64,000 nucleotides of DNA from Phycicoccus sonneratiae (GTDB lineage Bacteria > Actinomycetota > Actinomycetes > Actinomycetales > Dermatophilaceae): assembly GCF_016887965.1 (NCBI RefSeq), contig NZ_JAFDVD010000009.1, forward strand, positions 124,001-188,000. Direction: 5' to 3'. The position numbers and the translations under genes are program-made. Each line of letters starts with the position of its first letter. The stretch's first letter is position 1. This document shows, one piece after another, positions 1 to 64,000 of this stretch. Below the pieces are notes generated by a model that was not told the DNA's origin, made no database searches, and was given only the letters and a program-made list of their open reading frames with translations.

Positions 1-1131
1 GATGTGAAGGATCTGCGGCAGCTCGTCGGCCCGGGTCGCCCGGACCCACCGGCACGCGGGGATGACCCGCGGGTCGGCCGTGCCGGTCGACAGCTGCGCA
101 CCGCCCTCGGCCTCGGCGTCGAGGCGCATCGTGCGGAACTTGACCATCTCGAAGGTCTCTCCCCCGACCCCGACGCGGGTCTGCCGGAACAGCAGGGGCC
201 GGCCGGCGACGACGAGCTGGTGCAGCGCCGTGCCGCCGAGCAGGAGGAGCCACACCGGAGCGGTGAGGACGACGAGCAGTAGGTCGAGCAGCCGCTTGAA
301 GTGCCGCTGCGAGGCGGCCATCGTCTGCGGCATGAGGAGGACGAACGGCAGCCCGGCCACCTCGCGCAGCCGGTCGAGGCCGAACAGCGTCTCGCGACCG
401 CCGACCCGCAGCAGCACCGTGGCGTCACGCTGGTCGAGCCGGCCGATGGTCCGCGGGTACCAGTCGTCGAGCCAGGCCGCGGTGAGGAGGAGGACGTCGG
501 TGGCGCGGGTGCGCTCGACAGCGTCGACGACGGCCAGGGGGTCGTCGACCTCCCCGACGACCTCGATGGCCGACGCGTTGGCGCGCAGGTGCTCGCGGGC
601 CAGCTCGATGTCGGCGGCGACGCCGGCGAGCACGACGCGTGGGGGTCCCTCGCGCCGGGTGCGCATCCAGTGCACGATCGCCCGGTTGATCGCCACCGCG
701 ACGCCCGCGAGGACGATGACCGCGACGAGGTTGGTGATGGGGAACGGCAGGGCCCGGCCGATGGAGGACCCGCGCTGGCGCAGCAGGCCGCCGAGCGCGA
801 GGTTGAGGAGGGCGACGAAGCTGCCGGCGGCGAGCGAGAGCCGGGCGGCCTTGGGCAGCACCGCCGCTCCCCCGAGCCGCGGCTCGCGCTCGTAGAGGCC
901 GCCGAAGTAGTACGCGACGAGGAAGATCAGCGTCGAGACCGAGAACGACACCGAGTACGCGGCGAGCGGGTACGTGGGCCACGGAGGGAGGCCGTTGCGC
1001 ACGAGCATCGTGCCGACCGCGAGCCCGAGGACGGCCAGCCCGTCGAGCAGCATGACGAGCCGGAACCCGCGGCGGTTCAGCCGGGTGAGCAGGCGCGGCT
1101 CGGGCTGGCTCGCGGGCGACGGATCGGACAC
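1..1131 (-). CDS. Polyprenyl glycosylphosphotransferase (sugar transferase), C-terminus cut by window edge
   Basis: This protein starts the assembly of a surface polysaccharide by moving a sugar phosphate onto a polyprenyl phosphate carrier in the membrane (WcaJ/bacterial sugar transferase family). Reading from a GTG at 1131 gives 377 residues with no stop before the window edge. Seen are four hydrophobic N-terminal segments (about residues 25-135), a central nucleotide-binding-like region, another hydrophobic helix followed by FRQTRVG and KFRTM, and the beginning of the DELPQ catalytic block at the very end. The last part of the catalytic domain lies outside the window. It sits 21 nt downstream of the glyA stop and reads the same way, so it may be co-transcribed. 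The sugar and glycan are unknown. A rhamnose pathway and a GT2 operon in the same window make a surface glycan plausible. Confidence 0.85.
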   Translation of the reverse strand, partial: MSDPSPASQPEPRLLTRLNRRGFRLVMLLDGLAVLGLAVGTMLVRNGLPPWPTYPLAAYSVSFSVSTLIFLVAYYFGGLYEREPRLGGAAVLPKAARLSLAAGSFVALLNLALGGLLRQRGSSIGRALPFPITNLVAVIVLAGVAVAINRAIVHWMRTRREGPPRVVLAGVAADIELAREHLRANASAIEVVGEVDDPLAVVDAVERTRATDVLLLTAAWLDDWYPRTIGRLDQRDATVLLRVGGRETLFGLDRLREVAGLPFVLLMPQTMAASQRHFKRLLDLLLVVLTAPVWLLLLGGTALHQLVVAGRPLLFRQTRVGVGGETFEMVKFRTMRLDAEAEGGAQLSTGTADPRVIPACRWVRATRADELPQILHI

Positions 1132-1152
1132 GGTGGCGGTGGTCCCCCGCGG

Positions 1153-2436
1153 TCAGGCGGTGGGTCGCGGGTAGGCCGGGAAGGCCTCGACGAGCTCGGT
1201 GACCTGTGCCCGCACCTCGCGCGAGACCGCGTGCTCGGGGTCGGCGTCGCCGTCGACGACCGCCCGCGCGATGAGCGCGCCGACGGTGCGCATCTCGTCC
1301 TCGCCCATGCCCTGGGTCGTGACGCAGGGGGTGCCGACCCGGATGCCGGAGGCGATGTTCGGCTTCTGCGGGTCGAACGGGATGGCGTTCTTGTTGAGCG
1401 TGATGCCGGCCGCGTCGCTGCGGGCCTCGGCGTCGACGCCGGTGACGAGCACGCCCTGGAGGTCGTGCAGGCTCAGGTGGGTGTCGGTGCCACCGGTCGT
1501 CGGGCGGATGCCCTTCTCGCCGAGCGCCTCGGCGAGGACCTTGGCGTTGGCGACGACCTGCTGCGTGTACGCCGCGTACTCGGGGGTCGCGCACTCCTTG
1601 AAGTTCACGGCCTTCGCGGCGATCGTGTGCATCTGCGGGCCGCCCTGCATCATCGGGAAGACGGCCTTGTCGATGGCGGCGGCGTGCTGTTCCTTGCAGA
1701 CGATCGCGCCGGAGCGCGGGCCGCGCAGCACCTTGTGGGTCGTGAACGACACGACGTCGGCGTGCGGCACCGGGCTGGGGATCGCGCCACCGGCCACGAG
1801 GCCGATGAAGTGCGCGGCGTCGACCCAGAAGATCGCCCCGACCTCGTCGGCGATGGCCCGGAAGCGGGCGAAGTCGATGAGCCGCGGGATGGCCGAGCCG
1901 CCGGCGAGGATGACCTTGGGCCGGTGCTCCTTGGCGAGCCGCTCGACCTCGGCGTAGTCGATGTCCTCGGTGTCCTTGTCGACGCCGTAGTGCACCGCGT
2001 CGAACCACTTGCCGGAGAACGACACCTTCGTGCCGTGGGTGAGGTGGCCGCCGTGCGGCAGGCTCATCGCGAGGATGGTCTCGCCCGGCTTGAGGAACGC
2101 GCCGTAGACGGCCTGGTTCGCGCTGGCGCCCGAGTGCGGCTGGACGTTCGCGTGGTCGGCGGAGAACAGCGTCTTGCACCGCTCGATGGCCAGCGCCTCG
2201 GCCTTGTCGACCTCGGAGCACCCGCCGTAGTAGCGGCGCCCCGGGTAGCCCTCGGCGTACTTGTTCGACAACGTCGACCCGAGCGCGGTGAGCACCTCGG
2301 GGCTCGAGAAGTTCTCGCTGGCGATGAGCTGGAGGCCGCCACGGAGCCGGTCGAGCTCGGAGACGAGGACGCCGGCGACCTCGGGGTCGAAGGCCTCGAG
2401 GGCGCCGAAGTCGGATCCGTAGAACGTGTCACTCAT
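1153..2436 (-). CDS. glyA: Serine hydroxymethyltransferase
   Basis: GlyA interconverts serine and glycine with tetrahydrofolate, using pyridoxal phosphate, and feeds one-carbon metabolism in the cytoplasm. The 427-residue product matches the family throughout. The region SFTTHKVLRGPRSG carries the Lys that binds the cofactor, and the N-terminal YPGRRYYGG block and the GGTDTHL block are present. The ATG at 2436 is preferred over upstream in-frame starts because the protein then begins at the usual MSDTFYGSDF-like position and a GGGAGA ribosome site lies about 10 nt upstream. The start overlaps the stop of tsaC by 8 nt (ATGAGTGA), so the two are probably translationally coupled. Nothing unusual was seen. 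Confidence 0.97.
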   Translation of the reverse strand: MSDTFYGSDFGALEAFDPEVAGVLVSELDRLRGGLQLIASENFSSPEVLTALGSTLSNKYAEGYPGRRYYGGCSEVDKAEALAIERCKTLFSADHANVQPHSGASANQAVYGAFLKPGETILAMSLPHGGHLTHGTKVSFSGKWFDAVHYGVDKDTEDIDYAEVERLAKEHRPKVILAGGSAIPRLIDFARFRAIADEVGAIFWVDAAHFIGLVAGGAIPSPVPHADVVSFTTHKVLRGPRSGAIVCKEQHAAAIDKAVFPMMQGGPQMHTIAAKAVNFKECATPEYAAYTQQVVANAKVLAEALGEKGIRPTTGGTDTHLSLHDLQGVLVTGVDAEARSDAAGITLNKNAIPFDPQKPNIASGIRVGTPCVTTQGMGEDEMRTVGALIARAVVDGDADPEHAVSREVRAQVTELVEAFPAYPRPTA

Positions 2437-3163
2437 CGTCGGTGGTCTCCCGCGGCTCGTCCTGGGTCGGTGCCGCGTCGTCGGCACCCGCGTCGGTCTC
2501 GGCGCCCGACAACTCTAGGGCGTCGGCCCGCGCACGCTCGACGACGTCCATGACCTGCTCCTCCGACAGCGCACCGAGGCGCAGGAGCACGGGCTCGTCC
2601 CGGGTGCAGTCGACGATGGTCGAGGCGAGGCCGCCGGTGCTCGGGCCGCCGTCGAGGTAGAACTCCACGCTCGCCCCGAGCTGGCTGGCGGCCTCGATGA
2701 CCGTGCGGCTCGACGGGTACGCGTGCCGGTTGGCGCTGCTGACCGCCATCGGGCCGACCTCGCGCAGCAGGGCCAGGGCCACCTCGTCGTCGGGCATCCG
2801 CAGCGCGACGGTCCCCCCGGTGTCGCCGAGGTCCCACGCGAGCGAGGGCTGGGCGCGCAGGACGACGGTGAGCGGGCCGGGCCAGAACTCGCGGATGAGG
2901 GCGCGGGCGTACTCGGGCACCTCGGTGGCCAGGCCCTCGACGGTGCGGGCGTCGGGGACGAGGACCGGCGGCGGCATGTCGCTGCCGCGGCCCTTGGCGT
3001 CGAGGAGGTCGCGCACGGCGTCCGGGCTGAAGGCGTCGGCGCCGATGCCGTAGACGGTGTCGGTGGGCAGGACGACGAGGGCTCCGCGCCGGATGCCCTC
3101 GGCGACCTTCGGGAGCGCGTCGGCGCGACCCGCCTCGGTGGTGCAGTCGAAGACCGGGCTCAT
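2429..3163 (-). CDS. tsaC: Threonylcarbamoyl-AMP synthase (Sua5/YrdC/TsaC family)
   Basis: This enzyme makes threonylcarbamoyl-AMP from threonine, bicarbonate and ATP, the first step of t6A modification at position 37 of ANN-decoding tRNAs. The 244-residue protein has the YrdC signature PTDTVYGIGADA near residue 33, the KGRG block, the PGPLT motif and SSAN. A C-terminal acidic tail of about 40 residues is not part of the core fold. There is no separate Sua5 domain, so it is the short type. It follows prmC in the usual actinobacterial order prfA-prmC-tsaC. A TAGGCT hexamer ends 7 nt before the ATG and no ribosome site is visible, so the mRNA may be leaderless. The residues after SSAN (RHAYPSS) differ from the SG-type sequence I expect there. 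Confidence 0.93.
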   Translation of the reverse strand: MSPVFDCTTEAGRADALPKVAEGIRRGALVVLPTDTVYGIGADAFSPDAVRDLLDAKGRGSDMPPPVLVPDARTVEGLATEVPEYARALIREFWPGPLTVVLRAQPSLAWDLGDTGGTVALRMPDDEVALALLREVGPMAVSSANRHAYPSSRTVIEAASQLGASVEFYLDGGPSTGGLASTIVDCTRDEPVLLRLGALSEEQVMDVVERARADALELSGAETDAGADDAAPTQDEPRETTDDE

Positions 3164-3170
3164 GGGGGCC

Positions 3171-3176
3171 AGCCTA
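3171..3176 (-). promoter_or_regulatory. Predicted -10 hexamer of leaderless tsaC promoter
   Basis: TAGGCT on the minus strand, separated by 7 nt from the ATG of tsaC with no purine-rich ribosome site between. This fits a start of transcription at the A of ATG. No clear -35 is visible. Confidence 0.55.
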
Positions 3177-3235
3177 GGGTGCCCGTCCGGCGCGGCCGGC
3201 AGGCAGGAGGGCGGCGCACCGGGCAGGATGCACCC

Positions 3236-3322
3236 ATGCAGCGCTTCTCGGGCCTGGTGTGGACCGGCGTCGGTGTCCTCGTCATCGTCGCCGTGCTCTG
3301 GTTCGTCCTGCCCCGGGTCTGA
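3236..3322 (+). CDS. Possible 28-residue single-span membrane peptide
   Basis: A short open frame lies alone on the plus strand in the gap between tsaC and prmC, which both read on the minus strand. It begins [14 protein letters not shown], is dominated by one hydrophobic stretch of about 20 residues and ends LPRV, so it could insert as a single membrane helix. GCAGG lies about 7 nt before the ATG, and GC-rich inverted repeats (CCGCGG arms at 3325-3330 and 3338-3343) follow the stop and could end the transcript. I do not recognise it. A chance frame is quite possible in a sequence this rich in GC. Confidence 0.4.
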
Positions 3323-3343
3323 CCCCGCGGTCAGACGCCGCGG

Positions 3344-4222
3344 TCAGCGGGGTGCCCGGACGGCGACGGTCGCCCGCGGCCGTCCGGTGAGGTCGGGGTG
3401 GTCGACGACGTCGACCCAGTCCCCGGTCGCCCGCAGGCCGGCCGGCAGGGTCTGGCCCTGGGTGTCGGCGTGCTCCATGACGAGGACGCCGCCGTCGCGC
3501 AGCAGCTCGGCCGCGCGGGCGGCGACGGCCAGCGGCACCCCGAGCCCGTCGGCGCTGCGGCCGTAGAGCGCGACCTCGGGGTCGTGGTCGCGGACCTCGG
3601 GGTCGAGCGGGACGGCACCGTCCGGGATGTACGGCGGGTTGCTGACGACGACGTCGACCCTGCCCTCGAGTTCGGGGAACGCGCTCGTCGCGTCGCCGAG
3701 CCGCAGGTCCACCTCGTGCTCGAGCGACCCGGCGTGGCGGCCGACGTTCCGCTCGGCCCACGCGTGCGCGTCGGGGGACAGCTCGACGGCATGGACCCGC
3801 GCGCCGGGCACCTCGTCGGCCATCGCGAGCGCGATGGCGCCCGACCCGGTGCAGAGGTCGACGACCACCGGGGAGCGACCCGCCGCTCGGGCCGCGTCGA
3901 TCGCGAGGCCGGCCGTGACCTCCGTCTCCGGTCGCGGCACGAACACCCCGGGCCCGACGGACAGCGCGAGGTTCCTGAAGAACGAGCGGCCGGTGAGGTG
4001 CTGCAGCGGGACCCGCGCGAGCCGCTCCTCCACGAGGTCGTCGAACCGCAGGACGTCCCGCTCGACGACGGGGGTCCGCAGGATGCCCCGCATCCGCACC
4101 TCGCCGTGGTCGACACCGAGGACGTGCGAGAGGAGCTCGACGGCGTCGGCGTCCGGCGAGGCGATGCCGGCCGCCGTGAGCGCGGTCCGGGCCCGGGCGA
4201 GGAGGACGTCGGTCGACGTCAT
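3344..4222 (-). CDS. prmC: Peptide chain release factor N5-glutamine methyltransferase
   Basis: PrmC methylates the glutamine of the GGQ motif in release factors, using S-adenosylmethionine, and so raises the efficiency of termination. The 292-residue protein has the helical N-terminal domain, the SAM-binding block [16 protein letters not shown] near residue 120 and the catalytic NPPYIP motif near residue 190. Its substrate gene, prfA, lies immediately upstream, and the two overlap by 4 nt (ATGA at 4219-4222). This is the standard pairing, and expression is probably coupled. There are no missing residues or unusual features. Confidence 0.96.
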
Positions 4223-5295
4223 CGGTCGGCGATCGCGGCGAGCCGGGCGGCCTCGTCGGCGTCGACGGCCGACTGGACCACCGGGTCGAGGTCACCGTCG
4301 AGGACGGCGTCGAGGTTGTGCGCCTTGTAGCCGGTGCGGTGGTCGCTGACCCGGTTCTCCGGGTAGTTGTACGTGCGGATCCGCTCGGAGCGGTCGACGG
4401 TGCGCACCTGGCTCGCGCGCGCGGACGCGTCGGCGGCGTGCCGCTCCTCCATCGCCTGCTGGTGGAGGCGGGCGCGCAGGACGCGCAGCGCGGCCTCCCG
4501 GTTCTGCAGCTGGCTCTTCTCGTTCTGGCACGAGACGACGAGGCCGGTCGGCAGGTGGGTGATGCGCACGGCGGAGTCGGTGGTGTTGACGCTCTGGCCG
4601 CCGGGCCCGCTCGAACGGAACACGTCGATGCGCAGGTCGTTGGGGTCGATGGTCACCTCGACCTCCTCGGCCTCGGGCATCACCCAGACGCCGGCGGCCG
4701 AGGTGTGGATGCGGCCCTGGCTCTCGGTGACCGGGACGCGCTGCACGCGGTGCACGCCGCCCTCGAACTTCAGCCGGGCCCACGGTGCCTCGCCCGGCTG
4801 CGGCACCCCGCGGGACTTCACCGAGACCCGGACGTCCTTGTAGCCGCCGAGGTCGGACTCGGTGGCGTCGAGGACCTCGGTGCGCCAGCCGCGGCGCTCG
4901 GCGTGGCGCAGGTACATCCGGAGCAGGTCGCCGGCGAAGAGCGCCGACTCCTCGCCGCCCTCCCCCGCCTTGACCTCGAGGATGACGTCGCGGTCGTCCT
5001 CGGGGTCGCGCGGCACGAGCAGGCGGCGCAGCCGGTCCTCGGCCGCGGCGAGCGCCTCCTCGAGGGCCGGCACCTCCTCGGCGAACGCGGCGTCCTCGCG
5101 GGCCAGCTCGCGGGCGGCCCCGAGGTCGTCGCGCGCCGCGACCCACGCGGCGTGGGCGGCGACGGTCGGCCCGAGCGCGGCGTAGCGCTTGGCGACCTCG
5201 CGGCTGCGGTCGGGGTCGGAGGCCACGGCCGGGTCGGCCATCTCGCGCTCGAGGGCGGCGTGCTCGTCGACGAGCGCCTCGGCGGACTCGATCAC
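4219..5295 (-). CDS. prfA: Peptide chain release factor 1
   Basis: RF1 recognises UAA and UAG stop codons and triggers release of the finished peptide. The 358-residue protein carries the peptidyl-hydrolysis motif GPGGQSVN near residue 225, followed by the [15 protein letters not shown] block. The GTG at 5295 is chosen because GAGGAGG lies 6 nt upstream and the protein then begins like other actinobacterial RF1 sequences. An in-frame extension further upstream would run through the rpmE terminator hairpin and is rejected. It follows rpmE and overlaps prmC by 4 nt. Confidence 0.96.
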
Positions 5296-5336
5296 GGCGA
5301 CCTCCTCGGGCGCGGTCGGGACGGGGTGGAGACACG

Positions 5337-5376
5337 GACGCGCCGGCCCGCCCGCAAGGGGTCGGACCGGCGCGTC
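5337..5376 (-). terminator. Hairpin between rpmE and prfA
   Basis: Perfect 10-bp arms (GACGCGCCGG and CCGGCGCGTC) enclose a 20-nt loop just after the rpmE stop. There is no T-run. It could end or attenuate the rpmE transcript before prfA. Confidence 0.6.
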
Positions 5377-5383
5377 GGAGGTG

Positions 5384-5599
5384 CTACTTGGCGGCCTTCT
5401 TGCCGTAGCGGGCCTCGAACCGGGCCACGCGGCCACCGGTGTCGAGGATCTTCTGCTTGCCCGTGTAGAACGGGTGGCAGTTGCTGCAGACGTCGGCGTG
5501 GATGACGCCGTTGGCCGCGGTGCTGCGCGTGGTGAACGTGTTGCCACAGGTGCAGGTGACCGTGGTCTCCACGTAGTCCGGGTGGATGTCCTTCTTCAC
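5384..5599 (-). CDS. rpmE: 50S ribosomal protein bL31, zinc-binding form
   Basis: bL31 is a small protein of the large ribosomal subunit that bridges to the small subunit. The 71-residue product begins at GTG 5599, 6 nt after a strong AAGGAGAG site. It keeps the zinc ligands as CTCGN and [10 protein letters not shown], so it is the zinc-containing type rather than the cysteine-free paralogue made under zinc starvation. In related actinobacteria it usually follows rho directly. Here a signalling and polysaccharide module plus an oxidoreductase lie between them. Confidence 0.97.
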
Positions 5600-5731
5600 G
5601 ATTCTCTCCTTGACTGATACCGGGTCGACGGGTCCAGCACGGTGCTGCAAACCCTTGGCGCCCCGACTGCGACCCTCGTGGGGAGGTCGCTCAGGAAACG
5701 CGTCACTGCCGTGAACCGGTCCAGCGCTCAA

Positions 5732-5750
5732 GTGTGCCAGAGATGCACAC
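5732..5750 (-). terminator. Small hairpin after the kinase gene
   Basis: Six-bp arms GTGTGC and GCACAC with a 7-nt loop lie 7 nt past the stop of the sensor kinase and upstream of rpmE. It is short, so its role as terminator is uncertain. Confidence 0.35.
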
Positions 5751-5756
5751 GGTGTC

Positions 5757-7184
5757 CTAAACGGTGCCGAGGCCCCCGGCATTCCCCGCCGGACCCCGCA
5801 CGGCGGCCGCCGCGTCGACCGGCAGCCGCACCCGCACGGTGGTCCCCTCCCCCGGCACCGAGGTGATGGCGAGGTGCCCGCCGTGGCGCTCGACGGTGCC
5901 CCGGACGATGGCCAGGCCGAGCCCCGAGCCGGGGATCGCCGCGGCCGTCGCGTTGCCGGCGCGGAAGAAGCGCTCCGAGAGCCGACCGAGGTCCTCCGGC
6001 GGGATGCCGATGCCGGTGTCGGTCACCTCGAGGACGACCTCGTCCGCCGCCGAGCGCGCGCGCAGCGACACCGCGCCGCCGGCCGGGGTGAACTTCACGG
6101 CGTTGCCGAGGATGTTGAGGACGGCCCGCTCGAGCTGGCCCGCGTCCCCGTGCACGACGAGCCCGGTGCTCCAGCCGGCGCCGAGGCCGACACCGGCGCG
6201 CTCGGCGGTCGGGCGCAGCACCTCGACGCACGAGGAGAGGACCGCGCCGAGGTCGACCCGGGAGGCCTCGAAGGAGAGGCCGCCGGTCTCCATCCGGTGG
6301 AGGACGAGCAGGTCCTCGATGAGCCCGCGCAGGCGCTCGGCGTTGCGGTCGATGACGTCGAGGGCGTTGGCCTGGGTCGGCGTCACCTCGCCGAGGTCGC
6401 CGTCCTGCAGCACCTCGAGGTAGCCGCGGATCGAGGTGAGCGGGGTGCGCAGCTCGTGGCTGACCGTCGCGAGGAAGGCGTCCTTGTACTCGTCGAGCGC
6501 CCGGAGCTCGCGCATCTGGAGGTCCTGCACCTCGAGCAGCCGCTGGTGGACGATGGCCTGCGCGACGACGGCCGAGAGCTGCTCGACCACGCGGACCTCG
6601 TTCCCCGACCACTCGCGGGTGCGCCCGACGGTGAGGCAGCCGAGCAGCCCGAGCCCGCGCTCGGTGATGCCGACCGGCACGAGGAGCAGGCCGCGCGCAC
6701 CGGTGAACCGCCGCAGCTCGCCGACGACGGCGTCCTGCCGGCTCCCCGGCGCGAGCAGGTCGGGCAGCACGAGGCGCTCGCCGTGGAGCAGGTCGTGCGA
6801 CACCGGCTCGACGAGGTCGACGAGCTGGGTCGGCGGCAGCGGCAGCGCGGCGAGGTCCGCGCGGTGCCACTGCTCCCACTTCCGCAGCTGCCGGTCGTCG
6901 CCGAGGGTCAGCAGGACCACCCGGTCGACGCCGATGTCGCGGCCCAGCCGGCCGCAGGCCCGGCGCAGCGCACCGGCGAGGTCGCGGGTGTCGTGCACCG
7001 CGCGGGCGACGTCGACGACGAGGTCGTGCAGGCGGAGGGCGTCCTCCTGCTCCTGCGCGAGGGCCGCGCGCTCCTGCTCGAGGACGGCGCGCTCGGCGGC
7101 GACCCGTCGGCGCTGGACGACGACGAGGGCCACGGCCGCCAGGAGGACGAGCGCGGCCGCGACGGCGAGCTGCACGCCGGTCAC
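5757..7184 (-). CDS. Membrane-anchored GAF-domain sensor histidine kinase
   Basis: This is a signal-transducing histidine kinase of 475 residues. It has one N-terminal membrane helix (about 3-23), a short coiled coil, a GAF-like sensor region (about 55-215), a HisKA domain with the phospho-acceptor His at about 243 in SHELRTP, and a HATPase domain with the N box near 357-361, DTGIGIP near 389 and GSGLGL near 419. It begins with a GTG behind GAGGAGGG and overlaps the stop of the glycosyltransferase gene by 4 nt (GTGA). It is the last gene of the four-gene operon whose first gene is a stand-alone receiver, the likely partner. The signal is unknown. The GAF domain suggests a small molecule or cellular redox cue, but that is inference. 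Confidence 0.92.
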
Positions 7185-8629
7185 GTCGTGCCCTCCTCGA
7201 AACCGGCGCGGGTCATCACGCCCCACACCTGCTGGCGGCCGCGCAGGCTGGCCCACCAGCCCTCGAGGCGCCACCACACGGTCATCTGGCGGTAGCCGAC
7301 GTTCTCGAAGACGGTGGCGGCGACGGCGACGACGAGGTCGCGCCAGCGGTCGTAGCGGTGGAAGGCCCACTCCTCGACCGACATGGCCGCGAACGTCACG
7401 ACGACGGCGTACCCGTAGGAGACGGCGAGCAGCAGGAGCGCGTACTTCACGTTGACGGCACCGAAGAGCAGCCCGAGCGGGACGACGACGAGCCCGACGA
7501 TCTCGAGCACCGGCGCGAAGAGCTCGAAGGCCCAGTAGTACGGCAGGCCCAGCCAGCCGACGCGGCCGTACCGGCGGCGGAAGAGCATCCCCCGGTAGGC
7601 CCAGAGCGTCTCCCAGAGGCCGCGGTGCCACCGGCTGCGCTGGCGGCGCAGGACGGCCGTCGTGCTCGGGACCTCCGTCCAGCACACCGGCTCGGGGACG
7701 AAGACCATCCGGTACTCGCGGCCGGCGTCGCGCATCATCCGGTGCACGCGCAGGCACAGCTCGAAGTCCTCGCCGATGCTGTCGGGGTCGAGGCCGCCGG
7801 CGGCGATGACGACGTCGCGCCGGTAGACGCCGAAGGCCCCGCTGATGAGCAGCAGGGTGCCGATCGAGGCCCAGCCGGTGCGCCCGATGAGGAAGCTGCG
7901 CAGGTACTCCATCACCTGGGCGCGGGCGAGCCACGAGCGCGGCATCCGGAGGCGGACGAGGCGCCCGGCCGTCACCGTGCTGCCGTTGACGGCGCGGACC
8001 GTGCCGCCGGCCCCGACGACGCGGTTCGGGTCGTCGATGAACGGCTGCGTGACCCGGATGAGCGCGTCCGGCTCGAGGATGGAGTCGGCGTCGATGATGG
8101 CGATGATCGGCTCGCGCGCGGCGTTGATGCCGGTGTTGATCGCTTCCGAGCGACCGGAGTTCGTCTTCGTCACGACGAGCAGCCGGGTGTGCCCGTTGCG
8201 GGGCACGAGCGTGCCGGTCACCTGCGCGCGCACCGGGATCTCACCGGTCGCCCGGGCCGGCAGCGGGACGAGGTCGAAGGCCTCGACGAGCGCGGCGAGC
8301 ATCCCGTCGGTGCTGCCGTCGTCGACGACGACCACCTCGTGCTGCGGGTAGCGGAGGGCGAGCAGGGCCCGCACCGAGGTGACGATGAGCGTCTCCTCGT
8401 TGTACGCCGGGACGATGACGGAGACGCCGGGGGCCATCTCGCCGGCGGTGAGGTCGCGGCGGGTCTCCTTCTCGCGCATGTGCCGGCGGAACCCGCCCGC
8501 CGCGAGCACGACGAGGACGAGGTAGGAGGTGTTGATGAGGAGGAAGTAGGCGAAGACCACCGGGGCCGTCACGCCGAAGAACGCGGTGAGGACCGCGTTC
8601 CCGACGTCGTGGACCTCGGGCCAGGTCAC
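7181..8629 (-). CDS. Processive-type family 2 glycosyltransferase, membrane polysaccharide synthase
   Basis: The 482-residue protein looks like the catalytic subunit of a polysaccharide synthase (GT2, the cellulose/hyaluronan/poly-GlcNAc group). A hydrophobic region spans about residues 12-46. The GT-A domain follows with DDGS near 103-106, DAD at 180-182, GEDFE near 286-290 with the catalytic acid, and QRSRW near 330-334. Two or three further membrane segments lie at about 355-420. The QxxRW motif is typical of enzymes that polymerise and export. Both ends overlap neighbours by GTGA, so it is made together with the HEAT protein and the kinase. No bcsB- or pgaB-like partner is present. The sugar is unknown. 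Confidence 0.88.
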   Translation of the reverse strand: MTWPEVHDVGNAVLTAFFGVTAPVVFAYFLLINTSYLVLVVLAAGGFRRHMREKETRRDLTAGEMAPGVSVIVPAYNEETLIVTSVRALLALRYPQHEVVVVDDGSTDGMLAALVEAFDLVPLPARATGEIPVRAQVTGTLVPRNGHTRLLVVTKTNSGRSEAINTGINAAREPIIAIIDADSILEPDALIRVTQPFIDDPNRVVGAGGTVRAVNGSTVTAGRLVRLRMPRSWLARAQVMEYLRSFLIGRTGWASIGTLLLISGAFGVYRRDVVIAAGGLDPDSIGEDFELCLRVHRMMRDAGREYRMVFVPEPVCWTEVPSTTAVLRRQRSRWHRGLWETLWAYRGMLFRRRYGRVGWLGLPYYWAFELFAPVLEIVGLVVVPLGLLFGAVNVKYALLLLAVSYGYAVVVTFAAMSVEEWAFHRYDRWRDLVVAVAATVFENVGYRQMTVWWRLEGWWASLRGRQQVWGVMTRAGFEEGTT

Positions 8630-9678
8630 ACCGCCACCCCCGTGAGCCGGGCGTGGGTCAGCTCGGCGCCCGCGGCCGGCAGGTGCGCGTGGCCGACGAG
8701 GGCGGCCCGCCCGACGGCCCCGAGGCCGAGGAGGGAACGTGCGGCGGCCTCGGCGACCTGCGACGTGGGGTCGGCGAGCAGCCGGACGAGCACCGGGACG
8801 GCCTGGGCCAGCCCGATCTCCCCGAGGGCCTGGGTGGCGGCCCGGCGCAGCTGCTGCGGGTGGAAGTGCACGGTCGCCGCGGCGATCGCCCCGACGTCCT
8901 GCGGCCGGCCGACCTTCCCGAGGGCGGTCACCGCGGCCGAGGCGACGGTGAGGTCGTCGTCCTGCTCGACGAGCTCGACGAGCAGCGGGGCCGCGGCCCG
9001 GACCCCGCCCACCCCGCAGAGGTGCGCGGCGACGGTGCGGGCCCTCGGGGAGCCCTCGGCCAGCGCCCAGAGCAGGGCCTCGCCGGCGTCGTGCCCGAGG
9101 CCGACGAGCGCCTCGGCGGCGTCGCCGACGTGGATCCCCTCGAGCCGCAGCGCGTGGAGCAGGGGGCGGGCCGCGCGGGGGTCGCCGATCCGCCCGACGG
9201 TGCGCGCGGCCTGCGCACGCACGCGGGGCGACCGGTCCTCGAGGGCGGCGATCGCGACGTCGGTGCCCCGCCAGTCGCGGCAGCGGCCGATGAGGTGGAG
9301 GGCTCGCTCGCGGCGCACGGCCGACCAGCTCGTGGCGTCGCGGGCGGCCCGGTCGAGGACGCCGTGGGTGCGCAGGAGGTCGACGAGCTGCTCGGCCGCC
9401 TCGCCGCGGACCTTGCCGAGCAGCCGGACGACGAGGTCGTCGAGGTCGCGACGGGCGCGGCCGCGGACGCCGGCGAGGGTCGCGAGCATGGCCCCGTCGT
9501 CGGTGTCCTCCCCCGTCGCGACGAGGAGGACGGCCGCACGCAGGGGCGCCACGCGGCGCTCCCCCGCCCGCTCGCGGAGGGTGCGGTGCAGCTTGAGGCC
9601 GACGATGGCGCAGGCCATGAGCAGCGAGGCCGCCGCGAGCCCCGGTCCGGCGACGGCGACGAAGCCGCCGATCGTCAT
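8626..9678 (-). CDS. Membrane-anchored HEAT-repeat protein
   Basis: The 350-residue protein has one N-terminal membrane helix (about 7-29). The rest is a cytoplasmic-type solenoid of HEAT-like helical repeats, seen as recurring units such as RAQAARTVGRIGDPRAARPLLHAL and AATQALGEIGLAQAVPVLVRLL separated by about 31 residues. Such solenoids usually act as protein-binding scaffolds, and no catalytic motif is visible. The ATG at 9678 overlaps the stop of the receiver gene by ATGA, and the stop overlaps the GT2 start. Its place between a receiver and a synthase suggests that it links phosphorylation state to polysaccharide synthesis. That is inference from context only. Confidence 0.85.
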   Translation of the reverse strand: MTIGGFVAVAGPGLAAASLLMACAIVGLKLHRTLRERAGERRVAPLRAAVLLVATGEDTDDGAMLATLAGVRGRARRDLDDLVVRLLGKVRGEAAEQLVDLLRTHGVLDRAARDATSWSAVRRERALHLIGRCRDWRGTDVAIAALEDRSPRVRAQAARTVGRIGDPRAARPLLHALRLEGIHVGDAAEALVGLGHDAGEALLWALAEGSPRARTVAAHLCGVGGVRAAAPLLVELVEQDDDLTVASAAVTALGKVGRPQDVGAIAAATVHFHPQQLRRAATQALGEIGLAQAVPVLVRLLADPTSQVAEAAARSLLGLGAVGRAALVGHAHLPAAGAELTHARLTGVAV

Positions 9679-10061
9679 CGTCGCGGTCTGCCGAGGATGC
9701 CGTTGACGCGGTGCACGAGCTCGCGCGGGCTGAACGGCTTGACGACGTAGTCGTCGGCACCGACGGCGAACCCGGCGTCGACGTCGACGTCCCGGGCCCG
9801 CGCGCTGAGCATGAGGACGGGCACGTGCACCTGCTGGTGCTCCCGGATCTTCAGCAGCACGTCGATGCCGGAGAGGCCGGGCATCATCACGTCGAGGACC
9901 ATCGCGTGCGGGGGGTCGCTGACGAAGACGTCCCACGCCTCGAGGCCGTCGCCGACGCAGACGACGTCGTAGCCGGCCTGCTGGAGCTTGAACTCGACGA
10001 GGTCGCGGATGTCCGCGTCGTCGTCGGCGACGAGGACCCGGGGTCGGGGCAGGGTGTCCAC
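9675..10061 (-). CDS. Stand-alone response regulator receiver
   Basis: This 128-residue protein consists of a receiver domain only: acidic pair Asp13-Asp14, phospho-acceptor Asp57 in VLDVMMPG, Ser86 in LSA and Lys108 in VKPFSP. There is no DNA-binding or enzymatic output domain, so it must act through protein contacts, as CheY-like proteins do. GTG at 10061 follows an AGGAG site. It is the first gene of the operon, and the kinase at 5757-7184 is the probable phosphodonor. It overlaps the HEAT gene by 4 nt, which makes the HEAT protein the obvious candidate partner. Confidence 0.92.
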   Translation of the reverse strand: MDTLPRPRVLVADDDADIRDLVEFKLQQAGYDVVCVGDGLEAWDVFVSDPPHAMVLDVMMPGLSGIDVLLKIREHQQVHVPVLMLSARARDVDVDAGFAVGADDYVVKPFSPRELVHRVNGILGRPRR

Positions 10062-10227
10062 CGGGGCTCCTCTCGGGGGTGGGCGGGCGAGCCGGACGGA
10101 TCATGGACCGCGTCGGAATCTAGGGACGCCACGCCGACGGGCAAAAGATTCCCCGGCCGATGATGACCGAACGGTGGAGGCCGTCCTCACCCGCTCAGCG
10201 CGGCGGGCGGGTGTCGGCGCACGCGGC

Positions 10228-10233
10228 TACGGT
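10228..10233 (+). promoter_or_regulatory. Predicted -10 of leaderless LLM gene
   Basis: TACGGT lies 6 nt before the ATG at 10240 with no ribosome site between them. It faces away from the divergent receiver-GT2 operon. Confidence 0.5.
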
Positions 10234-10239
10234 CGGCGG

Positions 10240-11094
10240 ATGAGGTACGGAGCGGTCATCCCCTGGGCCACCGAGCGCGAGTTCGTCGAGCTCGCCGTCG
10301 TCGCCGAGGAGGCCGGCTGGGACCAGGTCTTCTCGTGGGAGGCCGTGTGGGGGCAGGACGCCTGGGTCACGCTCGGCGCCGCCGCGACGGCCACCGAGCG
10401 CATCCGGCTCGGGACCCTGCTCACGCCGGCCGCGCGGTACCGGCCGTGGGACCTCGCCTCGCGCGTCGCCTCGGTCGACCGGCTCTCCGGCGGGCGCGTC
10501 ACCCTCGGTGTGGGCCTCGGTGCGCTGCACGGCAACTGGCTGACCTTCGAGGCCGACGAGGGGCGCGCGGTGCGGGCCCGGCGCCTCGACGAGGGGCTCG
10601 CCGTCTACGCGGGCCTCATGGGCGGGCAGCCCTTCGAGTACAGCGGCGAGTACTACGGCGCCCGCCCGGTCACCGAGCTCGTGCCACCCCCGCCGGTGCA
10701 GAGCCCGCACCCGCCGGTCTGGTGTGTCGGGATGCTCGTGCCGGGCCGGTCGCGGCAGCGCTCGCTCGAACGGGCGGCCCGCTGGCAGGGCGTCTTCCCG
10801 GCCGTGGCCGGCGGCAGCCTCGAGGACCCCGGCTCGCGGCTCACCCACGACACCCTCCACGAGCTCGTCGAGCGCATCGCCACGCTGCGCGCCGAGGCCG
10901 GGCAGACGATGGACGGCTACGACGTCGTCGTCGAGGGCGACAGCCACGGGTCGTTCGGCGAGACACGTCCACCGGTGCAGGCCTGGGCCGACGCCGGCGC
11001 CACGTGGTGGGTCGAGTCGTGGTGGGACCTGCCCGACTCCCCCGAGGGCCGCACCGAGCTGCGCCGCCGCCTCGCGCTCGGTCCGCAGCGCTGA
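10240..11094 (+). CDS. LLM-class flavin-dependent oxidoreductase
   Basis: The 284-residue protein belongs to the luciferase-like monooxygenase superfamily, whose members use FMN or F420. Seen are the N-terminal strand MRYGAVIPWATEREF, the block TERIRLGTLLTPAARYRPWDLA and the DRLSGGRVTLGVG block typical of the F420/FMN-binding barrel. It is slightly shorter than the usual 300-350 residues. It is the only plus-strand gene between rpmE and tRNA-Arg and does not belong to the flanking operons. The substrate cannot be predicted. The start has a TACGGT hexamer 6 nt upstream and no ribosome site, suggesting a leaderless message. Confidence 0.9.
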   Translation: MRYGAVIPWATEREFVELAVVAEEAGWDQVFSWEAVWGQDAWVTLGAAATATERIRLGTLLTPAARYRPWDLASRVASVDRLSGGRVTLGVGLGALHGNWLTFEADEGRAVRARRLDEGLAVYAGLMGGQPFEYSGEYYGARPVTELVPPPPVQSPHPPVWCVGMLVPGRSRQRSLERAARWQGVFPAVAGGSLEDPGSRLTHDTLHELVERIATLRAEAGQTMDGYDVVVEGDSHGSFGETRPPVQAWADAGATWWVESWWDLPDSPEGRTELRRRLALGPQR

Positions 11095-11097
11095 CGC

Positions 11098-11137
11098 ACG
11101 ACGCCCCCGGTCCGCGGGTGCGGTCCGGGGGCGTCGT
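11098..11137. terminator. Bidirectional terminator between LLM gene and rho
   Basis: Perfect 13-bp arms (ACGACGCCCCCGG and CCGGGGGCGTCGT) lie between two convergent genes, the LLM gene ending at 11094 and rho ending at 11158. A 4-bp inner stem can extend it. It is likely used from both sides. Confidence 0.8.
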
Positions 11138-11157
11138 CCGTCGAGGGGACGGAGCCG

Positions 11158-12978
11158 TCAGGCGTCGTCCTCGTCGTCGAGCTTGATCGAGCTCGTCTGC
11201 TGGACCTGCATGAGGAACTCGTAGTTGTTCTTCGTCTTGCGGAGGCGGTCGAGGAGCAGCTCGATGCCCTGCTGGCTGTCGAGCGCGGCGAGCACGCGAC
11301 GCAGCTTCCACATGATCTTCAGCTCCTCGGGCGCGAGGAGGATCTCCTCGCGCCGGGTGCCCGAGTTGTTGACGTCGACCGCGGGGAAGATGCGGCGGTT
11401 GGCCAGGCCACGGTCGAGCTTGAGCTCCATGTTGCCGGTGCCCTTGAACTCCTCGAAGATCACCTCGTCCATCCGCGAGCCCGTCTCGACGAGTGCGGTG
11501 GCGAGGATGGTCAGCGAGCCGCCGTTCTCGATGTTGCGCGCGGCGCCGAAGAACTTCTTCGGCGGGTAGAGCGCGGCCGAGTCGACACCACCGGAGAGGA
11601 TGCGCCCGCTCGCGGGGGCCGCGAGGTTGTAGGCGCGCCCGAGCTTGGTGATCGAGTCGAGGAGCACGACGACGTCGTGGCCCATCTCGACGAGGCGCTT
11701 GGCGCGCTCGATCGCGAGCTCGGCCACCGTCGTGTGGTCGTCGGCGGGCCGGTCGAAGGTCGAGGAGATGACCTCGCCCTTGACGGCGCGCTGCATGTCG
11801 GTGACCTCCTCCGGACGCTCGTCGACGAGGACGACCATGAGGTGGCACTCGGGGTTGTTCGTCGTGATGGCGTTCGCGAGGGCCTGCATGACCATCGTCT
11901 TGCCGGCCTTGGCCGGGGCGACGATGAGCCCGCGCTGGCCCTTGCCGATGGGGGCGACGAGGTCGATGATCCGCGTCGTGATGATGCTCTGCTCGGTCTC
12001 CAGGCGCAGGCGGTCCTGCGGGTAGAGCGGCGTCAGCTTGCCGAACTCGGGGCGCCGGCGGGCGTCGTCCGGGCTCATCGCGTTGACGGTGTCGAGCCGC
12101 GCGAGCGGGGTGTACTTCTGCCGGTTGTTGCGCGAGCCGACGGTCTGCTGCTGCGGCTCCTCGCCCTCGCGGGCGGCCTTGATCGAGCCGGTGACGGCGT
12201 CGCCCTTGCGCAGGCCGTGGCGCTTGACCATCTGCATGGGGACGTAGATGTCGCTGCTGCCGGGCAGGTAGCCGGTGGTCCGCACGAAGGCGTAGTTGTC
12301 GAGGATGTCGAGGATGCCGGCGACCGGCACGAGGACGTCGTCCTCGTGGATCTGCGGCTCGTTCTCGGCCTGCTGGCCGCCCTCCTGGCCGCCGCCCTGA
12401 CGACGCTTGTCGCGGTTGCGGCCCCGGTTGCGGCGACGGCGCCCGCCGCGGCCCTCCTCGTCGTCGTCGCGACGCTGCTGGTTGCCCTGCTGCTGGCCGC
12501 CCTGGGCGTTGCCCTGCTGGCGCTCGCCCTGCTGCTGGCGGTCGGGGCGCTCCTGGCGGTCGCGGCCCTGCTGCTGGTCGCGGTCGCCGCGCTCGCGGCC
12601 CTGCTCTCGACCCTGGCGGTCGCGGTCGGAGCCGTCGCGACCCTGCGGCTCGCCCCCGGAGCGACGCTCCTCCCGGCGCTCGGGACGCTCCTCGCGGGCG
12701 CCCTCCTCGCGGGCGGGGGCGCTGTCGTCACGGCGGGTGGCCGGGGCCTCCGCGCGGCGCTCGCGGCGCGGACGCTCCTCGGACGCCGGGCCGCTCTCGC
12801 CGTTCTGGCGGGCCCGGATGGCGGCGACGAGGTCGCCCTTGCGCATCTTGGCGGTACCGCTGATGCCCATGCTCGAGGCGAGGCCCTGCAGCTCGGCGAG
12901 CCGCATGGCGGACAGCGCGCCGGAGCGGCGCGCTCCCCCGGCTGCCGCCGAGGCCTCGAGGGTGGTGGTGTCTGTCAC
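11158..12978 (-). CDS. rho: Transcription termination factor Rho with long disordered N-terminal insertion
   Basis: Rho is the hexameric RNA-dependent ATPase that ends many transcripts. The 606-residue protein has an N-terminal Rho-N helix-extension-helix region (about 20-58), then roughly 145 residues almost wholly of Arg, Glu, Gln, Asp and Gly (about 60-205), then the RNA-binding cold-shock-like domain and the ATPase with [17 protein letters not shown] (Walker A) and [13 protein letters not shown] (Walker B region). Such insertions are known in high-GC actinobacterial Rho and add RNA binding. The GTG at 12978 has GGGGAAGG upstream. A 219-bp leader precedes it after thrB, in line with the autoregulation known for rho. 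Confidence 0.96.
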
Positions 12979-13197
12979 GAAGGATCCTTCCCCTCGTTCG
13001 TGGACCGGCTCGGACGGCCGGTCTGGTGGAAGTGACCACGCCCGGGCGAGCGGCCGTGACGGCCGGGTGCTCAGCCCGAGGGGCGTGGGGGGCGTCTGCC
13101 GCAGGCAACGGGCCGTGGGGCCCGGCATCGGCTGCGGACGCGCTCCCACAGTACCACCGCAGGTCCGTGACGAGGGACGACACGGACGAGCGCGGGA
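12979..13197 (-). other. rho leader region
   Basis: A 219-bp non-coding stretch lies between thrB and rho on the minus strand. A short perfect hairpin (CGGCC-GTGAC-GGCCG) lies at about 13051-13065. rho leaders in other bacteria carry autoregulatory attenuation. No specific motif for that is identified here. Confidence 0.4.
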
Positions 13198-14133
13198 TCA
13201 GCCCTCGTCGAGGACCTGCACCGAGGTGCCCTGCTGCGGGATCCCCGGGGTGAGCACGCGCCAGCCGTCCGGGGCGTGGCGGCGGGCGGCGTCGACGCGC
13301 TCGCGCCGGGCGAGGACGAGGACGGACGGCCCGGCCCCCGAGATCGCGGCCGCGTGACCGTCGGCCCGCAGGGCGTCGACGAGGTCCATCGAGGCCGCGT
13401 ACGAGCCGCGCCGCGCCTCCTGGTGCAGCCAGTCGCGCGTCGCCTCGACGAGGTGCTCGGGCGCCGAGGCGAGGGCGTGCGCGAGCAGCGCCGCCCGGGC
13501 CGAGTTGGCCGCGGCGTCGGCGAGCCGGACCTGCTGCGGCAGCACCGAGCGGGCGCGCGCGGTGGACAGCTGGGTCTCCGGTGCGAAGACGACGGGCTCG
13601 ACGTCCGGGTGCACCGGCAGGCGGACGGTGGTCGTCGCGTCGCCCTCGGTCCACGACAGCGTGACGCCGCCGAAGACGCTGGCCGAGGCGTTGTCCGGGT
13701 GGCCCTCGAGCCGGGCGGCCAGCGAGTTGGCGGCGGCGAGGTCGACGTCGCCGCCCCGCCCCGCGGAGGCGGACGCGAGCCCGAGGGCCGCGACGATCCC
13801 GGTGACGATGGCGGTGGCGGATGAGCCCATTCCCCGGCCGTGCGGCACCGCGTTGACGCACTCGAGGCGCAGGCCGCCGGGTGGCTCGACCCCGGCCTCG
13901 GCCCAGGCGGTGCGCATGGCGCGGTGCACGAGATGGGTCTCGTCGAGCGGCACCGCACCGGCGCCCTCTCCCTCGACCAGCACGACGAGGCCCGGTGCCT
14001 CGGTGACGGTGACCCGGCACGCGTCCCACACCCCGAGGGCGCACCCGACGGAGTCGAAGCCCGGGCCGAGGTTGGCGCTGCTCGCCGGGACGCGCACCTC
14101 GACGGCGACGCCCGGCCGCAGCACCCCGGTCAC
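13198..14133 (-). CDS. thrB: Homoserine kinase
   Basis: ThrB phosphorylates homoserine with ATP, the penultimate step to threonine. The 311-residue protein is a GHMP kinase: [18 protein letters not shown] at the N-terminus, the ATP-binding block [13 protein letters not shown] near residue 97 and the C-terminal ISGAGPSV block. The GTG start at 14133 overlaps the thrC stop (GTGA). It is the last gene of argS-lysA-hom-thrC-thrB, so threonine and lysine branches are made from one message. The length is normal. Confidence 0.96.
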
Positions 14134-15233
14134 CCCTCGAGGCCGAGGGCGGCCGCGACCGAGTACGCGTCGACGGGGACCCGGACGGGCTCGACGTCGG
14201 AGCCGTGCGCGGTGCGCAGGGCCCACTGGGGGTCCTTGAGGCCGTGTCCCGTGACGGTGCAGACGATCGTCGCGTCGGCGGGCACCCGTCCGGCACGGTG
14301 CATCTTCAGGAGCCCGGCGATGCTCGCGGCCGACCCGGGCTCGACGAACACGCCCTCCGTGGAGGACAGGAGCCGGTGCGCCTCGAGGATCTCGTCGTCG
14401 GTGACCGAGTCGATGAGGCCGCCGGACTCGTCACGTGCGGCCTCGGCCTGCTTCCACGAGGCGGGGTTGCCGATGCGGATGGCGGTGGCGACGGTCTCGG
14501 GGTGGTCGACCGGGTGGCCGAGGACGATCGGCGCCGCCCCGGCGGCCTGGAACCCCCACATCTGCGGGCGGCGGGTGGCGACGGGCTCGAGCAGCCCACC
14601 GCCCAGACCCGTTGTGGCAGAGGCGTACTCGGTGTAGCCCTTCCAGTAGGCCGTGATGTTGCCGGCGTTGCCGACCGGCAGGACGTGGATGTCCGGGGCG
14701 TCGCCGAGCGCGTCGACGACCTCGAAGGCCGCCGTCTTCTGGCCCTCGATGCGGGCCGGGTTGACCGAGTTGACGAGCTCGACGGGGTAGGACTCGGCGA
14801 GCTTGCGGGCCACGGTGAGGCAGTCGTCGAAGTTGCCCTCGACCTGGATGAGGGTGGCGCCGTGGGCGATCGCCTGGCTCAGCTTGCCCATCGCGATCTT
14901 GCCGTCGGGCACGAGCACGGCACAGGTCATCCCCGCCTTGACGGCGTAGGCGGCGGCGCTGGCGCTCGTGTTGCCGGTGCTGGCGCAGATGACCGCCCTG
15001 GCGCCCGCGAGCTTGGCCGCCGAGATCGCCGCCGTCATCCCGCGGTCCTTGAAGGACGCGGTGGGGTTGAGCCCCTCGTACTTGACGAGGACGTTGGCCC
15101 CCGTCGTCGCCGAGAGGTTCTCGCACGGGATGAGCGGCGTGCCGCCCTCGTGGAGGGTGACGACCGGGGCGCCCTCGAGGCTCGGGAGGCGGTCGGCGTA
15201 CTCGCGGATGACTCCGCGCCACTGGTGCGCCAC
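14130..15233 (-). CDS. thrC: Threonine synthase
   Basis: ThrC converts O-phosphohomoserine to threonine using pyridoxal phosphate. The 367-residue protein is the short type found in actinobacteria, with the cofactor Lys in [11 protein letters not shown] near residue 59, the [13 protein letters not shown] block and the phosphate-binding [15 protein letters not shown] block. It starts with GTG 2 nt after the hom stop and overlaps thrB by 4 nt. Confidence 0.97.
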
Positions 15234-15235
15234 GG

Positions 15236-16582
15236 TCAGGCTCCTTCCACGCGCATGACGGAGGCGACGTCGTCGACGGCGTCGAGCGCCGCGAGGGCGT
15301 CGACGGTGGCGGACAACGCGGCGTCGCTGGCCCGGTGGGTGACGACGATGAGCTGCGCCCGACCGTCGCCCTCGGGGTCGACCTGCTGGCGGACGGTCTC
15401 GATGGAGACGCCGTGCTCGGCGAAGGCGGCCGCCACCTGGGCGAGCACCCCCGGGCGGTCGGCGACGTCGAGGCTGATGTGGTACCTCGTGACCGCCCGG
15501 CCCATGTCGACGACCGGCAGGTCGGCGTAGGCCGACTCCCCCGGCCCGCGCCCCCCCGCGACCCGGTGGCGCGCGACGGCCACGACGTCGCCGAGGACGG
15601 CCGAGGCCGTGGGGTCGCCGCCGGCGCCGCGGCCGTAGAACATCAGCTCACCGGCGGCCTCGGCCTCGACGAACACCGCGTTGAAGGCCTCGCGGACGCT
15701 GGCCAGCGGGTGCGACCTCGGGACCATCGCCGGGTGCACGCGGACGCTGACGGCGTCGGTGCCGTCGGCGGTGACCCGCTCGCAGATGGCGAGCAGCTTG
15801 ACGACGCAGTCGTTCTCGCGCGCGGCCCGGATGTCGGCCGCGGTGACCTCGGTGATGCCCTCGCGGTGCACGTCGGCCGAGGAGACGCGCGTGTGGAAGG
15901 CCATGCTCGCGAGGATCGCGGCCTTCGCGGCGGCGTCGAAGCCCTCGACGTCGGCGGTGGGGTCGGCCTCGGCGTACCCGAGGGCCTGGGCCTGCTCGAC
16001 GGTCTCGGCGAAGCCCGCGCCGGAGACGTCCATCTTGTCGAGGACGAAGTTCGTCGTGCCGTTGACGATGCCCATGACCTTGCGGACGTGGTCGCCGGCG
16101 AGGGACTCCTGCACCGGCCGGAGGATGGGGATGGCGCCGGCGACGGCCGCCTCGTAGTAGAGGTCGACGCCGTGCCGTGCGGCCGCCTCGAAGAGGGTCG
16201 GCCCGTCCTCGGCGAGCAGGGCCTTGTTCGCCGAGACCACCGACGCGCCGTGCTCCATCGCGCGCAGGATGAGGCCGCGGGCGGGGTCGATGCCGCCGAT
16301 CACCTCGATGACGACGTCGGCGCGGGTGACGAGCTCGTCGGCGTCGGTGGTGAAGAGCGAGGGGTCGACGGGCACGTCCGGCCGCGGCCGGCCGGGGCGG
16401 CGGACGGCGATGCCGACGAGCTCGAGGGGTGCGCCGGCCCGGGCGGCGAGGTCGTCGGCCTGCTCGAGCAGCATCCGCGCGACGGAGGAGCCGACGACGC
16501 CGCAGCCGAGCAGGGCGACGCGCAGCGGGGCGCCGGGTTCGTGGGCCATCGGGGGCTGGGTCTCCTCGGTCTCGGGGCTCAC
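15236..16582 (-). CDS. hom: Homoserine dehydrogenase with C-terminal ACT domain
   Basis: Hom reduces aspartate semialdehyde to homoserine with NAD(P)H, at the branch between lysine and threonine/methionine. The 448-residue protein has the Rossmann motif [15 protein letters not shown], the VSANKALLA and [11 protein letters not shown] blocks of the catalytic domain and a C-terminal ACT domain (about 365-445, beginning [13 protein letters not shown]), the usual site of threonine feedback. GTG 16582 overlaps the lysA stop by GTGA. An internal ATG at 16549 ([11 protein letters not shown]) is a possible alternative start closer to the Rossmann fold. Confidence 0.96.
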
Positions 16583-18018
16583 GCGTCCGCCACGTCGAGG
16601 GCGAGCAGGTCGTCGATGGTCTCACGACGGACGATGACCCTGCTCTCCCCGTCGCGGACCGCGACGACGGGCGGGCGGGGGGTGTGGTTGTACTGGCTGG
16701 ACAGGCTGCGGCAGTAGGCCCCGGTGCCGGGGACCGCGACGAGGTCGCCGGGCCGGGTGTCGGCCGGGAGGTACTCGTCGAGGACGACGATGTCGCCGCT
16801 CTCGCAGTGCCGGCCGACCACGCGCGCGAGCACGGGCTCGGCGGTGGAGGCGCGGTTGGCCAGCGTGCACGAGTAGTCGGCCTCGTAGAGGGCCGGGCGG
16901 GCGTTGTCGCTCATCCCGCCGTCGACGGCGACGTAGGTGCGGGCGTGGCCGCCGCCGAGCTCGACGCGCTTGACCGTGCCGACCTCGTAGAGGGTGAAGG
17001 TGCTCGGGCCGACGATGGCCCGCCCCGGCTCGACGGAGACGCGCGGGACCCGGCTGTTGTCGCCGTCGCCGAGGGCCTTGAACTCGCGCTCGACGATGTC
17101 GGCCATCGCCTCGGCGAGGACGGCCGGGGGCAGCGGCGTGTGCTGCGAGGTGTAGGCGATGCCGTAGCCGCCCCCGAGGTCGATCTCCGGCATCGGGACG
17201 CCGTGCTCGGCCTCGACCTGCGCGTGGAGGCCAACGAGGCGGTGGATGGCCGCCTCGAAGCCGCCGGTGTCGAAGATCTGGCTGCCGATGTGGCTGTGCA
17301 CCCCGCGCAGGTCGACCGCGTCCGGATGGGCCAGCAGCCGGGCGACGGCCTCCATCGCCTGGCCGCCGGCGAGGCTGAAGCCGAACTTCTGGTCCTCGTG
17401 GCCGGTGGCGATGAACTCGTGGGTGTGCGCCTCGACCCCGACGGTGACGCGGACCATCACCGGGGCGCGCACCCCGAGCTCGGAGGCGAGGGCGACGACC
17501 CGGTCGATCTCGTCGAAGGAGTCGACGACGATGCGCCCCACCCCGTACTCGAGGGCGTCGCGCAGCTCGGCGACGGTCTTGTTGTTGCCGTGGAACGCGA
17601 TCCGCTCCGGCGGGAAGGCCGCCCGACGGGCCACGGCCAGCTCGCCACCGGTGCAGACGTCGAGGTACAGGCCCTCCTCGTCGACCCAGCGGGCGACCGC
17701 CGTGCAGAGGAACGCCTTGCCGGCGTAGTAGACGTCGGCCCCACCGAACCGCTCGAAGGAGGCCCCGAAGCCGTCGCGGAACGCCCGTGCGCGAGAACGG
17801 AAGTCGTCCTCGTCGAGGACGTAGGCCGCGGTGCCGTGGCGCTCGGCGAGCGTGACGACGTCGACGCCGGCCACCGTGAGCCGGCCCGCGTCGTCGCGCG
17901 TCACCGACCCCGCCCAGAGCTGCGGCAACAGCTCCATGACATCACTCGGGTACGGCAGGTAGAGCGGGGGTCCGCCGTAGCCCTCGGCGTGGAGGGCGCC
18001 GGCCTCGTGGGCGCGCAC
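16579..18018 (-). CDS. lysA: Diaminopimelate decarboxylase
   Basis: LysA decarboxylates meso-diaminopimelate to L-lysine, the last step of lysine synthesis, with pyridoxal phosphate. The 479-residue protein has the cofactor Lys in VYYAGKAFLC near residue 101, the GVHSHIGSQI block, the glycine-rich LGGGYGIAY loop and the EPGRAIVG block. The GTG at 18018 follows AGGAG. It lies 10 nt after argS, an arrangement (argS-lysA) well known in actinobacteria and thought to tie arginine and lysine supply together. Confidence 0.97.
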   Translation of the reverse strand: MRAHEAGALHAEGYGGPPLYLPYPSDVMELLPQLWAGSVTRDDAGRLTVAGVDVVTLAERHGTAAYVLDEDDFRSRARAFRDGFGASFERFGGADVYYAGKAFLCTAVARWVDEEGLYLDVCTGGELAVARRAAFPPERIAFHGNNKTVAELRDALEYGVGRIVVDSFDEIDRVVALASELGVRAPVMVRVTVGVEAHTHEFIATGHEDQKFGFSLAGGQAMEAVARLLAHPDAVDLRGVHSHIGSQIFDTGGFEAAIHRLVGLHAQVEAEHGVPMPEIDLGGGYGIAYTSQHTPLPPAVLAEAMADIVEREFKALGDGDNSRVPRVSVEPGRAIVGPSTFTLYEVGTVKRVELGGGHARTYVAVDGGMSDNARPALYEADYSCTLANRASTAEPVLARVVGRHCESGDIVVLDEYLPADTRPGDLVAVPGTGAYCRSLSSQYNHTPRPPVVAVRDGESRVIVRRETIDDLLALDVADA

Positions 18019-18028
18019 CGGCCGGCTC

Positions 18029-19675
18029 CTACATCCGCTCGGGCGCCGAGACGCCGAGCAGGTCGAGGCCGTTGGCGAGCACCCGGCGGGTGGCGTCGTT
18101 GAGCCACAGCCGCGTCCGGTGGAGGTCGGTGACCTCCTCGTCGGCGTTCATCGGGCGCACGCGACAGGTGTCGTACCACTTGTGGAAGCGGGCGGCGAGC
18201 TCTTCGAGGTAGCGCGCGACGCGGTGCGGCTCGCGCAGGTGCGCGGCCTGGGCCACGACGCGCGGGAAGTCGCCGAGGACCGCCAGCAGCGCGGCCTCCG
18301 TGGGGTCCCCGAGCAGCGAGGCGTCGAAGCCGTCGGCCCGGTGCACGCCGTCCTCGGCCGCGAGCCGCGCGACGTTCGCGGTCCGCGCGTGGGCGTACTG
18401 CACGTAGAAGACCGGGTTGTCGTTGGTCTGCTTGCGCAGGTCCTCGCCGTCGAGGCTCAGCGGGCTGTCGGCCGGGTACCGCGCGAGCGAGTAGCGGATG
18501 GCGTCGGTGCCGATCCACGAGATGAGGTCGCGCAGCTCGATGATGTTGCCGGCCCGCTTGGAGAGCCTGGCGCCGTTGAGGTCGACGAGCTGGCCGATGC
18601 GGACCTCGATGTTGTGCTCGGGGTCGTCGCCCGCGCAGGCCGCGATGGCCTTGAGCCGGTTGATGTAGCCGTGGTGGTCGGCGCCGAGGAGGTAGATCTT
18701 CTCGTCGAAGCCGCGGTCCTTCTTGGACAGGTAGTACGCGGCGTCGGCGGCGAAGTAGGTGGGCTCGCCGTTGGCCCGGACCAGGACGCGGTCCTTGTCG
18801 TCGGTGAAGTCGGTGGTGCGCAGCCAGACGGCGCCCTCGGCGTCGAACACGTGACCCTGCTCGCGCAGCCGGGCGACCGCCTGCTCGATGGCGCCGCCGT
18901 CGTGGAGCTCCTTCTCGGAGAACCAGACGTCGAAGTGCACACCGAAGTCGGTGAGGGTCTCCTGGATGTCCCGGAGCTGCGCGGCGTAGGCGAGCTCGCG
19001 GGCGACGGCGAGGGCCTCCTCGTGCGGCAGGTCGACGAGGTCGGGACGCGCGGCGAGCGCCGTGGCCGCGAGGTCGTCGACGTACTCACCGGGGTAGCCG
19101 CCCTCGGGGGTCGGCTCGCCCTTGGCCCGGGCCAGGACGGACGCCGCGAACTTGTCCATCTGGGCGCCGGCGTCGTTGATGTAGTACTCGCTCGTCACCG
19201 TGGCCCCGGAGGCCGCGAGCTGCCGGGCCATCGCGTCGCCGAGCGCGGCCCATCGGGTGTGCCCCAGGTGCAGGGGCCCGGTGGGGTTGGCCGAGATGTA
19301 CTCGAGGTTGATGACGTGGCCGGCCTCGGACTCGTTGCGGCCGTACGCCTCCCCCGCCTCGACGATGCTGCGGGCCAGCTCGCCGGCGGACGCGGCGTCG
19401 AGGGTGATGTTGAGGAACCCCGGCCCGGCGACGTCGACGGCCTTGACGCCGCCGACCCCGGCGAGGTGGCCCGCGAGGGCGGTGGCGAGGTCGCGCGGGT
19501 TCATCCCCGCACCCTTGGCGAGCTGGAGGGCGACGTTGGTGGACCAGTCCCCGTGGTCGCGGTTCCGCGGACGCTCCACCCGGACCTCGTCGGGCACGGT
19601 GACGGCGAGGTCACCGGAGTCGACGGCGGACTGGAGGGCGCCGCGGATGGCGGCCGAGAGCTCTTCGGGGGTCAC
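18029..19675 (-). CDS. argS: Arginyl-tRNA synthetase
   Basis: ArgS charges tRNA-Arg. The 548-residue class I synthetase has the Add-1 N-terminal domain, the HIGH-type signature as GPLHLGHTRWAALGD near residue 140, a KMSKS-like loop RLSKRAGN near 370 and a C-terminal anticodon-binding DALR domain. The start is a GTG preceded, at 7 nt, by TAGACT. There is no ribosome site, so the whole argS-lysA-hom-thrC-thrB operon probably begins as a leaderless mRNA. The TAG of this hexamer is the stop codon of the upstream response regulator gene. Confidence 0.97.
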   Translation of the reverse strand: MTPEELSAAIRGALQSAVDSGDLAVTVPDEVRVERPRNRDHGDWSTNVALQLAKGAGMNPRDLATALAGHLAGVGGVKAVDVAGPGFLNITLDAASAGELARSIVEAGEAYGRNESEAGHVINLEYISANPTGPLHLGHTRWAALGDAMARQLAASGATVTSEYYINDAGAQMDKFAASVLARAKGEPTPEGGYPGEYVDDLAATALAARPDLVDLPHEEALAVARELAYAAQLRDIQETLTDFGVHFDVWFSEKELHDGGAIEQAVARLREQGHVFDAEGAVWLRTTDFTDDKDRVLVRANGEPTYFAADAAYYLSKKDRGFDEKIYLLGADHHGYINRLKAIAACAGDDPEHNIEVRIGQLVDLNGARLSKRAGNIIELRDLISWIGTDAIRYSLARYPADSPLSLDGEDLRKQTNDNPVFYVQYAHARTANVARLAAEDGVHRADGFDASLLGDPTEAALLAVLGDFPRVVAQAAHLREPHRVARYLEELAARFHKWYDTCRVRPMNADEEVTDLHRTRLWLNDATRRVLANGLDLLGVSAPERM

Positions 19676-19682
19676 CCGGGCA

Positions 19683-19688
19683 AGTCTA
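19683..19688 (-). promoter_or_regulatory. Predicted -10 of argS operon, overlapping an upstream stop codon
   Basis: TAGACT lies 7 nt before the GTG start of argS. Its first three bases are the TAG stop of the receiver gene at 19686-20114. The operon promoter would therefore lie inside that gene. Confidence 0.5.
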
Positions 19689-20114
19689 CGGACGCCGCGT
19701 CGGGCCCCGACCGGCCGCCGCGAGGCGTGAGACGGTCGCCACGAGCTCGTCGGGGTCGAACGGCTTGCTGACGTAGGCGTCGAAGCCGGCCCCGCTCACC
19801 TCGGGGCTCACGAGGTCGGAGGCGGTGGCCGTGACGAGGGCGACCGGGACGTGGTCGAGGCGGGGGTGGGACCGGATGGCGGCGATCGCCCACCAGCCGT
19901 CGTAGGGGGCCATCTGCGAGTCGAGGACGACGACGTCCGGGCAGCGCTGTTCGAGGTCGATGAGACGCGACATCGCCTCGTGGCCGTCGGCCGCCTCCTC
20001 GACGGCGAAGCCGGCGAGCTCGAGGTTGATCCGGAGCAGCCGTCGGATCGCCTCGGTGTCGTCGCACACGAGGACGAGGGGCGCGGCTCCGGGGTCCTCC
20101 GACCCGGATTCCAT
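19686..20114 (-). CDS. Stand-alone response regulator receiver
   Basis: A 142-residue receiver-only protein: the acidic pair in VCDDTEAIRR near residue 18, the phospho-acceptor Asp in VVVLDSQMAPYDGW near residue 64, Thr in VTATAS and Lys in VSKPFDPDEL near 117. No output domain and no adjacent kinase are present, so its partner is unknown. A TACGCT hexamer ends 7 nt before the ATG with no ribosome site, suggesting a leaderless message. It lies between tRNA-Arg (opposite strand) and argS. Any link to arginine charging is positional only. Confidence 0.88.
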   Translation of the reverse strand: MESGSEDPGAAPLVLVCDDTEAIRRLLRINLELAGFAVEEAADGHEAMSRLIDLEQRCPDVVVLDSQMAPYDGWWAIAAIRSHPRLDHVPVALVTATASDLVSPEVSGAGFDAYVSKPFDPDELVATVSRLAAAGRGPTRRP

Positions 20115-20121
20115 GCACCCC

Positions 20122-20127
20122 AGCGTA
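20122..20127 (-). promoter_or_regulatory. Predicted -10 of leaderless receiver gene
   Basis: TACGCT on the minus strand, 7 nt before the ATG at 20114, with no ribosome site. Confidence 0.5.
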
Positions 20128-20181
20128 GGCTGCTAGCCTCTCCGAGCGCCGCGGTTTCGTGCCGCGTCGCCGGTTTTGCCC

Positions 20182-20253
20182 GCCCCCGTAGCTCAGGGGA
20201 TAGAGCACCGCCCTCCGGAGGCGGGAGCGTAGGTTCGAATCCTACCGGGGGCA
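20182..20253 (+). tRNA. tRNA-Arg (anticodon CCG)
   Basis: A complete cloverleaf of 72 nt. The acceptor arms are GCCCCCG and CGGGGGC with discriminator A, the D arm is GCTC/GAGC, the anticodon arm is CCGCC-CTCCGGA-GGCGG with anticodon CCG, the variable loop has four bases, and the T arm is GTAGG-TTCGAAT-CCTAC. It reads CGG arginine codons. The 3' CCA is not encoded. A terminator hairpin follows 6 nt later. Confidence 0.98.
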
Positions 20254-20259
20254 CGAAAC

Positions 20260-20305
20260 GAAGGGCCCGGTCCTCAGGCGCGCAGCGCCGTCGGACCGGG
20301 CCTTC
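20260..20305 (+). terminator. Terminator after tRNA-Arg
   Basis: Arms GAAGGGCCCGGTCC and GGACCGGGCCTTC pair over 13 bp with one bulged G, around a 19-nt loop. Confidence 0.8.
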
Positions 20306-20343
20306 GTCGTCGCGGAACGCGCGGTGACGGACCGCTCGGGCAC

Positions 20344-20964
20344 TCAGCCGGTGACGACGACCAGGCGGTACCGGCTGCCCCCGGCGAGGCGGCCGGTCAG
20401 GGCCGGCCCGGGTGGCGCCTCACCCAGCCGGCGCACGACGGTGAGTGCGACGCCCGCGGCGGTGACCGTCGTCCGGTCCGGCCCGTCCACCGCGGACACG
20501 GGCCGTAGGGGGTCGTGGCGCGGCACGTCCGCGACCCCCTCCCCCGAGGCCGTCGCGTCCGGTGGGCGCTCGACCTCGGTCCCGTCGGAGCGCCGCACGG
20601 TGAGCTCGGCCTGGCGGCCGCCGGAGCGGATCGTGTCGAGCACGGTCGCGACGAAGACAGGGTCGGCGCACGCGTCGTACACGTACCGGGTGCCGAGCAC
20701 CGAGTGCTCCATGGTGCCGAGCAGGCTCGCGTCGGAACCGGCCAGCGAGGTGTCGCGGTAGGTCAGAGGGACGAAGAGGGTGGACCCCGACGCCGACCCG
20801 AGGAGAAAGCACTCCATCCCCACGGTTCCCCTCGGGTCATCCAGCCGGAAGGACCCCGCCGGCCCCCGCTCGTCCGAGCCGTCCCACCACGGCCTCGTAC
20901 GGAGCCACGGGGTGACGAGCTCGTCCTTGCGGGGCGAGATCGTCGCCTCGTGCAGCAGCGCCAT
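20344..20964 (-). CDS. Maltokinase N-terminal cap-like protein
   Basis: A 206-residue protein that resembles the N-terminal cap domain of maltokinases (the domain ahead of the aminoglycoside-phosphotransferase-like kinase), standing alone. The pattern MALLHEATISPRKDELVTPW, the SFRLDDPRGTVGME segment and the strongly conserved GTMEHSVLGTRYVYDACADP block place it in that family. No kinase domain follows, so it cannot phosphorylate maltose by itself and its role is unknown. A TAGCGT hexamer lies 6 nt before the ATG without a ribosome site. No glycogen or trehalose genes are nearby. Confidence 0.75.
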   Translation of the reverse strand: MALLHEATISPRKDELVTPWLRTRPWWDGSDERGPAGSFRLDDPRGTVGMECFLLGSASGSTLFVPLTYRDTSLAGSDASLLGTMEHSVLGTRYVYDACADPVFVATVLDTIRSGGRQAELTVRRSDGTEVERPPDATASGEGVADVPRHDPLRPVSAVDGPDRTTVTAAGVALTVVRRLGEAPPGPALTGRLAGGSRYRLVVVTG

Positions 20965-20970
20965 CCGTCC

Positions 20971-20976
20971 ACGCTA
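20971..20976 (-). promoter_or_regulatory. Predicted -10 of leaderless cap-domain gene
   Basis: TAGCGT on the minus strand, 6 nt before the ATG at 20964. Confidence 0.45.
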
Positions 20977-21117
20977 GCGGCCGGCGCGGACGGTGCGTGC
21001 TCCGAGAACTCACTCGCAGCGCACGCCGACGGCGACGGTGACCGTGACGGCGGGCCCTCCCGGGGCACGACGGGAGCCGCGATTGCCGTGCCGCGGCGGG
21101 TCCGCGACGATCGCCGG

Positions 21118-21678
21118 GTGGACGCCCCGAGCCTGACCGCCGACCCGCTGACCCTCCGGGCGCTGCGGCCCGAGGACCGCGCGGCCCGCCGCCGGCACGG
21201 GTGGCACGCCGAGATCGAACGCGCGTACGGCTCGTCGACGGGCACCCGGGCGATGACCGACGACGAGCTCGAGCGCTGGTCCGCGAACTGGGAGCGGGGG
21301 GCGTCGGAGCCGAACCGCATCCACTGGGTCCTCGACGTCGGCGGCGAGGCCGTGGGGGCCGCCTTCCTCCACGGCGTCGACCCCGTCGACCGCCGGGCCC
21401 GCTACGCCGTCGGGCTCTACCACCCCTCCTGGCTGGGTCGCGGGCTCGGGCGACGGGCGACCCGGCTCGTCCTCGGGTACGCGTTCGGCCCACTCGGGCT
21501 GCACCGGGTCGACCTGCGCGTCCTCGACGACAACCACCGGGCCCGCGCCACCTACCGTGCCTGCGGCTTTGTCGAGGAGGGGCGGGAGCGGGAGACCTGC
21601 TTCCTCGACGGTCGCTGGCACGACGACGTGGTCATGGCCGTGCTCGAGCACGAGTTCGACTCCTCCACAGCCGGATAG
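21118..21678 (+). CDS. GNAT-family N-acetyltransferase
   Basis: A 186-residue acetyltransferase of the RimJ/RimL type: substrate strand LTLRALRPEDRAARRRHGWH, the acetyl-CoA loop HPSWLGRGLGRRATRLVLGYAF and the C-terminal RVDLRVLDDNHRARATYRACGFVEEG segment. The substrate (a protein N-terminus, antibiotic or small amine) cannot be told. The start is uncertain. GTG 21118 has a GACGAT hexamer 6 nt upstream, like the leaderless genes here. GTG 21088, in frame, has GGGAG 12 nt upstream and would add 10 residues. It is transcribed ahead of the MerR-controlled ABC operon, but the operator in between argues for separate control. Confidence 0.82.
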   Translation: MDAPSLTADPLTLRALRPEDRAARRRHGWHAEIERAYGSSTGTRAMTDDELERWSANWERGASEPNRIHWVLDVGGEAVGAAFLHGVDPVDRRARYAVGLYHPSWLGRGLGRRATRLVLGYAFGPLGLHRVDLRVLDDNHRARATYRACGFVEEGRERETCFLDGRWHDDVVMAVLEHEFDSSTAG

Positions 21679-21766
21679 CCGACCGGGCGCCCCTCCTTCC
21701 ACGGCGACGGACCTCGGGCCTCGCCGCGTCCGGGCCGGCCGGCCGAGGCTGCCCGGGAAACCGCGC

Positions 21767-21798
21767 TTGACCTTGACGCAGCGTCAACCCTCCACGCT
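21767..21798 (+). promoter_or_regulatory. MerR-type promoter and operator of the ABC exporter operon
   Basis: A -35-like TTGACC (21767-21772) and a -10-like CACGCT (21793-21798) are 20 bp apart, the long spacer typical of MerR-activated promoters. The spacer holds a perfect palindrome TTGACGCAGCGTCAA at 21773-21787. The ATG at 21806 is 7 nt past the -10, so the transcript would be leaderless. The MerR gene is the fourth gene of this operon. Confidence 0.7.
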
Positions 21799-21805
21799 CT
21801 GTGCC

Positions 21806-22624
21806 ATGACCACAGAACACGCCATCCGGACCGTCGGGCTGACCAAGTCCTACGGTGACCACCAGGTGCTGAGCGGCGTCGACCTCGACGTCGTGCCGGG
21901 CACCGTGCACGCCCTCCTCGGCTCGAACGGGGCGGGCAAGACGACGGCCGTGCGGATCCTCTCGACCCTCCTGCGGGCCGACGGCGGCTCCGCCACCGTC
22001 GACGGGCACGACGTCGCCACCGAGGCCGACCGCGTCCGCGCGTCGATCAGCCTCACCGGCCAGTTCGCCGCGGTCGACGAGGTGCTGACCGGCCGCGAGA
22101 ACCTCGTCCTCGTCGGCCGGCTCCGCCGCGTCGCGGACGCCGGCGCGGTCGCGGACGGGCTGCTCACCCGCTTCGACCTCGTCGAGGCGGGGGGCCGCAA
22201 GGTGTCGACGTACTCGGGCGGGATGAAGCGCCGGCTCGACATCGCGATGAGCCTCATCGGCGACCCGGCGGTCCTCTTCCTCGACGAGCCGACGACCGGC
22301 CTCGACCCGCAGGCGCGGATCGAGGTGTGGCGCACCGTCAAGGAGCTGGCCGGCCGTGGAACGACGGTCCTGCTCACGACGCAGTACCTCGAGGAGGCCG
22401 AGCAGCTGGCCGACCGCATCTCGATCCTCCACGAGGGCCGGATCATCGCCGAGGGCACGCTCGCCGAGCTCAAGCGGCTCTTCCCCCCGGCGACCGTCGA
22501 GTACGTCGAGAAGCAGCCCTCCCTCGAGGAGGTCTTCCTCGCCATCGTCGGCCACTCCCCCGCGGCCCCCGCCGCCTCCGCGCCGACCGCACCCACCACG
22601 ACCCCCGAAGGAGCCCAGCGATGA
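21806..22624 (+). CDS. ABC exporter ATP-binding protein (daunorubicin-resistance type)
   Basis: The 272-residue ATPase powers export through the permease encoded next to it. Seen are Walker A GSNGAGKTTAV near residue 38, the Q loop, signature TYSGGMKRRLDIA near 137, Walker B VLFLDEPTTGLDP and the H-loop region. The C-terminal segment PATVEYVEKQPSLEEVFLAIVG is typical of DrrA-like exporters, followed by an Ala/Pro-rich tail. The start ATG has no ribosome site and lies directly downstream of a MerR-type promoter. The stop overlaps the permease start by ATGA. The substrate is probably a hydrophobic drug or lipid, but this is only by family. Confidence 0.93.
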   Translation: MTTEHAIRTVGLTKSYGDHQVLSGVDLDVVPGTVHALLGSNGAGKTTAVRILSTLLRADGGSATVDGHDVATEADRVRASISLTGQFAAVDEVLTGRENLVLVGRLRRVADAGAVADGLLTRFDLVEAGGRKVSTYSGGMKRRLDIAMSLIGDPAVLFLDEPTTGLDPQARIEVWRTVKELAGRGTTVLLTTQYLEEAEQLADRISILHEGRIIAEGTLAELKRLFPPATVEYVEKQPSLEEVFLAIVGHSPAAPAASAPTAPTTTPEGAQR

Positions 22625-23388
22625 GCACCCACGTCGTCGGCGAGACCGCCGTCCTCACCCAGCGCTCGCTGCGCCACGTCCTGCGCAGCCCCGACACGAT
22701 CATCACGACGGCGATCACCCCGATCGCGATGCTCCTGCTCTTCGTCTACGTCCTCGGCGGCGCGATCGAGGTCGGTGGCAGCCGGAGCGACTACGTCGAC
22801 TACCTGCTGCCCGGCATCCTCGTCATCACCATCGCCTCCGGCATCGCGTACACGGCCTTCCGGCTCTTCACCGACGTCACCGGGGGCATCGTCGAGCGGT
22901 TCCGGTCGATGCCGATCGCCCGCTCGGCGGTCCTGTGGAGCCACGTCCTCACGTCGGTCGTCGCCAACCTCGTCTCGCTCGCCCTCGTCGTGCTCGTCGC
23001 CCTGCTCATGGGCTTCCGCTCGAGCGCGGGCCTCCTCGGCTGGCTCGGGGTGCTGGGCCTGCTCGTCCTCCTCACCCTCGCGCTCACCTGGCTGGCCGTC
23101 ATCCCCGGCCTCACCGCGACCTCGGTCGACGGCGTGAGCGGGTTCTCCTACCCGCTGATCTTCCTGCCGTTCGTCAGCTCGGCCTTCGTGCCGACCGACG
23201 GGATGCCCGGCCCTGTGCGCTGGTTCGCCGAGCACCAGCCGGTCACCCCCGTCGTCGACACCCTGCGCCACCTGCTCGCGGCCGAGCCCGTGGGCAGCGA
23301 GGGGTGGCAGTCGGTCGCCTGGTGCGTCGGGCTGCTCGTGCTCGCCTACGTCCTCGCGATGCGCACCTACCGCCGCAAGACCGCCTGA
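22621..23388 (+). CDS. ABC-2 type exporter permease (DrrB-like)
   Basis: A 255-residue membrane protein with six predicted membrane helices and the ABC-2 pattern LLPGILVITIASGIAYTAFRLFTDVTGGIVERFRSMPIARSAVLWSHVL in its first half, the region that couples to the ATPase. It forms the channel for the ATPase encoded upstream, with which it overlaps by 4 nt. It ends with a basic RTYRRKTA tail. The next gene follows after 40 nt with its own ribosome site. Confidence 0.92.
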   Translation: MSTHVVGETAVLTQRSLRHVLRSPDTIITTAITPIAMLLLFVYVLGGAIEVGGSRSDYVDYLLPGILVITIASGIAYTAFRLFTDVTGGIVERFRSMPIARSAVLWSHVLTSVVANLVSLALVVLVALLMGFRSSAGLLGWLGVLGLLVLLTLALTWLAVIPGLTATSVDGVSGFSYPLIFLPFVSSAFVPTDGMPGPVRWFAEHQPVTPVVDTLRHLLAAEPVGSEGWQSVAWCVGLLVLAYVLAMRTYRRKTA

Positions 23389-23428
23389 CCCACCCACCAC
23401 CACACCAGCCACCGAGAAGGAGCACACC

Positions 23429-23767
23429 GTGTACCGCATCCTCAGCAAGGTCATCGGCGAGAAGAAGGAGTGGAGGGCGATGGAGGCCCGGGCCGCGGCC
23501 CTCCCGCGCGACTTCCGCACCGTCTACGGCGAGGTCAAGGCGTACGTCTGGAGGTTCGCCGGGGGCGACGGCCGCGAGTCGATCGGCGCGCTCGCGACGA
23601 TCCTCGGGCTCTTCGAGACCGCCGCCGCGGAGGGACGAGGTGTCCGCGACGTCACCGGCCGCGACGTCGCCGCCTTCTGCGACCGCCACCTCACCGGCGT
23701 CACGAGCTGGACCGACGGCTGGCGCGCGTCGCTCAACGACGCCGTGGCCCGCAAGGTCGCAGACTGA
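23429..23767 (+). CDS. DUF1048 family protein
   Basis: A 112-residue, mostly helical soluble protein of the DUF1048 family (seen in MYRILSKVIGEKKEWRAMEARAAALP and the VYGEVKAYVWRF segment). Members commonly lie beside PadR- or MerR-type regulators and ABC exporters, and their biochemical role is unknown. GTG 23429 follows GAGAAGGAG at good spacing. It lies 4 nt before the merR start and is surely in the same operon. Binding to the regulator or transporter is possible but not shown. Confidence 0.85.
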   Translation: MYRILSKVIGEKKEWRAMEARAAALPRDFRTVYGEVKAYVWRFAGGDGRESIGALATILGLFETAAAEGRGVRDVTGRDVAAFCDRHLTGVTSWTDGWRASLNDAVARKVAD

Positions 23768-23771
23768 GCCC

Positions 23772-24551
23772 GTGCTCACCATCAGCCAGCTCGCGTCGTA
23801 CGCCGGCGTCACCGTCCGGGCCGTGCGTCACTACCACGCGAAAGGGCTTCTCCCGGAACCGGAGCGAGACCACTCCGGGTACCGACGCTACGACGCCGGG
23901 GCCGCCGTCCAGCTCGTGCGCATCCGAACCCTCGCGGACGCCGGCGTGCCGCTCTCGCGGGTCCAGGAGCTGCTCGCAGCCGGCGACGAGGAGTTCGCGG
24001 CGGCGGTCGAGGACATCGACCGCCGCCTGCGGGCCGAGATCCGCGAACGGCAGCGGCACCGCGAACGCATCGCCCGGCTGGCCGCCGGCGACAGCCTCGC
24101 CCTTCCGCCCGAGGCCGTCGCCTACCTCGAACGGATGCGTGAGCTCGGGCTCCCCCGCCGGGTCATCGACGGCGAGCGCGACGCCTGGATCCTCGTCGCC
24201 GCCCAGCTGCCGGAGCGGATGGACGCGTACATCGCGAGCAAGCGCGGGCAGATCGAGGACCCCGACATCGCCGACTTCTACCGCGAGATCGACGAGATGC
24301 TCGACTGGGAGCCCGGCGACCCGCGGCTCCCGGCCCTCGCCGACCGGCTCGTCGCCCAGCTCGAGGCCGCCGACACGGACGAGATGGACGCCTTCGCGAC
24401 GCACGGCATCCCGGACGACCTCGCCGCCCTGCTCGACTCGATGTTCCTCGACCAGGTGCCCGTGGCCCCCGAGCTGGTGCGGCTCGTCCGCGAGCGCGGC
24501 TGGACGGGCTGGACCGTGCTGCGCCGCGTCGCGCCCACTCCGCCGTCCTGA
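23772..24551 (+). CDS. MerR-family transcriptional regulator of the exporter operon
   Basis: A 259-residue regulator with an N-terminal MerR winged helix (LTISQLASYAGVTVRAVRHYHAKGLLPEPERDHSGYRRYD), a linking coiled coil (about 65-105) and a long C-terminal effector domain of about 150 residues with no metal-binding cysteines, so it likely senses an organic ligand. The GTG at 23772 comes 4 nt after the DUF1048 stop. The palindrome in the 20-bp promoter spacer upstream of the operon's first gene (21773-21787) is the likely binding site, giving self-inducing control of the exporter. Confidence 0.9.
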   Translation: MLTISQLASYAGVTVRAVRHYHAKGLLPEPERDHSGYRRYDAGAAVQLVRIRTLADAGVPLSRVQELLAAGDEEFAAAVEDIDRRLRAEIRERQRHRERIARLAAGDSLALPPEAVAYLERMRELGLPRRVIDGERDAWILVAAQLPERMDAYIASKRGQIEDPDIADFYREIDEMLDWEPGDPRLPALADRLVAQLEAADTDEMDAFATHGIPDDLAALLDSMFLDQVPVAPELVRLVRERGWTGWTVLRRVAPTPPS

Positions 24552-24562
24552 GAGACCGCCGA

Positions 24563-24599
24563 GGTCGGCCGCCCCCCGCCGCGACGGGGGGCGCCGACC
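24563..24599 (+). terminator. Terminator after the MerR operon
   Basis: Arms GGTCGGCCGCCCCCC and GGGGGGCGCCGACC pair with one bulged C around an 8-nt loop, 12 nt past the merR stop. Confidence 0.75.
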
Positions 24600-24670
24600 G
24601 GAGTACGTTCACGAGCACCCGGGGGCGGGGGTCGCTCCCGGAGACGCACCACCAACGGGAGGGACACACC

Positions 24671-25180
24671 ATGGACACCACACCAGAGGCACGCCTGGGC
24701 CGCCGGTCCGCACTCGGCCTCGGCCTCGGGGCCGTCGCCGCCGGAGGGCTGACCGTCGTCACGGCCGAGTCCGCGAGCGCGGTCGGCGCGGCCGACCCCG
24801 TCGACGACTACCCCTACAAGAACTCGACGATCGACGTGCCCGGCCGGTGGAACTTCTTCACCCGCGAGTGCACCTCGTTCGTCGCGTGGAGACTCAACCG
24901 GCGCAACGGGATCGCGTTCAACAACAACTGGCGGGGAGTGCACTGGGGCGACGCCTCGAACTGGATCCACGCCGCGGGGCTCGCGCGGCTGACCGTGAAC
25001 CGCACGCCACGGGTCGGGGCGGTCGGCGTTCCCGACGGCCACGGCCACGTCGCGTGGGTCAACCGGATCCGCAGCAACGGCGACGTCTCGTACGAGGAGT
25101 ACAACTGGTCGCCGCCGCATGTCTACAACCACCGCATCCTGCCGCGCGGTGGCTGGCGGTACATCCACTTCCCGGGCTGA
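24671..25180 (+). CDS. Tat-exported CHAP-domain amidase/peptidase
   Basis: A 169-residue secreted protein. The N-terminus holds a twin-arginine signal (GRRSALGLGLGAVAAGG) ending in an ASA-like cleavage site near residue 37. The mature part is a CHAP domain with the nucleophile Cys67 in ECTSFVAWRL, His126 in GHGHVAWV and an acidic residue in YEEYNW. CHAP enzymes cut peptidoglycan peptides or glutathionylspermidine. There is no cell-wall-binding domain. The ribosome site is AACGGGAGG. It is a single-gene unit between the MerR operon terminator and a convergent membrane gene. A wall-remodelling or competitor-lysing role is inference. Confidence 0.88.
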   Translation: MDTTPEARLGRRSALGLGLGAVAAGGLTVVTAESASAVGAADPVDDYPYKNSTIDVPGRWNFFTRECTSFVAWRLNRRNGIAFNNNWRGVHWGDASNWIHAAGLARLTVNRTPRVGAVGVPDGHGHVAWVNRIRSNGDVSYEEYNWSPPHVYNHRILPRGGWRYIHFPG

Positions 25181-25207
25181 CGCCCGCACCGGTGGGGCGT
25201 CCGGGCC

Positions 25208-25645
25208 TCAGGTCCGGGCGCCTCGCCGCGTCCGCCACCAGGCGGCGGCGAGACCCATCTCGACGAGGCCCAGGCCGGCGATGACCGGCTGGAGGAAGAA
25301 GTAGCGGCGCAGGAGCAGCAGCTGCACGACGATCCACAGGACGAGCGCGGCACCTGCGGCCAGCCCGACGAGGGGGGCACGCTCGCCCGCCCGCCACACC
25401 TCGACGGCGGCGAGGGCCTGCGGCACCGCGACGGTCAGGAACAGGGCCACCCCGGGCAGCACCCACGAGTCGACCGGCAGGTGCTCGAGCCACTCCCGCG
25501 GCATGCCCATCCCGTTCACCATCAGCCCGACACCGCCGTAGACGGCGTTGAGCGCGACGAGGACCAGCACGACGAGCAGAGTGGTCCCGGGCCACCCCCG
25601 GGCGGTCCGGGTGCGGGGCGGGCGGGACAGGTGGAGCGTGGTCAT
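25208..25645 (-). CDS. Small polytopic membrane protein of unknown function
   Basis: A 145-residue protein with four predicted membrane helices (about 23-45, 65-85, 92-115 and 118-138), a basic N-terminus and an RTRRG tail. I do not recognise a family. ATG 25645 follows GGGAGG at ideal spacing. It lies 77 nt downstream of the CNNM-like gene on the same strand and may be transcribed with it. It ends 27 nt from the convergent CHAP gene. Confidence 0.72.
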   Translation of the reverse strand: MTTLHLSRPPRTRTARGWPGTTLLVVLVLVALNAVYGGVGLMVNGMGMPREWLEHLPVDSWVLPGVALFLTVAVPQALAAVEVWRAGERAPLVGLAAGAALVLWIVVQLLLLRRYFFLQPVIAGLGLVEMGLAAAWWRTRRGART

Positions 25646-25722
25646 CAGGGCCTCCCGCCCATCCTCCCGCGCGAGCCCGCCCAGGACCGCGCCGGTGTGA
25701 GGCAGCAGACGTGACGCGCCGG

Positions 25723-26754
25723 TCAGCCGCGCTGCGAGGCGTCGGACACCTCGCCGACGAGCTCCTCGATGACGTCCTCGAGGAAGACGACCCCGACGAC
25801 GCCACCGTCGGCGTCGACGACGCGGGCGACGTGGGAGCCGCTGTCCTGCATCGTCTGGAGCACCGACTCCACCTCGTCGCCGCGCCGGACCGTGGCCAGC
25901 CGGCGGACCCGCTTGGCCGGCACCGGCTCGTGCCGCTCCTCGTCGTCGGCGTAGAGCACGTCCTTGAGGTGGAGGTAGCCGTCGAGGCCGCCCGAGGCGT
26001 CGAGCACCGGGTAGCGGGAGTACCCGTGCCGGGCGACGAGCCGCTCGATGTCGTCCGGGGTCGCCTCGGGCGACACCGTGACGAGCGCGTCGAGGCGCAC
26101 GCCGACGTCGGCGGCGTCCTTGTCGCTGAACTCGAGCGCGGCACCGAGCCGGCGGTAGTCGTGGACGCCGACGAGGCCCTCGTCGCGGGACTCGTCGAGG
26201 ATGTGCGCCACCTCCTCGGCGGTGAACGCGGACGCGACCTCGTCCTTGGGCTCCACCCCGAAGAGCCGGATGACCGCCTTGGCCAGCCAGTCCATCGCGT
26301 GGATGACCGGGGCGACGACCCGCGAGACCATGACGAGCGCCGGCACGAGGACGACCGCCGCCCGCTCCGGACGCGCGATCGAGATGTTCTTGGGGATCAT
26401 CTCGCCGTAGACGACGTGGAGGAACACGACGATCGCCAGGGCGAGCGCCAGCGCGAGGACGTCGGCGACGACCTCGGACAGGCCCGCCGCCTCGACGAGC
26501 GGCACGAGCGCGTGGTGCAGCGCGGCCTCGGAGATCGCACCGAGCAGCACCGAGCAGACGGTGATGCCCAGCTGGGCCGTCGCGAGCAGGATGCCGGTGC
26601 GCTGCAACGCCTCCAGCGCAGTCCGGGCGCGTTTGCTCCCCGCGTCGGCGAGGGGCTCGAGCTGGCTGCGGCGGGCCGACATCGCGGCGAACTCCGCGCC
26701 GACGAAGAAGGCGTTGGCCGCGAGGAGCAGCACGGTGAGCACCACGGTGGTCAT
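25723..26754 (-). CDS. CNNM/CorC-type membrane protein (DUF21 plus CBS pair), short form
   Basis: A 343-residue member of the hemolysin C/CNNM family, linked to magnesium or cobalt transport. The DUF21 membrane domain (about 1-185) has the VVYGEMIPKNISIARPERA signature, followed by two CBS domains (about 205-335). The protein stops straight after the second CBS domain (LEDVIEELVGEVSDASQRG) and lacks the C-terminal CorC/HlyC domain that its neighbour has. ATG overlaps the neighbour's stop by ATGA, so the two are made together and may form a hetero-oligomer. Confidence 0.92.
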   Translation of the reverse strand: MTTVVLTVLLLAANAFFVGAEFAAMSARRSQLEPLADAGSKRARTALEALQRTGILLATAQLGITVCSVLLGAISEAALHHALVPLVEAAGLSEVVADVLALALALAIVVFLHVVYGEMIPKNISIARPERAAVVLVPALVMVSRVVAPVIHAMDWLAKAVIRLFGVEPKDEVASAFTAEEVAHILDESRDEGLVGVHDYRRLGAALEFSDKDAADVGVRLDALVTVSPEATPDDIERLVARHGYSRYPVLDASGGLDGYLHLKDVLYADDEERHEPVPAKRVRRLATVRRGDEVESVLQTMQDSGSHVARVVDADGGVVGVVFLEDVIEELVGEVSDASQRG

Positions 26755-28088
26755 CGCTCGCCCTCCCCGTCGACGGCCTCACGGGACGTCGCGACGAGCG
26801 TGGGCCGCAGCCGCAGCCGGTCGACCCGGTGGCCCTCCATGTCGACGACGCGGGCGGTCCAGCCGTCGACCTCGACCTCGTCGCCGACGGCGGGCACGCG
26901 ACCGAGGGCGGCCATCACCCACCCGCCGACCGTCTCGTAGGCCGGCCCCTCGGGGACCTCGACCCCCACCCGGGCGCGCACCTCGTCCGGACGCCAGAGC
27001 CCGGGGACCGACCACGAGCCGTCCGGCAGCCGGCGGCCGGTGGTCTGGCCACGGTCGTGCTCGTCGCTGACCTCGCCGACGATCTCCTCGACGAGGTCCT
27101 CGAGGGTGACGACGCCGGAGGTGCCGCCGTACTCGTCGACGACGACGGCGAGCTGCATCCCACCGCCGCGCAGCCGGACGAGGAGCGGGTCGAGGCGCAG
27201 GGTCTCGGGGACGAAGACGGCGTCGGTCATCAGCGCCGAGACGGGCACGTCGCCGCGGCGCTCGAACGGCACGGCGATCGCCTTCTTGACGTGGACGATG
27301 CCGTCGACGTCGTCCCAGTCCGTGCCGACGACCGGGAAGCGCGAGTGGCCGGTGCGCCGGGCCAGGGCCACGACGTCGGCGGCGGTGGCGGTGCGGTCGA
27401 CCGACGTGGCGCGCGAGCGGGGGGTCATGACGTCGGCGGCGGTCTGGTCGGCGAAGCCGAGGGAGGCGGTGACGAGCCGGGCCGTCCCCTCGTCGAGCGT
27501 GCCGGCCTGCGCGGAGGTGCGCACGAGCGAGGCGAGCTCGGCGGGGCTGCGGGCCGCCGAGAGCTCCTCCTGCGGCTCGATGCCGAGGGCCCGCAGGGTG
27601 CGGTTGGCGACCGCGTTGAGCACGAAGACGAGCGGCTTGGCGGCGACGCCGAACCAGTAGACCGGGCCGGCCGAGACCTTCGCGGTCGCCATCGGCAGGG
27701 ACACGGCGAGGGTCTTGGGGATCATCTCGCCGACGATCATCGAGAAGAGGGTCGCGAGCACGAAGGCGCCGCCGGAGGCGACCGACGCCGCGGCCCCCGC
27801 GGACAGCCCCACGCCCTCGAGCGGCCCGGTGAGCAGCACGCCCACCGACGGCGCGGCGATGAAGCCGAGGACCAGCGTCGTGAGCGTGATGCCGACCTGG
27901 CAGGCGGAGAGCTCGGTGGACAGCTGGCGGTGCGAGCGCAGCACCGAGCGCGAGCCCGGCTCCCCGGCGTCGACGGCCCGCTGGACGGCGGGGCGGTCGA
28001 GGGCCACGAGGGAGAACTCCGCGGCGACGAAGAACGCCGTGCCGACGGTCAGCACGACGCCGAGGACGAGGAGGAGCCAGGGGGTCAT
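26751..28088 (-). CDS. CNNM/CorC-type membrane protein, full length
   Basis: A 445-residue protein with the complete family layout: DUF21 membrane domain (about 1-190, with IVGEMIPKTLAVSLP), two CBS domains (about 215-335) and a C-terminal CorC_HlyC domain (about 350-430, with DGSWSVPGLWRPDEV and YETVGGWVMAALGRVP). The family takes part in magnesium export or resistance. It is the first gene of a pair with the short form. The ATG at 28088 has only a weak ribosome site. The 166-bp gap upstream is shared with the divergent ABC exporter operon. Confidence 0.93.
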   Translation of the reverse strand: MTPWLLLVLGVVLTVGTAFFVAAEFSLVALDRPAVQRAVDAGEPGSRSVLRSHRQLSTELSACQVGITLTTLVLGFIAAPSVGVLLTGPLEGVGLSAGAAASVASGGAFVLATLFSMIVGEMIPKTLAVSLPMATAKVSAGPVYWFGVAAKPLVFVLNAVANRTLRALGIEPQEELSAARSPAELASLVRTSAQAGTLDEGTARLVTASLGFADQTAADVMTPRSRATSVDRTATAADVVALARRTGHSRFPVVGTDWDDVDGIVHVKKAIAVPFERRGDVPVSALMTDAVFVPETLRLDPLLVRLRGGGMQLAVVVDEYGGTSGVVTLEDLVEEIVGEVSDEHDRGQTTGRRLPDGSWSVPGLWRPDEVRARVGVEVPEGPAYETVGGWVMAALGRVPAVGDEVEVDGWTARVVDMEGHRVDRLRLRPTLVATSREAVDGEGER

Positions 28089-28254
28089 CGCAGGCAGGGT
28101 CTGGGAGGGTGCATGACCGGACCAGCGTACGGGGGCGCGCCCGGGTTCCGCGCCGGTGCTCCACCCGCGGGCGGAGTGTGACGTCCACCGGGGGGTTGAC
28201 CCTCACCCCACGGGAGGCTGGAAGGATCGGCTCCATGACTCGCAGGAGGACACC

Positions 28255-29247
28255 ATGACCGCCACGACCGGGACCCGGGACGGGCAGATCCGGATCCAGG
28301 GACTCACCAAGCGCTTCGGCGACTTCACCGCCGTCGACGACCTGAGCTTCGACGTCGAGCCGGGCCGCATCACGGGCTTCCTCGGCCCCAACGGCGCCGG
28401 GAAGACGACGACGCTGCGCATGCTCCTCGGGCTGGTGCGCCCGACGAGCGGCACCGCCACCATCGGCGGGCGCGACTACGCGCAGCTGCCGCACCCGCTG
28501 GGCACCGTCGGCGCCGCCCTGGAGGCGACGAACTTCCACCCGGGCCGCAGCGGTCGCGACCACCTGCTCGTGCTCGCCGACACCGCGTCGATCCCGGCCG
28601 CGCGCGTCGACGAGCTCCTCGAGCTGACCGGCATCCCGGCCGCCGCGCGCAAGCGGGCCGGCGGCTACAGCATGGGGATGCGCCAGCGGCTCGGCCTCGC
28701 CGCCGCGCTGCTCGGCGACCCCGAGGTCCTCGTCCTCGACGAGCCGGCCAACGGTCTCGACCCCGAGGGCATCCGCTGGCTGCGCGGCTTCCTCAAGCAC
28801 CTGGCGAGCCAGGGCAAGACGATCCTCGTCTCGAGCCACCTCCTCCAGGAGGTGGCCCAGACCGTCGACGACGTGGTCATCATCGCGAACGGCCGGCTCG
28901 TGCGTGCCGGGACGATGGCCGACCTCGAGGGGACGCCCGGCGCCCTCGTCCGCACGAGCGACCCCGAGGCCCTCGCGGGCGCGCTGCGGGTCGCCGACGT
29001 CACGAGCACGCTCCAGGACGACGGCGCGCTCGTCGCCGACACGACCGACCTGCGGCTCGTCGGCGACGTCGCCCTGCGGGCCGGCCTGCCGGTCTACGGC
29101 CTCCAGCCGCAGCGAGCCGACCTCGAGCAGCTGTACTTCTCCCTCACCGAGGGCACGAACCGCAACCTCGGCGACGCCGCGGTGGCGGTGGGGGCACCCA
29201 CCGAACGAGACGCCGTCATCGGCGAGGAAGGGGCGGACGAGCGATGA
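28255..29247 (+). CDS. ABC exporter ATP-binding protein
   Basis: A 330-residue ATPase of the type that works with ABC-2 permeases. It has Walker A GPNGAGKTTTLRML near residue 44, signature YSMGMRQRLGLAAALL near 142, Walker B VLVLDEPANGLDP and the SSHLLQEV switch. The signature is YSMGM rather than LSGGQ, common in this subgroup. The ATG at 28255 follows GCAGGAGG. The stop overlaps the permease start by ATGA. A TTGACC at 28196-28201 may be its -35, but the fitting -10 (AAGGAT) is 20 bp away. The substrate is unknown. Confidence 0.93.
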   Translation: MTATTGTRDGQIRIQGLTKRFGDFTAVDDLSFDVEPGRITGFLGPNGAGKTTTLRMLLGLVRPTSGTATIGGRDYAQLPHPLGTVGAALEATNFHPGRSGRDHLLVLADTASIPAARVDELLELTGIPAAARKRAGGYSMGMRQRLGLAAALLGDPEVLVLDEPANGLDPEGIRWLRGFLKHLASQGKTILVSSHLLQEVAQTVDDVVIIANGRLVRAGTMADLEGTPGALVRTSDPEALAGALRVADVTSTLQDDGALVADTTDLRLVGDVALRAGLPVYGLQPQRADLEQLYFSLTEGTNRNLGDAAVAVGAPTERDAVIGEEGADER

Positions 29248-30086
29248 TCGGCGCCATTCGGTCCGAGGTCCGCAAGGTCTTCACGACGCGGCTGTGGTGG
29301 GGCCTGGGCCTCGGCATGGCCCTGCTCGCCGCGCTCGTCGCGATGGGCTTCGCCGCCCTCGTCGGCAGCGACGCCGCCGGCGCCGGTGACCAGGGCGGTC
29401 AGGGCAACCCGTTCGCGCGGATGAGCATCGGCACCGCGCAGATCGTCTACAACGCGGGCATCGTGCAGCAGATGACGCTGCTCTTCCCGCTCGCTCTCGG
29501 CGTCATCCTCATCACGAGCGAGTACCGCCACAAGACGATCACCGCGACCTTCCTCAGCACCCCGAACCGCTGGGTCGTCCTCGTCTCCAAGACGGTCGCC
29601 GTGGCCGCGGTGGGGGTCGTCTACGCAGTGCTGCACGCCGCCGCGAGCCTCGCCGGCGCGGTGCCGATCATCTCGCTCGTCAAGGGCCAGGACACCTTCC
29701 TCGGCGAGCCGCAGGTGTGGCAGTCGCTCGGCACCGGCGTCATCGCCTTCGCCGTGTGGACCCTCTTCGGCTTCGGCGTCGGCATGCTCATCCACAACCA
29801 GATCGCGGCCACCCTCATCGCCGTCGGGGCGACCCTCGTCGTCCAGATCGCGCTGAACATCGTCTTCACGATCAAGGAGTGGTACGCCGCTCTCAAGTGG
29901 ATCCCGGGCAACCTCACGACGAACATGCTCGTCACCTCGGACCCCACGCAGGGGCAGAACGTCGACCCGGCCACCGCCGCGCAGTACTTCGACCACTGGT
30001 GGCAGGCCGCGCTCGTGCTCGTCGCCTACTCGGTCGGCCTCGCGGTCGTCGGAGCCTTCCTCACGACCCGCCAGGACGTCGCCTGA
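29244..30086 (+). CDS. ABC-2 type permease
   Basis: A 280-residue membrane protein with six predicted helices and a polar N-terminus (IRSEVRKVFTTRLWW). The ILITSEYRHKTITATFLSTPNR segment is typical of ABC-2 permeases of the bacitracin/gliding group. It is coupled to the ATPase upstream by an ATGA overlap. A long external loop lies between the first two helices (SDAAGAGDQGGQGNP). A strong terminator follows 22 nt after the stop. Confidence 0.9.
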   Translation: MIGAIRSEVRKVFTTRLWWGLGLGMALLAALVAMGFAALVGSDAAGAGDQGGQGNPFARMSIGTAQIVYNAGIVQQMTLLFPLALGVILITSEYRHKTITATFLSTPNRWVVLVSKTVAVAAVGVVYAVLHAAASLAGAVPIISLVKGQDTFLGEPQVWQSLGTGVIAFAVWTLFGFGVGMLIHNQIAATLIAVGATLVVQIALNIVFTIKEWYAALKWIPGNLTTNMLVTSDPTQGQNVDPATAAQYFDHWWQAALVLVAYSVGLAVVGAFLTTRQDVA

Positions 30087-30107
30087 CGGCGGGCGGCAGC
30101 GCACGAC

Positions 30108-30138
30108 GGCGACCGGTGGGGCCTCCCCACCGGTCGCC
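30108..30138 (+). terminator. Terminator after ABC exporter operon
   Basis: Perfect 14-bp arms (GGCGACCGGTGGGG and CCCCACCGGTCGCC) with a 3-nt loop, without a T-run. Confidence 0.8.
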
Positions 30139-30190
30139 GCGCGTTCGGGACCACTCGGCGTGCGGTGACACGGGCGCAACGCCCGCGTAA

Positions 30191-30196
30191 TAGGCT
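30191..30196 (+). promoter_or_regulatory. Candidate kgd promoter -10
   Basis: TAGGCT preceded by TAA, 54 nt before the GTG of kgd, gives a leader of about 48 nt with AAAGAGG near its end. No clear -35 is visible. Confidence 0.4.
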
Positions 30197-30250
30197 GGGA
30201 GGTACACCCACGACCGCCCGACAAGAGCCGATGAAAGAGGCGCATAGCCC

Positions 30251-33200
30251 GTGGCCGAGCAGTCCCCGTCCAGCGACCCCCTGACCGCCTTCGGACCCAA
30301 CGAGTGGCTGGTCGACGAGCTGTACGAGCAGTACACGCGGGACAAGAACAGCGTCGACAAGGCGTGGTGGAGCTTCTTCGAGGACTACGTGCCGGGTGAG
30401 GGCCAGCACGGTCCCCGCGCGCACGCCACGAACGGCAGCAACGGGGCCCCGGCCGCCGCCGCCCCGCAGGAGAAGGCCGCCCAGCCCGAGACGCCCGCCC
30501 CGGCCACCTCCGCGCCGGCACCCAAGGAGCCGGCCGCGGCGCCCGCGGCGAAGCAGGCGGCCCCGGCGAAGCAGGCGCCCCCCGCCGACGACAAGGGCGC
30601 CGAGGACAAGTCCGGTAGTGAGAAGGCGGCCGAGCCCAAGGCCTCCGCACCGACCCCCCGTGAGCCGCAGGCCCCGAAGCAGTCGGGCCCGCTCGAGCAG
30701 TCGACGCACCAGCCGATCCGCGGCGCCGGCGCCCGGGTCGTCACGAACATGGAGGCCTCCCTCGAGGTCCCCACCGCCACCTCGGTGCGCGCCGTCCCGG
30801 CCAAGCTGCTCGTCGACAACCGCATCGTCATCAACAACCACCTCGCCCGCAGCCGCGGCGGCAAGGTGAGCTTCACGCACGTCATCGGCTACGCGCTCGT
30901 CAAGGCGCTGGCCGTGATGCCCGAGATGAACAACGGCTTCGGGCACGACGAGAAGGGCAAGCCGGTACTCGTCACGCCGGCCCACGTCAACCTCGGCCTG
31001 GCCATCGACCTCGCGAAGCCCGACGGCACCCGCCAGCTCCTCGTGCCGTCGATCAAGGCCGCCGAGACGATGGACTTCGCGCACTTCTGGACCGCCTACG
31101 AGGACGTCGTCAAGAAGGCCCGCGGCGGCAAGCTCACCGTCGAGGACTTCCAGGGCACCTCGATCTCGCTCACCAACCCCGGCACCATCGGCACCGTGCA
31201 CTCGGTGCCGCGCCTCATGGCCGGCCAGGGCGCGATCATCGGCGTCGGGGCGATGGAGTACCCCGCCGAGTGGCAGGGCGCCAGCGCCGAGACCCTCGAC
31301 CGCAACGCCGTCTCCAAGATCCTCACGCTGACGAGCACCTACGACCACCGGATCATCCAGGGCGCCCAGTCCGGCGACTTCCTGCGCATCGTCCACGGCC
31401 TGCTCCTCGGCGACCAAGGCTTCTACGACGAGATCTTCGAGAGCCTGCGCATCCCCTACGAGCCGATCCGCTGGGTGCAGGACGTCTCCGCGACGCACGA
31501 CGAGGACATCAACAAGGTCGCGCGCGTCCAGGAGCTCATCCACGCCTACCGCGTGCGCGGCCACCTCATGGCCGACACCGACCCGCTCGAGTACAAGCAG
31601 CGGCGTCACCCCGACCTCGACATCACCAACCACGGCCTGACCCTGTGGGACCTCGACCGCCAGTTCGCCACCGGCGGGTTCGGCGGCCAGCCGTTCCTCA
31701 AGCTGCGCAAGATCCTCGGCATCCTGCGCGACTCGTACTGCCGCACCGTCGGCGTCGAGTACATGCACATCCAGGACCCCGAGCAGCGCCGCTGGATCCA
31801 GGCCAAGATCGAGGTCGGCTACGCGAAGACCACGCGCGAGGAGCAGCTGCGCATCCTGCGCCGCCTCAACGCCGCGGAGGCCTTCGAGACCTTCCTCCAG
31901 ACCAAGTTCGTCGGCCAGAAGCGGTTCTCGCTCGAGGGCGGCGAGTCGGTCATCGCCCTGATGGACCGCATCCTGTCCCGCGCCGCCGAGGACGAGCTCG
32001 ACGAGGTCTGCATCGGCATGCCGCACCGCGGCCGCCTCAACGTCCTCGCGAACATCGCCGGCAAGAGCTACGGCCAGATCTTCCGCGAGTTCGAGGGCCG
32101 CCAGGACCCCCGCTCGGTCCAGGGCTCCGGCGACGTCAAGTACCACCTCGGCACCGAGGGCGAGTTCACCGCCGAGACCGGCGCGACGACCAAGGTCTAC
32201 CTCGCGGCGAACCCGAGCCACCTCGAGGCCGTCAACCCGGTGCTCGAGGGCATCGTGCGCGCCAAGCAGGACCGGCTCAACCTCGCCGGCGAGGACTTCA
32301 CCGTCCTGCCGGTGCTCATGCACGGCGACGCCGCGTTCGCGGGCCAGGGCGTGGTCGCCGAGACCCTCAACCTCAGCCAGCTGCGCGGCTACCGCACCGG
32401 CGGCACGGTGCACGTCGTCATCAACAACCAGGTCGGGTTCACGACCTCGCCGAGCAGCTCGCGCTCCTCGACCTACTCCACCGACGTCGCGCGGATGATC
32501 CAGGCGCCGATCTTCCACGTCAACGGCGACGACCCCGAGGCCTGCGTCCGGGTCGCCGAGCTCGCCTACGAGTTCCGCAAGGAGTTCCACAAGGACGTCG
32601 TCATCGACATGGTCTGCTACCGCCGGCGCGGCCACAACGAGGGCGACGACCCGTCGATGACCCAGCCGCTGATGTACAACCTCATCGAGGCCAAGCGCAG
32701 CGTCCGCAAGCTCTACACCGAGGCGCTCATCGGCCGCGGCGACATCACCGTCGACGACGCCGAGGCGGCGCTGCGCGACTACCAGCAGCAGCTCGAGCGG
32801 GTCTTCGTCGAGACCAAGGCGGCCCTGAAGTCGGTCGAGACCGACGCCGAGACCGGGCGCACCGGCGACGCCGCGGGCTCCGGCCTCGAACCGCCGGCCG
32901 CCCAGGCCCCGTTCGCCGACCGCACGACGCACTCGGCGAGCGACACCGCGATCGGCACCGACGTGCTGCACCACATCGGCGACGCCTTCTCCACCCCGCC
33001 GCCCGGGTTCACCGTGCACCCGAAGCTGCGCCAGATGCTCGACAAGCGCACCGCCAGCACCCGCGACGGCGGCGTCGACTGGGGTACCGCCGAGCTCCTC
33101 GCCTTCGGCTCGCTGCTCATGGAGGGCACCCCGGTCCGGCTGGCCGGCCAGGACAGCCGCCGCGGCACCTTCGTCCAGCGGCACGCGGTGCTCATCGACA

Positions 33201-34108
33201 AGGAGAACGCCTCCGAGTGGACCCCGCTGCTCTACCTCGGGCAGGGCCAGGCGAAGTTCTGGGTCTACGACTCGCTGCTCTCGGAGTTCGCCGCGATGGG
33301 CTTCGAGTACGGGTACTCCGTCGAGCGCCCAGACGCCCTCGTCCTCTGGGAGGCGCAGTTCGGCGACTTCTTCAACGGCGCCCAGACCATCGTCGACGAG
33401 TTCATCAGCAGCTCGGAGCAGAAGTGGGGCCAGCGCTCCTCGGTCGTCCTGCTCCTCCCCCACGGCTACGAGGGGCAGGGCCCGGACCACTCCTCGGCCC
33501 GCATCGAGCGCTTCCTCACGATGTGCGCCGAGGGCAACATGACCGTCGCGTACCCGTCGACCCCGGCGTCGTACTTCCACCTGCTGCGCCGGCAGGCCTA
33601 CGCCCGCCCGCGCAAGCCGCTCATCGTCTTCACCCCGAAGTCGATGCTCCGGCTCAAGGCCGCGGCCAGCGCCGCCGAGGACTTCACGACGGGCACCTTC
33701 CGGCCGGTGCTCCCGGACCGCCCGGGCGCCACCGAGGGCACCGTCACCCGGGTGCTGCTCGCCGCCGGCAAGGTGGTCTACGACCTCGAGGCCGAGCGCG
33801 AGAAGCGCGGCGACAAGGCCATCGCGATCCTGCGCCTCGAGCAGTACTACCCGCTCGCCGGTGCCGAGCTCGCGAAGGCGCTCGCCGAGTACCCCGAGGC
33901 CGACGTCGTCGTCGTCCAGGACGAGCCGCAGAACCAGGGCGCCTGGCCCTTCCTCGCGCTCAACCTGCCCGAGTCGCTCGCCGCCCACGGCGAGGAGCGG
34001 CGCATCCGCGTCGTCAGCCGGCCCCCGTCGGCGTCGCCGGCCGCGGGCTCGACCAAGCAGCACCAGGCCGAGCAGGCCGACCTCGTCGCCCGCGCCTTCG
34101 ACAGGTGA
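30251..34108 (+). CDS. kgd: Multifunctional 2-oxoglutarate metabolism enzyme (E2-like domain fused to 2-oxoglutarate dehydrogenase E1)
   Basis: Kgd combines 2-oxoglutarate decarboxylase, the E1/E2 steps of 2-oxoglutarate dehydrogenase and a carboligase, and serves the TCA cycle. The 1285-residue protein begins with a short E1 N-terminal helix ([24 protein letters not shown]), then an Ala/Pro/Lys-rich linker (about 50-150). Next is a succinyltransferase-like domain with the catalytic His near residue 366 in TYDHRIIQ, and then the thiamine-diphosphate E1 part with [17 protein letters not shown] and [16 protein letters not shown]. The lack of a lipoyl domain in the fused E2 part is normal for actinobacteria. 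GTG at 30251 starts the usual MAEQSPSS sequence. Regulation by an FHA protein (GarA/OdhI) is expected from the family, but no such gene is in the window. Confidence 0.97.
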
Positions 34109-34122
34109 GGTTCACCCGCCGG

Positions 34123-34128
34123 TAGGCT
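34123..34128 (+). promoter_or_regulatory. Predicted -10 of leaderless DUF6104 gene
   Basis: TAGGCT, 7 nt before the GTG at 34136, just after kgd and without a ribosome site. Confidence 0.5.
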
Positions 34129-34135
34129 CGCGGAC

Positions 34136-34312
34136 GTGTACTTCACCGACCGCGGGATCGAGGAGCTCCAGGCGCGGCGGGGGGACGAGGAGGTCACCCT
34201 CGACTGGCTCGCCGAGCAGCTGAGGACGTTCGTCGACCTCAATCCCGAGTTCGAGGTACCCGTGGAGCGGCTGGCCACCTGGCTGGCCCGACTGGACGAC
34301 GAGGACGAGTGA
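34136..34312 (+). CDS. DUF6104 family small acidic protein
   Basis: A 58-residue protein beginning MYFTDRGIEELQARRGDEEV and ending in an acidic LDDEDE tail. It matches the small DUF6104 family that I recall directly downstream of kgd in other actinobacteria. Its function is unknown. The predicted fold is two helices around a central VDLNPEFEVPVERLATWLARL segment. GTG at 34136 is 27 nt past kgd. The stop overlaps the start of the SGNH gene by GTGA. It is shorter than most gene-finder cut-offs, and conserved context plus coding pattern support it. Confidence 0.85.
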   Translation: MYFTDRGIEELQARRGDEEVTLDWLAEQLRTFVDLNPEFEVPVERLATWLARLDDEDE

Positions 34313-34995
34313 GAGAGGCCATGGCCGACGAGCACGGCGGCGACGACGCGGGGACCCCGATCGAGTTCCGCCCGAGCGCGGAGGCGGCGGTCGTCCCCGA
34401 CGGCCCCCGCGACCTCGCGCTGGTCTTCCTCGGCGCCTCGCTCGTCGCGGGCGTCGGCGACCCCAAGGGACAGGGCTGGGTCACCCGCGTCGTCGGCCGC
34501 ACCCAGCACCCCGAGCTCACCGTCAACGCCTACAACCTCGGCGTCCGCGGCGACACCTCCGCCCAGCTCCTCGAGCGCTGGGCCTCGGAGGTGCCGCGGC
34601 GCTGGGCCGGGCGCTCAGAGCGTCGCCTCGTCCTGTCGGTCGGCACGAGCGACATCCTCCGCGGCGTCACCCTCGCGCGGCACCGGCTCAACCTCGCCAA
34701 CCTCCTCGACGACGCGACGAGCCACGGCGTCTCGACCTTCGTCGTCAGCCCGCCCCCGTCCGACGACGACGAGCTGAACGCGCGGCTCGAGGTGCTCGTC
34801 GACGCCCAGGCCGACGTCTGCTCCCGACGCGGCGTGCCCTTCGTCGACTGCTACGCGCCGCTGCTCGGTCACGACCAGTGGCGCACCGACCTCGCGGCCT
34901 CCCGGGTGCCGCACCACCCGGGGCAGGCCGGCTACGGGCTCATCGCCTGGCTGGTGCTGCACAACGGCTGGAACGAGTGGCTCCAGATCGGTTGA
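34309..34995 (+). CDS. SGNH/GDSL-type hydrolase with altered catalytic blocks
   Basis: A 228-residue protein with the SGNH fold: block I VFLGASLVAGVGDPKGQGW (Ser in GAS in place of GDS), the block II glycine in YNLGVRGDTS, block III LSVGTSDILRG, where the usual Asn is Thr, and block V HHPGQAGYGLIAW. The Asp two residues before the usual catalytic His is Val-Pro here, so activity may be unlike standard esterases. The GTG at 34309 overlaps the DUF6104 stop. ATG 34321 is an alternative but has its purine-rich site only 2 nt away. It probably acts on an ester or acyl group, but this is unproven. Confidence 0.8.
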   Translation: MREAMADEHGGDDAGTPIEFRPSAEAAVVPDGPRDLALVFLGASLVAGVGDPKGQGWVTRVVGRTQHPELTVNAYNLGVRGDTSAQLLERWASEVPRRWAGRSERRLVLSVGTSDILRGVTLARHRLNLANLLDDATSHGVSTFVVSPPPSDDDELNARLEVLVDAQADVCSRRGVPFVDCYAPLLGHDQWRTDLAASRVPHHPGQAGYGLIAWLVLHNGWNEWLQIG

Positions 34996-35004
34996 GCGAG
35001 AACG

Positions 35005-35028
35005 CTCCTCGCCTCCCCTGACGAGGAG
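35005..35028. terminator. Bidirectional terminator
   Basis: Seven-bp arms (CTCCTCG and CGAGGAG) with a 10-nt loop lie between the convergent SGNH and MDR genes. Confidence 0.5.
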
Positions 35029-35037
35029 GCCGGGTGG

Positions 35038-36006
35038 TCAGACGGTGAAGACGACCTTGCCCTCGACCCGGCCGTCGACCATCTTCGCGAACCCGTCGCG
35101 CGCCTCGGCCAGCGGCCTCGTCGAGTCGACGAGGGGCTCGATGCCGCGGTCGACGACGAACCGGGCGAGCCGCTCGAGCTCGTCGCGGCTGCCCATCGTC
35201 GACCCGACGACACGCAGCTGCTTGAAGAAGATCTTCGTCAGCTCGGCCTTGGCCGGAGCGTCACCGGACGTGGCGCCGGAGATGACCACCGTGCCGCCGG
35301 GGCGCAGGCTGTTGATGCTGTGCGACCAGGTGGCGGCGCCCACCGTCTCGAGGACGGCGTCGACCCGCTCGGGCAGCCGCTCGCCGGAGGCGAAGGCGCG
35401 GTCGGCGCCGAGGGCCACGGCCGCCTCGCCCTTGGCCGCGTCGCGGCTGGTCACCCACATCCGCAGGCCCGCGGCCGAGCCGAGCTGGACCGCCGCGGTG
35501 GCGACGCCGCCCGCCGCACCCTGGACGAGCACGGTGGCCCCGGGCTGGACGTCGGCGTTCGTGAAGAGCATGCGGTAGGCGGTGAGCCACGCCGTCGGCA
35601 GGCAGGCGGCGTGCTCCCACGACAGGCCGGCGGGCTTGGGGACGAGGTTGTGCCGCGGGACCGCGACGACCTCGGCGAGGGTCCCGTCGTGAACCTCGGA
35701 GAGCAGGCTGCGGCGCGGGTCGAGGGTCTCGTCCCCGGTCCAGCCGGGCGAGGCGACGACCGCGTGGACGAGCACCTCGTCGCCGTCCTCGCTGACCCCG
35801 GCGCCGTCGCAGCCGAGGACCATCGGCAGCCGGTCGGCGGGCAGGCCGACCCCGCGCAGCGACCAGACGTCGTGGTGGTTGAGCGCGGCGGTGCGCAGGC
35901 GGACCGTGGTCCAGCCCTCCGGCACCTGCGGGTCGGGGTGCTCCCCGACGTCGAGACCGCTCAGCGGGTCGTCGGCGGACTGGGACTTCGCGGAGACGGC
36001 GAGCAT
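35038..36006 (-). CDS. Zinc-independent MDR-family oxidoreductase (quinone reductase-like)
   Basis: A 322-residue medium-chain dehydrogenase/reductase. It has the GroES-like N-terminal domain with ALNHHDVWSLRG, a substrate-side CDGAGVSEDGDEVLVH segment and the NADPH-binding VLVQGAAGGVATAAVQLGSAAGL motif near residue 165. The four structural-zinc cysteines are absent, so it fits the quinone oxidoreductase/enoyl reductase branch in spite of the common name zinc-binding dehydrogenase. The -10-like TAGGGT lies 7 nt before the ATG. Its TAG is also the stop codon of the methyltransferase gene upstream. The substrate is unknown. Confidence 0.88.
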   Translation of the reverse strand: MLAVSAKSQSADDPLSGLDVGEHPDPQVPEGWTTVRLRTAALNHHDVWSLRGVGLPADRLPMVLGCDGAGVSEDGDEVLVHAVVASPGWTGDETLDPRRSLLSEVHDGTLAEVVAVPRHNLVPKPAGLSWEHAACLPTAWLTAYRMLFTNADVQPGATVLVQGAAGGVATAAVQLGSAAGLRMWVTSRDAAKGEAAVALGADRAFASGERLPERVDAVLETVGAATWSHSINSLRPGGTVVISGATSGDAPAKAELTKIFFKQLRVVGSTMGSRDELERLARFVVDRGIEPLVDSTRPLAEARDGFAKMVDGRVEGKVVFTV

Positions 36007-36013
36007 GCCTCCG

Positions 36014-36019
36014 ACCCTA
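36014..36019 (-). promoter_or_regulatory. Predicted -10 of the MDR gene, overlapping an upstream stop codon
   Basis: TAGGGT, 7 nt before the ATG at 36006. Its TAG is the stop of the methyltransferase gene. A GGAGG also lies close to the ATG, so the message need not be leaderless. Confidence 0.4.
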
Positions 36020-36685
36020 CGTGCTCGCCCCGCGGCGGGCGACGACGACGAACTGGTAGGTGAGCAGGTCGCGCAGGCCCGGCACCCACCCGACGAGCAG
36101 GGCGCCCTTGTTGAGGGCCACGGGCGCGTCGACGAAGCGCTGCGAGCGCTTCCACGAGACCGGCCGGAGGGAGGCCCCCTCGAGCAGCTGCTCGATGTCC
36201 TTGCGGGCGAACCAGCGCAGGTGGGTGGAGTCGTGCAGCCCTCGGTCGCGGCGCGGCCAGGTGCGGCGGAGGAAGACCGTGGTGAACGTCGCGAGGTGGC
36301 CGACGTTCGGGAGGCTGATGACCACCTCGCCGTCCGGCGTCAGGTGCTCGGTGAAGGCCTCGAGGACGCCCCACGGGTCCTGGAGGTGCTCGAGGACGTC
36401 GGCGAAGACCATGCAGTCGTACGGGCCCTCGAGCTGCCCGGTGATGTCCTCGAGCTGGTTGAGGTCGCCGGTGATCACCCGGTCGAGGCGGCCACGGGCC
36501 TCGGTGGCGAGGGCCTCGTCGTACTCCACGCCGGTGACCCGGGCGCCCTGGCGCTGCTTGACGGCGTCGCCGAGGGTGCCGTTGGCGCACCCGACGTCCA
36601 GCACCTCGCGGCGGTCGGAGCCGATCCGCCGGAAGATCTCGGGGCGCAGGCCGGTGTAGGACGAGTACCGCGTGAAGGTCTTCAT
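36017..36685 (-). CDS. Class I SAM-dependent methyltransferase
   Basis: A 222-residue methyltransferase of the Methyltransf_23 type. Seen are the SAM-binding motif EVLDVGCANGTLGDAVKQ near residue 38, the acidic VEYDEALA strand end, FADVLEHLQDPWGVL (motif IV region) and ISLPNVGHLATF. Enzymes with this pattern often lie in surface-glycan clusters and methylate sugars or glycolipids. Here it sits beside rfbD-rfbB, which suggests but does not prove such a role. The ATG at 36685 has a CAGACT hexamer 7 nt upstream and no ribosome site. Confidence 0.85.
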   Translation of the reverse strand: MKTFTRYSSYTGLRPEIFRRIGSDRREVLDVGCANGTLGDAVKQRQGARVTGVEYDEALATEARGRLDRVITGDLNQLEDITGQLEGPYDCMVFADVLEHLQDPWGVLEAFTEHLTPDGEVVISLPNVGHLATFTTVFLRRTWPRRDRGLHDSTHLRWFARKDIEQLLEGASLRPVSWKRSQRFVDAPVALNKGALLVGWVPGLRDLLTYQFVVVARRGAST

Positions 36686-36692
36686 GGGCCCG

Positions 36693-36698
36693 AGTCTG
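36693..36698 (-). promoter_or_regulatory. Possible -10 of leaderless methyltransferase gene
   Basis: CAGACT, 7 nt before the ATG at 36685. It fits the consensus at A2 and T6 only. Confidence 0.3.
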
Positions 36699-36759
36699 CC
36701 GTACGCCACGCGGCCGCCGGACGCTGCGGGGGCCCGATCCGCGCCGCGGCCTCGATCGG

Positions 36760-37610
36760 CTACGTCCCGAGCACCGTGGGGGCCGCGCGGCGCAGCGCGT
36801 CCCGCCAGTGCGGCAGCGGCTCGAGGCCGGCGGCCGCCCACATCTCGTGGCCGAGGACGCTGTAGGCCGGCCGCGGGGCCGGCGCCGGGTAGGCGTCGGA
36901 GGTGATGGGGGCGACCCGCGCGGGGTCCTGCCCGAGCTCCTCGAGCACGGCCTGCGCGAGGCCGTGCCACGAGGTCTCGCCGGCGTTCGTGCCGTGCCAG
37001 ATGCCGTACGGCGCCCCGGCCTCGACGATGCGGGCGACGCCCTCGGCCAGGTCGACGGTCCACGTCGGCTGTCCCACCTGGTCGGCGACGAACCCGAAGG
37101 TCTCGCGCTCCCCGGCGAGCCGGGCGACGGTGGCCGGGATGTTCTTGCCGTGGGCGCCGTACAGCCAAGCGGTGCGCACGACCCAGGCGCGCGGGCACTC
37201 GGCCCGCACGGCCCACTCCCCCGCCGCCTTGGTGCGTCCGTAGGCCGAGGCCGGGGCGACCGGCGAGTCGGCGGGCCACGGGGTCGAGCCCTCGCCGGCC
37301 ACGACGTAGTCGGTGGAGATCTGCACGAGCGAGCCGTCGCCCGCGGCGACCGCACGGGCGAGGTTGGCGGCCCCGACGGCGTTGACCGCGAAGGCCCGGG
37401 CCTCGTCGGTCTCCGCGGCGTCGACCGCGGTGTAGGCGGCGCAGTTGACGACGACGTCCGCCCCGGCGACCACGGACGCGCAGGACGCGGGGTCGAGGAT
37501 GTCGACGGCCGGGAGGTCGACGCCCTCGACCTCGTGACCGCGCCCGCGCAGCACCTCGACGAGGTCGGTGCCGAGCATGCCGGCGGCGCCGACGACGAGC
37601 CAGCGCGCCA

Positions 37611-37611
<1 letters not shown>
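36760..37611 (-). CDS. rfbD: dTDP-4-dehydrorhamnose reductase
   Basis: RfbD carries out the last step to dTDP-L-rhamnose, reducing the 4-keto sugar with NADPH. The 283-residue SDR protein has the nucleotide-binding VVGAAGMLGTDLV motif, STDYVVAGEGSTPW, the catalytic Tyr and Lys in YGRTKAAGEWAVR and the GQPTWTVDLAEGV block. ATG 37611 shares one base with the rfbB stop (TGATG). The rhamnose could serve the cell-wall linker or a surface glycan. Confidence 0.95.
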
Positions 37612-39548
<1,937 letters not shown>

Positions 39549-39549
<1 letters not shown>

Positions 39550-40157
39550 TGGAGATCCGTCCGCTCCCCATCGCGGGGGCCTTCGTCGTCACGCCGCGCC
39601 AGTTCCCCGACGACCGCGGCGTCTTCCTCGAGTCCTTCCGCGGCGACCGGCTCGCCGAGCAGCTCGGGCACCGGCCGGACATCGTGCAGACCAACGTGTC
39701 GGTGTCCTCGCGCGGCACCGTGCGCGGCATCCACTTCGCCGACGTCCCCCCGGGCCAGGGCAAGTACGTCACCGCGCTCACCGGTGCGCTCGTCGACTAC
39801 GTCGTCGACATCCGCGTCGGCTCCCCGACCTTCGGGCAGTGGGAGGCCGTGGTCCTCGACACCGTCGACCGCCGCGCCGTCTGGCTCTCCGAGGGCCTCG
39901 GCCACGCGTTCTGCGCCCTCGAGGACGGCACGACGGCGATGTACCTCTGCTCGGCGGCCTACAACCCCACGGGCGAGCACGGCATCCACCCGCTCGACAC
40001 CGGCGTCGGCCTCGAGCTGCCGGCGGGCGTCGAGCCGCTGCTGTCACCCAAGGACGCCGCCGCCCCGAGCCTGGCCGACGCCGAGGCCCAGGGCCTGCTG
40101 CCCACGTGGGAGGCGTGCCGCGCGTACGCCGAGGAGCTCGCTCAGCGCGGGAACTGA
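39549..40157 (+). CDS. rfbC: dTDP-4-dehydrorhamnose 3,5-epimerase
   Basis: RfbC inverts C3 and C5 of dTDP-4-keto-6-deoxyglucose before the RfbD reduction. The 202-residue cupin has FPDDRGVFLESFRGD, the catalytic His in GTVRGIHFADVPPGQGKYV, VVDIRVGSPTFGQWE and GHAFCALEDGTTAMYLCSAAYNP. It is coupled to rfbA by a TGATG overlap. Its last 16 bp overlap the 3' end of the convergent tyrosine phosphatase gene, so there is no room for a terminator. Confidence 0.95.
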
Positions 40158-40753
40158 GCCTCCCAGCGCACGAGCGCGCGCACGGCCGAGTCGAGCTGGC
40201 CGGCCATCCGGGCGAACGACGCGGCGCCCCGGCCGTAGGGGTCCTCGACGTCGGTGACCCGTTCAGGGAGGGCACGCAGGGCGCCGAGCACCTCGGGCAG
40301 CGCGCGCCACCGGCCGCGGACCTCCTTGGCCCCGACGTCGGCGAGCAGCTCGGGCCACGCGTACTGCTCGCCCACCTCGCGCAGCGCCGCGGCGAGGTCG
40401 ACGAGGCCGACCGTCCGCCGCACGACGCCGGGCGCCTCCTCGAGCACCTCGTGGCGGTGCCGCGCGGACATCACGAGGACGAGCGACTGCTCGGCGAGCA
40501 GGCCCGGGGTGACGAGCCGTGCCGGCTCCGCGGGCACCGGCACCTCCTTGGCCTCGAGCAGCTCGCGCGAGCCGGGGTCGACCGGCCGGCCGACGAGGGC
40601 GTGCGTGCCCGCGCTCGAGACCTCGAAGGCGCCCGGCCGGGCCCAGCCCAGGCCCTGCGCGAGCAGGGCTGCGGCGTAGGGCGACCGGCAGACGTTGCCC
40701 GTGCAGACGGTGAGGAGGCGGACGGGCTCGCTCGGGGCGGGGCTGACGGTCAT
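40142..40753 (-). CDS. Low-molecular-weight protein tyrosine phosphatase
   Basis: A 203-residue phosphatase with the P loop CTGNVCRSPYAAALLA (catalytic Cys17, Arg23) and the general-acid loop VEDPYGRG near residue 182. It is longer than the usual 150-160 residues because of an insertion in the middle. In capsule and exopolysaccharide systems such enzymes reverse tyrosine phosphorylation of polymerisation kinases. It lies next to the rhamnose genes, but no tyrosine kinase gene is in the window. A TAGGCT hexamer lies 10 nt before the ATG. The gene overlaps rfbC tail to tail by 16 bp. Confidence 0.9.
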   Translation of the reverse strand: MTVSPAPSEPVRLLTVCTGNVCRSPYAAALLAQGLGWARPGAFEVSSAGTHALVGRPVDPGSRELLEAKEVPVPAEPARLVTPGLLAEQSLVLVMSARHRHEVLEEAPGVVRRTVGLVDLAAALREVGEQYAWPELLADVGAKEVRGRWRALPEVLGALRALPERVTDVEDPYGRGAASFARMAGQLDSAVRALVRWEAQFPR

Positions 40754-40763
40754 GGCGTCCGCC

Positions 40764-40769
40764 AGCCTA
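40764..40769 (-). promoter_or_regulatory. Candidate -10 of phosphatase gene
   Basis: TAGGCT on the minus strand, 10 nt before the ATG at 40753, a little further than in the other leaderless cases. Confidence 0.4.
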
Positions 40770-40771
40770 GG

Positions 40772-41962
<1,191 letters not shown>

Positions 41963-42120
41963 GGGAGTCTCCTCGGGGGACGACGACGGCACGCCGGAGG
42001 CGGCGTGCGGGAGAGGGGGTGGTGCAGGCGGCCCGGGGAATGGGTGCGTCCCGGGTGGTCGCAGGGCGGGGGTGTCCGCCGGAAGGGCCCATCATGGCAC
42101 AGGCGACCACCCCTGCCGAG

Positions 42121-42137
42121 GGGTCACGGTGTGACCC
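42121..42137. promoter_or_regulatory. Palindrome upstream of amino-acid ABC operon
   Basis: Perfect inverted repeat GGGTCAC-GGT-GTGACCC (7-3-7), a likely dimeric regulator site about 140 bp before the substrate-binding protein gene. Its right arm begins the first of two direct repeats. Confidence 0.5.
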
Positions 42138-42197
42138 ACGTCGCGATGCAGGCCCGCCCCGGTCCGGGGATAGTTACCGAGGCGTGACGCACGTCGC
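42131..42197. promoter_or_regulatory. Direct repeat and GTNAC elements before amino-acid ABC operon
   Basis: GTGACCCACGTCGC at 42131-42144 recurs as GTGACGCACGTCGC at 42184-42197 (13 of 14 bases alike), 53 bp apart, close to five helical turns. GTTAC at 42173-42177, then 6 bp, then GTGAC at 42184-42188 resembles half of a GlnR-type box. The regulator is not known. Confidence 0.45.
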
Positions 42198-42276
42198 ACC
42201 CTCCGGTGGCAGGATCACCCCCACAACCTCTCGACCGGGCACCACACCGCGTCCGGCTCCGTGTGAAAGGACCAGC

Positions 42277-43197
42277 ATGTTCCGCACTCGCGCGATCGCC
42301 GTCGCGACGCTCGCCACGACCGCCCTCGCCCTCACCGCCTGCGGCTCCGACTCGCTCTCGGAGGGTGGCGGCTCCAGCACCACGCCGGCCGCCTCGTCCT
42401 CCTCGACCCCGAGCGTCGACGAGGCCCTGGTCGCCAAGCTGCCCGAGAAGGTCAAGAGCGCCGGGAAGATCGTCATCGGCACGGACGCCACGTACCAGCC
42501 GAACGAGTACCTCGACGCCGACGGCAAGACCGTCATCGGCATGGACGTCGAGCTGTTCGACGCGGTCGCCGCGAAGTTCGGCCTGAAGACCGAGTGGGTG
42601 CCCTCCGCCTTCGACTCGATCATCCTCGGCACGCAGAGCGGGAAGTACGACATCGGCATCTCGTCCTTCACCGTCAACGCCGAGCGCGAGCAGCAGGCGA
42701 CGATGGTCAGCTACTTCACCGCCGGCACGCAGTGGGTGACGAAGAAGGGCAACCCCAAGGGGATCGACCCCGAGGACGCCTGCGGCAAGAACGTCGCGGT
42801 CCAGAAGGGCACCGTGCAGGCCGACACCGACCTCCCGGCCCGCCAGGACAAGTGCAAGGCGGCCGGCAAGCCGGCGATCAACGTCCTCGTCGACGCCGAC
42901 CAGGGCAAGGTGACGACGATGGTCGTCTCCGGCAAGGCCGACGCCATGCTCGTCGACCTCCCGCCGGCCATCGCGGCGGTCGACTCCACCAACGGCCAGC
43001 TCGAGCTCCTCGGCGAGCAGTACGACTCGGCCCCCTACGGCTACGTCCTGCCCAAGGACCAGACCGACTTCGGCGCGGCGATCGTCGAGGCGCTCAAGCA
43101 GCTCGAGGCCGACGGCACCTACCAGCAGATCCTCGCCAAGTGGAAGACCGAGGGCGGCGCGATCTCCGACTTCGCCGTGAACCCGTCGGTCTCCTGA
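42277..43197 (+). CDS. Polar amino-acid ABC importer, substrate-binding lipoprotein
   Basis: A 306-residue extracytoplasmic binding protein. A signal peptide ends in the lipobox LTAC (Cys near residue 21), followed by a Ser/Thr/Ala-rich tether, so it is anchored outside the membrane. The mature domain is the SBP family 3 type: KIVIGTDATYQPNEYLDADGKTVIGMDVELFDAVAAKFG, IGISSFTVNAEREQ and GYVLPKDQTDFG. The ligand is probably a polar amino acid such as glutamate, glutamine or a basic amino acid. The ATG at 42277 follows AAAGGA. It is the first gene of an operon with its permease and ATPase. Confidence 0.95.
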   Translation: MFRTRAIAVATLATTALALTACGSDSLSEGGGSSTTPAASSSSTPSVDEALVAKLPEKVKSAGKIVIGTDATYQPNEYLDADGKTVIGMDVELFDAVAAKFGLKTEWVPSAFDSIILGTQSGKYDIGISSFTVNAEREQQATMVSYFTAGTQWVTKKGNPKGIDPEDACGKNVAVQKGTVQADTDLPARQDKCKAAGKPAINVLVDADQGKVTTMVVSGKADAMLVDLPPAIAAVDSTNGQLELLGEQYDSAPYGYVLPKDQTDFGAAIVEALKQLEADGTYQQILAKWKTEGGAISDFAVNPSVS

Positions 43198-43201
43198 CCC
43201 G

Positions 43202-44149
43202 ATGTCGACGGTGAGCGGGGACCGGCCGGGCCCGATCAAGGCCCGGCCGGTCCGGCACCCCTGGCGCTGGGTGGCCATCGCCGTCATCGCGGTCCTCGTC
43301 GCGATGATGGTCAGCTCGTTCGTGACCAACGAGAAGTGGGACTTCCCGTTCGCGTTCGAGATCATGCAGCAGACGCCGGTCATCCAGGGCCTGTGGGCGG
43401 GCACCGTCCTCGGCACCGTCGGCTCCATGGTCCTCGGTGTGGGCCTGGGCATCGTCCTGGCCGTGATGCGGCTGTCGGACAACCCGGTCCTGCGGGGCGT
43501 CGCGTTCGTCTACACGTGGTTCTTCCGGGCCATCCCCCGCTACGTGCTCCTCGCGCTCATCGGCGTCGGGGTCGGCTTCCTCTACTCGCAGATCTCCTTC
43601 GGCCTGCCGTTCGGTGAGCAGCTCGCGGGCGCCATCGGCATCGACACGACCACCTTCACCTTCTTCACCCTCGACTGGAACGCGTTCTCCAGCACGATCT
43701 GGGCCGGCATCCTCGGCCTGGGGCTCTCCGAGGCCGCGTACATGGCCGAGATCGCCCGCGCCGGCATCCTCTCGGTCGACCGCGGCCAGACCGAGGCCGC
43801 GCAGGCGCTCGGCATGCCGCCGGGTCGCACCATGCGCCGGATCGTCCTGCCCCAGGCGATGCGGGTCATCGTCCCGCCGACCGGCAACGAGACGATCGCG
43901 ATGGTCAAGGACACCTCGCTGCTCATCGCCATCCCGATCATCAACGAGCTGTTCTTCCAGGCGTACAACTTCGGGCAGCGCGGCTTCAAGATCCTCCCCG
44001 GCATGGTCGCGGCGACCCTCTGGTACCTCGTCGTCTGCTCGATCCTCATGGTCGGGCAGTACTACCTGGAGCGGTACTTCGGCCGGGGCTTCGGGGCCGT
44101 GCCGAAGAAGGCCAAGCAGGAGCTGACCAAGATCGGGGCCGACCACTGA
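43202..44149 (+). CDS. Polar amino-acid ABC importer permease
   Basis: A 315-residue inner membrane permease of the His/Glu/Gln/Arg family. The coupling loop [50 protein letters not shown] contains the EAA motif that meets the ATPase. There are about five or six membrane helices, with the first at residues 24-42. No second permease gene is present, so it likely forms a homodimer. It starts 4 nt after the binding-protein stop and shares one base with the ATPase gene (TGATG). Confidence 0.95.
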
Positions 44150-45042
44150 TGACCGCCAGCACCTCCGACGCGCCGCTCGTCCACGCCGTCAACGTCTCGA
44201 AGTCCTTCCACGGCAACGAGGTCCTCAAGGGCATCGACATGGACGTCGCCACCGGCGAGGTCGTCGTCCTCCTCGGCCCGTCGGGCTCCGGGAAGACGAC
44301 CTTCCTGCGCTGCATCAACCAGCTCGAGACGATCGACGGCGGCCGGATCTGGGTCGACGGCGACCTCATGGGCTACGACGACCGCGGCGGCACGCTCCAC
44401 CGGCTCACCGACAAGCGCATCGCCGCCCAGCGCCGCGACATCGGGATGTGCTTCCAGCGCTTCAACCTCTTCCCGCACAAGACGGTCCTCGAGAACGTCG
44501 TCGAGGCGCCGGTGCAGGTCAAGGGGATGAAGCGCAAGGCGGCCGAGGCCCGCGCCATGGAGCTGCTCCAGCAGGTGGGGCTCGGTGACAAGCCGTCGGC
44601 CTACCCCGCCCAGCTCTCCGGCGGCCAGCAGCAGCGCGTCGCCATCGCCCGGGCCCTCGCGATGGACCCCAAGCTCATGCTCTTCGACGAGCCGACCTCG
44701 GCCCTCGACCCCGAGCTCGTCGGCGAGGTCCTCAAGGTCATGCGCGACCTCGCGACGCGGGGCATGACGATGATCGTCGTCACCCACGAGATGGGCTTCG
44801 CCCGCGAGGTCGCCGACCGGGTCGTCTTCATGGACGCCGGCGTCGTCGTCGAGGAGGGGCCGCCGAGCGAGGTCATCGGCAACCCGAAGCACCACCGCAC
44901 GCGCGCCTTCCTCTCCCGGATGCGCCAGGAGGAGCAGGCCCACGCCGAGGCGGTCGTCGCGTCGGTGACGGGGAACACCGAGGCCCTCGCGGACGCCCCG
45001 GGCGACGGCGGGGACGACGGCGCGCGCGACACCGCCGGGTGA
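44149..45042 (+). CDS. Polar amino-acid ABC importer ATP-binding protein
   Basis: A 297-residue ATPase with Walker [14 protein letters not shown] near residue 43, Q loop FQRFNLFPH, signature [15 protein letters not shown], Walker [14 protein letters not shown] and H loop [13 protein letters not shown]-terminal acidic and Ala-rich tail of about 35 residues extends past the usual end. The stop overlaps the start of the sodX gene by GTGA, joining this importer to the nickel superoxide dismutase genes. Confidence 0.95.
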
Positions 45043-45365
45043 GGGTGCCGCTGCCGGCGCTGGTCCGCGTGCGCGGCCGGTCGATGCTGCCGACCTACCG
45101 GGACGGCGACGTCCTCCTCGTGGTGCGCGGTGTGCGTCCCCGGCCCGGCCGGGCCCACGTCGTCCGGCTCCCTCCGGACGCCGCCGGCCGGCCGCGACCG
45201 CTGTCGGTCAAGCGCGTCACGGGCCGCGACCCGGACGACCCCGAGCGCTGGTGGGTCGACTCCGACAACGCCGCCGAGGGGGCCACCTCCTTCGACGTCG
45301 GCTCGCTCGCGGACGAGGACATCGTCGCGGTGGTCGCGCGGTTGGTGAGGAGAGCGCTGGGGTAG
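45039..45365 (+). CDS. sodX: Nickel superoxide dismutase maturation peptidase (S26 family)
   Basis: A 108-residue S26 signal-peptidase-like protease. The catalytic Ser15 lies in RGRSMLPTY and Lys58 in SVKRVTG, and the short form without membrane helices is typical of SodX. It removes the leader of the SodN precursor so that the new N-terminal His can bind nickel. It lies 44 nt before sodN. The GTG start overlaps the ABC ATPase stop by 4 nt, so it is transcribed with the importer, and a separate promoter was not seen. Confidence 0.9.
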
Positions 45366-45409
45366 GTTGAGGAGACCCGCAGAACCCCGCACCCCCCGAG
45401 GAGTGGCAC

Positions 45410-45805
45410 ATGCTGTCCCTGTTCCGCATCACCGACGTCGCGGCCCACTGCGACCTCCCGTGCGGCGTCTACGACCCCGCCCAGGCCCGTATCGAGGCCG
45501 AGTCGGTCAAGGCGATCATCGCCAAGGTCGCGGACAACGACGACCCCGACTTCCGCGTCCGCGCGACGATCATCAAGGAGCAGCGCTCCGAGCTCGTCAA
45601 GCACCACCTCTGGGTGCTGTGGACCGACTACTTCAAGCCCCCGCACTTCGAGAAGTTCCCGCAGCTGCACCAGCTCGTCAACGAGGCGACCAAGTTGGCC
45701 GGGGCCTCCGGCACCAAGGGCGAGTTCGACGCCGCGAAGGCCGACGAGCTCCTCGCGAAGATCGACGAGATCGACGCGATCTTCAAGGAGACCAAGAAGG
45801 GCTGA
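45410..45805 (+). CDS. sodN: Nickel superoxide dismutase precursor
   Basis: SodN turns superoxide into oxygen and hydrogen peroxide with a nickel centre. The 131-residue precursor has a 12-residue leader (MLSLFRITDVAA) followed by the nickel hook HCDLPCGVYD. After cleavage His1, Cys2 and Cys6 bind the metal. The rest is the usual four-helix bundle. ATG 45410 follows CGAGGAG. Its protease gene sodX lies directly upstream and a strong terminator follows 16 nt after the stop. In Streptomyces sodN responds to nickel through Nur. No Nur site was identified here. Confidence 0.97.
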   Translation: MLSLFRITDVAAHCDLPCGVYDPAQARIEAESVKAIIAKVADNDDPDFRVRATIIKEQRSELVKHHLWVLWTDYFKPPHFEKFPQLHQLVNEATKLAGASGTKGEFDAAKADELLAKIDEIDAIFKETKKG

Positions 45806-45820
45806 GCCACACCGCTCTTC

Positions 45821-45860
45821 GCCGACGGCGGGTGTCCCTCACGGGGCACCCGCCGTCGGC
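45821..45860 (+). terminator. Terminator after sodN
   Basis: Arms GCCGACGGCGGGTG and CACCCGCCGTCGGC pair perfectly over 14 bp. An inner CCC/GGG pairing lengthens the stem around a 4-nt loop. It also lies near the convergent HNH gene. Confidence 0.85.
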
Positions 45861-45910
45861 GTGCGGCGGGTGCCCGGTCGGTGGCTCGCGCGCGTCAGGG
45901 CACGGAGCCG

Positions 45911-47491
45911 TCAGAAGGGCGGTGGGCCGGGCGTCGGGACTCCCCCTCGGCGCCGGTGACCGCGAGGGACGAGGGTCAGCTCGACAGCCGGCCGTACGAC
46001 CTGGATCCGGCACGTCGGACGATCACGCCGGTGCTCGAGGAGGTGCTCGAGGGTGGAGTGGGGACCGTCGGGCAGGACGAGTGAGGGGTTGCCCGACGGC
46101 GCGGGCGGTGGGTCGGTGCCGGTGTCGGGCAGGACGACCGGGTGGAGCTGGTCGGGTGGGTGGGTGGTGCGGACCCGTCCGGTGGGGTCGGTCCAGGTCA
46201 TCGAGGCGTCGGGGTGCAGCACGGCCCGCCAGCCAGGGCGTTGCTTGGTCCGGTGGTGCCGGCGGCACAGGCAGGCCAGGTTGAGGGCTGACGTGGGGCC
46301 GGTGGGCCAGGGCCGGACGTGGTCGAGGTCGCAGAAGCGGGCGGCGACGCTGCAGCCGGGGAAGCGGCAGTGCCGGTCTCGGGCGCGGACGAACGCGGCC
46401 AGCCGGGCCGAGGGGCGGTAGCCGCTGCCGGAGAGGTCGCCGTCCGGGTCGACGGGCGCGCCGGTACCGGTGTCACACGCGAGCAGTCGGGGTCGTCCGG
46501 TGTGGTCGTGGCCGGTGATGGTCGTCGCGGCGACCGCGGCGGCGAGCCAGTCACACGGGACGAGCATCGGTTCCCCGGCGCGGGCGGTGCCGACCTGCAC
46601 GAGGTCCCCGGCCGCACCCGGCGCGAGCTCAGCGGGGTGAGCGGGGTGATCAGGGGTGTCGGCCGGCGTGGTGAGCACGACCTGCAGGTCGATGGTGGCC
46701 TGCTGCGTGACGAGGTCGGTCAGGGCCTTGGCCCGGGCGCGGTCGACGCGTTCGCACACTCCCTCGGCCACGTACCGCTGGGCCAGGGCGTCGATCGCGG
46801 CCCACGCGGCGCAGGCCTCCTCGGAGGGGAAGGTGCCGTGCCAGGTGTCGACGCCGGGCTCGTCGACCCAGCGCCGCAGCGAGGACGCCGCCCGAGCGCG
46901 CACCGCCCGCTGACGCAGGAGGTCCGGGGAGATCTGGGCCAGCAGTCGCCGGGTCCGACGCCGCAGGTGGCCCGCGTCCTCGAGCTCGAACCAGTCCGAG
47001 AGCGTGGCGACGACCGTGGCGGCGACCTGCGCCGGGACCTCCTCGAGCTCGAACGCCACGACCTGGGCCCGATACCCGTCGAGCCGCCCCTCGGCCATCG
47101 CCCGGTGGAGGCCGGCCAGACCCGTCGACGTGCCGTCGCCGCGCTGCCCGTCCACGACCCGGCGCACGGCGTCCCGGACCCGGGCCTCGGCGTGCACCGC
47201 CGAGACGTTGAGCACCCCGGAAACGACCGCCGAAGCATCCAGCGCCACGGACCCGGGCGCCCGCCGCACCGTCACGACCGTGCCGTCCTCGGCCCACTCG
47301 GACTCCAGAGCCGCCAACCCCACGATCGCCAGGTCTTGCGCCGCCGAGGCCACGTCCATCAGCGCCTGCAGCTCACCGAGAGCTTCCGCGCACTCGTCCA
47401 CCGGGCCCGGCCGCGACGGTTGCCCCAGCGCGTCCGACAGGAGGTCCCGCGCCGTTCGCGCAGCCTCCAGCAGAGCGCTCGTGTCGGCCAT
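45911..47491 (-). CDS. DUF222 and HNH-endonuclease-domain protein (13E12 repeat type)
   Basis: A 526-residue protein. The large N-terminal DUF222 region spans about 20-330, and an HNH nuclease motif lies near residues 385-440 (RDRHCRFPGCSVAARFCDLDHVRPWPTGPTSALNLACLCRRHHRTK), with both zinc Cys pairs and the catalytic His intact. A Pro-rich tail follows. The family is widespread and often multicopy in actinobacteria, and its role is not established. ATG 47491 follows GGGGAGGGGG. Base use at the 5' end is a little less skewed than in the neighbours, and family members often move between genomes, so recent transfer is possible. Confidence 0.88.
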   Translation of the reverse strand: MADTSALLEAARTARDLLSDALGQPSRPGPVDECAEALGELQALMDVASAAQDLAIVGLAALESEWAEDGTVVTVRRAPGSVALDASAVVSGVLNVSAVHAEARVRDAVRRVVDGQRGDGTSTGLAGLHRAMAEGRLDGYRAQVVAFELEEVPAQVAATVVATLSDWFELEDAGHLRRRTRRLLAQISPDLLRQRAVRARAASSLRRWVDEPGVDTWHGTFPSEEACAAWAAIDALAQRYVAEGVCERVDRARAKALTDLVTQQATIDLQVVLTTPADTPDHPAHPAELAPGAAGDLVQVGTARAGEPMLVPCDWLAAAVAATTITGHDHTGRPRLLACDTGTGAPVDPDGDLSGSGYRPSARLAAFVRARDRHCRFPGCSVAARFCDLDHVRPWPTGPTSALNLACLCRRHHRTKQRPGWRAVLHPDASMTWTDPTGRVRTTHPPDQLHPVVLPDTGTDPPPAPSGNPSLVLPDGPHSTLEHLLEHRRDRPTCRIQVVRPAVELTLVPRGHRRRGGVPTPGPPPF

Positions 47492-47611
47492 CGGCTCCCC
47501 CTCCCCTCGTGGTCCCATCCTACCGGACAGGCGTTCGAGAGGGAAGGCCATGGGCAGCGAAAAGTGCTGCAGGGCAGCGAAATCGGGACGGCCTGGCTCG
47601 AGGCCGGCGGC

Positions 47612-48769
47612 TCAGAAGGCGTCGGGGACGGACACCAGGTAGACCTCGCCGGCGCCCTCGAGCGTCACGGCCCCCTCGCCCACCGGGAGGAAGGCCGACT
47701 CGACGTCCCCCAGCTCGAGCGACCCCGACGCGGCCGACAGGGTCACTCGCCCGCGCAGGCAGAACACGATGCGGGGGGCGGTGTCGCCGGGCAGCCGGCG
47801 CCCGGGCGTCACGCGGGCCAGGCGGAACCGGTCGGAGGCGCTGTCGAAGACCTCCAGCCCGGGCTCGACGACCCGGCCCGACCCGGCGACGCCGTCGGCG
47901 CGGGGGTCGACGATGCGCAGCAGCTCGGGGACGTTGACCGGCTTGCTCGTGAGGCCCGCGCGCACGACGTTGTCGGAGTTCGCGAGCACCTCGACCCCGA
48001 GCCCGCGCACGTACGAGTGCAGCACGCCCGCCGCCACGTCGATGTACTCCCCCGGCTGGAGCACCCGGTGGTGCATGAGCAGGAGGACGACGAGGCCGAT
48101 GTCGTCCGGGTGCTCCTCGGCGATGCGGACGACGGCGGCGCTCGCGTCGCCCAGCGCCCCGCCGCGGCCCTCGAGCCGGACGCAGGCGGCGACGACCGAC
48201 CGGGCGAGCTCGGCGACCTCGTCGTCCGGGGTCGCGAGCACGAGCGCGAGGAGGGCGTGCACGGGGTCGTCGGCCCGCGAGGCCTCCGCGAGCAGGGCGT
48301 CGAGGCGCGGCACCCGCAGCCGCGTCACGAGGTCGGTGACCTCCTCGATGGCCCGCAGCCCGACGAAGACCTCGAAGGGGGCGATGGCGAGGAGCAGCTC
48401 GGGCTTGGCCCAGTCGTCGACGTAGACGTCGTCGCCGGTCTCGGCCCGCAGCGACCGGGCCTGCTCGGCGGTCGGGTGGGCCTGGATCGAGATCGCCCGG
48501 CCGGGGGCCAGGACCTTGAGCAGGAACGGCAGCCGGGGGCCGTAGCGCTCGACGCAGGTCGTCCCGAGCTCGGCCTCCGGGTCGGCGGCGACGACCTCGG
48601 CGAGGGTCGGCGCCCCGGGCCGGTCGGTGCCGGAGGGGCCCTCCTCGTGGGCGCCCATCCACAGCTCGGACTCGGGCTCCGGGCTCGGGATCTCGCGACC
48701 CTGGAGGCTCGCGATGGACACGTGCGAGCCCCATGCGTCGTGGAAGACGACAGGGGTGAGGCGGTCCAC
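47612..48769 (-). CDS. manA: Mannose-6-phosphate isomerase, class I
   Basis: ManA interconverts fructose-6-phosphate and mannose-6-phosphate, supplying GDP-mannose for glycans and mycothiol-related or lipoglycan chemistry. The 385-residue cupin enzyme has zinc ligands in SIQAHPT (Gln, His), KPELLLAIAPFE (Glu) and AAGVLHSYVRG (His), and the usual N-terminus RLTPVVFHDAWGSH. GTG 48769 follows GAAGGA. It lies 38 nt downstream of the HD-domain gene pair on the same strand. Confidence 0.93.
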   Translation of the reverse strand: MDRLTPVVFHDAWGSHVSIASLQGREIPSPEPESELWMGAHEEGPSGTDRPGAPTLAEVVAADPEAELGTTCVERYGPRLPFLLKVLAPGRAISIQAHPTAEQARSLRAETGDDVYVDDWAKPELLLAIAPFEVFVGLRAIEEVTDLVTRLRVPRLDALLAEASRADDPVHALLALVLATPDDEVAELARSVVAACVRLEGRGGALGDASAAVVRIAEEHPDDIGLVVLLLMHHRVLQPGEYIDVAAGVLHSYVRGLGVEVLANSDNVVRAGLTSKPVNVPELLRIVDPRADGVAGSGRVVEPGLEVFDSASDRFRLARVTPGRRLPGDTAPRIVFCLRGRVTLSAASGSLELGDVESAFLPVGEGAVTLEGAGEVYLVSVPDAF

Positions 48770-48807
48770 GGGGTCCTTCGGGGGCTGGGTGCGGGGGCCT
48801 CCGCACT

Positions 48808-50139
48808 CTATCCGGCGACGACGCTCCGGCCGTCGACCCGGCCGACCGACGCGTCCTCGACGACGCGGGTCAGCGCGTCCACGACGTCGGGGTCGTACTC
48901 GTAGCCCAGCCCGAGGTGGATGCGCTCCATGGCCGCGTCGACGAGCACGGGGTCGTCGGTGCCCCGGGACAGGTCGTCGAAGGCGTTGGCGCACTTGATG
49001 ATGCGACTCTCGAGCGGCACCGGCTCGCCCAGCTCGCGGACGAGGCGGTACGCGGTCGTCTGCGTCTCGACGAAGCGGGCGACGTCGTCGAGGGTCTCGG
49101 CCTGCCGGATGATGCGGGCGCCCTCCTCGGCGATGTCGCGCTGGTCCGCCGGGGCGGCGAGCACGGTGGCGCCATCGGGGATGGGGTCGAGGAGCGAGAT
49201 CTGGCCGAGGTCGTGCAGGAGCGCCGCGTACTCGAGGCTGCGTAGCTGGCGGTCGCCGAGCCCGAGGACGCGTCCGATGCGGAGGCACAGCGCGGCGACC
49301 CGCTCGGCATGGTGCTCCGGGGTGTAGCCGCCGTGCTCGGTGAGGTGCGAGAGCGTCCCGATGAGCTGGCGGTTGGTCTCCCGGTTGCTCGCGTACTGCC
49401 GCACCGCGGAGTAGGCCATGGCCAACGGCACGAGCGCCACGGGGAGGGCCAGCAGGCCGAGGACGGGGGCCATGAGGGCGACCATCGGGCCGGTGACGAC
49501 GACCGCGAGCGTGAGCGGCGCGGCTTCACCGACCTCGTCGCGGACGGCGGCGACCCACGGCGTGCGTTGCCGCTCGGCCCGGATGCCGGCGACGAGGACG
49601 AGCTCGGTGAGCAGCCCGACGGCCGCCACGACGACCATCCCGAGCGCCACGAGGGCCAGTGAGGTGGTGGAGCTCAGCTGGGCTGCCCACAGGGTGCCGT
49701 CGGAGGGACCCACCCCACGGGCGAGACCCGCGGCGACCCACACCCCCACTGCCCGGGCCGCGAGCGCCGGCGTCCCGACGACGTCACCACGGGCACGCCG
49801 GACGGCGGCGGCGATCGCCAGGCCGGCGCTGACGACGATGACGACGAGCCCCGACTCGAGCGCGAACGTCGGTTCGCCGGCGATGCGCCCGAGGAGGACG
49901 ACGGCGAGGGCCGCCGCCGAGGAGAGGGGCGCGGTCTCCCGGCCGCTCGGCATGCGGATCCGCAGGAGCTCGCCACCGGCGACGAGCGCGACGGCGAGGA
50001 GGAGGGTGTGGCCGTGGGTCGCGAGCAGCGTCGGGAGGAGGTTGCCCGCGGCGATCAGGCCGGTGCACACCGCGACGAGGCCGAGGAGGACCACGGTGCG
50101 GCTCACGAGGCGATCGGGGACCCTGACGAGGGGAGTCAT
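48808..50139 (-). CDS. Polytopic membrane HD-domain protein (second of a tandem pair)
   Basis: A 443-residue protein. About seven or eight hydrophobic segments fill residues 15-250. The C-terminal cytoplasmic half is an HD phosphohydrolase domain with HHAERVAALCLRIGRVLGLG, the HD pair in ALLHDLGQISLLDP near residue 310 and IKCANAFDDLSRG. It is laid out like an HD-GYP domain but lacks the GYP segment, so cyclic-di-GMP cleavage is doubtful. ATG 50139 overlaps the stop of its paralogue by ATGA. Both follow a tiny secreted-peptide gene. A membrane sensor with nucleotide or phosphate hydrolase output is the best guess. Confidence 0.85.
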   Translation of the reverse strand: MTPLVRVPDRLVSRTVVLLGLVAVCTGLIAAGNLLPTLLATHGHTLLLAVALVAGGELLRIRMPSGRETAPLSSAAALAVVLLGRIAGEPTFALESGLVVIVVSAGLAIAAAVRRARGDVVGTPALAARAVGVWVAAGLARGVGPSDGTLWAAQLSSTTSLALVALGMVVVAAVGLLTELVLVAGIRAERQRTPWVAAVRDEVGEAAPLTLAVVVTGPMVALMAPVLGLLALPVALVPLAMAYSAVRQYASNRETNRQLIGTLSHLTEHGGYTPEHHAERVAALCLRIGRVLGLGDRQLRSLEYAALLHDLGQISLLDPIPDGATVLAAPADQRDIAEEGARIIRQAETLDDVARFVETQTTAYRLVRELGEPVPLESRIIKCANAFDDLSRGTDDPVLVDAAMERIHLGLGYEYDPDVVDALTRVVEDASVGRVDGRSVVAG

Positions 50140-51398
50140 GTCGAGAGCTCCTCGGCTCGGGTCAGAGCCACGTCGAGTGCGCGCACGAGCTCCTCGGTCC
50201 TCGGTCCAGGGTGTTCGGTGGCGATGAGGTCCCGGGCCTGACTGGGGGCGTACACGGTGCCCCCCGGCGTGCCGACCTGCGTGAGCAGGTCGTAGAGGTC
50301 GGCAAGCGCCACGATCCGTGATGGGAGGGATGCCGCGGCGTCGTCCGCCAGTGCTCTGCGATGCGTCTCGATCGAGTCGAGGGCTCCACGCAGGAAGGTG
50401 AGGTCGCCGAGGATGGCCACACCGGCCCTCGGGTAGCCGACCGTGGTGCTCGCGGGGTCCGTGAGGTCCAGGCCCCGCGCCTCCCGGGTCGGGAGGGTCG
50501 TCTGACCGACGTCGTGGAGCATCCCCGCGATGCGCGTGTCGGCGACCTGCTGTGGGGTGAGGCCGAGGTGCTCGGCCATCCGCCCGCTCAGATCAGCAAC
50601 CCGGGCGCTGTGGCCGGTGAGGTGTGGCGCCTTGGCCTCGACGGCGGCCACGAGCACACCGAGGACCCGCTGCTGGCCCTGCAGCTCGTCGGCGTGCTGA
50701 CGATAGGCCCAGTGGGCGACCAGCAGGGGCGCGAGGACCATCGCGGTGGCGACGACGACACCGAGCTGCGCCGGCACCCAGAGCACGACGAGGATGAAGG
50801 CGATGACGCCGTAACCGGCGGCGGCCGCACCCGTGCTGCGCAGGAGCAGGCCGATGTGCAGGCGGACGGGGACACCACGCGCGACCCGCATCATGCCCGA
50901 GAGGAGCACGGCGTTCGCGAGGACCTGGACGAGGTCCGCGACCACCATCGGGAGGGCGAGGTGGACGACGACGGGGGTCACCCCGGCCAGCTCTGCTGGA
51001 TCGAGGGTGCCGCCGGCGGCCAGGAAAGCCAGCCCTCCCACGCACCCGAAGATCGAGAACTGGGCCGAGTTGAACAGCCTGCCCTGCCACGAACTTCCCT
51101 GGAAGGGACCGATGAGGGCCCCCGCCAGGGCGACGACCGCAGGGCCGACGACAGCCTGCGCGGCGAGCATGACGATGCTCGAGATCGCGAGGTGCACGCG
51201 GTCGCCTACCACCACTCCGGGGTAGGCGACCGCGAGCACCGCGAGTGCCAGGACGGCGATGAGGTCCGGGCCAACCGAGATCGGGTGCACCCGACTCGAG
51301 AAGCCGGCGAGCAGGACGGCCCCCACGGCGAGGACGACGAGGTAGATGGTCGTCGCCGCGTGGGGTCCCACCCCCTCCCGGCGGCCCTTCACCGTCAC
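50136..51398 (-). CDS. Polytopic membrane HD-domain protein (first of a tandem pair)
   Basis: A 420-residue paralogue-like partner of the next gene. About seven membrane helices lie in residues 15-235, then a cytoplasmic HD domain with HLTGHSARVADLSGRMAEHLGL, the HD pair in GMLHDVGQTTLP near residue 295 and SRIVALADLYDLLTQVG. As in its partner, the HHE-DG-GYP part of HD-GYP proteins is degenerate. The GTG at 51398 comes 12 nt after the stop of the 45-residue peptide gene and has no real ribosome site, so its translation may depend on that gene. It was not recognised as a characterised protein. Confidence 0.85.
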   Translation of the reverse strand: MTVKGRREGVGPHAATTIYLVVLAVGAVLLAGFSSRVHPISVGPDLIAVLALAVLAVAYPGVVVGDRVHLAISSIVMLAAQAVVGPAVVALAGALIGPFQGSSWQGRLFNSAQFSIFGCVGGLAFLAAGGTLDPAELAGVTPVVVHLALPMVVADLVQVLANAVLLSGMMRVARGVPVRLHIGLLLRSTGAAAAGYGVIAFILVVLWVPAQLGVVVATAMVLAPLLVAHWAYRQHADELQGQQRVLGVLVAAVEAKAPHLTGHSARVADLSGRMAEHLGLTPQQVADTRIAGMLHDVGQTTLPTREARGLDLTDPASTTVGYPRAGVAILGDLTFLRGALDSIETHRRALADDAAASLPSRIVALADLYDLLTQVGTPGGTVYAPSQARDLIATEHPGPRTEELVRALDVALTRAEELST

Positions 51399-51410
51399 AG
51401 GCAGGAGAGG

Positions 51411-51548
51411 TCAGCCGCCATAGCTCCAGCCGAGCTGGGCGGTGCTGGTCGACTTGAAGTCCTGCGGTGCCGCGTTGGCGGACGTGGCCCCCACCGTGAC
51501 GAGAGCGGCGAGGAGAGCAGCGGCGGCGAGAGTACGGATGGTGCGCAT
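51411..51548 (-). CDS. Small exported peptide gene upstream of the membrane HD pair
   Basis: A 45-residue open frame. It has a basic N-terminus (MRTIRT), a hydrophobic core of about 16 residues (LAAAALLAALVTVGAT), the signal-peptidase site SANA and a predicted mature part APQDFKSTSTAQLGWSYGG of only 19 residues. ATG 51548 follows a strong GGAAGGAAA at 8 nt spacing. Its stop is 12 nt before the first HD-domain gene, so it heads the operon. I do not recognise the peptide. Size, export signal, aromatic C-terminus and context would fit a signalling peptide or a ligand for the membrane HD proteins. That is inference. Confidence 0.75.
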   Translation of the reverse strand: MRTIRTLAAAALLAALVTVGATSANAAPQDFKSTSTAQLGWSYGG

Positions 51549-51711
51549 GATGTGTTTCCTTCCAGAGGGTGAGAAGACCCGGGCCATGGCTCTCCGGGGC
51601 GGCCAGGGTCAGCCGAATTCTTTCACGAGGAAGGGTGTGCGACAATCACAGCGGCACCAGTGCGCCTCCGTGTCGTCGATTCCGGGGGCCGTTCCCGACG
51701 AGAGGTCACCC

Positions 51712-51786
51712 ATGAGCAAGCGCGCCCGCAAGCGTCGCTCGCGCAAGGGCAACAAGGCCAACCACGGCCGCAAGCCCAACGCCTGA
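51712..51786 (+). CDS. 50S ribosomal protein bL37
   Basis: A 24-residue, extremely basic peptide (MSKRARKRRSRKGNKANHG, then RKPNA). It matches bL37, a tiny protein found in the large subunit of actinobacterial ribosomes near the 23S rRNA core. The ATG at 51712 follows GAGAGG at 7 nt. A strong terminator hairpin begins 15 nt past the stop. It is too short for most gene finders. Nearly every third residue is Arg or Lys, as in the family. Confidence 0.92.
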   Translation: MSKRARKRRSRKGNKANHGRKPNA

Positions 51787-51801
51787 GCACCGAACGACGA
51801 C

Positions 51802-51834
51802 GGGGCCCGGAGTGCATCGCGCACTCCGGGCCCC
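51802..51834. terminator. Bidirectional terminator between bL37 and rsrA
   Basis: Perfect 14-bp arms (GGGGCCCGGAGTGC and GCACTCCGGGCCCC) with a 5-nt loop between convergent genes. Confidence 0.85.
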
Positions 51835-51864
51835 GACGTCGTGTGGCCCGTGGGGCCGGTGGGG

Positions 51865-52134
51865 TCAGTCGTCGGTCTCGAGGCGGACCATCGTGATGCG
51901 CCTCACGATCTGCATGCGCACCGCCGCCGGCGCCGCCTCGTCGTGGCAGGAGCGCTTGACGACCTGCTTGACCGCGGCGTCGAGGTCGTGCTCGGCCAGG
52001 CACGGCCGGCACTCCGCCAGGTGGGTGGCCACCCGCTTGACGTCGGCCGGGCTCATCTCGCCGTCGAGGTACTCGTAGATGTGGTGGAGGACCTCCGAGC
52101 AGTCGGTGTGGCCCTCGTGCGTCTCGTGGCCCAT
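51865..52134 (-). CDS. rsrA: Redox-sensing zinc anti-sigma factor (mycothiol-system type)
   Basis: RsrA holds SigR inactive until disulfide stress oxidises it. The 89-residue protein has the zinc anti-sigma motif His38-x3-Cys42-x2-Cys45 (THLAECRPC), with further cysteines at 12 and 63. Cys12 is in the place that forms the trigger disulfide in the family. The ATG shares one base with the sigR stop (TGATG at 52132-52136), so the antagonist is made in step with its sigma factor. Confidence 0.93.
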   Translation of the reverse strand: MGHETHEGHTDCSEVLHHIYEYLDGEMSPADVKRVATHLAECRPCLAEHDLDAAVKQVVKRSCHDEAAPAAVRMQIVRRITMVRLETDD

Positions 52135-52766
52135 CACTCCTCCTCCGCCCCGACGAGGCCGCGCTCGCGCGCGTACCCGGTGAGCAGCGAGCGCAGCTGG
52201 CGCCGGCCGCGGTGCAGGCGGGACATCACCGTGCCGATGGGGGTGCCCATGATCTCGGCGATCTCCTTGTACGCGAAGCCCTCGACGTCGGCGAGGTACA
52301 CGGCCATCCGGAAGTCCTCGGGGAGCTCCTGGAGCGCGCGGGTGACCTCGGTGTCGGGGAGGTGCTCGAGGGCCTGGGCCTCGGCGGACTTCAGCCCGGC
52401 GGAGGTGTGCGACTCGGCCCGCGCCAGCTGGTAGTCCTCGACGTCCGAGGCGTCGGACTGCTGGGGCTCGCGCTGCTTCTTGCGGTAGGTGTTGATGTAG
52501 GTGTTCGTGAGGATGCGGTACATCCACGCCTTGAGGTTCGTCCCGGGCCGGTACTGGTGGAACGCGGCGTAGGCCTTGGCGTAGGTCTCCTGGAGGAGGT
52601 CCTCGGCATCGGCCGGGTTGCGCGTCGTGCGCATCGCGGCGGCGTACAGCTGGTCGATCAGGGGCAGGGCCTCGCGCTCGAAGCGGGCCTGTCGCTCGGC
52701 GGTGGTCTCGGTGGCGAGGTCGACCTCCGTCGAGGGCTCCTCGAGGGGTGTCTGGGGGGTGCTCAT
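52134..52766 (-). CDS. sigR: ECF sigma factor of the SigR/SigH oxidative-stress type
   Basis: A 210-residue group IV sigma factor directing RNA polymerase to thiol-stress genes. Region 2 ([63 protein letters not shown]) and region 4 ([44 protein letters not shown]) are intact. The ATG at 52766 follows GGGAGG. A SigR-type promoter (GGAAT-N19-GTT) lies 93 nt upstream, which implies positive autoregulation. The rsrA gene follows directly. Confidence 0.96.
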
Positions 52767-52858
52767 CGCCTCCCAGCCTAGCCGGGCCCGCGGACGGGGC
52801 GAGGTGTCGAGGACGAACACGGGTGCTGCCTTCGGTCGGGGACGCTGACGGTGAGGGG

Positions 52859-52885
52859 AACGCCTGTGGAGCGCCGGCTCATTCC
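52859..52885 (-). promoter_or_regulatory. SigR-dependent promoter of sigR-rsrA
   Basis: On the minus strand GGAAT (52885-52881), 19 bp, then GTT (52861-52859), matching the known SigR/SigH consensus GGAAT-N18/19-GTT. The -35 shares its last base with the TGA stop of the hydrolase gene. The predicted leader to the sigR ATG is about 85 nt. Confidence 0.75.
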
Positions 52886-53508
52886 CCCGCCGTGAGCCGG
52901 CCGAGGACCGCCGCCGCCACCCGGTCGGCGACCCGGCCGAGCGAGTGCGGCCCCGGCACGACGTCGAGGGTCGCGAGCGCCGGGAGGTCGGCCTCGACCT
53001 CGGCCGGGGTGCCGAACGGGTCGGTGGTGCCCTGGACGACGTGCACGGGGATGCCGGCGGCCGACGGGGCCGCGAGCTCGGGGGCGCGGGAGGCCTCGGG
53101 CCGTCCGGGCGGGTGGAGCGGGAACGACAGGCAGACCACGGCGTCGGCCCCCACGGTTTCGGCGGTGCGGCAGGCCACCCGTGCCCCTGCGCTGCGCCCA
53201 CCGGTGACCAGGCGCCCTCCCCCGGCGTGCCGCACGACGTCCTCGAGCACCGGGAGCCACGCCTCGTCGAGGGCGGGAGGACGCGGCCCGATCTTCCGCT
53301 CGGCGACCCGCCACGGCTGGTCGACGAGGACGACCCGCCAGCCGGCGCCCACCATCGCGTCGCGGACGGCGAGCACGTCGAGCGTCCACCGCAGCCCCCC
53401 GGCGCCGTGGCCGAGGACGAGGGTCCCGGCGGCCTCCCCCGCCGGCTCGGTGGTGGTCGTCCGGGCCGGACCCTGCGGGGTGTCGACGAGCCGCTCGGCC
53501 GCGCTCAT
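52879..53508 (-). CDS. Alpha/beta hydrolase (KANL3/Tex30-like)
   Basis: A 209-residue alpha/beta hydrolase: oxyanion region [13 protein letters not shown], the nucleophile elbow [13 protein letters not shown] with Ser near residue 107, an Asp in [12 protein letters not shown] and a late His in VPGPHSLGR. The pattern resembles the dienelactone hydrolase-like/KANL3-Tex30 group of unknown substrate. ATG overlaps the SRAP stop by ATGA, so it is made with SRAP. Its 3' end carries the -35 of the sigR promoter. Confidence 0.87.
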
Positions 53509-54338
53509 CCGCCGATGACCTCGCCCGTCATCGGGTCGACCACCCCGACGAGCTCCTCCACGGGAGCCGGCTCGAGCAGGCCCGGGCCGTTCGACCGGTT
53601 GCTGCTGACCGCCCGGCCGACCGGACGGGCGGTGAAGCGGCCCGGAGCGTGCGGCGCGAGGAGGTCGGCGACGTCGTCGGCGCCCGCCGACGGGTCGAGC
53701 CAGCGGGCCCAGTCGTCCCGCTCGACGACGACCGGCTGCCGCTCGTGGATGCGGTCGAGCCCCGGCTCGGCCTCGCCGGTGATGACGGTGAAGGTGGTCA
53801 GCCAGGCCATCGGGTCGTCGGGGTCGGTGACCGCGGGGTCGCGCCAGAACTCGTAGAGGCCGGCCAGCGCGACGCTCGCGCCGTCGGCCCGCTCGGTGAA
53901 GAACGGCTGCTTGCGGGGCTTGCCCTTGGCGTCGAGCGCGGTCGGCGAGGCCTGCCACTCGTACCAGCCCCGGGCCGGCACGAGGCAGCGGCGGGCCGCG
54001 AGGGCCCGTGAGAAGGCCGGTTTCTCGCGCACCGACTCGACGCGGGCGTTGATCATCCGCACGCCGCCCTTGACGTCCTTGCTCCAGCTCGGCACCAGCC
54101 CCCAGGTGAGCAACCGCAGCTGGCGCTGCGCTGGGGCGTCGCGGTCCTCGCGCGGGGCCCGGGTGAGCACCACCGGGGCCTGCTTGGTCGGGGCCATGTT
54201 GAAGTCCGGGCGCCCCGGGGGCGGCTCCTGGGGGTTGACGAGCACGCTGCGCGCCGGCTCGGCGGTGCGGTCCTCGTCGACCTCGAACTCCAGCACCAGC
54301 TCGTCCGGGTTCGCCGTCGCGGCGTAGCGCCCACACAT
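53505..54338 (-). CDS. SRAP domain protein (abasic-site DNA-protein crosslink)
   Basis: SRAP (HMCES/YedK) proteins bind abasic sites in single-stranded DNA through their second residue, Cys, and protect them. The 277-residue protein starts MCGRYAATA, with Cys exposed once Met is removed, and has NMAPTKQAPVV, the LLTWGLVPSW block, the catalytic Glu in RGWYEWQ and His in RIHERQPVVV. The ATG at 54338 is fixed by this chemistry: a start 24 nt upstream would bury the Cys. TAGCCT lies 7 nt upstream, so the message is probably leaderless. Confidence 0.95.
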   Translation of the reverse strand: MCGRYAATANPDELVLEFEVDEDRTAEPARSVLVNPQEPPPGRPDFNMAPTKQAPVVLTRAPREDRDAPAQRQLRLLTWGLVPSWSKDVKGGVRMINARVESVREKPAFSRALAARRCLVPARGWYEWQASPTALDAKGKPRKQPFFTERADGASVALAGLYEFWRDPAVTDPDDPMAWLTTFTVITGEAEPGLDRIHERQPVVVERDDWARWLDPSAGADDVADLLAPHAPGRFTARPVGRAVSSNRSNGPGLLEPAPVEELVGVVDPMTGEVIGG

Positions 54339-54345
54339 GGTGCTC

Positions 54346-54351
54346 AGGCTA
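54346..54351 (-). promoter_or_regulatory. Predicted -10 of leaderless SRAP gene
   Basis: TAGCCT on the minus strand, 7 nt before the ATG at 54338, whose position is fixed by the catalytic Cys2. Confidence 0.55.
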
Positions 54352-54425
54352 CGCAGTGGCACCGCGAGGAACTACGGTAGGCAGGGAGGTCCTGACCAGC
54401 AGGAACCCCGACCCGGAGGTACCGG

Positions 54426-54968
54426 ATGTCCGTGGTGCGCCGCATCGCCCGACCGCTGCTCGCGTCGATGTTCGTCGTCGGTGGCGTCGACCAGCTGAAG
54501 CACCCGTCGGCGAAGTCCGCCACGGCACGCCCGGTCGTCGCGAAGGTCGCCCCGTTGCTGGGCCTCCCCGACGACACCGAGCTCCTCGTGCGGGCCAACG
54601 GCGTCGCGATGGTCGGGGCCGGCGCCCTGCTCGCCCTCGGCCGCTTCCCCCGGCTCTCGGCCACCGTGCTCGCCGCCACGCTCGTCCCCACGACGGTGGC
54701 CGCCCACCAGTACTGGCGCGAGGAGGACGAGACGGTCCGGGCCCAGCAGCGCACGCACTTCTACAAGAACCTCGGGCTCCTCGGCGGCCTGCTCCTCGCC
54801 GCCGTCGACACCGAGGGCCGCCCCGGGCTGGCCTACCGGGCCCACCTCGCGAGCGAGAGCGTCCAGCGCGCCGCGCGCACCACCCGGCGCGAGGCCCGCC
54901 ACGTCGTCCACGAGGCCGCCACCGAGGCCAGGCTCAAGGCGGCCCAGGCGCAGCATGCCTTCTCCTGA
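54426..54968 (+). CDS. DoxX family membrane protein
   Basis: A 180-residue protein with four hydrophobic segments in its first 130 residues ([64 protein letters not shown]). It matches the DoxX family, which in mycobacteria forms a membrane complex with superoxide dismutase and a thiosulfate sulfurtransferase-like partner. The C-terminal 45 residues are a charged helix rich in Arg and Ala. It overlaps aroA by 14 bp, so the two are co-transcribed. Whether it serves oxidative-stress defence along with SodN or SigR is inference. Confidence 0.88.
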
Positions 54969-56247
54969 CTGGTCGGCCCCCACCGCCGCGGGGCCGCTGC
55001 ACGCCCGGGTGGTCCTCCCCGGCAGCAAGTCGCTGACCAACCGCTACCTCGTCCTCTCCGCGCTCGCCGGTGACGTCTCCCGGCTGCGGGCCCCCCTCCG
55101 CTCCCGCGACACCCTCCTCATGGCCGGCGCCCTGCGCACCCTCGGGGTCGGGGTCGAGGACGTCGACGACGGCGACTGGCTCGTCACCCCCGGCCGGCTC
55201 GTCGGCGGCGGTGTCGTCGACTGCGGCCTCGCCGGCAACGTCATGCGCTTCGTCCCCCCGCTCGCCGGCCTCGCCGACGGCCCGGTGCGCTTCGACGGCG
55301 ACGAGGGCGCGCGGGTGCGGCCGATGGCCCCCGTCCTCGAGGCGCTGCGCGGCCTCGGTGTCGAGGTCGACGACGACGGACGCGGCGGGCTGCCCTTCAC
55401 CGTCCGGGGCCGCGGGTCGGTCCGTGGCGGCACGGTGACCATCGACGCGTCGGCGTCCTCGCAGTTCGTGTCCGGCCTGCTGCTCTCGGCGGCCCGCTTC
55501 GACGAGGGCGTCACCGTGCGCCACGACGGCAAGGCCGTGCCGAGCCTGCCGCACATCGAGATGACCGTCGAGACCCTCCGCGACGCCGGGGTCGTCGTCG
55601 ACGACGCCGACGTCCACACCTGGCGGGTCGAGCCCAGCGAGGTCAACGCCCTCGACGTGCAGGTCGAGCCCGACCTCTCGAACGCCGCCCAGTTCCTCGC
55701 CGCCGCGCTCGTCACCGGCGGCACGGTCCACGTCCCCGGCTGGCCGCAGTACACGACGCAGGGCGGTGACTTCGTCCGCGAGGTCCTCGACATGATGGGC
55801 GCCGAGGTCGTCCTCGACCGCTCCGGCCTCACCGTCACCGGCGGCGACGGCATCCTCGGCGTCGACGTCGACCTCCACGACTCCAGCGAGCTCACCCCGG
55901 TCGTCGCGGCCCTCTGCGCGCTCGCCGACTCCCCCAGCGTCATCCGCGGCGTCGCGCACATCCGCGGCCACGAGACCGACCGCCTCGCGGCGCTGCGGGC
56001 CGAGCTCTCCGGTGTCGGCGCCGACGTCCAGGAGACCGACGACGGTCTGCGCATCACGCCGAAACCGTTGCGCGGCAACTACTTCCGCACGTACCACGAC
56101 CACCGCATGGTGATGGCGGCCGCCGTGCTCGGCCTGGCCACCCCGGGCGTCGTCGTCGAGGACGTCGGCACGGTGGCCAAGACGATGCCCGAGTTCACGA
56201 GCCTCTGGGACCGGATGCTCCACGAGCGGGTCGCTGCGGGCGCCTGA
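54955..56247 (+). CDS. aroA: 3-phosphoshikimate 1-carboxyvinyltransferase (EPSP synthase)
   Basis: AroA joins shikimate-3-phosphate and phosphoenolpyruvate in the shikimate pathway. The 430-residue protein has [35 protein letters not shown] (the PEP and glyphosate region), [16 protein letters not shown] and [19 protein letters not shown]. Asn-Val replaces the Thr-Ala of the common class I GTAMRP motif, as in the actinobacterial branch. ATG 54955 lies inside the end of the DoxX gene, and the stop shares one base with rsgA (TGATG). Confidence 0.96.
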
Positions 56248-57275
56248 TGGCGAGGTCGACGCGCGACTACGACGAGTCCGACGTCCGCATCCGTCCCAAC
56301 CGCCGGGGGTCGCGCCCGCGCAGCAAGGACCGCCCGGCCCACGCCGACGCCGTCCGCGGCCGCGTCCTGGGGGTCGACCGCGGCCGCTACCGGGTGCTCG
56401 TCGGCGACACCGGTGACCGGCACGACGTCACGGCGATGCGGGCCCGCGAGCTCGGCCGCAAGGGCATCGTCGTCGGCGACGAGGTGCACCTCGTCGGGGA
56501 CACGACCGGCGCCGAGGGCAGCCTGGCGCGCATCGTGCGCATCTCGCCGCGGGTCACCGTGCTGCGCCGGACCGCCGACGACACCGACCCCGTCGAGCGG
56601 GTCCTCGTCGCGAACGCCGAGCAGCTCGTCGTCGTCTCGGCGCTGACCAACCCCGAGCCCCGCCCCCGCCTCATCGACCGCTGCCTCGTCGCCGCGTACG
56701 ACGCCGGGATGGAGCCGCTGCTGCTGCTCACGAAGGCCGACCTCACCGACCCCGCGCCGTTCCTCGAGCAGTACGCCCCGCTGTCCGTGCACCACGTCGT
56801 CACCTCGCGGGCCCCCGACGGCTCGATCATCGGTCTCGACGCCGTCCACGAGGCGCTCGCGGGCCGGGTCAGCGTCCTCGTCGGCCACTCGGGGGTCGGC
56901 AAGTCCACCCTCGTCAACGCCCTCGTGCCCGACGCCCTGCGTGCGGTCGGCGTCGTCAACGACGTCACGGGTCGCGGCCGGCACACCTCCACCTCCGCTG
57001 TGGCCCTGCCTCTGCCCGACGACGACGGCTGGGTCGTCGACACCCCGGGCGTGCGCTCCTTCGGCCTGGCCCACGTCGACCCGGCGCGCATCGTCACCCA
57101 CTTCCCCGACCTCGAGCCGGGGACCGAGGAGTGTCCGCGCGGCTGCACCCACGACGAGGAGGAGTGCGCCCTCGACGCCTGGGTCGCGAGCGGTGCGGCC
57201 GGACCCGCGGGCCCGGCCCGGTTGGATTCGCTGCGCCGCCTGCTGCGCACGCGGACGGCCGCGGGCGAGGAGTAG
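56247..57275 (+). CDS. rsgA: Ribosome small-subunit GTPase A
   Basis: RsgA is a circularly permuted GTPase that checks late 30S subunit assembly. The 342-residue protein has an OB-fold N-terminal part (about 38-110), then the G motifs in permuted order: TKAD (G4), VLVGHSGVGKSTLVNAL (G1), the GRGRHTST switch and DTPGVRSFGL (G3). The C-terminal zinc site is CPRGCTHDEEECAL. It follows aroA with a TGATG overlap. In many actinobacteria hisN comes next. Here an oligopeptide transport operon lies in between. Confidence 0.95.
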   Translation: MARSTRDYDESDVRIRPNRRGSRPRSKDRPAHADAVRGRVLGVDRGRYRVLVGDTGDRHDVTAMRARELGRKGIVVGDEVHLVGDTTGAEGSLARIVRISPRVTVLRRTADDTDPVERVLVANAEQLVVVSALTNPEPRPRLIDRCLVAAYDAGMEPLLLLTKADLTDPAPFLEQYAPLSVHHVVTSRAPDGSIIGLDAVHEALAGRVSVLVGHSGVGKSTLVNALVPDALRAVGVVNDVTGRGRHTSTSAVALPLPDDDGWVVDTPGVRSFGLAHVDPARIVTHFPDLEPGTEECPRGCTHDEEECALDAWVASGAAGPAGPARLDSLRRLLRTRTAAGEE

Positions 57276-57318
57276 CTCCCCGGCCCGCGGCCGTCGTGGG
57301 TGGTGCGGTGCTGCGGGC

Positions 57319-58539
57319 TCAGCCCTGGTTGTCGCGCGTGTCCTCGACGACCCGGGTCGGGTCGGACACCTGCGGGGTGTCCTCGGTGGCCGGCGGACGG
57401 GCCCGGTCCTCGGCCTGGCCGCTGTCGAGCTCCTCGCCGCCGCCCTCGGCGCCGAGGCCGGCCCCGGCGTCGACGAGGTCGTCGGTGTCGGTGCTGACGA
57501 AGCGGTCGTCGGGCTCGATGCCGGTCACGTCGACCGTCTCGACGACGAGCCGCGGCTCGGCGAAGTGGCAGGCCGACAGGTGCTCGCCGTGGCCGTCGGC
57601 CCGCGGCTCGAGCTCGGGCTCGAGGGTGGAGCAGACGTCCTGCGCCTTCCAGCACCGGGTGTGGAACCGGCAGCCGCTCGGCGGGTTCGCAGGCGACGGC
57701 ACGTCGCCGACGAGCACGATCTGGTCGCGCTTGCCCCGCAGCGTCGGGTCGGGCACCGGGACCGCCGAGAGGAGGGCCTGGGTGTACGGGTGCGTCGGAC
57801 GGGCGTAGACCTCGTCCTCCTCCCCGAGCTCGGCCATCCGCCCGAGGTACATGACGCCGACCCGGTCGGAGATGTGCCGGACGACGGACAGGTCGTGGGC
57901 GATGAACACGTACGCCAGCCCGAGCTCGTCCTGGAGCTTCTCCATGAGGTTGACGACCTGGGCCTGCACCGACACGTCGAGCGCGGAGACCGGCTCGTCG
58001 CAGATGAGCACCTTCGGGTTGAGCGCGATGCCCCGGGCGATGCCGATGCGCTGGCGCTGGCCGCCGGAGAACTGGTGCGGGTAGCGGTTGATGTGCTCGG
58101 GGTTGAGCCCGACGAGGTCGAGGAGCTCCTGGACCCGCTGGCGCCGCCCGCCCTTGGGGACGACGTCGGCGTGGATCTCGAACGGCTCGCCGATGATGTC
58201 GCCGACCGTCATCCTCGGGTTGAGCGACGTGTACGGGTCCTGGAAGACGATCTGGATGTCGCGGCGCAGGCGGCGGGTGTCGCGGGCCGAGGCCCCCGAC
58301 CAGTCCTGACCCTCGAAGGTCACGCTGCCCGCGGTCGGCTCCTCGAGCCGCATGAGCAGCCGGCCGAGGGTGGACTTGCCGCAGCCGGACTCGCCGACGA
58401 TGCCGAGCGTCTCGCCCTTGTGCAGGTCGAAGGACACCCCGTCGACGGCCTTGACGTGGCCGACGGTGCGCCGCAGCACGCCCCGCTTGATGGGGTAGTG
58501 CTTGACCAGGTTCTGGGCGCTGAGGACGACCTCAGGCAT
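57319..58539 (-). CDS. Oligopeptide/dipeptide ABC importer, ATP-binding protein (OppF/DppF type)
   Basis: A 406-residue ATPase with Walker [15 protein letters not shown] near residue 53, signature [16 protein letters not shown], Walker [14 protein letters not shown] and the C-terminal oligopeptide-transport zinc-finger-like region ([16 protein letters not shown]). After this region an acidic, low-complexity tail of about 85 residues runs to the end, which is not usual in OppF. The ATG at 58539 overlaps the OppD-type gene by 8 nt and has GAGG in range. It is the last gene of a five-gene importer operon. Confidence 0.93.
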
Positions 58540-59569
58540 CGATGACCTCCTCGGCGAAGTGGCAGGCCGACAGCCGGCCGGGGGCGACCTCCCGGAGCTC
58601 CGGGCGGTCGGTGCGGCAGACGTCCTGCGCCATCCGGCAGCGCGGGTTGAAGGCGCAGCCCGGCGGGATCCGCATGAGGTTCGGCGGCAGGCCACCGATC
58701 GCCGCGAGGGTCTGGCCCTTCTGGTCCAGGCGCGGGATGGACTCGAGGAGCCCCCGCGTGTACGGGTGCGCCGGCGAGGCGTAGAGCGCGTCGACGTCGG
58801 CCTTCTCGACGAGCCGGCCGGCGTACATCACCGCGATGCGGTCCGCGACGTCGGCGACGACGCCGAGGTCGTGGGTGATGAGGATGAGCCCCATCTGGCG
58901 CTCCTCCTGCAGCTCCTCGAGCAGGCTCATGATCTGCGCCTGCACCGTGACGTCGAGGGCCGTCGTCGGCTCGTCGGCGATGAGCACCGCCGGGTCGAGC
59001 GCGATGGCCATCGCGATCATGATGCGCTGGCGCATGCCGCCGGAGAACTGGTGCGGGTAGGCCTTGACGCGCTCGCGCGCCGCCGGGATCTGCACCCGCT
59101 CCATGAGCCGGACGGCCTGCTGGAGGGCGTCGGACTTGTTCATCCCGCGGTGGACGCGGAACATCTCGGCGATCTGCCACCCGACCGGGAAGACCGGGTT
59201 GAGCGACGAGAGCGCGTCCTGGAAGATCATCGAGACCTCGGGGCCGCGGGTCTTGCGCCGCTGCTCCTCCGGCATCGTCAGCAGGTCCTGGCCGCAGTAG
59301 CGGATGTGACCCGAGGGGATGACCGCCGGCGGCATGTCGAGGATGCCCATGATCGCCTGCGCGGTGACCGACTTGCCGGAGCCGGACTCCCCGAGGATGG
59401 CCAGGGACTCGCCCTGGTGCAGCTCGAAGGAGACCCCGTTGATCGCGGTCGCGATGCCGTCGGCGGTGTGGAACTCGACGAAGAGGTCCTCGACCTCGAG
59501 CAGCACCCCGTCCTGGGGCTCGTAGCGGACCCGGGCGTCGTCCGTCCGGGTGGTGTCCTGAACCGTCAT
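58532..59569 (-). CDS. Oligopeptide/dipeptide ABC importer, ATP-binding protein (OppD/DppD type)
   Basis: A 345-residue ATPase with Walker [17 protein letters not shown] loop [19 protein letters not shown], signature [16 protein letters not shown], Walker [14 protein letters not shown] and the C-terminal peptide-transporter region [14 protein letters not shown]. It pairs with the following OppF-type ATPase. ATG 59569 follows GAAGGAGA. It is 10 nt downstream of the OppC-type gene. Confidence 0.94.
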
Positions 59570-59579
59570 GACGTCTCCT

Positions 59580-60506
59580 TCACCGGTTCTTCGGGTCGAG
59601 GGCGTCACGGACCACGTCACCGAGCATGATGAACGCGAGGACCGCCAGGGACAGGAACAGGCTGGGGAAGAAGAGCATGTGCGGGGTGGTGCGCATGCCG
59701 ACGACCGCGGCGCTGATGTCGACGCCCCACGAGACGGTCGGGGGCTGGAGGCCGATGCCCAGGTAGGACAGCGTCGCCTCGGCCGAGATGTAGGCACCGA
59801 GGTTGATCGTCGCGACGACGATCATCGGGGCCAGGGCGTTCGGGACGATGTGGGAGCGGATGACCCGCCACGGGCTCGCGCCGAGGGCACGGGCCGCCTG
59901 CACGTAGTCGTTCGGCTTGACCTGGATGACGCTGGAGCGCATGAGGCGCGCCATGCTCGGCCAGCCGAGGACGACGAGGGCGAGCACGACCTTGAGGACG
60001 ATGAGGAAGTAGTTGTCCGTGGCCGGCAGCGTGACGAGGACGATGACCGCACCGAGCAGCAGCGGGATGGCGAAGAAGATGTCGCCGAGCCGCGAGAGCA
60101 GGGTGTCGGTCCAGCCGCCGGCGTACCCCGCGAACACGCCGACGGTGCCGCCGACGAGCGTCGTGAGGACGGTGGAGAGCAGGCCGACGAGGATCGAGGC
60201 CCGCGCGCCGTAGATGCACCGGGAGTAGATGTCGTAGCCCTGGATGTCGCGTCCGAACCACGCCTCGCTGTTCGGCCGCACGCGGGCGTCGGACAGGACC
60301 GCCTGCGTGGGGTCGGTGCTCGTGAAGAGGCTCGGCCAGATGGCCATGAGCAGGAACACGGCGATGAGGGCCGAGGAGATCCAGAAGAAGGGGCTCCGGC
60401 GCATCGTGCGCCAGGCGTCGGAGGCCAGCGAGCGGGCCGGCCCGGTGTCGCCGCCCTCGTGGGTCGGGGCAGCGGAGGTGGTCTCGGCGATGGCGGCGTC
60501 ACTCAT
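59580..60506 (-). CDS. Oligopeptide/dipeptide ABC importer permease (OppC/DppC type)
   Basis: A 308-residue permease. The cytoplasmic N-terminus is followed by six membrane helices. It has the OppC motif GRDIQGYDIYSRCIYGARASILVG and the EAA loop YVQAARALGASPWRVIRSHIVPNALAPMIV, which meets the ATPases. ATG 60506 overlaps the OppB-type gene by 8 nt (ATGAGTGA). Confidence 0.94.
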   Translation of the reverse strand: MSDAAIAETTSAAPTHEGGDTGPARSLASDAWRTMRRSPFFWISSALIAVFLLMAIWPSLFTSTDPTQAVLSDARVRPNSEAWFGRDIQGYDIYSRCIYGARASILVGLLSTVLTTLVGGTVGVFAGYAGGWTDTLLSRLGDIFFAIPLLLGAVIVLVTLPATDNYFLIVLKVVLALVVLGWPSMARLMRSSVIQVKPNDYVQAARALGASPWRVIRSHIVPNALAPMIVVATINLGAYISAEATLSYLGIGLQPPTVSWGVDISAAVVGMRTTPHMLFFPSLFLSLAVLAFIMLGDVVRDALDPKNR

Positions 60507-61428
60507 GGCTGATCCTCGGGTCGAGCAGGCCGTACAGGAGGTCGACGAGCAGGTTGACGACGAGGTAGACGATCACGAGGAAGGTCACCGCGCCGACGAC
60601 CGAGGCGCCGTCGCGCACCCGGATCGCGCGGAACACGTAGCCGCCGATGCCCGGGATGTTGAAGATGCCCTCGGTGACGACCGCACCACCGAGCAGCGCC
60701 CCGAAGTCGAAGCCGATGAAGGTGACGACGGGGATGAGCGAGTTGCGCAGCGCGTGCAGGCCGTAGGCCCGGCGCTTGGTGAGGCCCTTGGAGATCGCGG
60801 TGCGGACATAGTCCGAGCGCAGGTTCTCGACGAGGTTGGTGCGCATGAGGCGGGACACGTAGGCCACCGAGAGCGAGCCGAGCACGATGGCCGGCAGGAG
60901 CAGCTGGTAGACCGACGGGTTGCTCGACGTGACCGTCACCGGGAACCACCCGAGCCGGGTGCCCAGGTACAGCTGGGCGAGGTTGCCGATGACGAAGATC
61001 GGGATCGAGATGAGGACGAGGGTCGACACCAGGACGAGGTTGTCGAGGAAGCCGCCACGTCTGATGCCGGTGAGGACACCGGCGAGGATGCCGATGCCGG
61101 TCTCGATGAGCACCGCCATGAGGGCGAGCTTGCCGGTGACGGGGACGCGCAGCTTGAGCTGGTCGGCCACCGGGATGTTGTTCGACGTCGTGCCCAGGTC
61201 GCCCTTGGCGAGGTTGAGCACGTACTTGCCGTACTGCACCGGCAGCGGCTTGTCGAGGTTGTACTTCTGGATGTACGCGGCGCGGTACGCCGGGGAGCAC
61301 GGGCGCTCGCCGCACTTGCCCGCGACGGGGTCGCCCGGTAGGGCGAAGACCATCGCGAAGATGAGGAACGTCGCGCCCAGGATCACGGGAATCATCTGGA
61401 GGATCCGTCGGATGATGTAGGTGCCCAC
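60499..61428 (-). CDS. Oligopeptide/dipeptide ABC importer permease (OppB/DppB type)
   Basis: A 309-residue permease with the N-terminal helix YIIRRILQMIPVILGATFLIFAMVFALPGDP typical of OppB and the EAA loop YVRTAISKGLTKRRAYGLHALRNSLIPVV. The GTG at 61428 is preferred over GTG 61434 because AGGAGG then lies 5 nt upstream instead of touching the start. It follows the binding-protein gene after a gap of 213 bp that contains a strong hairpin. Confidence 0.94.
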   Translation of the reverse strand: MGTYIIRRILQMIPVILGATFLIFAMVFALPGDPVAGKCGERPCSPAYRAAYIQKYNLDKPLPVQYGKYVLNLAKGDLGTTSNNIPVADQLKLRVPVTGKLALMAVLIETGIGILAGVLTGIRRGGFLDNLVLVSTLVLISIPIFVIGNLAQLYLGTRLGWFPVTVTSSNPSVYQLLLPAIVLGSLSVAYVSRLMRTNLVENLRSDYVRTAISKGLTKRRAYGLHALRNSLIPVVTFIGFDFGALLGGAVVTEGIFNIPGIGGYVFRAIRVRDGASVVGAVTFLVIVYLVVNLLVDLLYGLLDPRISHE

Positions 61429-61573
61429 CGTCACCTCCTGAGGACTCGGGACGCCTCGTCGATCGTCACGACGACGGCGTCGGGTTGGGTTACCGGGATG
61501 AACCTAGACCATGCACTGAGACGGTGGTAGACGCGGGACCCGGCATCCTGCGCGTGCGCCGCCCCGACACGGC

Positions 61574-61607
61574 CGTCGGCCTGCCAGCAGGTGCTGACAG
61601 GCCGACG
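61574..61607 (-). terminator. Hairpin between the oligopeptide-binding protein gene and its permease genes
   Basis: Ten-bp arms CGTCGGCCTG and CAGGCCGACG, with an inner CAGCA/TGCTG stem, lie 34 nt after the binding-protein stop. There is no T-run. Such hairpins often let the binding protein be made in excess over the membrane parts. Confidence 0.65.
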
Positions 61608-61641
61608 ACGCGTGCAGTGAGGGACCTGGTGGTTCCTCAGG

Positions 61642-63300
61642 TCACTTGACCGCCACCGACGTGAAGTCGATGGTGCCGAACGCGGTGATCTTCACGCCGG
61701 TGACCTTGTCGGACCAGCCCATGGTGGTCTTGCCGTACCACATGGGGATCGCCGGCATGTCGGTGGCGAGGAGCGCCTCGGCCTGCTGGTACTTCGAGTT
61801 CGCCGCCGCGGCGTCCTGCTCGGCAGCAGCCTCACCGAGGAGCTTGTCGAACTCCGGGTTGGAGTAGTCGCCGTCGTTCGAGGACGCGCCGGTCTTGAAG
61901 ATCGGGGCGAGGAAGTTCTCGATCGACGGGTAGTCCATCTGCCAACCCGTACGGAACATGCCCTTCATCTTCCGCTCACCGATCTGCGTGCGGAAGGTGG
62001 CGAAGTCGACGACACCGGTCGCGACGCAGTCGACGCCCAGGGCCTGCTTGATGCTGTTGCAGGTGGCCTCGGTCCAGTCCTTGTGGGCGGCGTCGGCGTT
62101 GTAGGAGAGGGTGATCTTGTCGCCCTTGAAGCCGCCGGCCTCCTGGAGGAGGGCCTTGGCCTTGGCCGGGTCGTACTTGCACCACTCGCCGCACTGGTCG
62201 GCCTTGTAGCCGTCGACGACCGGGGAGACCCAGCCGGTGGCGGGCTGACGCGTGCCGTTGAAGATCTGCTTGACGATGGTGTCACGGTCGATCGCCATGG
62301 AGATCGCGTGACGGATCTTCGGGTCCGCGTAGTTCGGGTCGACCTTGGTCGGCGCGAAGGTGACCGTCTGGATGACGCCGGTCTCCTTCTCCGCGTTGCG
62401 GTCCGGGAGGTCCTGCTTGTACTTCTCGTCGATGAGCGCGCTGGTCGGGATCTCGTCCGTGATGTCCAGGTTGTTCGCGATCACGTCGTTGTACGCCGCG
62501 TCGGACTGCTGGTAGATCTTGAAGGTGATCTTGTCGACCTTGCCGCCGAAGTCGCCGCTGTAGTCGGCGAACTTGGACAGGACGATGGACTGCTCCTTGT
62601 TCCAGGCGTCCAGCTTGTACGGGCCCGAGCCGACCGGCTTGTCGCCGAAGGCCTTCGGGTCGGTGAAGAAGACGTCGGGGAGCGGCGAGAACGCCGAGTA
62701 GCCGAGACGGACCGGGAGGTTCGAGACCTTCTCGGAGGTCTTGATCGTGAAGGTGTAGTCGTCGACGACCTTGAGGCCGGTCAGCTTGTCGGCCTTGGCC
62801 TTGCCGGCGCCGGCGCACGGGTCGTCGCCCTCACCGGTGCACTGGGTGTCGCCGAAGCCCTCGATCGGCTCCATGAAGTAGCCCGAGCTCTGGCCGTTGG
62901 GGCCGTACGCGGCGTAGTTCCACGCGTCGACGAAGTTCTTGGCCTTGATCTCGGTGCCGTCGTGGAACTTGCGGCCCTGCTTGAGCTTGACCGTGAAGTT
63001 CTGGTTGTCCGTCGTGTCGATGGACTCCGCGAGGTCGTTCGTCGGCTTGGCGGTCTCGGCGTCGTAGTGCACCAGCTTGGAGAAGATCGCGTCGATGACG
63101 TTGCCGCCACAGGTCTCCGTGGTGTTGCTCGGGACCAGCGGGTTCTCCGGGTTGCAGCCACGGACGGTGATCTCGCCGCCCGTCTTGCCGCCCGCCGCCG
63201 AGGTGTCGTCGCCCCCGCTGTCCCCGCTGCCGCAACCGGCAGCGAGAAGAGCGACGGCGGACATGGCCGCAACGGCGACCGTGCGAGCAGTTCCTCGCAT
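61642..63300 (-). CDS. Oligopeptide/dipeptide ABC importer, substrate-binding lipoprotein
   Basis: A 552-residue binding protein of the SBP family 5 type. A signal peptide ends in the lipobox LAAGC (Cys near residue 23), then a Gly/Asp/Ser-rich tether. The mature part shows the family pattern with LKQGRKFHDGTEIKAKNFVDAWNYA, VGSGPYKL and PKIRHAISMAIDRDTIVKQIFNG. Four further cysteines (CNPENPL, TCGG, QCTGEGDDPC) may form disulfides outside the cell. ATG 63300 follows ACAGGAGGA. It is the first gene of the importer operon. The ligand is unknown. Confidence 0.93.
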   Translation of the reverse strand: MRGTARTVAVAAMSAVALLAAGCGSGDSGGDDTSAAGGKTGGEITVRGCNPENPLVPSNTTETCGGNVIDAIFSKLVHYDAETAKPTNDLAESIDTTDNQNFTVKLKQGRKFHDGTEIKAKNFVDAWNYAAYGPNGQSSGYFMEPIEGFGDTQCTGEGDDPCAGAGKAKADKLTGLKVVDDYTFTIKTSEKVSNLPVRLGYSAFSPLPDVFFTDPKAFGDKPVGSGPYKLDAWNKEQSIVLSKFADYSGDFGGKVDKITFKIYQQSDAAYNDVIANNLDITDEIPTSALIDEKYKQDLPDRNAEKETGVIQTVTFAPTKVDPNYADPKIRHAISMAIDRDTIVKQIFNGTRQPATGWVSPVVDGYKADQCGEWCKYDPAKAKALLQEAGGFKGDKITLSYNADAAHKDWTEATCNSIKQALGVDCVATGVVDFATFRTQIGERKMKGMFRTGWQMDYPSIENFLAPIFKTGASSNDGDYSNPEFDKLLGEAAAEQDAAAANSKYQQAEALLATDMPAIPMWYGKTTMGWSDKVTGVKITAFGTIDFTSVAVK

Positions 63301-63519
63301 GGATGTCCTCCTGTGTGATGTGGTCGCCACCCGGTGTGGGTGGTCGTTCCGTGAGGCGCCCCGGTCGGGTGCACCACGATGGCATCGCCCTCCGGCGTGC
63401 GCGGTCCACACAACACCACGGACGGGCCCGAGGGAAGGTTCGTGCCCGGCCGATACCCGATTGTGACCGGATCGCGACCGACTCGTCGCCGGGGCCGAAA
63501 GATCTTCGGCACGAGCCGC
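63301..63519. other. Divergent non-coding region between the oligopeptide operon and the HisN-type gene
   Basis: No gene is seen in these 219 bp. An inverted repeat GCCGAA-AGATC-TTCGGC lies at 63494-63510, just upstream of the predicted -10 of the phosphatase gene. No convincing promoter was found for the importer operon. Confidence 0.5.
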
Positions 63520-63525
63520 TACGGT
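63520..63525 (+). promoter_or_regulatory. Predicted -10 of leaderless HisN-type gene
   Basis: TACGGT, 7 nt before the GTG at 63533, with no ribosome site. Confidence 0.5.
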
Positions 63526-63532
63526 GAGCCTC

Positions 63533-64000
63533 GTGCCCGGCTACGACGACGACCTCCGACTCGCCCACGTCCTCGCCGACGCGGTCGAGCGGGTCACCCT
63601 CGAGCGGTTCCGGGCCGAGGACCTGCACGTCGAGTCCAAACCCGACCTCACGCTCGTCAGCGACGCCGATCGCACCGCCGAGGAGGTCGTGCGCGGCCAG
63701 CTGAAGCGCACCCGCCCGCGTGACGCCGTCATCGGCGAGGAGCTGCCGCCCACCGGGTCCAGTCCCCGGCAGTGGGTGGTCGACCCGATCGACGGCACGC
63801 ACAACTTCGTCCGCGGCGTGCCGGTGTGGGCCACCCTCATCGCCCTGGTCGACGACGGCGTGCCGGTGCTCGGGCTCGTCGCCGCCCCGGCCCTCGGCCG
63901 GCGCTGGTGGGCCACGCTCGGCAGCGGCGCGTGGGCCGGTCGCAGCCTGACCAGCGCCAAGCGCCTCCACGTCTCGGGGGTCTCCCGCCTCGAGGACGCC
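63533..64000 (+). CDS. hisN: Histidinol-phosphatase of the inositol monophosphatase family, 3' end outside window
   Basis: 156 codons are seen and the frame runs off the window. The metal-binding motifs of the inositol monophosphatase fold are present: SDADRTAEE near residue 45, GEE near 70, and DPIDGTHNFVRGVPVWATLIAL near 85. In actinobacteria the member near aroA-rsgA is usually HisN, which removes phosphate from histidinol phosphate in histidine synthesis. The Asn-Phe-Val-Arg-Gly after DGT fits that branch. Inositol or adenosine bisphosphate phosphatase remains possible. The C-terminal catalytic Asp is not visible. The start is a GTG with a TACGGT hexamer 7 nt upstream. Confidence 0.82.
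   Translation, partial: MPGYDDDLRLAHVLADAVERVTLERFRAEDLHVESKPDLTLVSDADRTAEEVVRGQLKRTRPRDAVIGEELPPTGSSPRQWVVDPIDGTHNFVRGVPVWATLIALVDDGVPVLGLVAAPALGRRWWATLGSGAWAGRSLTSAKRLHVSGVSRLEDA

Follow-up and report, generated by a model that had tools for sequence, protein, structure and literature searches.

What is the function of a very small gene that lies directly in front of two genes for membrane proteins with HD domains? The question arises in the window, the whole stretch of 64,000 nucleotides of Phycicoccus sonneratiae DNA that was analysed, where an earlier note had described a tiny frame with a signal peptide 12 nt before two membrane HD genes. All three frames were found at that place in the window DNA, on the minus strand, with the following features.

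51617..51645, minus strand: possible promoter, TTGTCG-17-AAGAAT, upstream of the peptide gene (by eye; alike by eye in locus L003)
51411..51548, minus strand: micropeptide gene, 45 aa, start ATG (sequence; equally placed small frames in relatives; pN/pS)
51471..51548, minus strand: predicted Sec signal peptide, residues 1-26, cleavage after ANA (read from sequence)
51414..51470, minus strand: predicted mature peptide APQDFKSTSTAQLGWSYGG, 19 aa (sequence, tail comparison)
51414-51431, minus strand: aromatic tail GWSYGG (tail comparison)
51399..51410, minus strand: 12-nt spacer without Shine-Dalgarno, from the micropeptide stop to the HD1 GTG (sequence)
50136..51398, minus strand: HdgA-like protein HD1, 420 aa, start GTG (Pfam HD_5, motifs, hydropathy, model)
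50220..50657, minus strand: HD_5 domain of the HdgA-like protein, residues 248-393 (Pfam; fold neighbours)
48808..50139, minus strand: HdgB-like protein HD2, 443 aa, membrane domain plus degenerate HD (HDLGQ) (Pfam, motifs)
48883..49314, minus strand: HD_5 domain of the HdgB-like protein, residues 276-419 (Pfam)

A ribosome site, GGAAGGA, lies 8 nt upstream of the micropeptide ATG, and the protein reads MRTIRTLAAAALLAALVTVGATSANA followed by APQDFKSTSTAQLGWSYGG, with the predicted cleavage point between them; by our reading, cleavage at A-N-A would leave 19 residues. The spacer to HD1, which has the same 12-nt length in Phycicoccus sp. HDW14 provided that the first ATG is the start, bears out the near absence of an HD1 ribosome site noted earlier, and HD1 translation is likely coupled to that of the micropeptide. 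HD2 and HD1 overlap by 4 nt. A promoter scanner returned nothing upstream of the micropeptide, TTGTCG-17-AAGAAT falling under its threshold.

Both HD proteins matched Pfam HD_5 above the cut-off, and the two adjacent genes each encode an N-terminal membrane domain followed by a C-terminal HD domain. In the HdgA-like protein the membrane domain occupies approximately residues 1-238; the HD motif is kept, HHE and GYP are lost, and the HD-GYP signature (HHExxDGxGYP) is thus not intact. GYP is missing from both window proteins, where it had been noted earlier as degenerate. It is gone from HdgA in 12/12 genomes of the window's genus (the window and 11/11 others) and present in other genera, while HdgB was without it in 18/18 sequences compared. 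About seven helices had been noted in each protein; a hydropathy scan gave 7 overlapping segments in HD1 and, in HD2, 11 overlapping pieces that were merged by us to about six. An AlphaFold model of the HdgA-like protein (6 sequences only) had low confidence across the membrane part, with a mean pLDDT of 51.8, too low for fold comparison of that part; the fold neighbours of its HD part were HD-GYP domains.

The earlier note recognised no described system of this kind. The HD pair is not new: matched by description, it fits the Streptomyces venezuelae proteins HdgA and HdgB (vnz24090/vnz24095), which are encoded in tandem and are membrane proteins, the first with an HD-GYP domain and the second with a degenerate one. 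The two pairs have in common their adjacency, their domain order and a second protein without GYP; they differ in that HdgA of the window's genus also lacks GYP. Streptomyces was absent among the control genomes matching HD_5. Streptomyces-like genomes matched the HdgA profile at E 1e-63 to 6.5e-41, with a second hit directly after the hdgA hit in 12/12 loci and, by our reading, an RsrA-like frame directly upstream of hdgA in 11/12 (L067 differs), a feature that they share with the window's family. A scan of named genomes returned two near loci (Phycicoccus and Nostocoides) and two distant ones. In 20/20 larger loci we found together the gene string that we read as sigR-rsrA-hdgA-hdgB. The S. 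venezuelae proteins are reported to be membrane-bound and to give no developmental phenotype; they were named in 2018, and the authors suspected that their conditions lacked activating signals (PMC6205966).

The micropeptide itself recurs. Small frames upstream of homologous HD pairs, on which the earlier note had staked its proposal, were found in the family and beyond. Under a strict test (a small frame whose last 11 residues include W.W), 85 of the 135 hdgA loci examined had such a frame just upstream, compared with 2/135 reverse complements and, on average, 1.55/135 shuffled sequences. Omitted from this survey were L002 and L032-L036, along with L037, L041, L044 and L063 as duplicates. Of the 169 genomes of the family in which hdgA was hit, 91 supplied the family loci, chosen first on score and then manually to spread them over genera; some of the class and phylum loci were also chosen manually. 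As a further control, 172 regions preceding long frames, from the window and 20 loci, were put to the strict test; two passed, both belonging to hdgA, and other hdgA genes were missed there, the longest frame running past the peptide. A looser test, any W within the last 10 residues, was passed by 119/135 hdgA loci versus 43/135 reverse complements, and by 46 of the 172 regions. The window's own tail, W-S-Y, does not pass the strict test. Similar peptides also occur upstream of hdgA in other classes of Actinomycetota. Many of the class-level peptides have no evident signal peptide (for example the 20-aa MKKIVSAVEQFLQSGANWKW type). Trios of peptide and membrane HD pair recur across much of the phylum.

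The frame is coding and under selection. Its pN/pS was 0.30 over 16 hand-chosen pairs of close relatives (one identical, one with pS equal to pN), which disposes of the doubt, raised at the outset, that substitution patterns might reveal a non-coding frame; between the window and the relative closest to it, the values were 0.16 against 0.43. The QLGWSYGG end that had been expected to be conserved is not kept as such: tails differ between genera, and what is shared is a short aromatic tail, W-x-W in the 85 loci counted above. Tandem repeats of the tail unit occur in 18/91 family loci, in up to five copies (L099), and in 0/32 other class loci and 0/22 loci of other classes. In 10 of 17 repeat loci the units are the same in protein and different in DNA, as expected of a maintained multi-copy peptide, although units were found via identical residues and replacement changes between them could not appear.

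Variation in the tail is coupled to variation in one of the two HD proteins. Across 30 loci, tail distance correlated with HdgA membrane-domain distance when HdgA-HD and HdgB were controlled for (partial r 0.237, p 0.0015 by permutation, from a partial Mantel test, a kind that errs on the liberal side, on manual tail alignments and with L016 dropped for want of hdgB); no correlation with the HdgB membrane domain was seen in the same number of loci (-0.092, p 0.79). Where tails are variable, the HdgA membrane domain is less conserved than that of HdgB (54/55 pairs in the window's genus, 23/28 in g44), and with the tail invariant as G-W-[ST]-W-W it is the more conserved of the two, HdgA being lower in 1/28 pairs. 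Since HdgA is also the less conserved in Streptomyces-like genomes (53/66 pairs), this difference in conservation is not specific.

Our best explanation, to which we give roughly an even chance on what the sequences suggest, is that the micropeptide is an undescribed ligand, encoded in the same operon, of an HdgA/HdgB-type membrane sensor. Sec-type peptides of the family would be exported and then trimmed; the HdgA membrane domain, acting together with the degenerate HdgB, would read the aromatic tail and relay the signal to the HD domains in the cytoplasm; the peptide may act either between cells or inside a single cell. The variable, repeated tails and their covariation with HdgA support the receptor logic of the peptide circuit first proposed. 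Several observations count against the ligand reading: many class-level peptides have no evident signal peptide, the looser tail alone was found in 27/91 family loci, a class with a high chance rate, and Streptomyces-like genomes keep hdgAB with no W-x-W frame (0/14, including two loci that came from the phylum search).

The hydrolase output of that proposal is doubtful. Many relatives have an HdgA with HD-GYP intact, and output there would be nucleotide hydrolysis. The window HdgA is without the HH and GYP motifs of an active c-di-GMP phosphodiesterase, and the window genome, 98.79% complete, had 0 GGDEF and 0 EAL matches, which together make c-di-GMP an unlikely output here; in the window's genus the pair might instead act on a different nucleotide or serve as a non-catalytic relay. 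Judging by hit lists, no c-di-GMP synthase was detected in 130 of the 169 hdgA-bearing family genomes, incomplete assemblies included.

Trp attenuation or ribosome arrest was weighed as the main reading and placed second. The peptide would then be a cis-acting leader, its translation setting hdgA expression through Trp-codon sensing, arrest or coupling, with no later function for the product; we regard this as unlikely. The frame does lie directly before hdgA, which in the window has no ribosome site of its own, and in many other lineages it sits inside a covarying RNA structure, which could mean regulation in cis and so weighs against a ligand. In 16 class-level loci the frame is enclosed by a 19-bp long-range helix, and 13/26 pairs of the two helices tested were changed on both sides, a count from rows selected because they contain the element (L056, whose helix is weaker, was omitted); in several loci the stop codon stands about 8-20 nt from the 3' arm. 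The outer helix was found in 17/22 loci outside the class. In a search of three genomes with an RNA pattern, only the perfect hit was single, and Rfam had no match to the element in the 12 loci scanned, 7 of them with the element (one chance-level hit fell elsewhere). However, the outer helix was not above shuffle level in 8/8 family loci tested, the window included, and the peptide is kept there all the same, which argues for a peptide product. So do the whole-unit tandem repeats, the variable distance from Trp to stop and the cleavable-looking signal peptides, all of which fit a product better, and in the window the gap to hdgA is only 12 nt, with no terminator found in it. A few family tails, TWWWHP and RRTWWWTPAAR, resemble trp leader peptides, and such frames were suspected of being genuine trp leaders; those of L162 and L163 proved to be part of a sigR-rsrA-hdgAB locus.

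A small membrane subunit, bound to HdgA/HdgB and stabilising or tuning the complex within one cell rather than diffusing, seems to us comparably improbable. Its gene lies beside the HD pair, its tail covaries with the HdgA membrane domain, and in several lineages the N-terminal hydrophobic helix has no obvious cleavage site (GWSWW and MFAALLSALA types); but cleavage at the A-x-A sites of the window's genus and several others would set the tail free, the tandem arrangement of tail units suggests release in several copies, and Streptomyces-like pairs persist without the W-x-W frame. Far less probable still is that the gene encodes the precursor of a secreted antimicrobial or modified peptide, for which the HD pair would provide immunity or regulation. 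The small size of the peptide, its tails rich in Trp, the repeats and the diversity between species would suit this; against it, the tight gene string consists of the two HD genes only and then, by our reading, a candidate manA, with no modification enzyme, protease or exporter seen in it, Pfam and NCBIfam gave no above-cut-off match for the window peptide or 8 relatives, and the partner pair is the same in every locus studied (the loci having been found through hdgA). That the frame is a chance or non-coding one is scarcely credible, for although the looser test is often passed by chance and the window's own tail is not W-x-W, this is already contradicted by the strict-test counts, the pN/pS and the synonymous differences between repeat units.

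Because similar trios recur across much of the phylum, the ligand reading may extend to an undescribed peptide signal and its receptor. The full claim, which we put somewhat short of even, is of a phylum-wide, undescribed system of Actinomycetota in which a hypervariable, sometimes multi-copy micropeptide with an aromatic tail would be the ligand of HdgA/HdgB, and HD-GYP-type proteins would serve as peptide receptors. Its gene would, in much of the phylum, lie within a structured RNA that is itself undescribed; in the window's family the circuit would often have outlived c-di-GMP synthesis, implying another nucleotide (such as c-di-AMP) or a non-catalytic output. No description of the peptide came to light in the open-access literature searched, and that part of the original impression of novelty stands; novelty rests on the ligand reading together with this lack of a described counterpart. 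The peptide upstream of hdgA in many relatives is a concrete candidate for the missing activating signal of HdgA/HdgB. If the reading is true, a peptide-gated HD-GYP-type receptor is added to bacterial signalling, its receptor pair kept also in genomes without a detected c-di-GMP synthase.

Among known systems, SecM-type and trp leader peptides likewise have a small frame upstream of a gene and a C-terminal motif. SecM-type arrest peptides were sought in one study at 80-200 aa with a hydrophilic domain of at least 40 residues (PMC7897499), sizes unlike those of the window peptide, with 45 aa and a predicted mature part of 19 residues. The repeated tail units and the 12-nt, terminator-free gap set the locus apart from both types, and the genes downstream encode HD proteins, not the biosynthetic enzymes of a trp-type attenuator.

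Yeast alpha-factor is a multi-copy precursor and, as here, carries identical short units in tandem inside one precursor; unlike alpha-factor, repeats here are confined to 18/91 family loci (0/32 and 0/22 elsewhere), and no processing protease was identified. ComX-ComP, AgrD-AgrC and SHP-Rgg are operon-encoded peptide pheromone circuits. Their receptors are histidine kinases or cytoplasmic regulators, whereas the putative receptor here is a membrane protein of HD-GYP type, and no processing or modification gene was seen in the gene string, the neighbouring genes including no AgrB/ComQ-type gene or histidine kinase beside the micropeptide. With all three it shares a small peptide encoded beside its putative receptor, and a variable short signal combined with conserved hardware.

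The locus lies in a genome of 4.1 Mb (98.79% complete) and is read as the following string of genes:

51411-51548, minus strand: peptide frame, 45 amino acids with a signal peptide, first in transcription order
50136-51398, minus strand: membrane HD protein 1 (HdgA-like), 420 amino acids, after the peptide frame
48808-50139, minus strand: membrane HD protein 2 (HdgB-like), 443 amino acids, after HD protein 1
Downstream of HD protein 2, minus strand: manA by our reading, last of the string

Gene labels other than HD_5 (manA, sigR, rsrA, bL37, sodN and others) are presumptive names. The peptide stop lies 12 nt before the GTG start codon of HD protein 1, a gap that is identical in Phycicoccus sp. 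HDW14 (L032), the closest named relative among the genomes compared, if translation there begins at the first ATG; the two HD genes overlap by 4 nt. The window's genus, g1, also includes a genome matching Nostocoides sp. Soil756 (L033). Pfam HD_5 matches both HD proteins and nothing else in the whole genome. Divergent from the peptide is a very basic 24-codon frame (51713-51787, plus strand), presumably bL37-like; nine of 20 larger loci have such a frame, either flanked by rsrA and hdgA or next to them. At 45039-45805 (plus strand), what we take to be a small peptidase-like frame is followed by one presumed to be nickel superoxide dismutase-like, and a transporter-like gene pair lies upstream of both.

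The peptide is a conserved gene. We applied a strict test to the region upstream of hdgA: a frame of at least 15 amino acids, W-x-W within its last 11 residues and a stop within 260 nt. It was passed at 85 of 135 loci, compared with 2 of 135 for the reverse complement of the identical 400 nt and a mean of 1.55 of 135 for dinucleotide shuffles; as a further control, 172 regions preceding long frames were taken from the window and 20 loci, and 2 of them passed, both at hdgA. When the groups were counted separately, with the tail limit set somewhat wider than in the 135-locus test, W-x-W occurred in 64 of 91 loci of the window's family (the other 27 had a looser aromatic or Trp tail only), in 26 of 32 loci from other families of the class (looser, 5; none, 1) and in 3 of 22 loci of other classes (looser, 10; GGA-type tail without Trp, 7; none, 2). 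Visual inspection shows an MK-hydrophobic-GA-short tail peptide in 19 of the 22 loci of other classes, the exceptions being L188, L191 and L197. A Trp in the last 10 residues is frequent by chance in the controls (43/135 and 46/172), and the looser class is not proof. The window's W-S-Y tail is of this looser class, and its frame finds support in the sequence comparison with its nearest relative (pS 0.43, pN 0.16). Sixteen hand-chosen close pairs gave pS 0.352 and pN 0.107 (ratio 0.30). Above cut-off, Pfam and NCBIfam gave no match to the window peptide or to eight relatives. None of the 14 Streptomyces-like loci (L066-L077, L184, L186) has a W-x-W frame upstream of hdgA (looser, 3; none, 11); most of the 12 inspected have a TCACCCGAAxGTGCTAATC-like stretch there.

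Leader types vary. In the window's genus and some others they are Sec-type with A-x-A; elsewhere they may be short and amphipathic (MKKIVSAVEQFLQSGANWKW; MKAITTIFESILG...), while hydrophobic ones include MFAALLSALA... and ...GGWSWW, and MKARITILLTTLAALLLSGGAHWRW outside the class. Tails vary by genus (WSYGG, WGWGN, GWQW, WTWGS, VTWEE, GWNPTGR, NGWLPR, YHNWEPK). A Trp-containing unit of at least four residues is repeated in 18 of 91 family loci, with five copies in L099, and in none of the 32 loci from other families of the class or the 22 of other classes. The DNA of the units differs in 10 of 17 loci, in L140 by five synonymous base changes; these units were selected by identity at the protein level, so that replacement changes are invisible.

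Among 55 pairs in the window's genus, membrane domains are on average 48.7% identical in HdgA and 58.9% identical in HdgB, with HdgA lower in 54. Genus g44 gave 52.9 and 58.8 (HdgA lower in 23 of 28 pairs), and f24, whose tail is fixed as G-W-[ST]-W-W, gave 65.9 and 59.5 (1 of 28). A lower identity of HdgA is by itself not diagnostic, because Streptomyces-like loci without a W-x-W frame show it too (62.1 and 66.8; 53 of 66). A partial Mantel test, a procedure that tends to be liberal, was run on hand-aligned tails from 30 loci of the family. It tied tail distance to HdgA's membrane domain (r 0.237, p 0.0015) but gave no such link for HdgB's (r -0.092, p 0.79); uncorrected correlations were 0.203 for the HdgB membrane domain and 0.293 for the HD domain of HdgA.

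In other lineages the frame is embedded in structured RNA:

L045:933-1206, L083:5271-5519 and 14 more class-level loci: RNA element (alignment A3)

At these 16 loci, picked for possessing the element, stretches about 180-310 nt apart flank the frame and pair as a helix of 19 bp whose arms enclose a hairpin. The motif order is AGCGGAGCGGAT...GCACGGGC...TAGCGG...GCCCGTGACAT, in which AGCGGAGCGGAT and TAGCGG are conserved. With the two helices taken together, 96.9% of cells are paired, and 13 of 26 pairs have changed on both sides; none of 500 shuffles reached the pairing, two-sided-change or covariation score, and 7 of 500 reached the number of pair types. Outside the class, at non-Streptomyces loci, 100 base shuffles served as the control for a helix between the same regions, which exceeded their 95% point in 17 of 22 and all 100 of them in 12 of 22. 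That point was not exceeded at any of eight family loci (L001, L003, L004, L018, L019, L020, L022, L031), at any of four Streptomyces-like loci or at seven of eight f24 loci. Rfam had no match in seven loci carrying the element. For a 23-nt element pattern, this locus was the sole perfect match in three of four genomes, one of which has two 2-mismatch matches elsewhere; in the fourth it matched with 2 mismatches, among four other matches. Upstream of MKAITTIFES-type peptides of g44 (L019, L031) lies a hairpin like GGTCC-GAACGGATGAG-GGACC, possibly a derived leader element.

The RNA of other lineages may control translation of the peptide, and a leader peptide is a live rival reading of the frame. 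In the window's family the peptide is kept at loci where the helix was undetected, and a peptide product is therefore favoured. The best single reading is that the peptide is a ligand of HdgA, to which we give roughly even chances; that it is a small subunit is also a live alternative.

In the window genome, GGDEF and EAL gave no match, and HHE..GYP is gone from HdgA. The other 11 genomes of the genus likewise lack GYP in HdgA, although GGDEF matches occur in 10 of the genus's 12 genomes. Of 169 hdgA-bearing family genomes, incomplete assemblies included, 130 lack a GGDEF match. Both HD and HHE..GYP are kept in HdgA of G149 (locus L018), G140 (L022), G141 (L024), G146 (L026), G115 (L160) and G089 (L161), all without a GGDEF match. 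In G019, HHE..GYP is kept and the HD motif is unmatched by the pattern used; in G142, the HHE..GYP pattern is unmatched. On these findings, c-di-GMP is an unlikely substrate across much of the family. One candidate is c-di-AMP, whose synthase (DAC) domain occurs in 10 of 10 genomes tested. In a low-confidence model of HdgA, the HD part resembles HD-GYP domains (9rbz, E 8e-4; 4mcw, E 6e-3), with a weaker resemblance to the HD domain of PgpH (4s1c, E 0.04).

The computation shows the arrangement, the coding nature of the peptide and its recurrence across the phylum. HdgA has a match in 169 of 186 genomes of the family (E <= 0.001), 143 of 394 in a class sample (1e-20) and 116 of 296 in a phylum sample (1e-30), many of the last covering the HD part alone. 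Genus g4 (G005-G009), in contrast to most of the family, has no hdgA match; each of its genomes has from 13 to at least 18 GGDEF matches. What we take to be sigR and rsrA cluster with hdgA and hdgB in all 20 larger loci (19 from the family, one from the order). In genus g84, which we take to be Streptomyces, a second HD match follows hdgA at 12 of 12 loci and an RsrA-like frame precedes hdgA at 11 of 12.

The open-access literature searched yielded no described system of this kind. Compared by description, the window's HD pair fits HdgA and HdgB of Streptomyces venezuelae. In the portions available of the papers on that pair, the two form a probable operon, each with six predicted helices, HdgB lacks GYP, both proteins were detected solely in the membrane fraction, and they show no developmental phenotype (PMC6205966, PMC13232838); the authors suspect, in the part of the first paper available, that activating signals were missing (PMC6205966).
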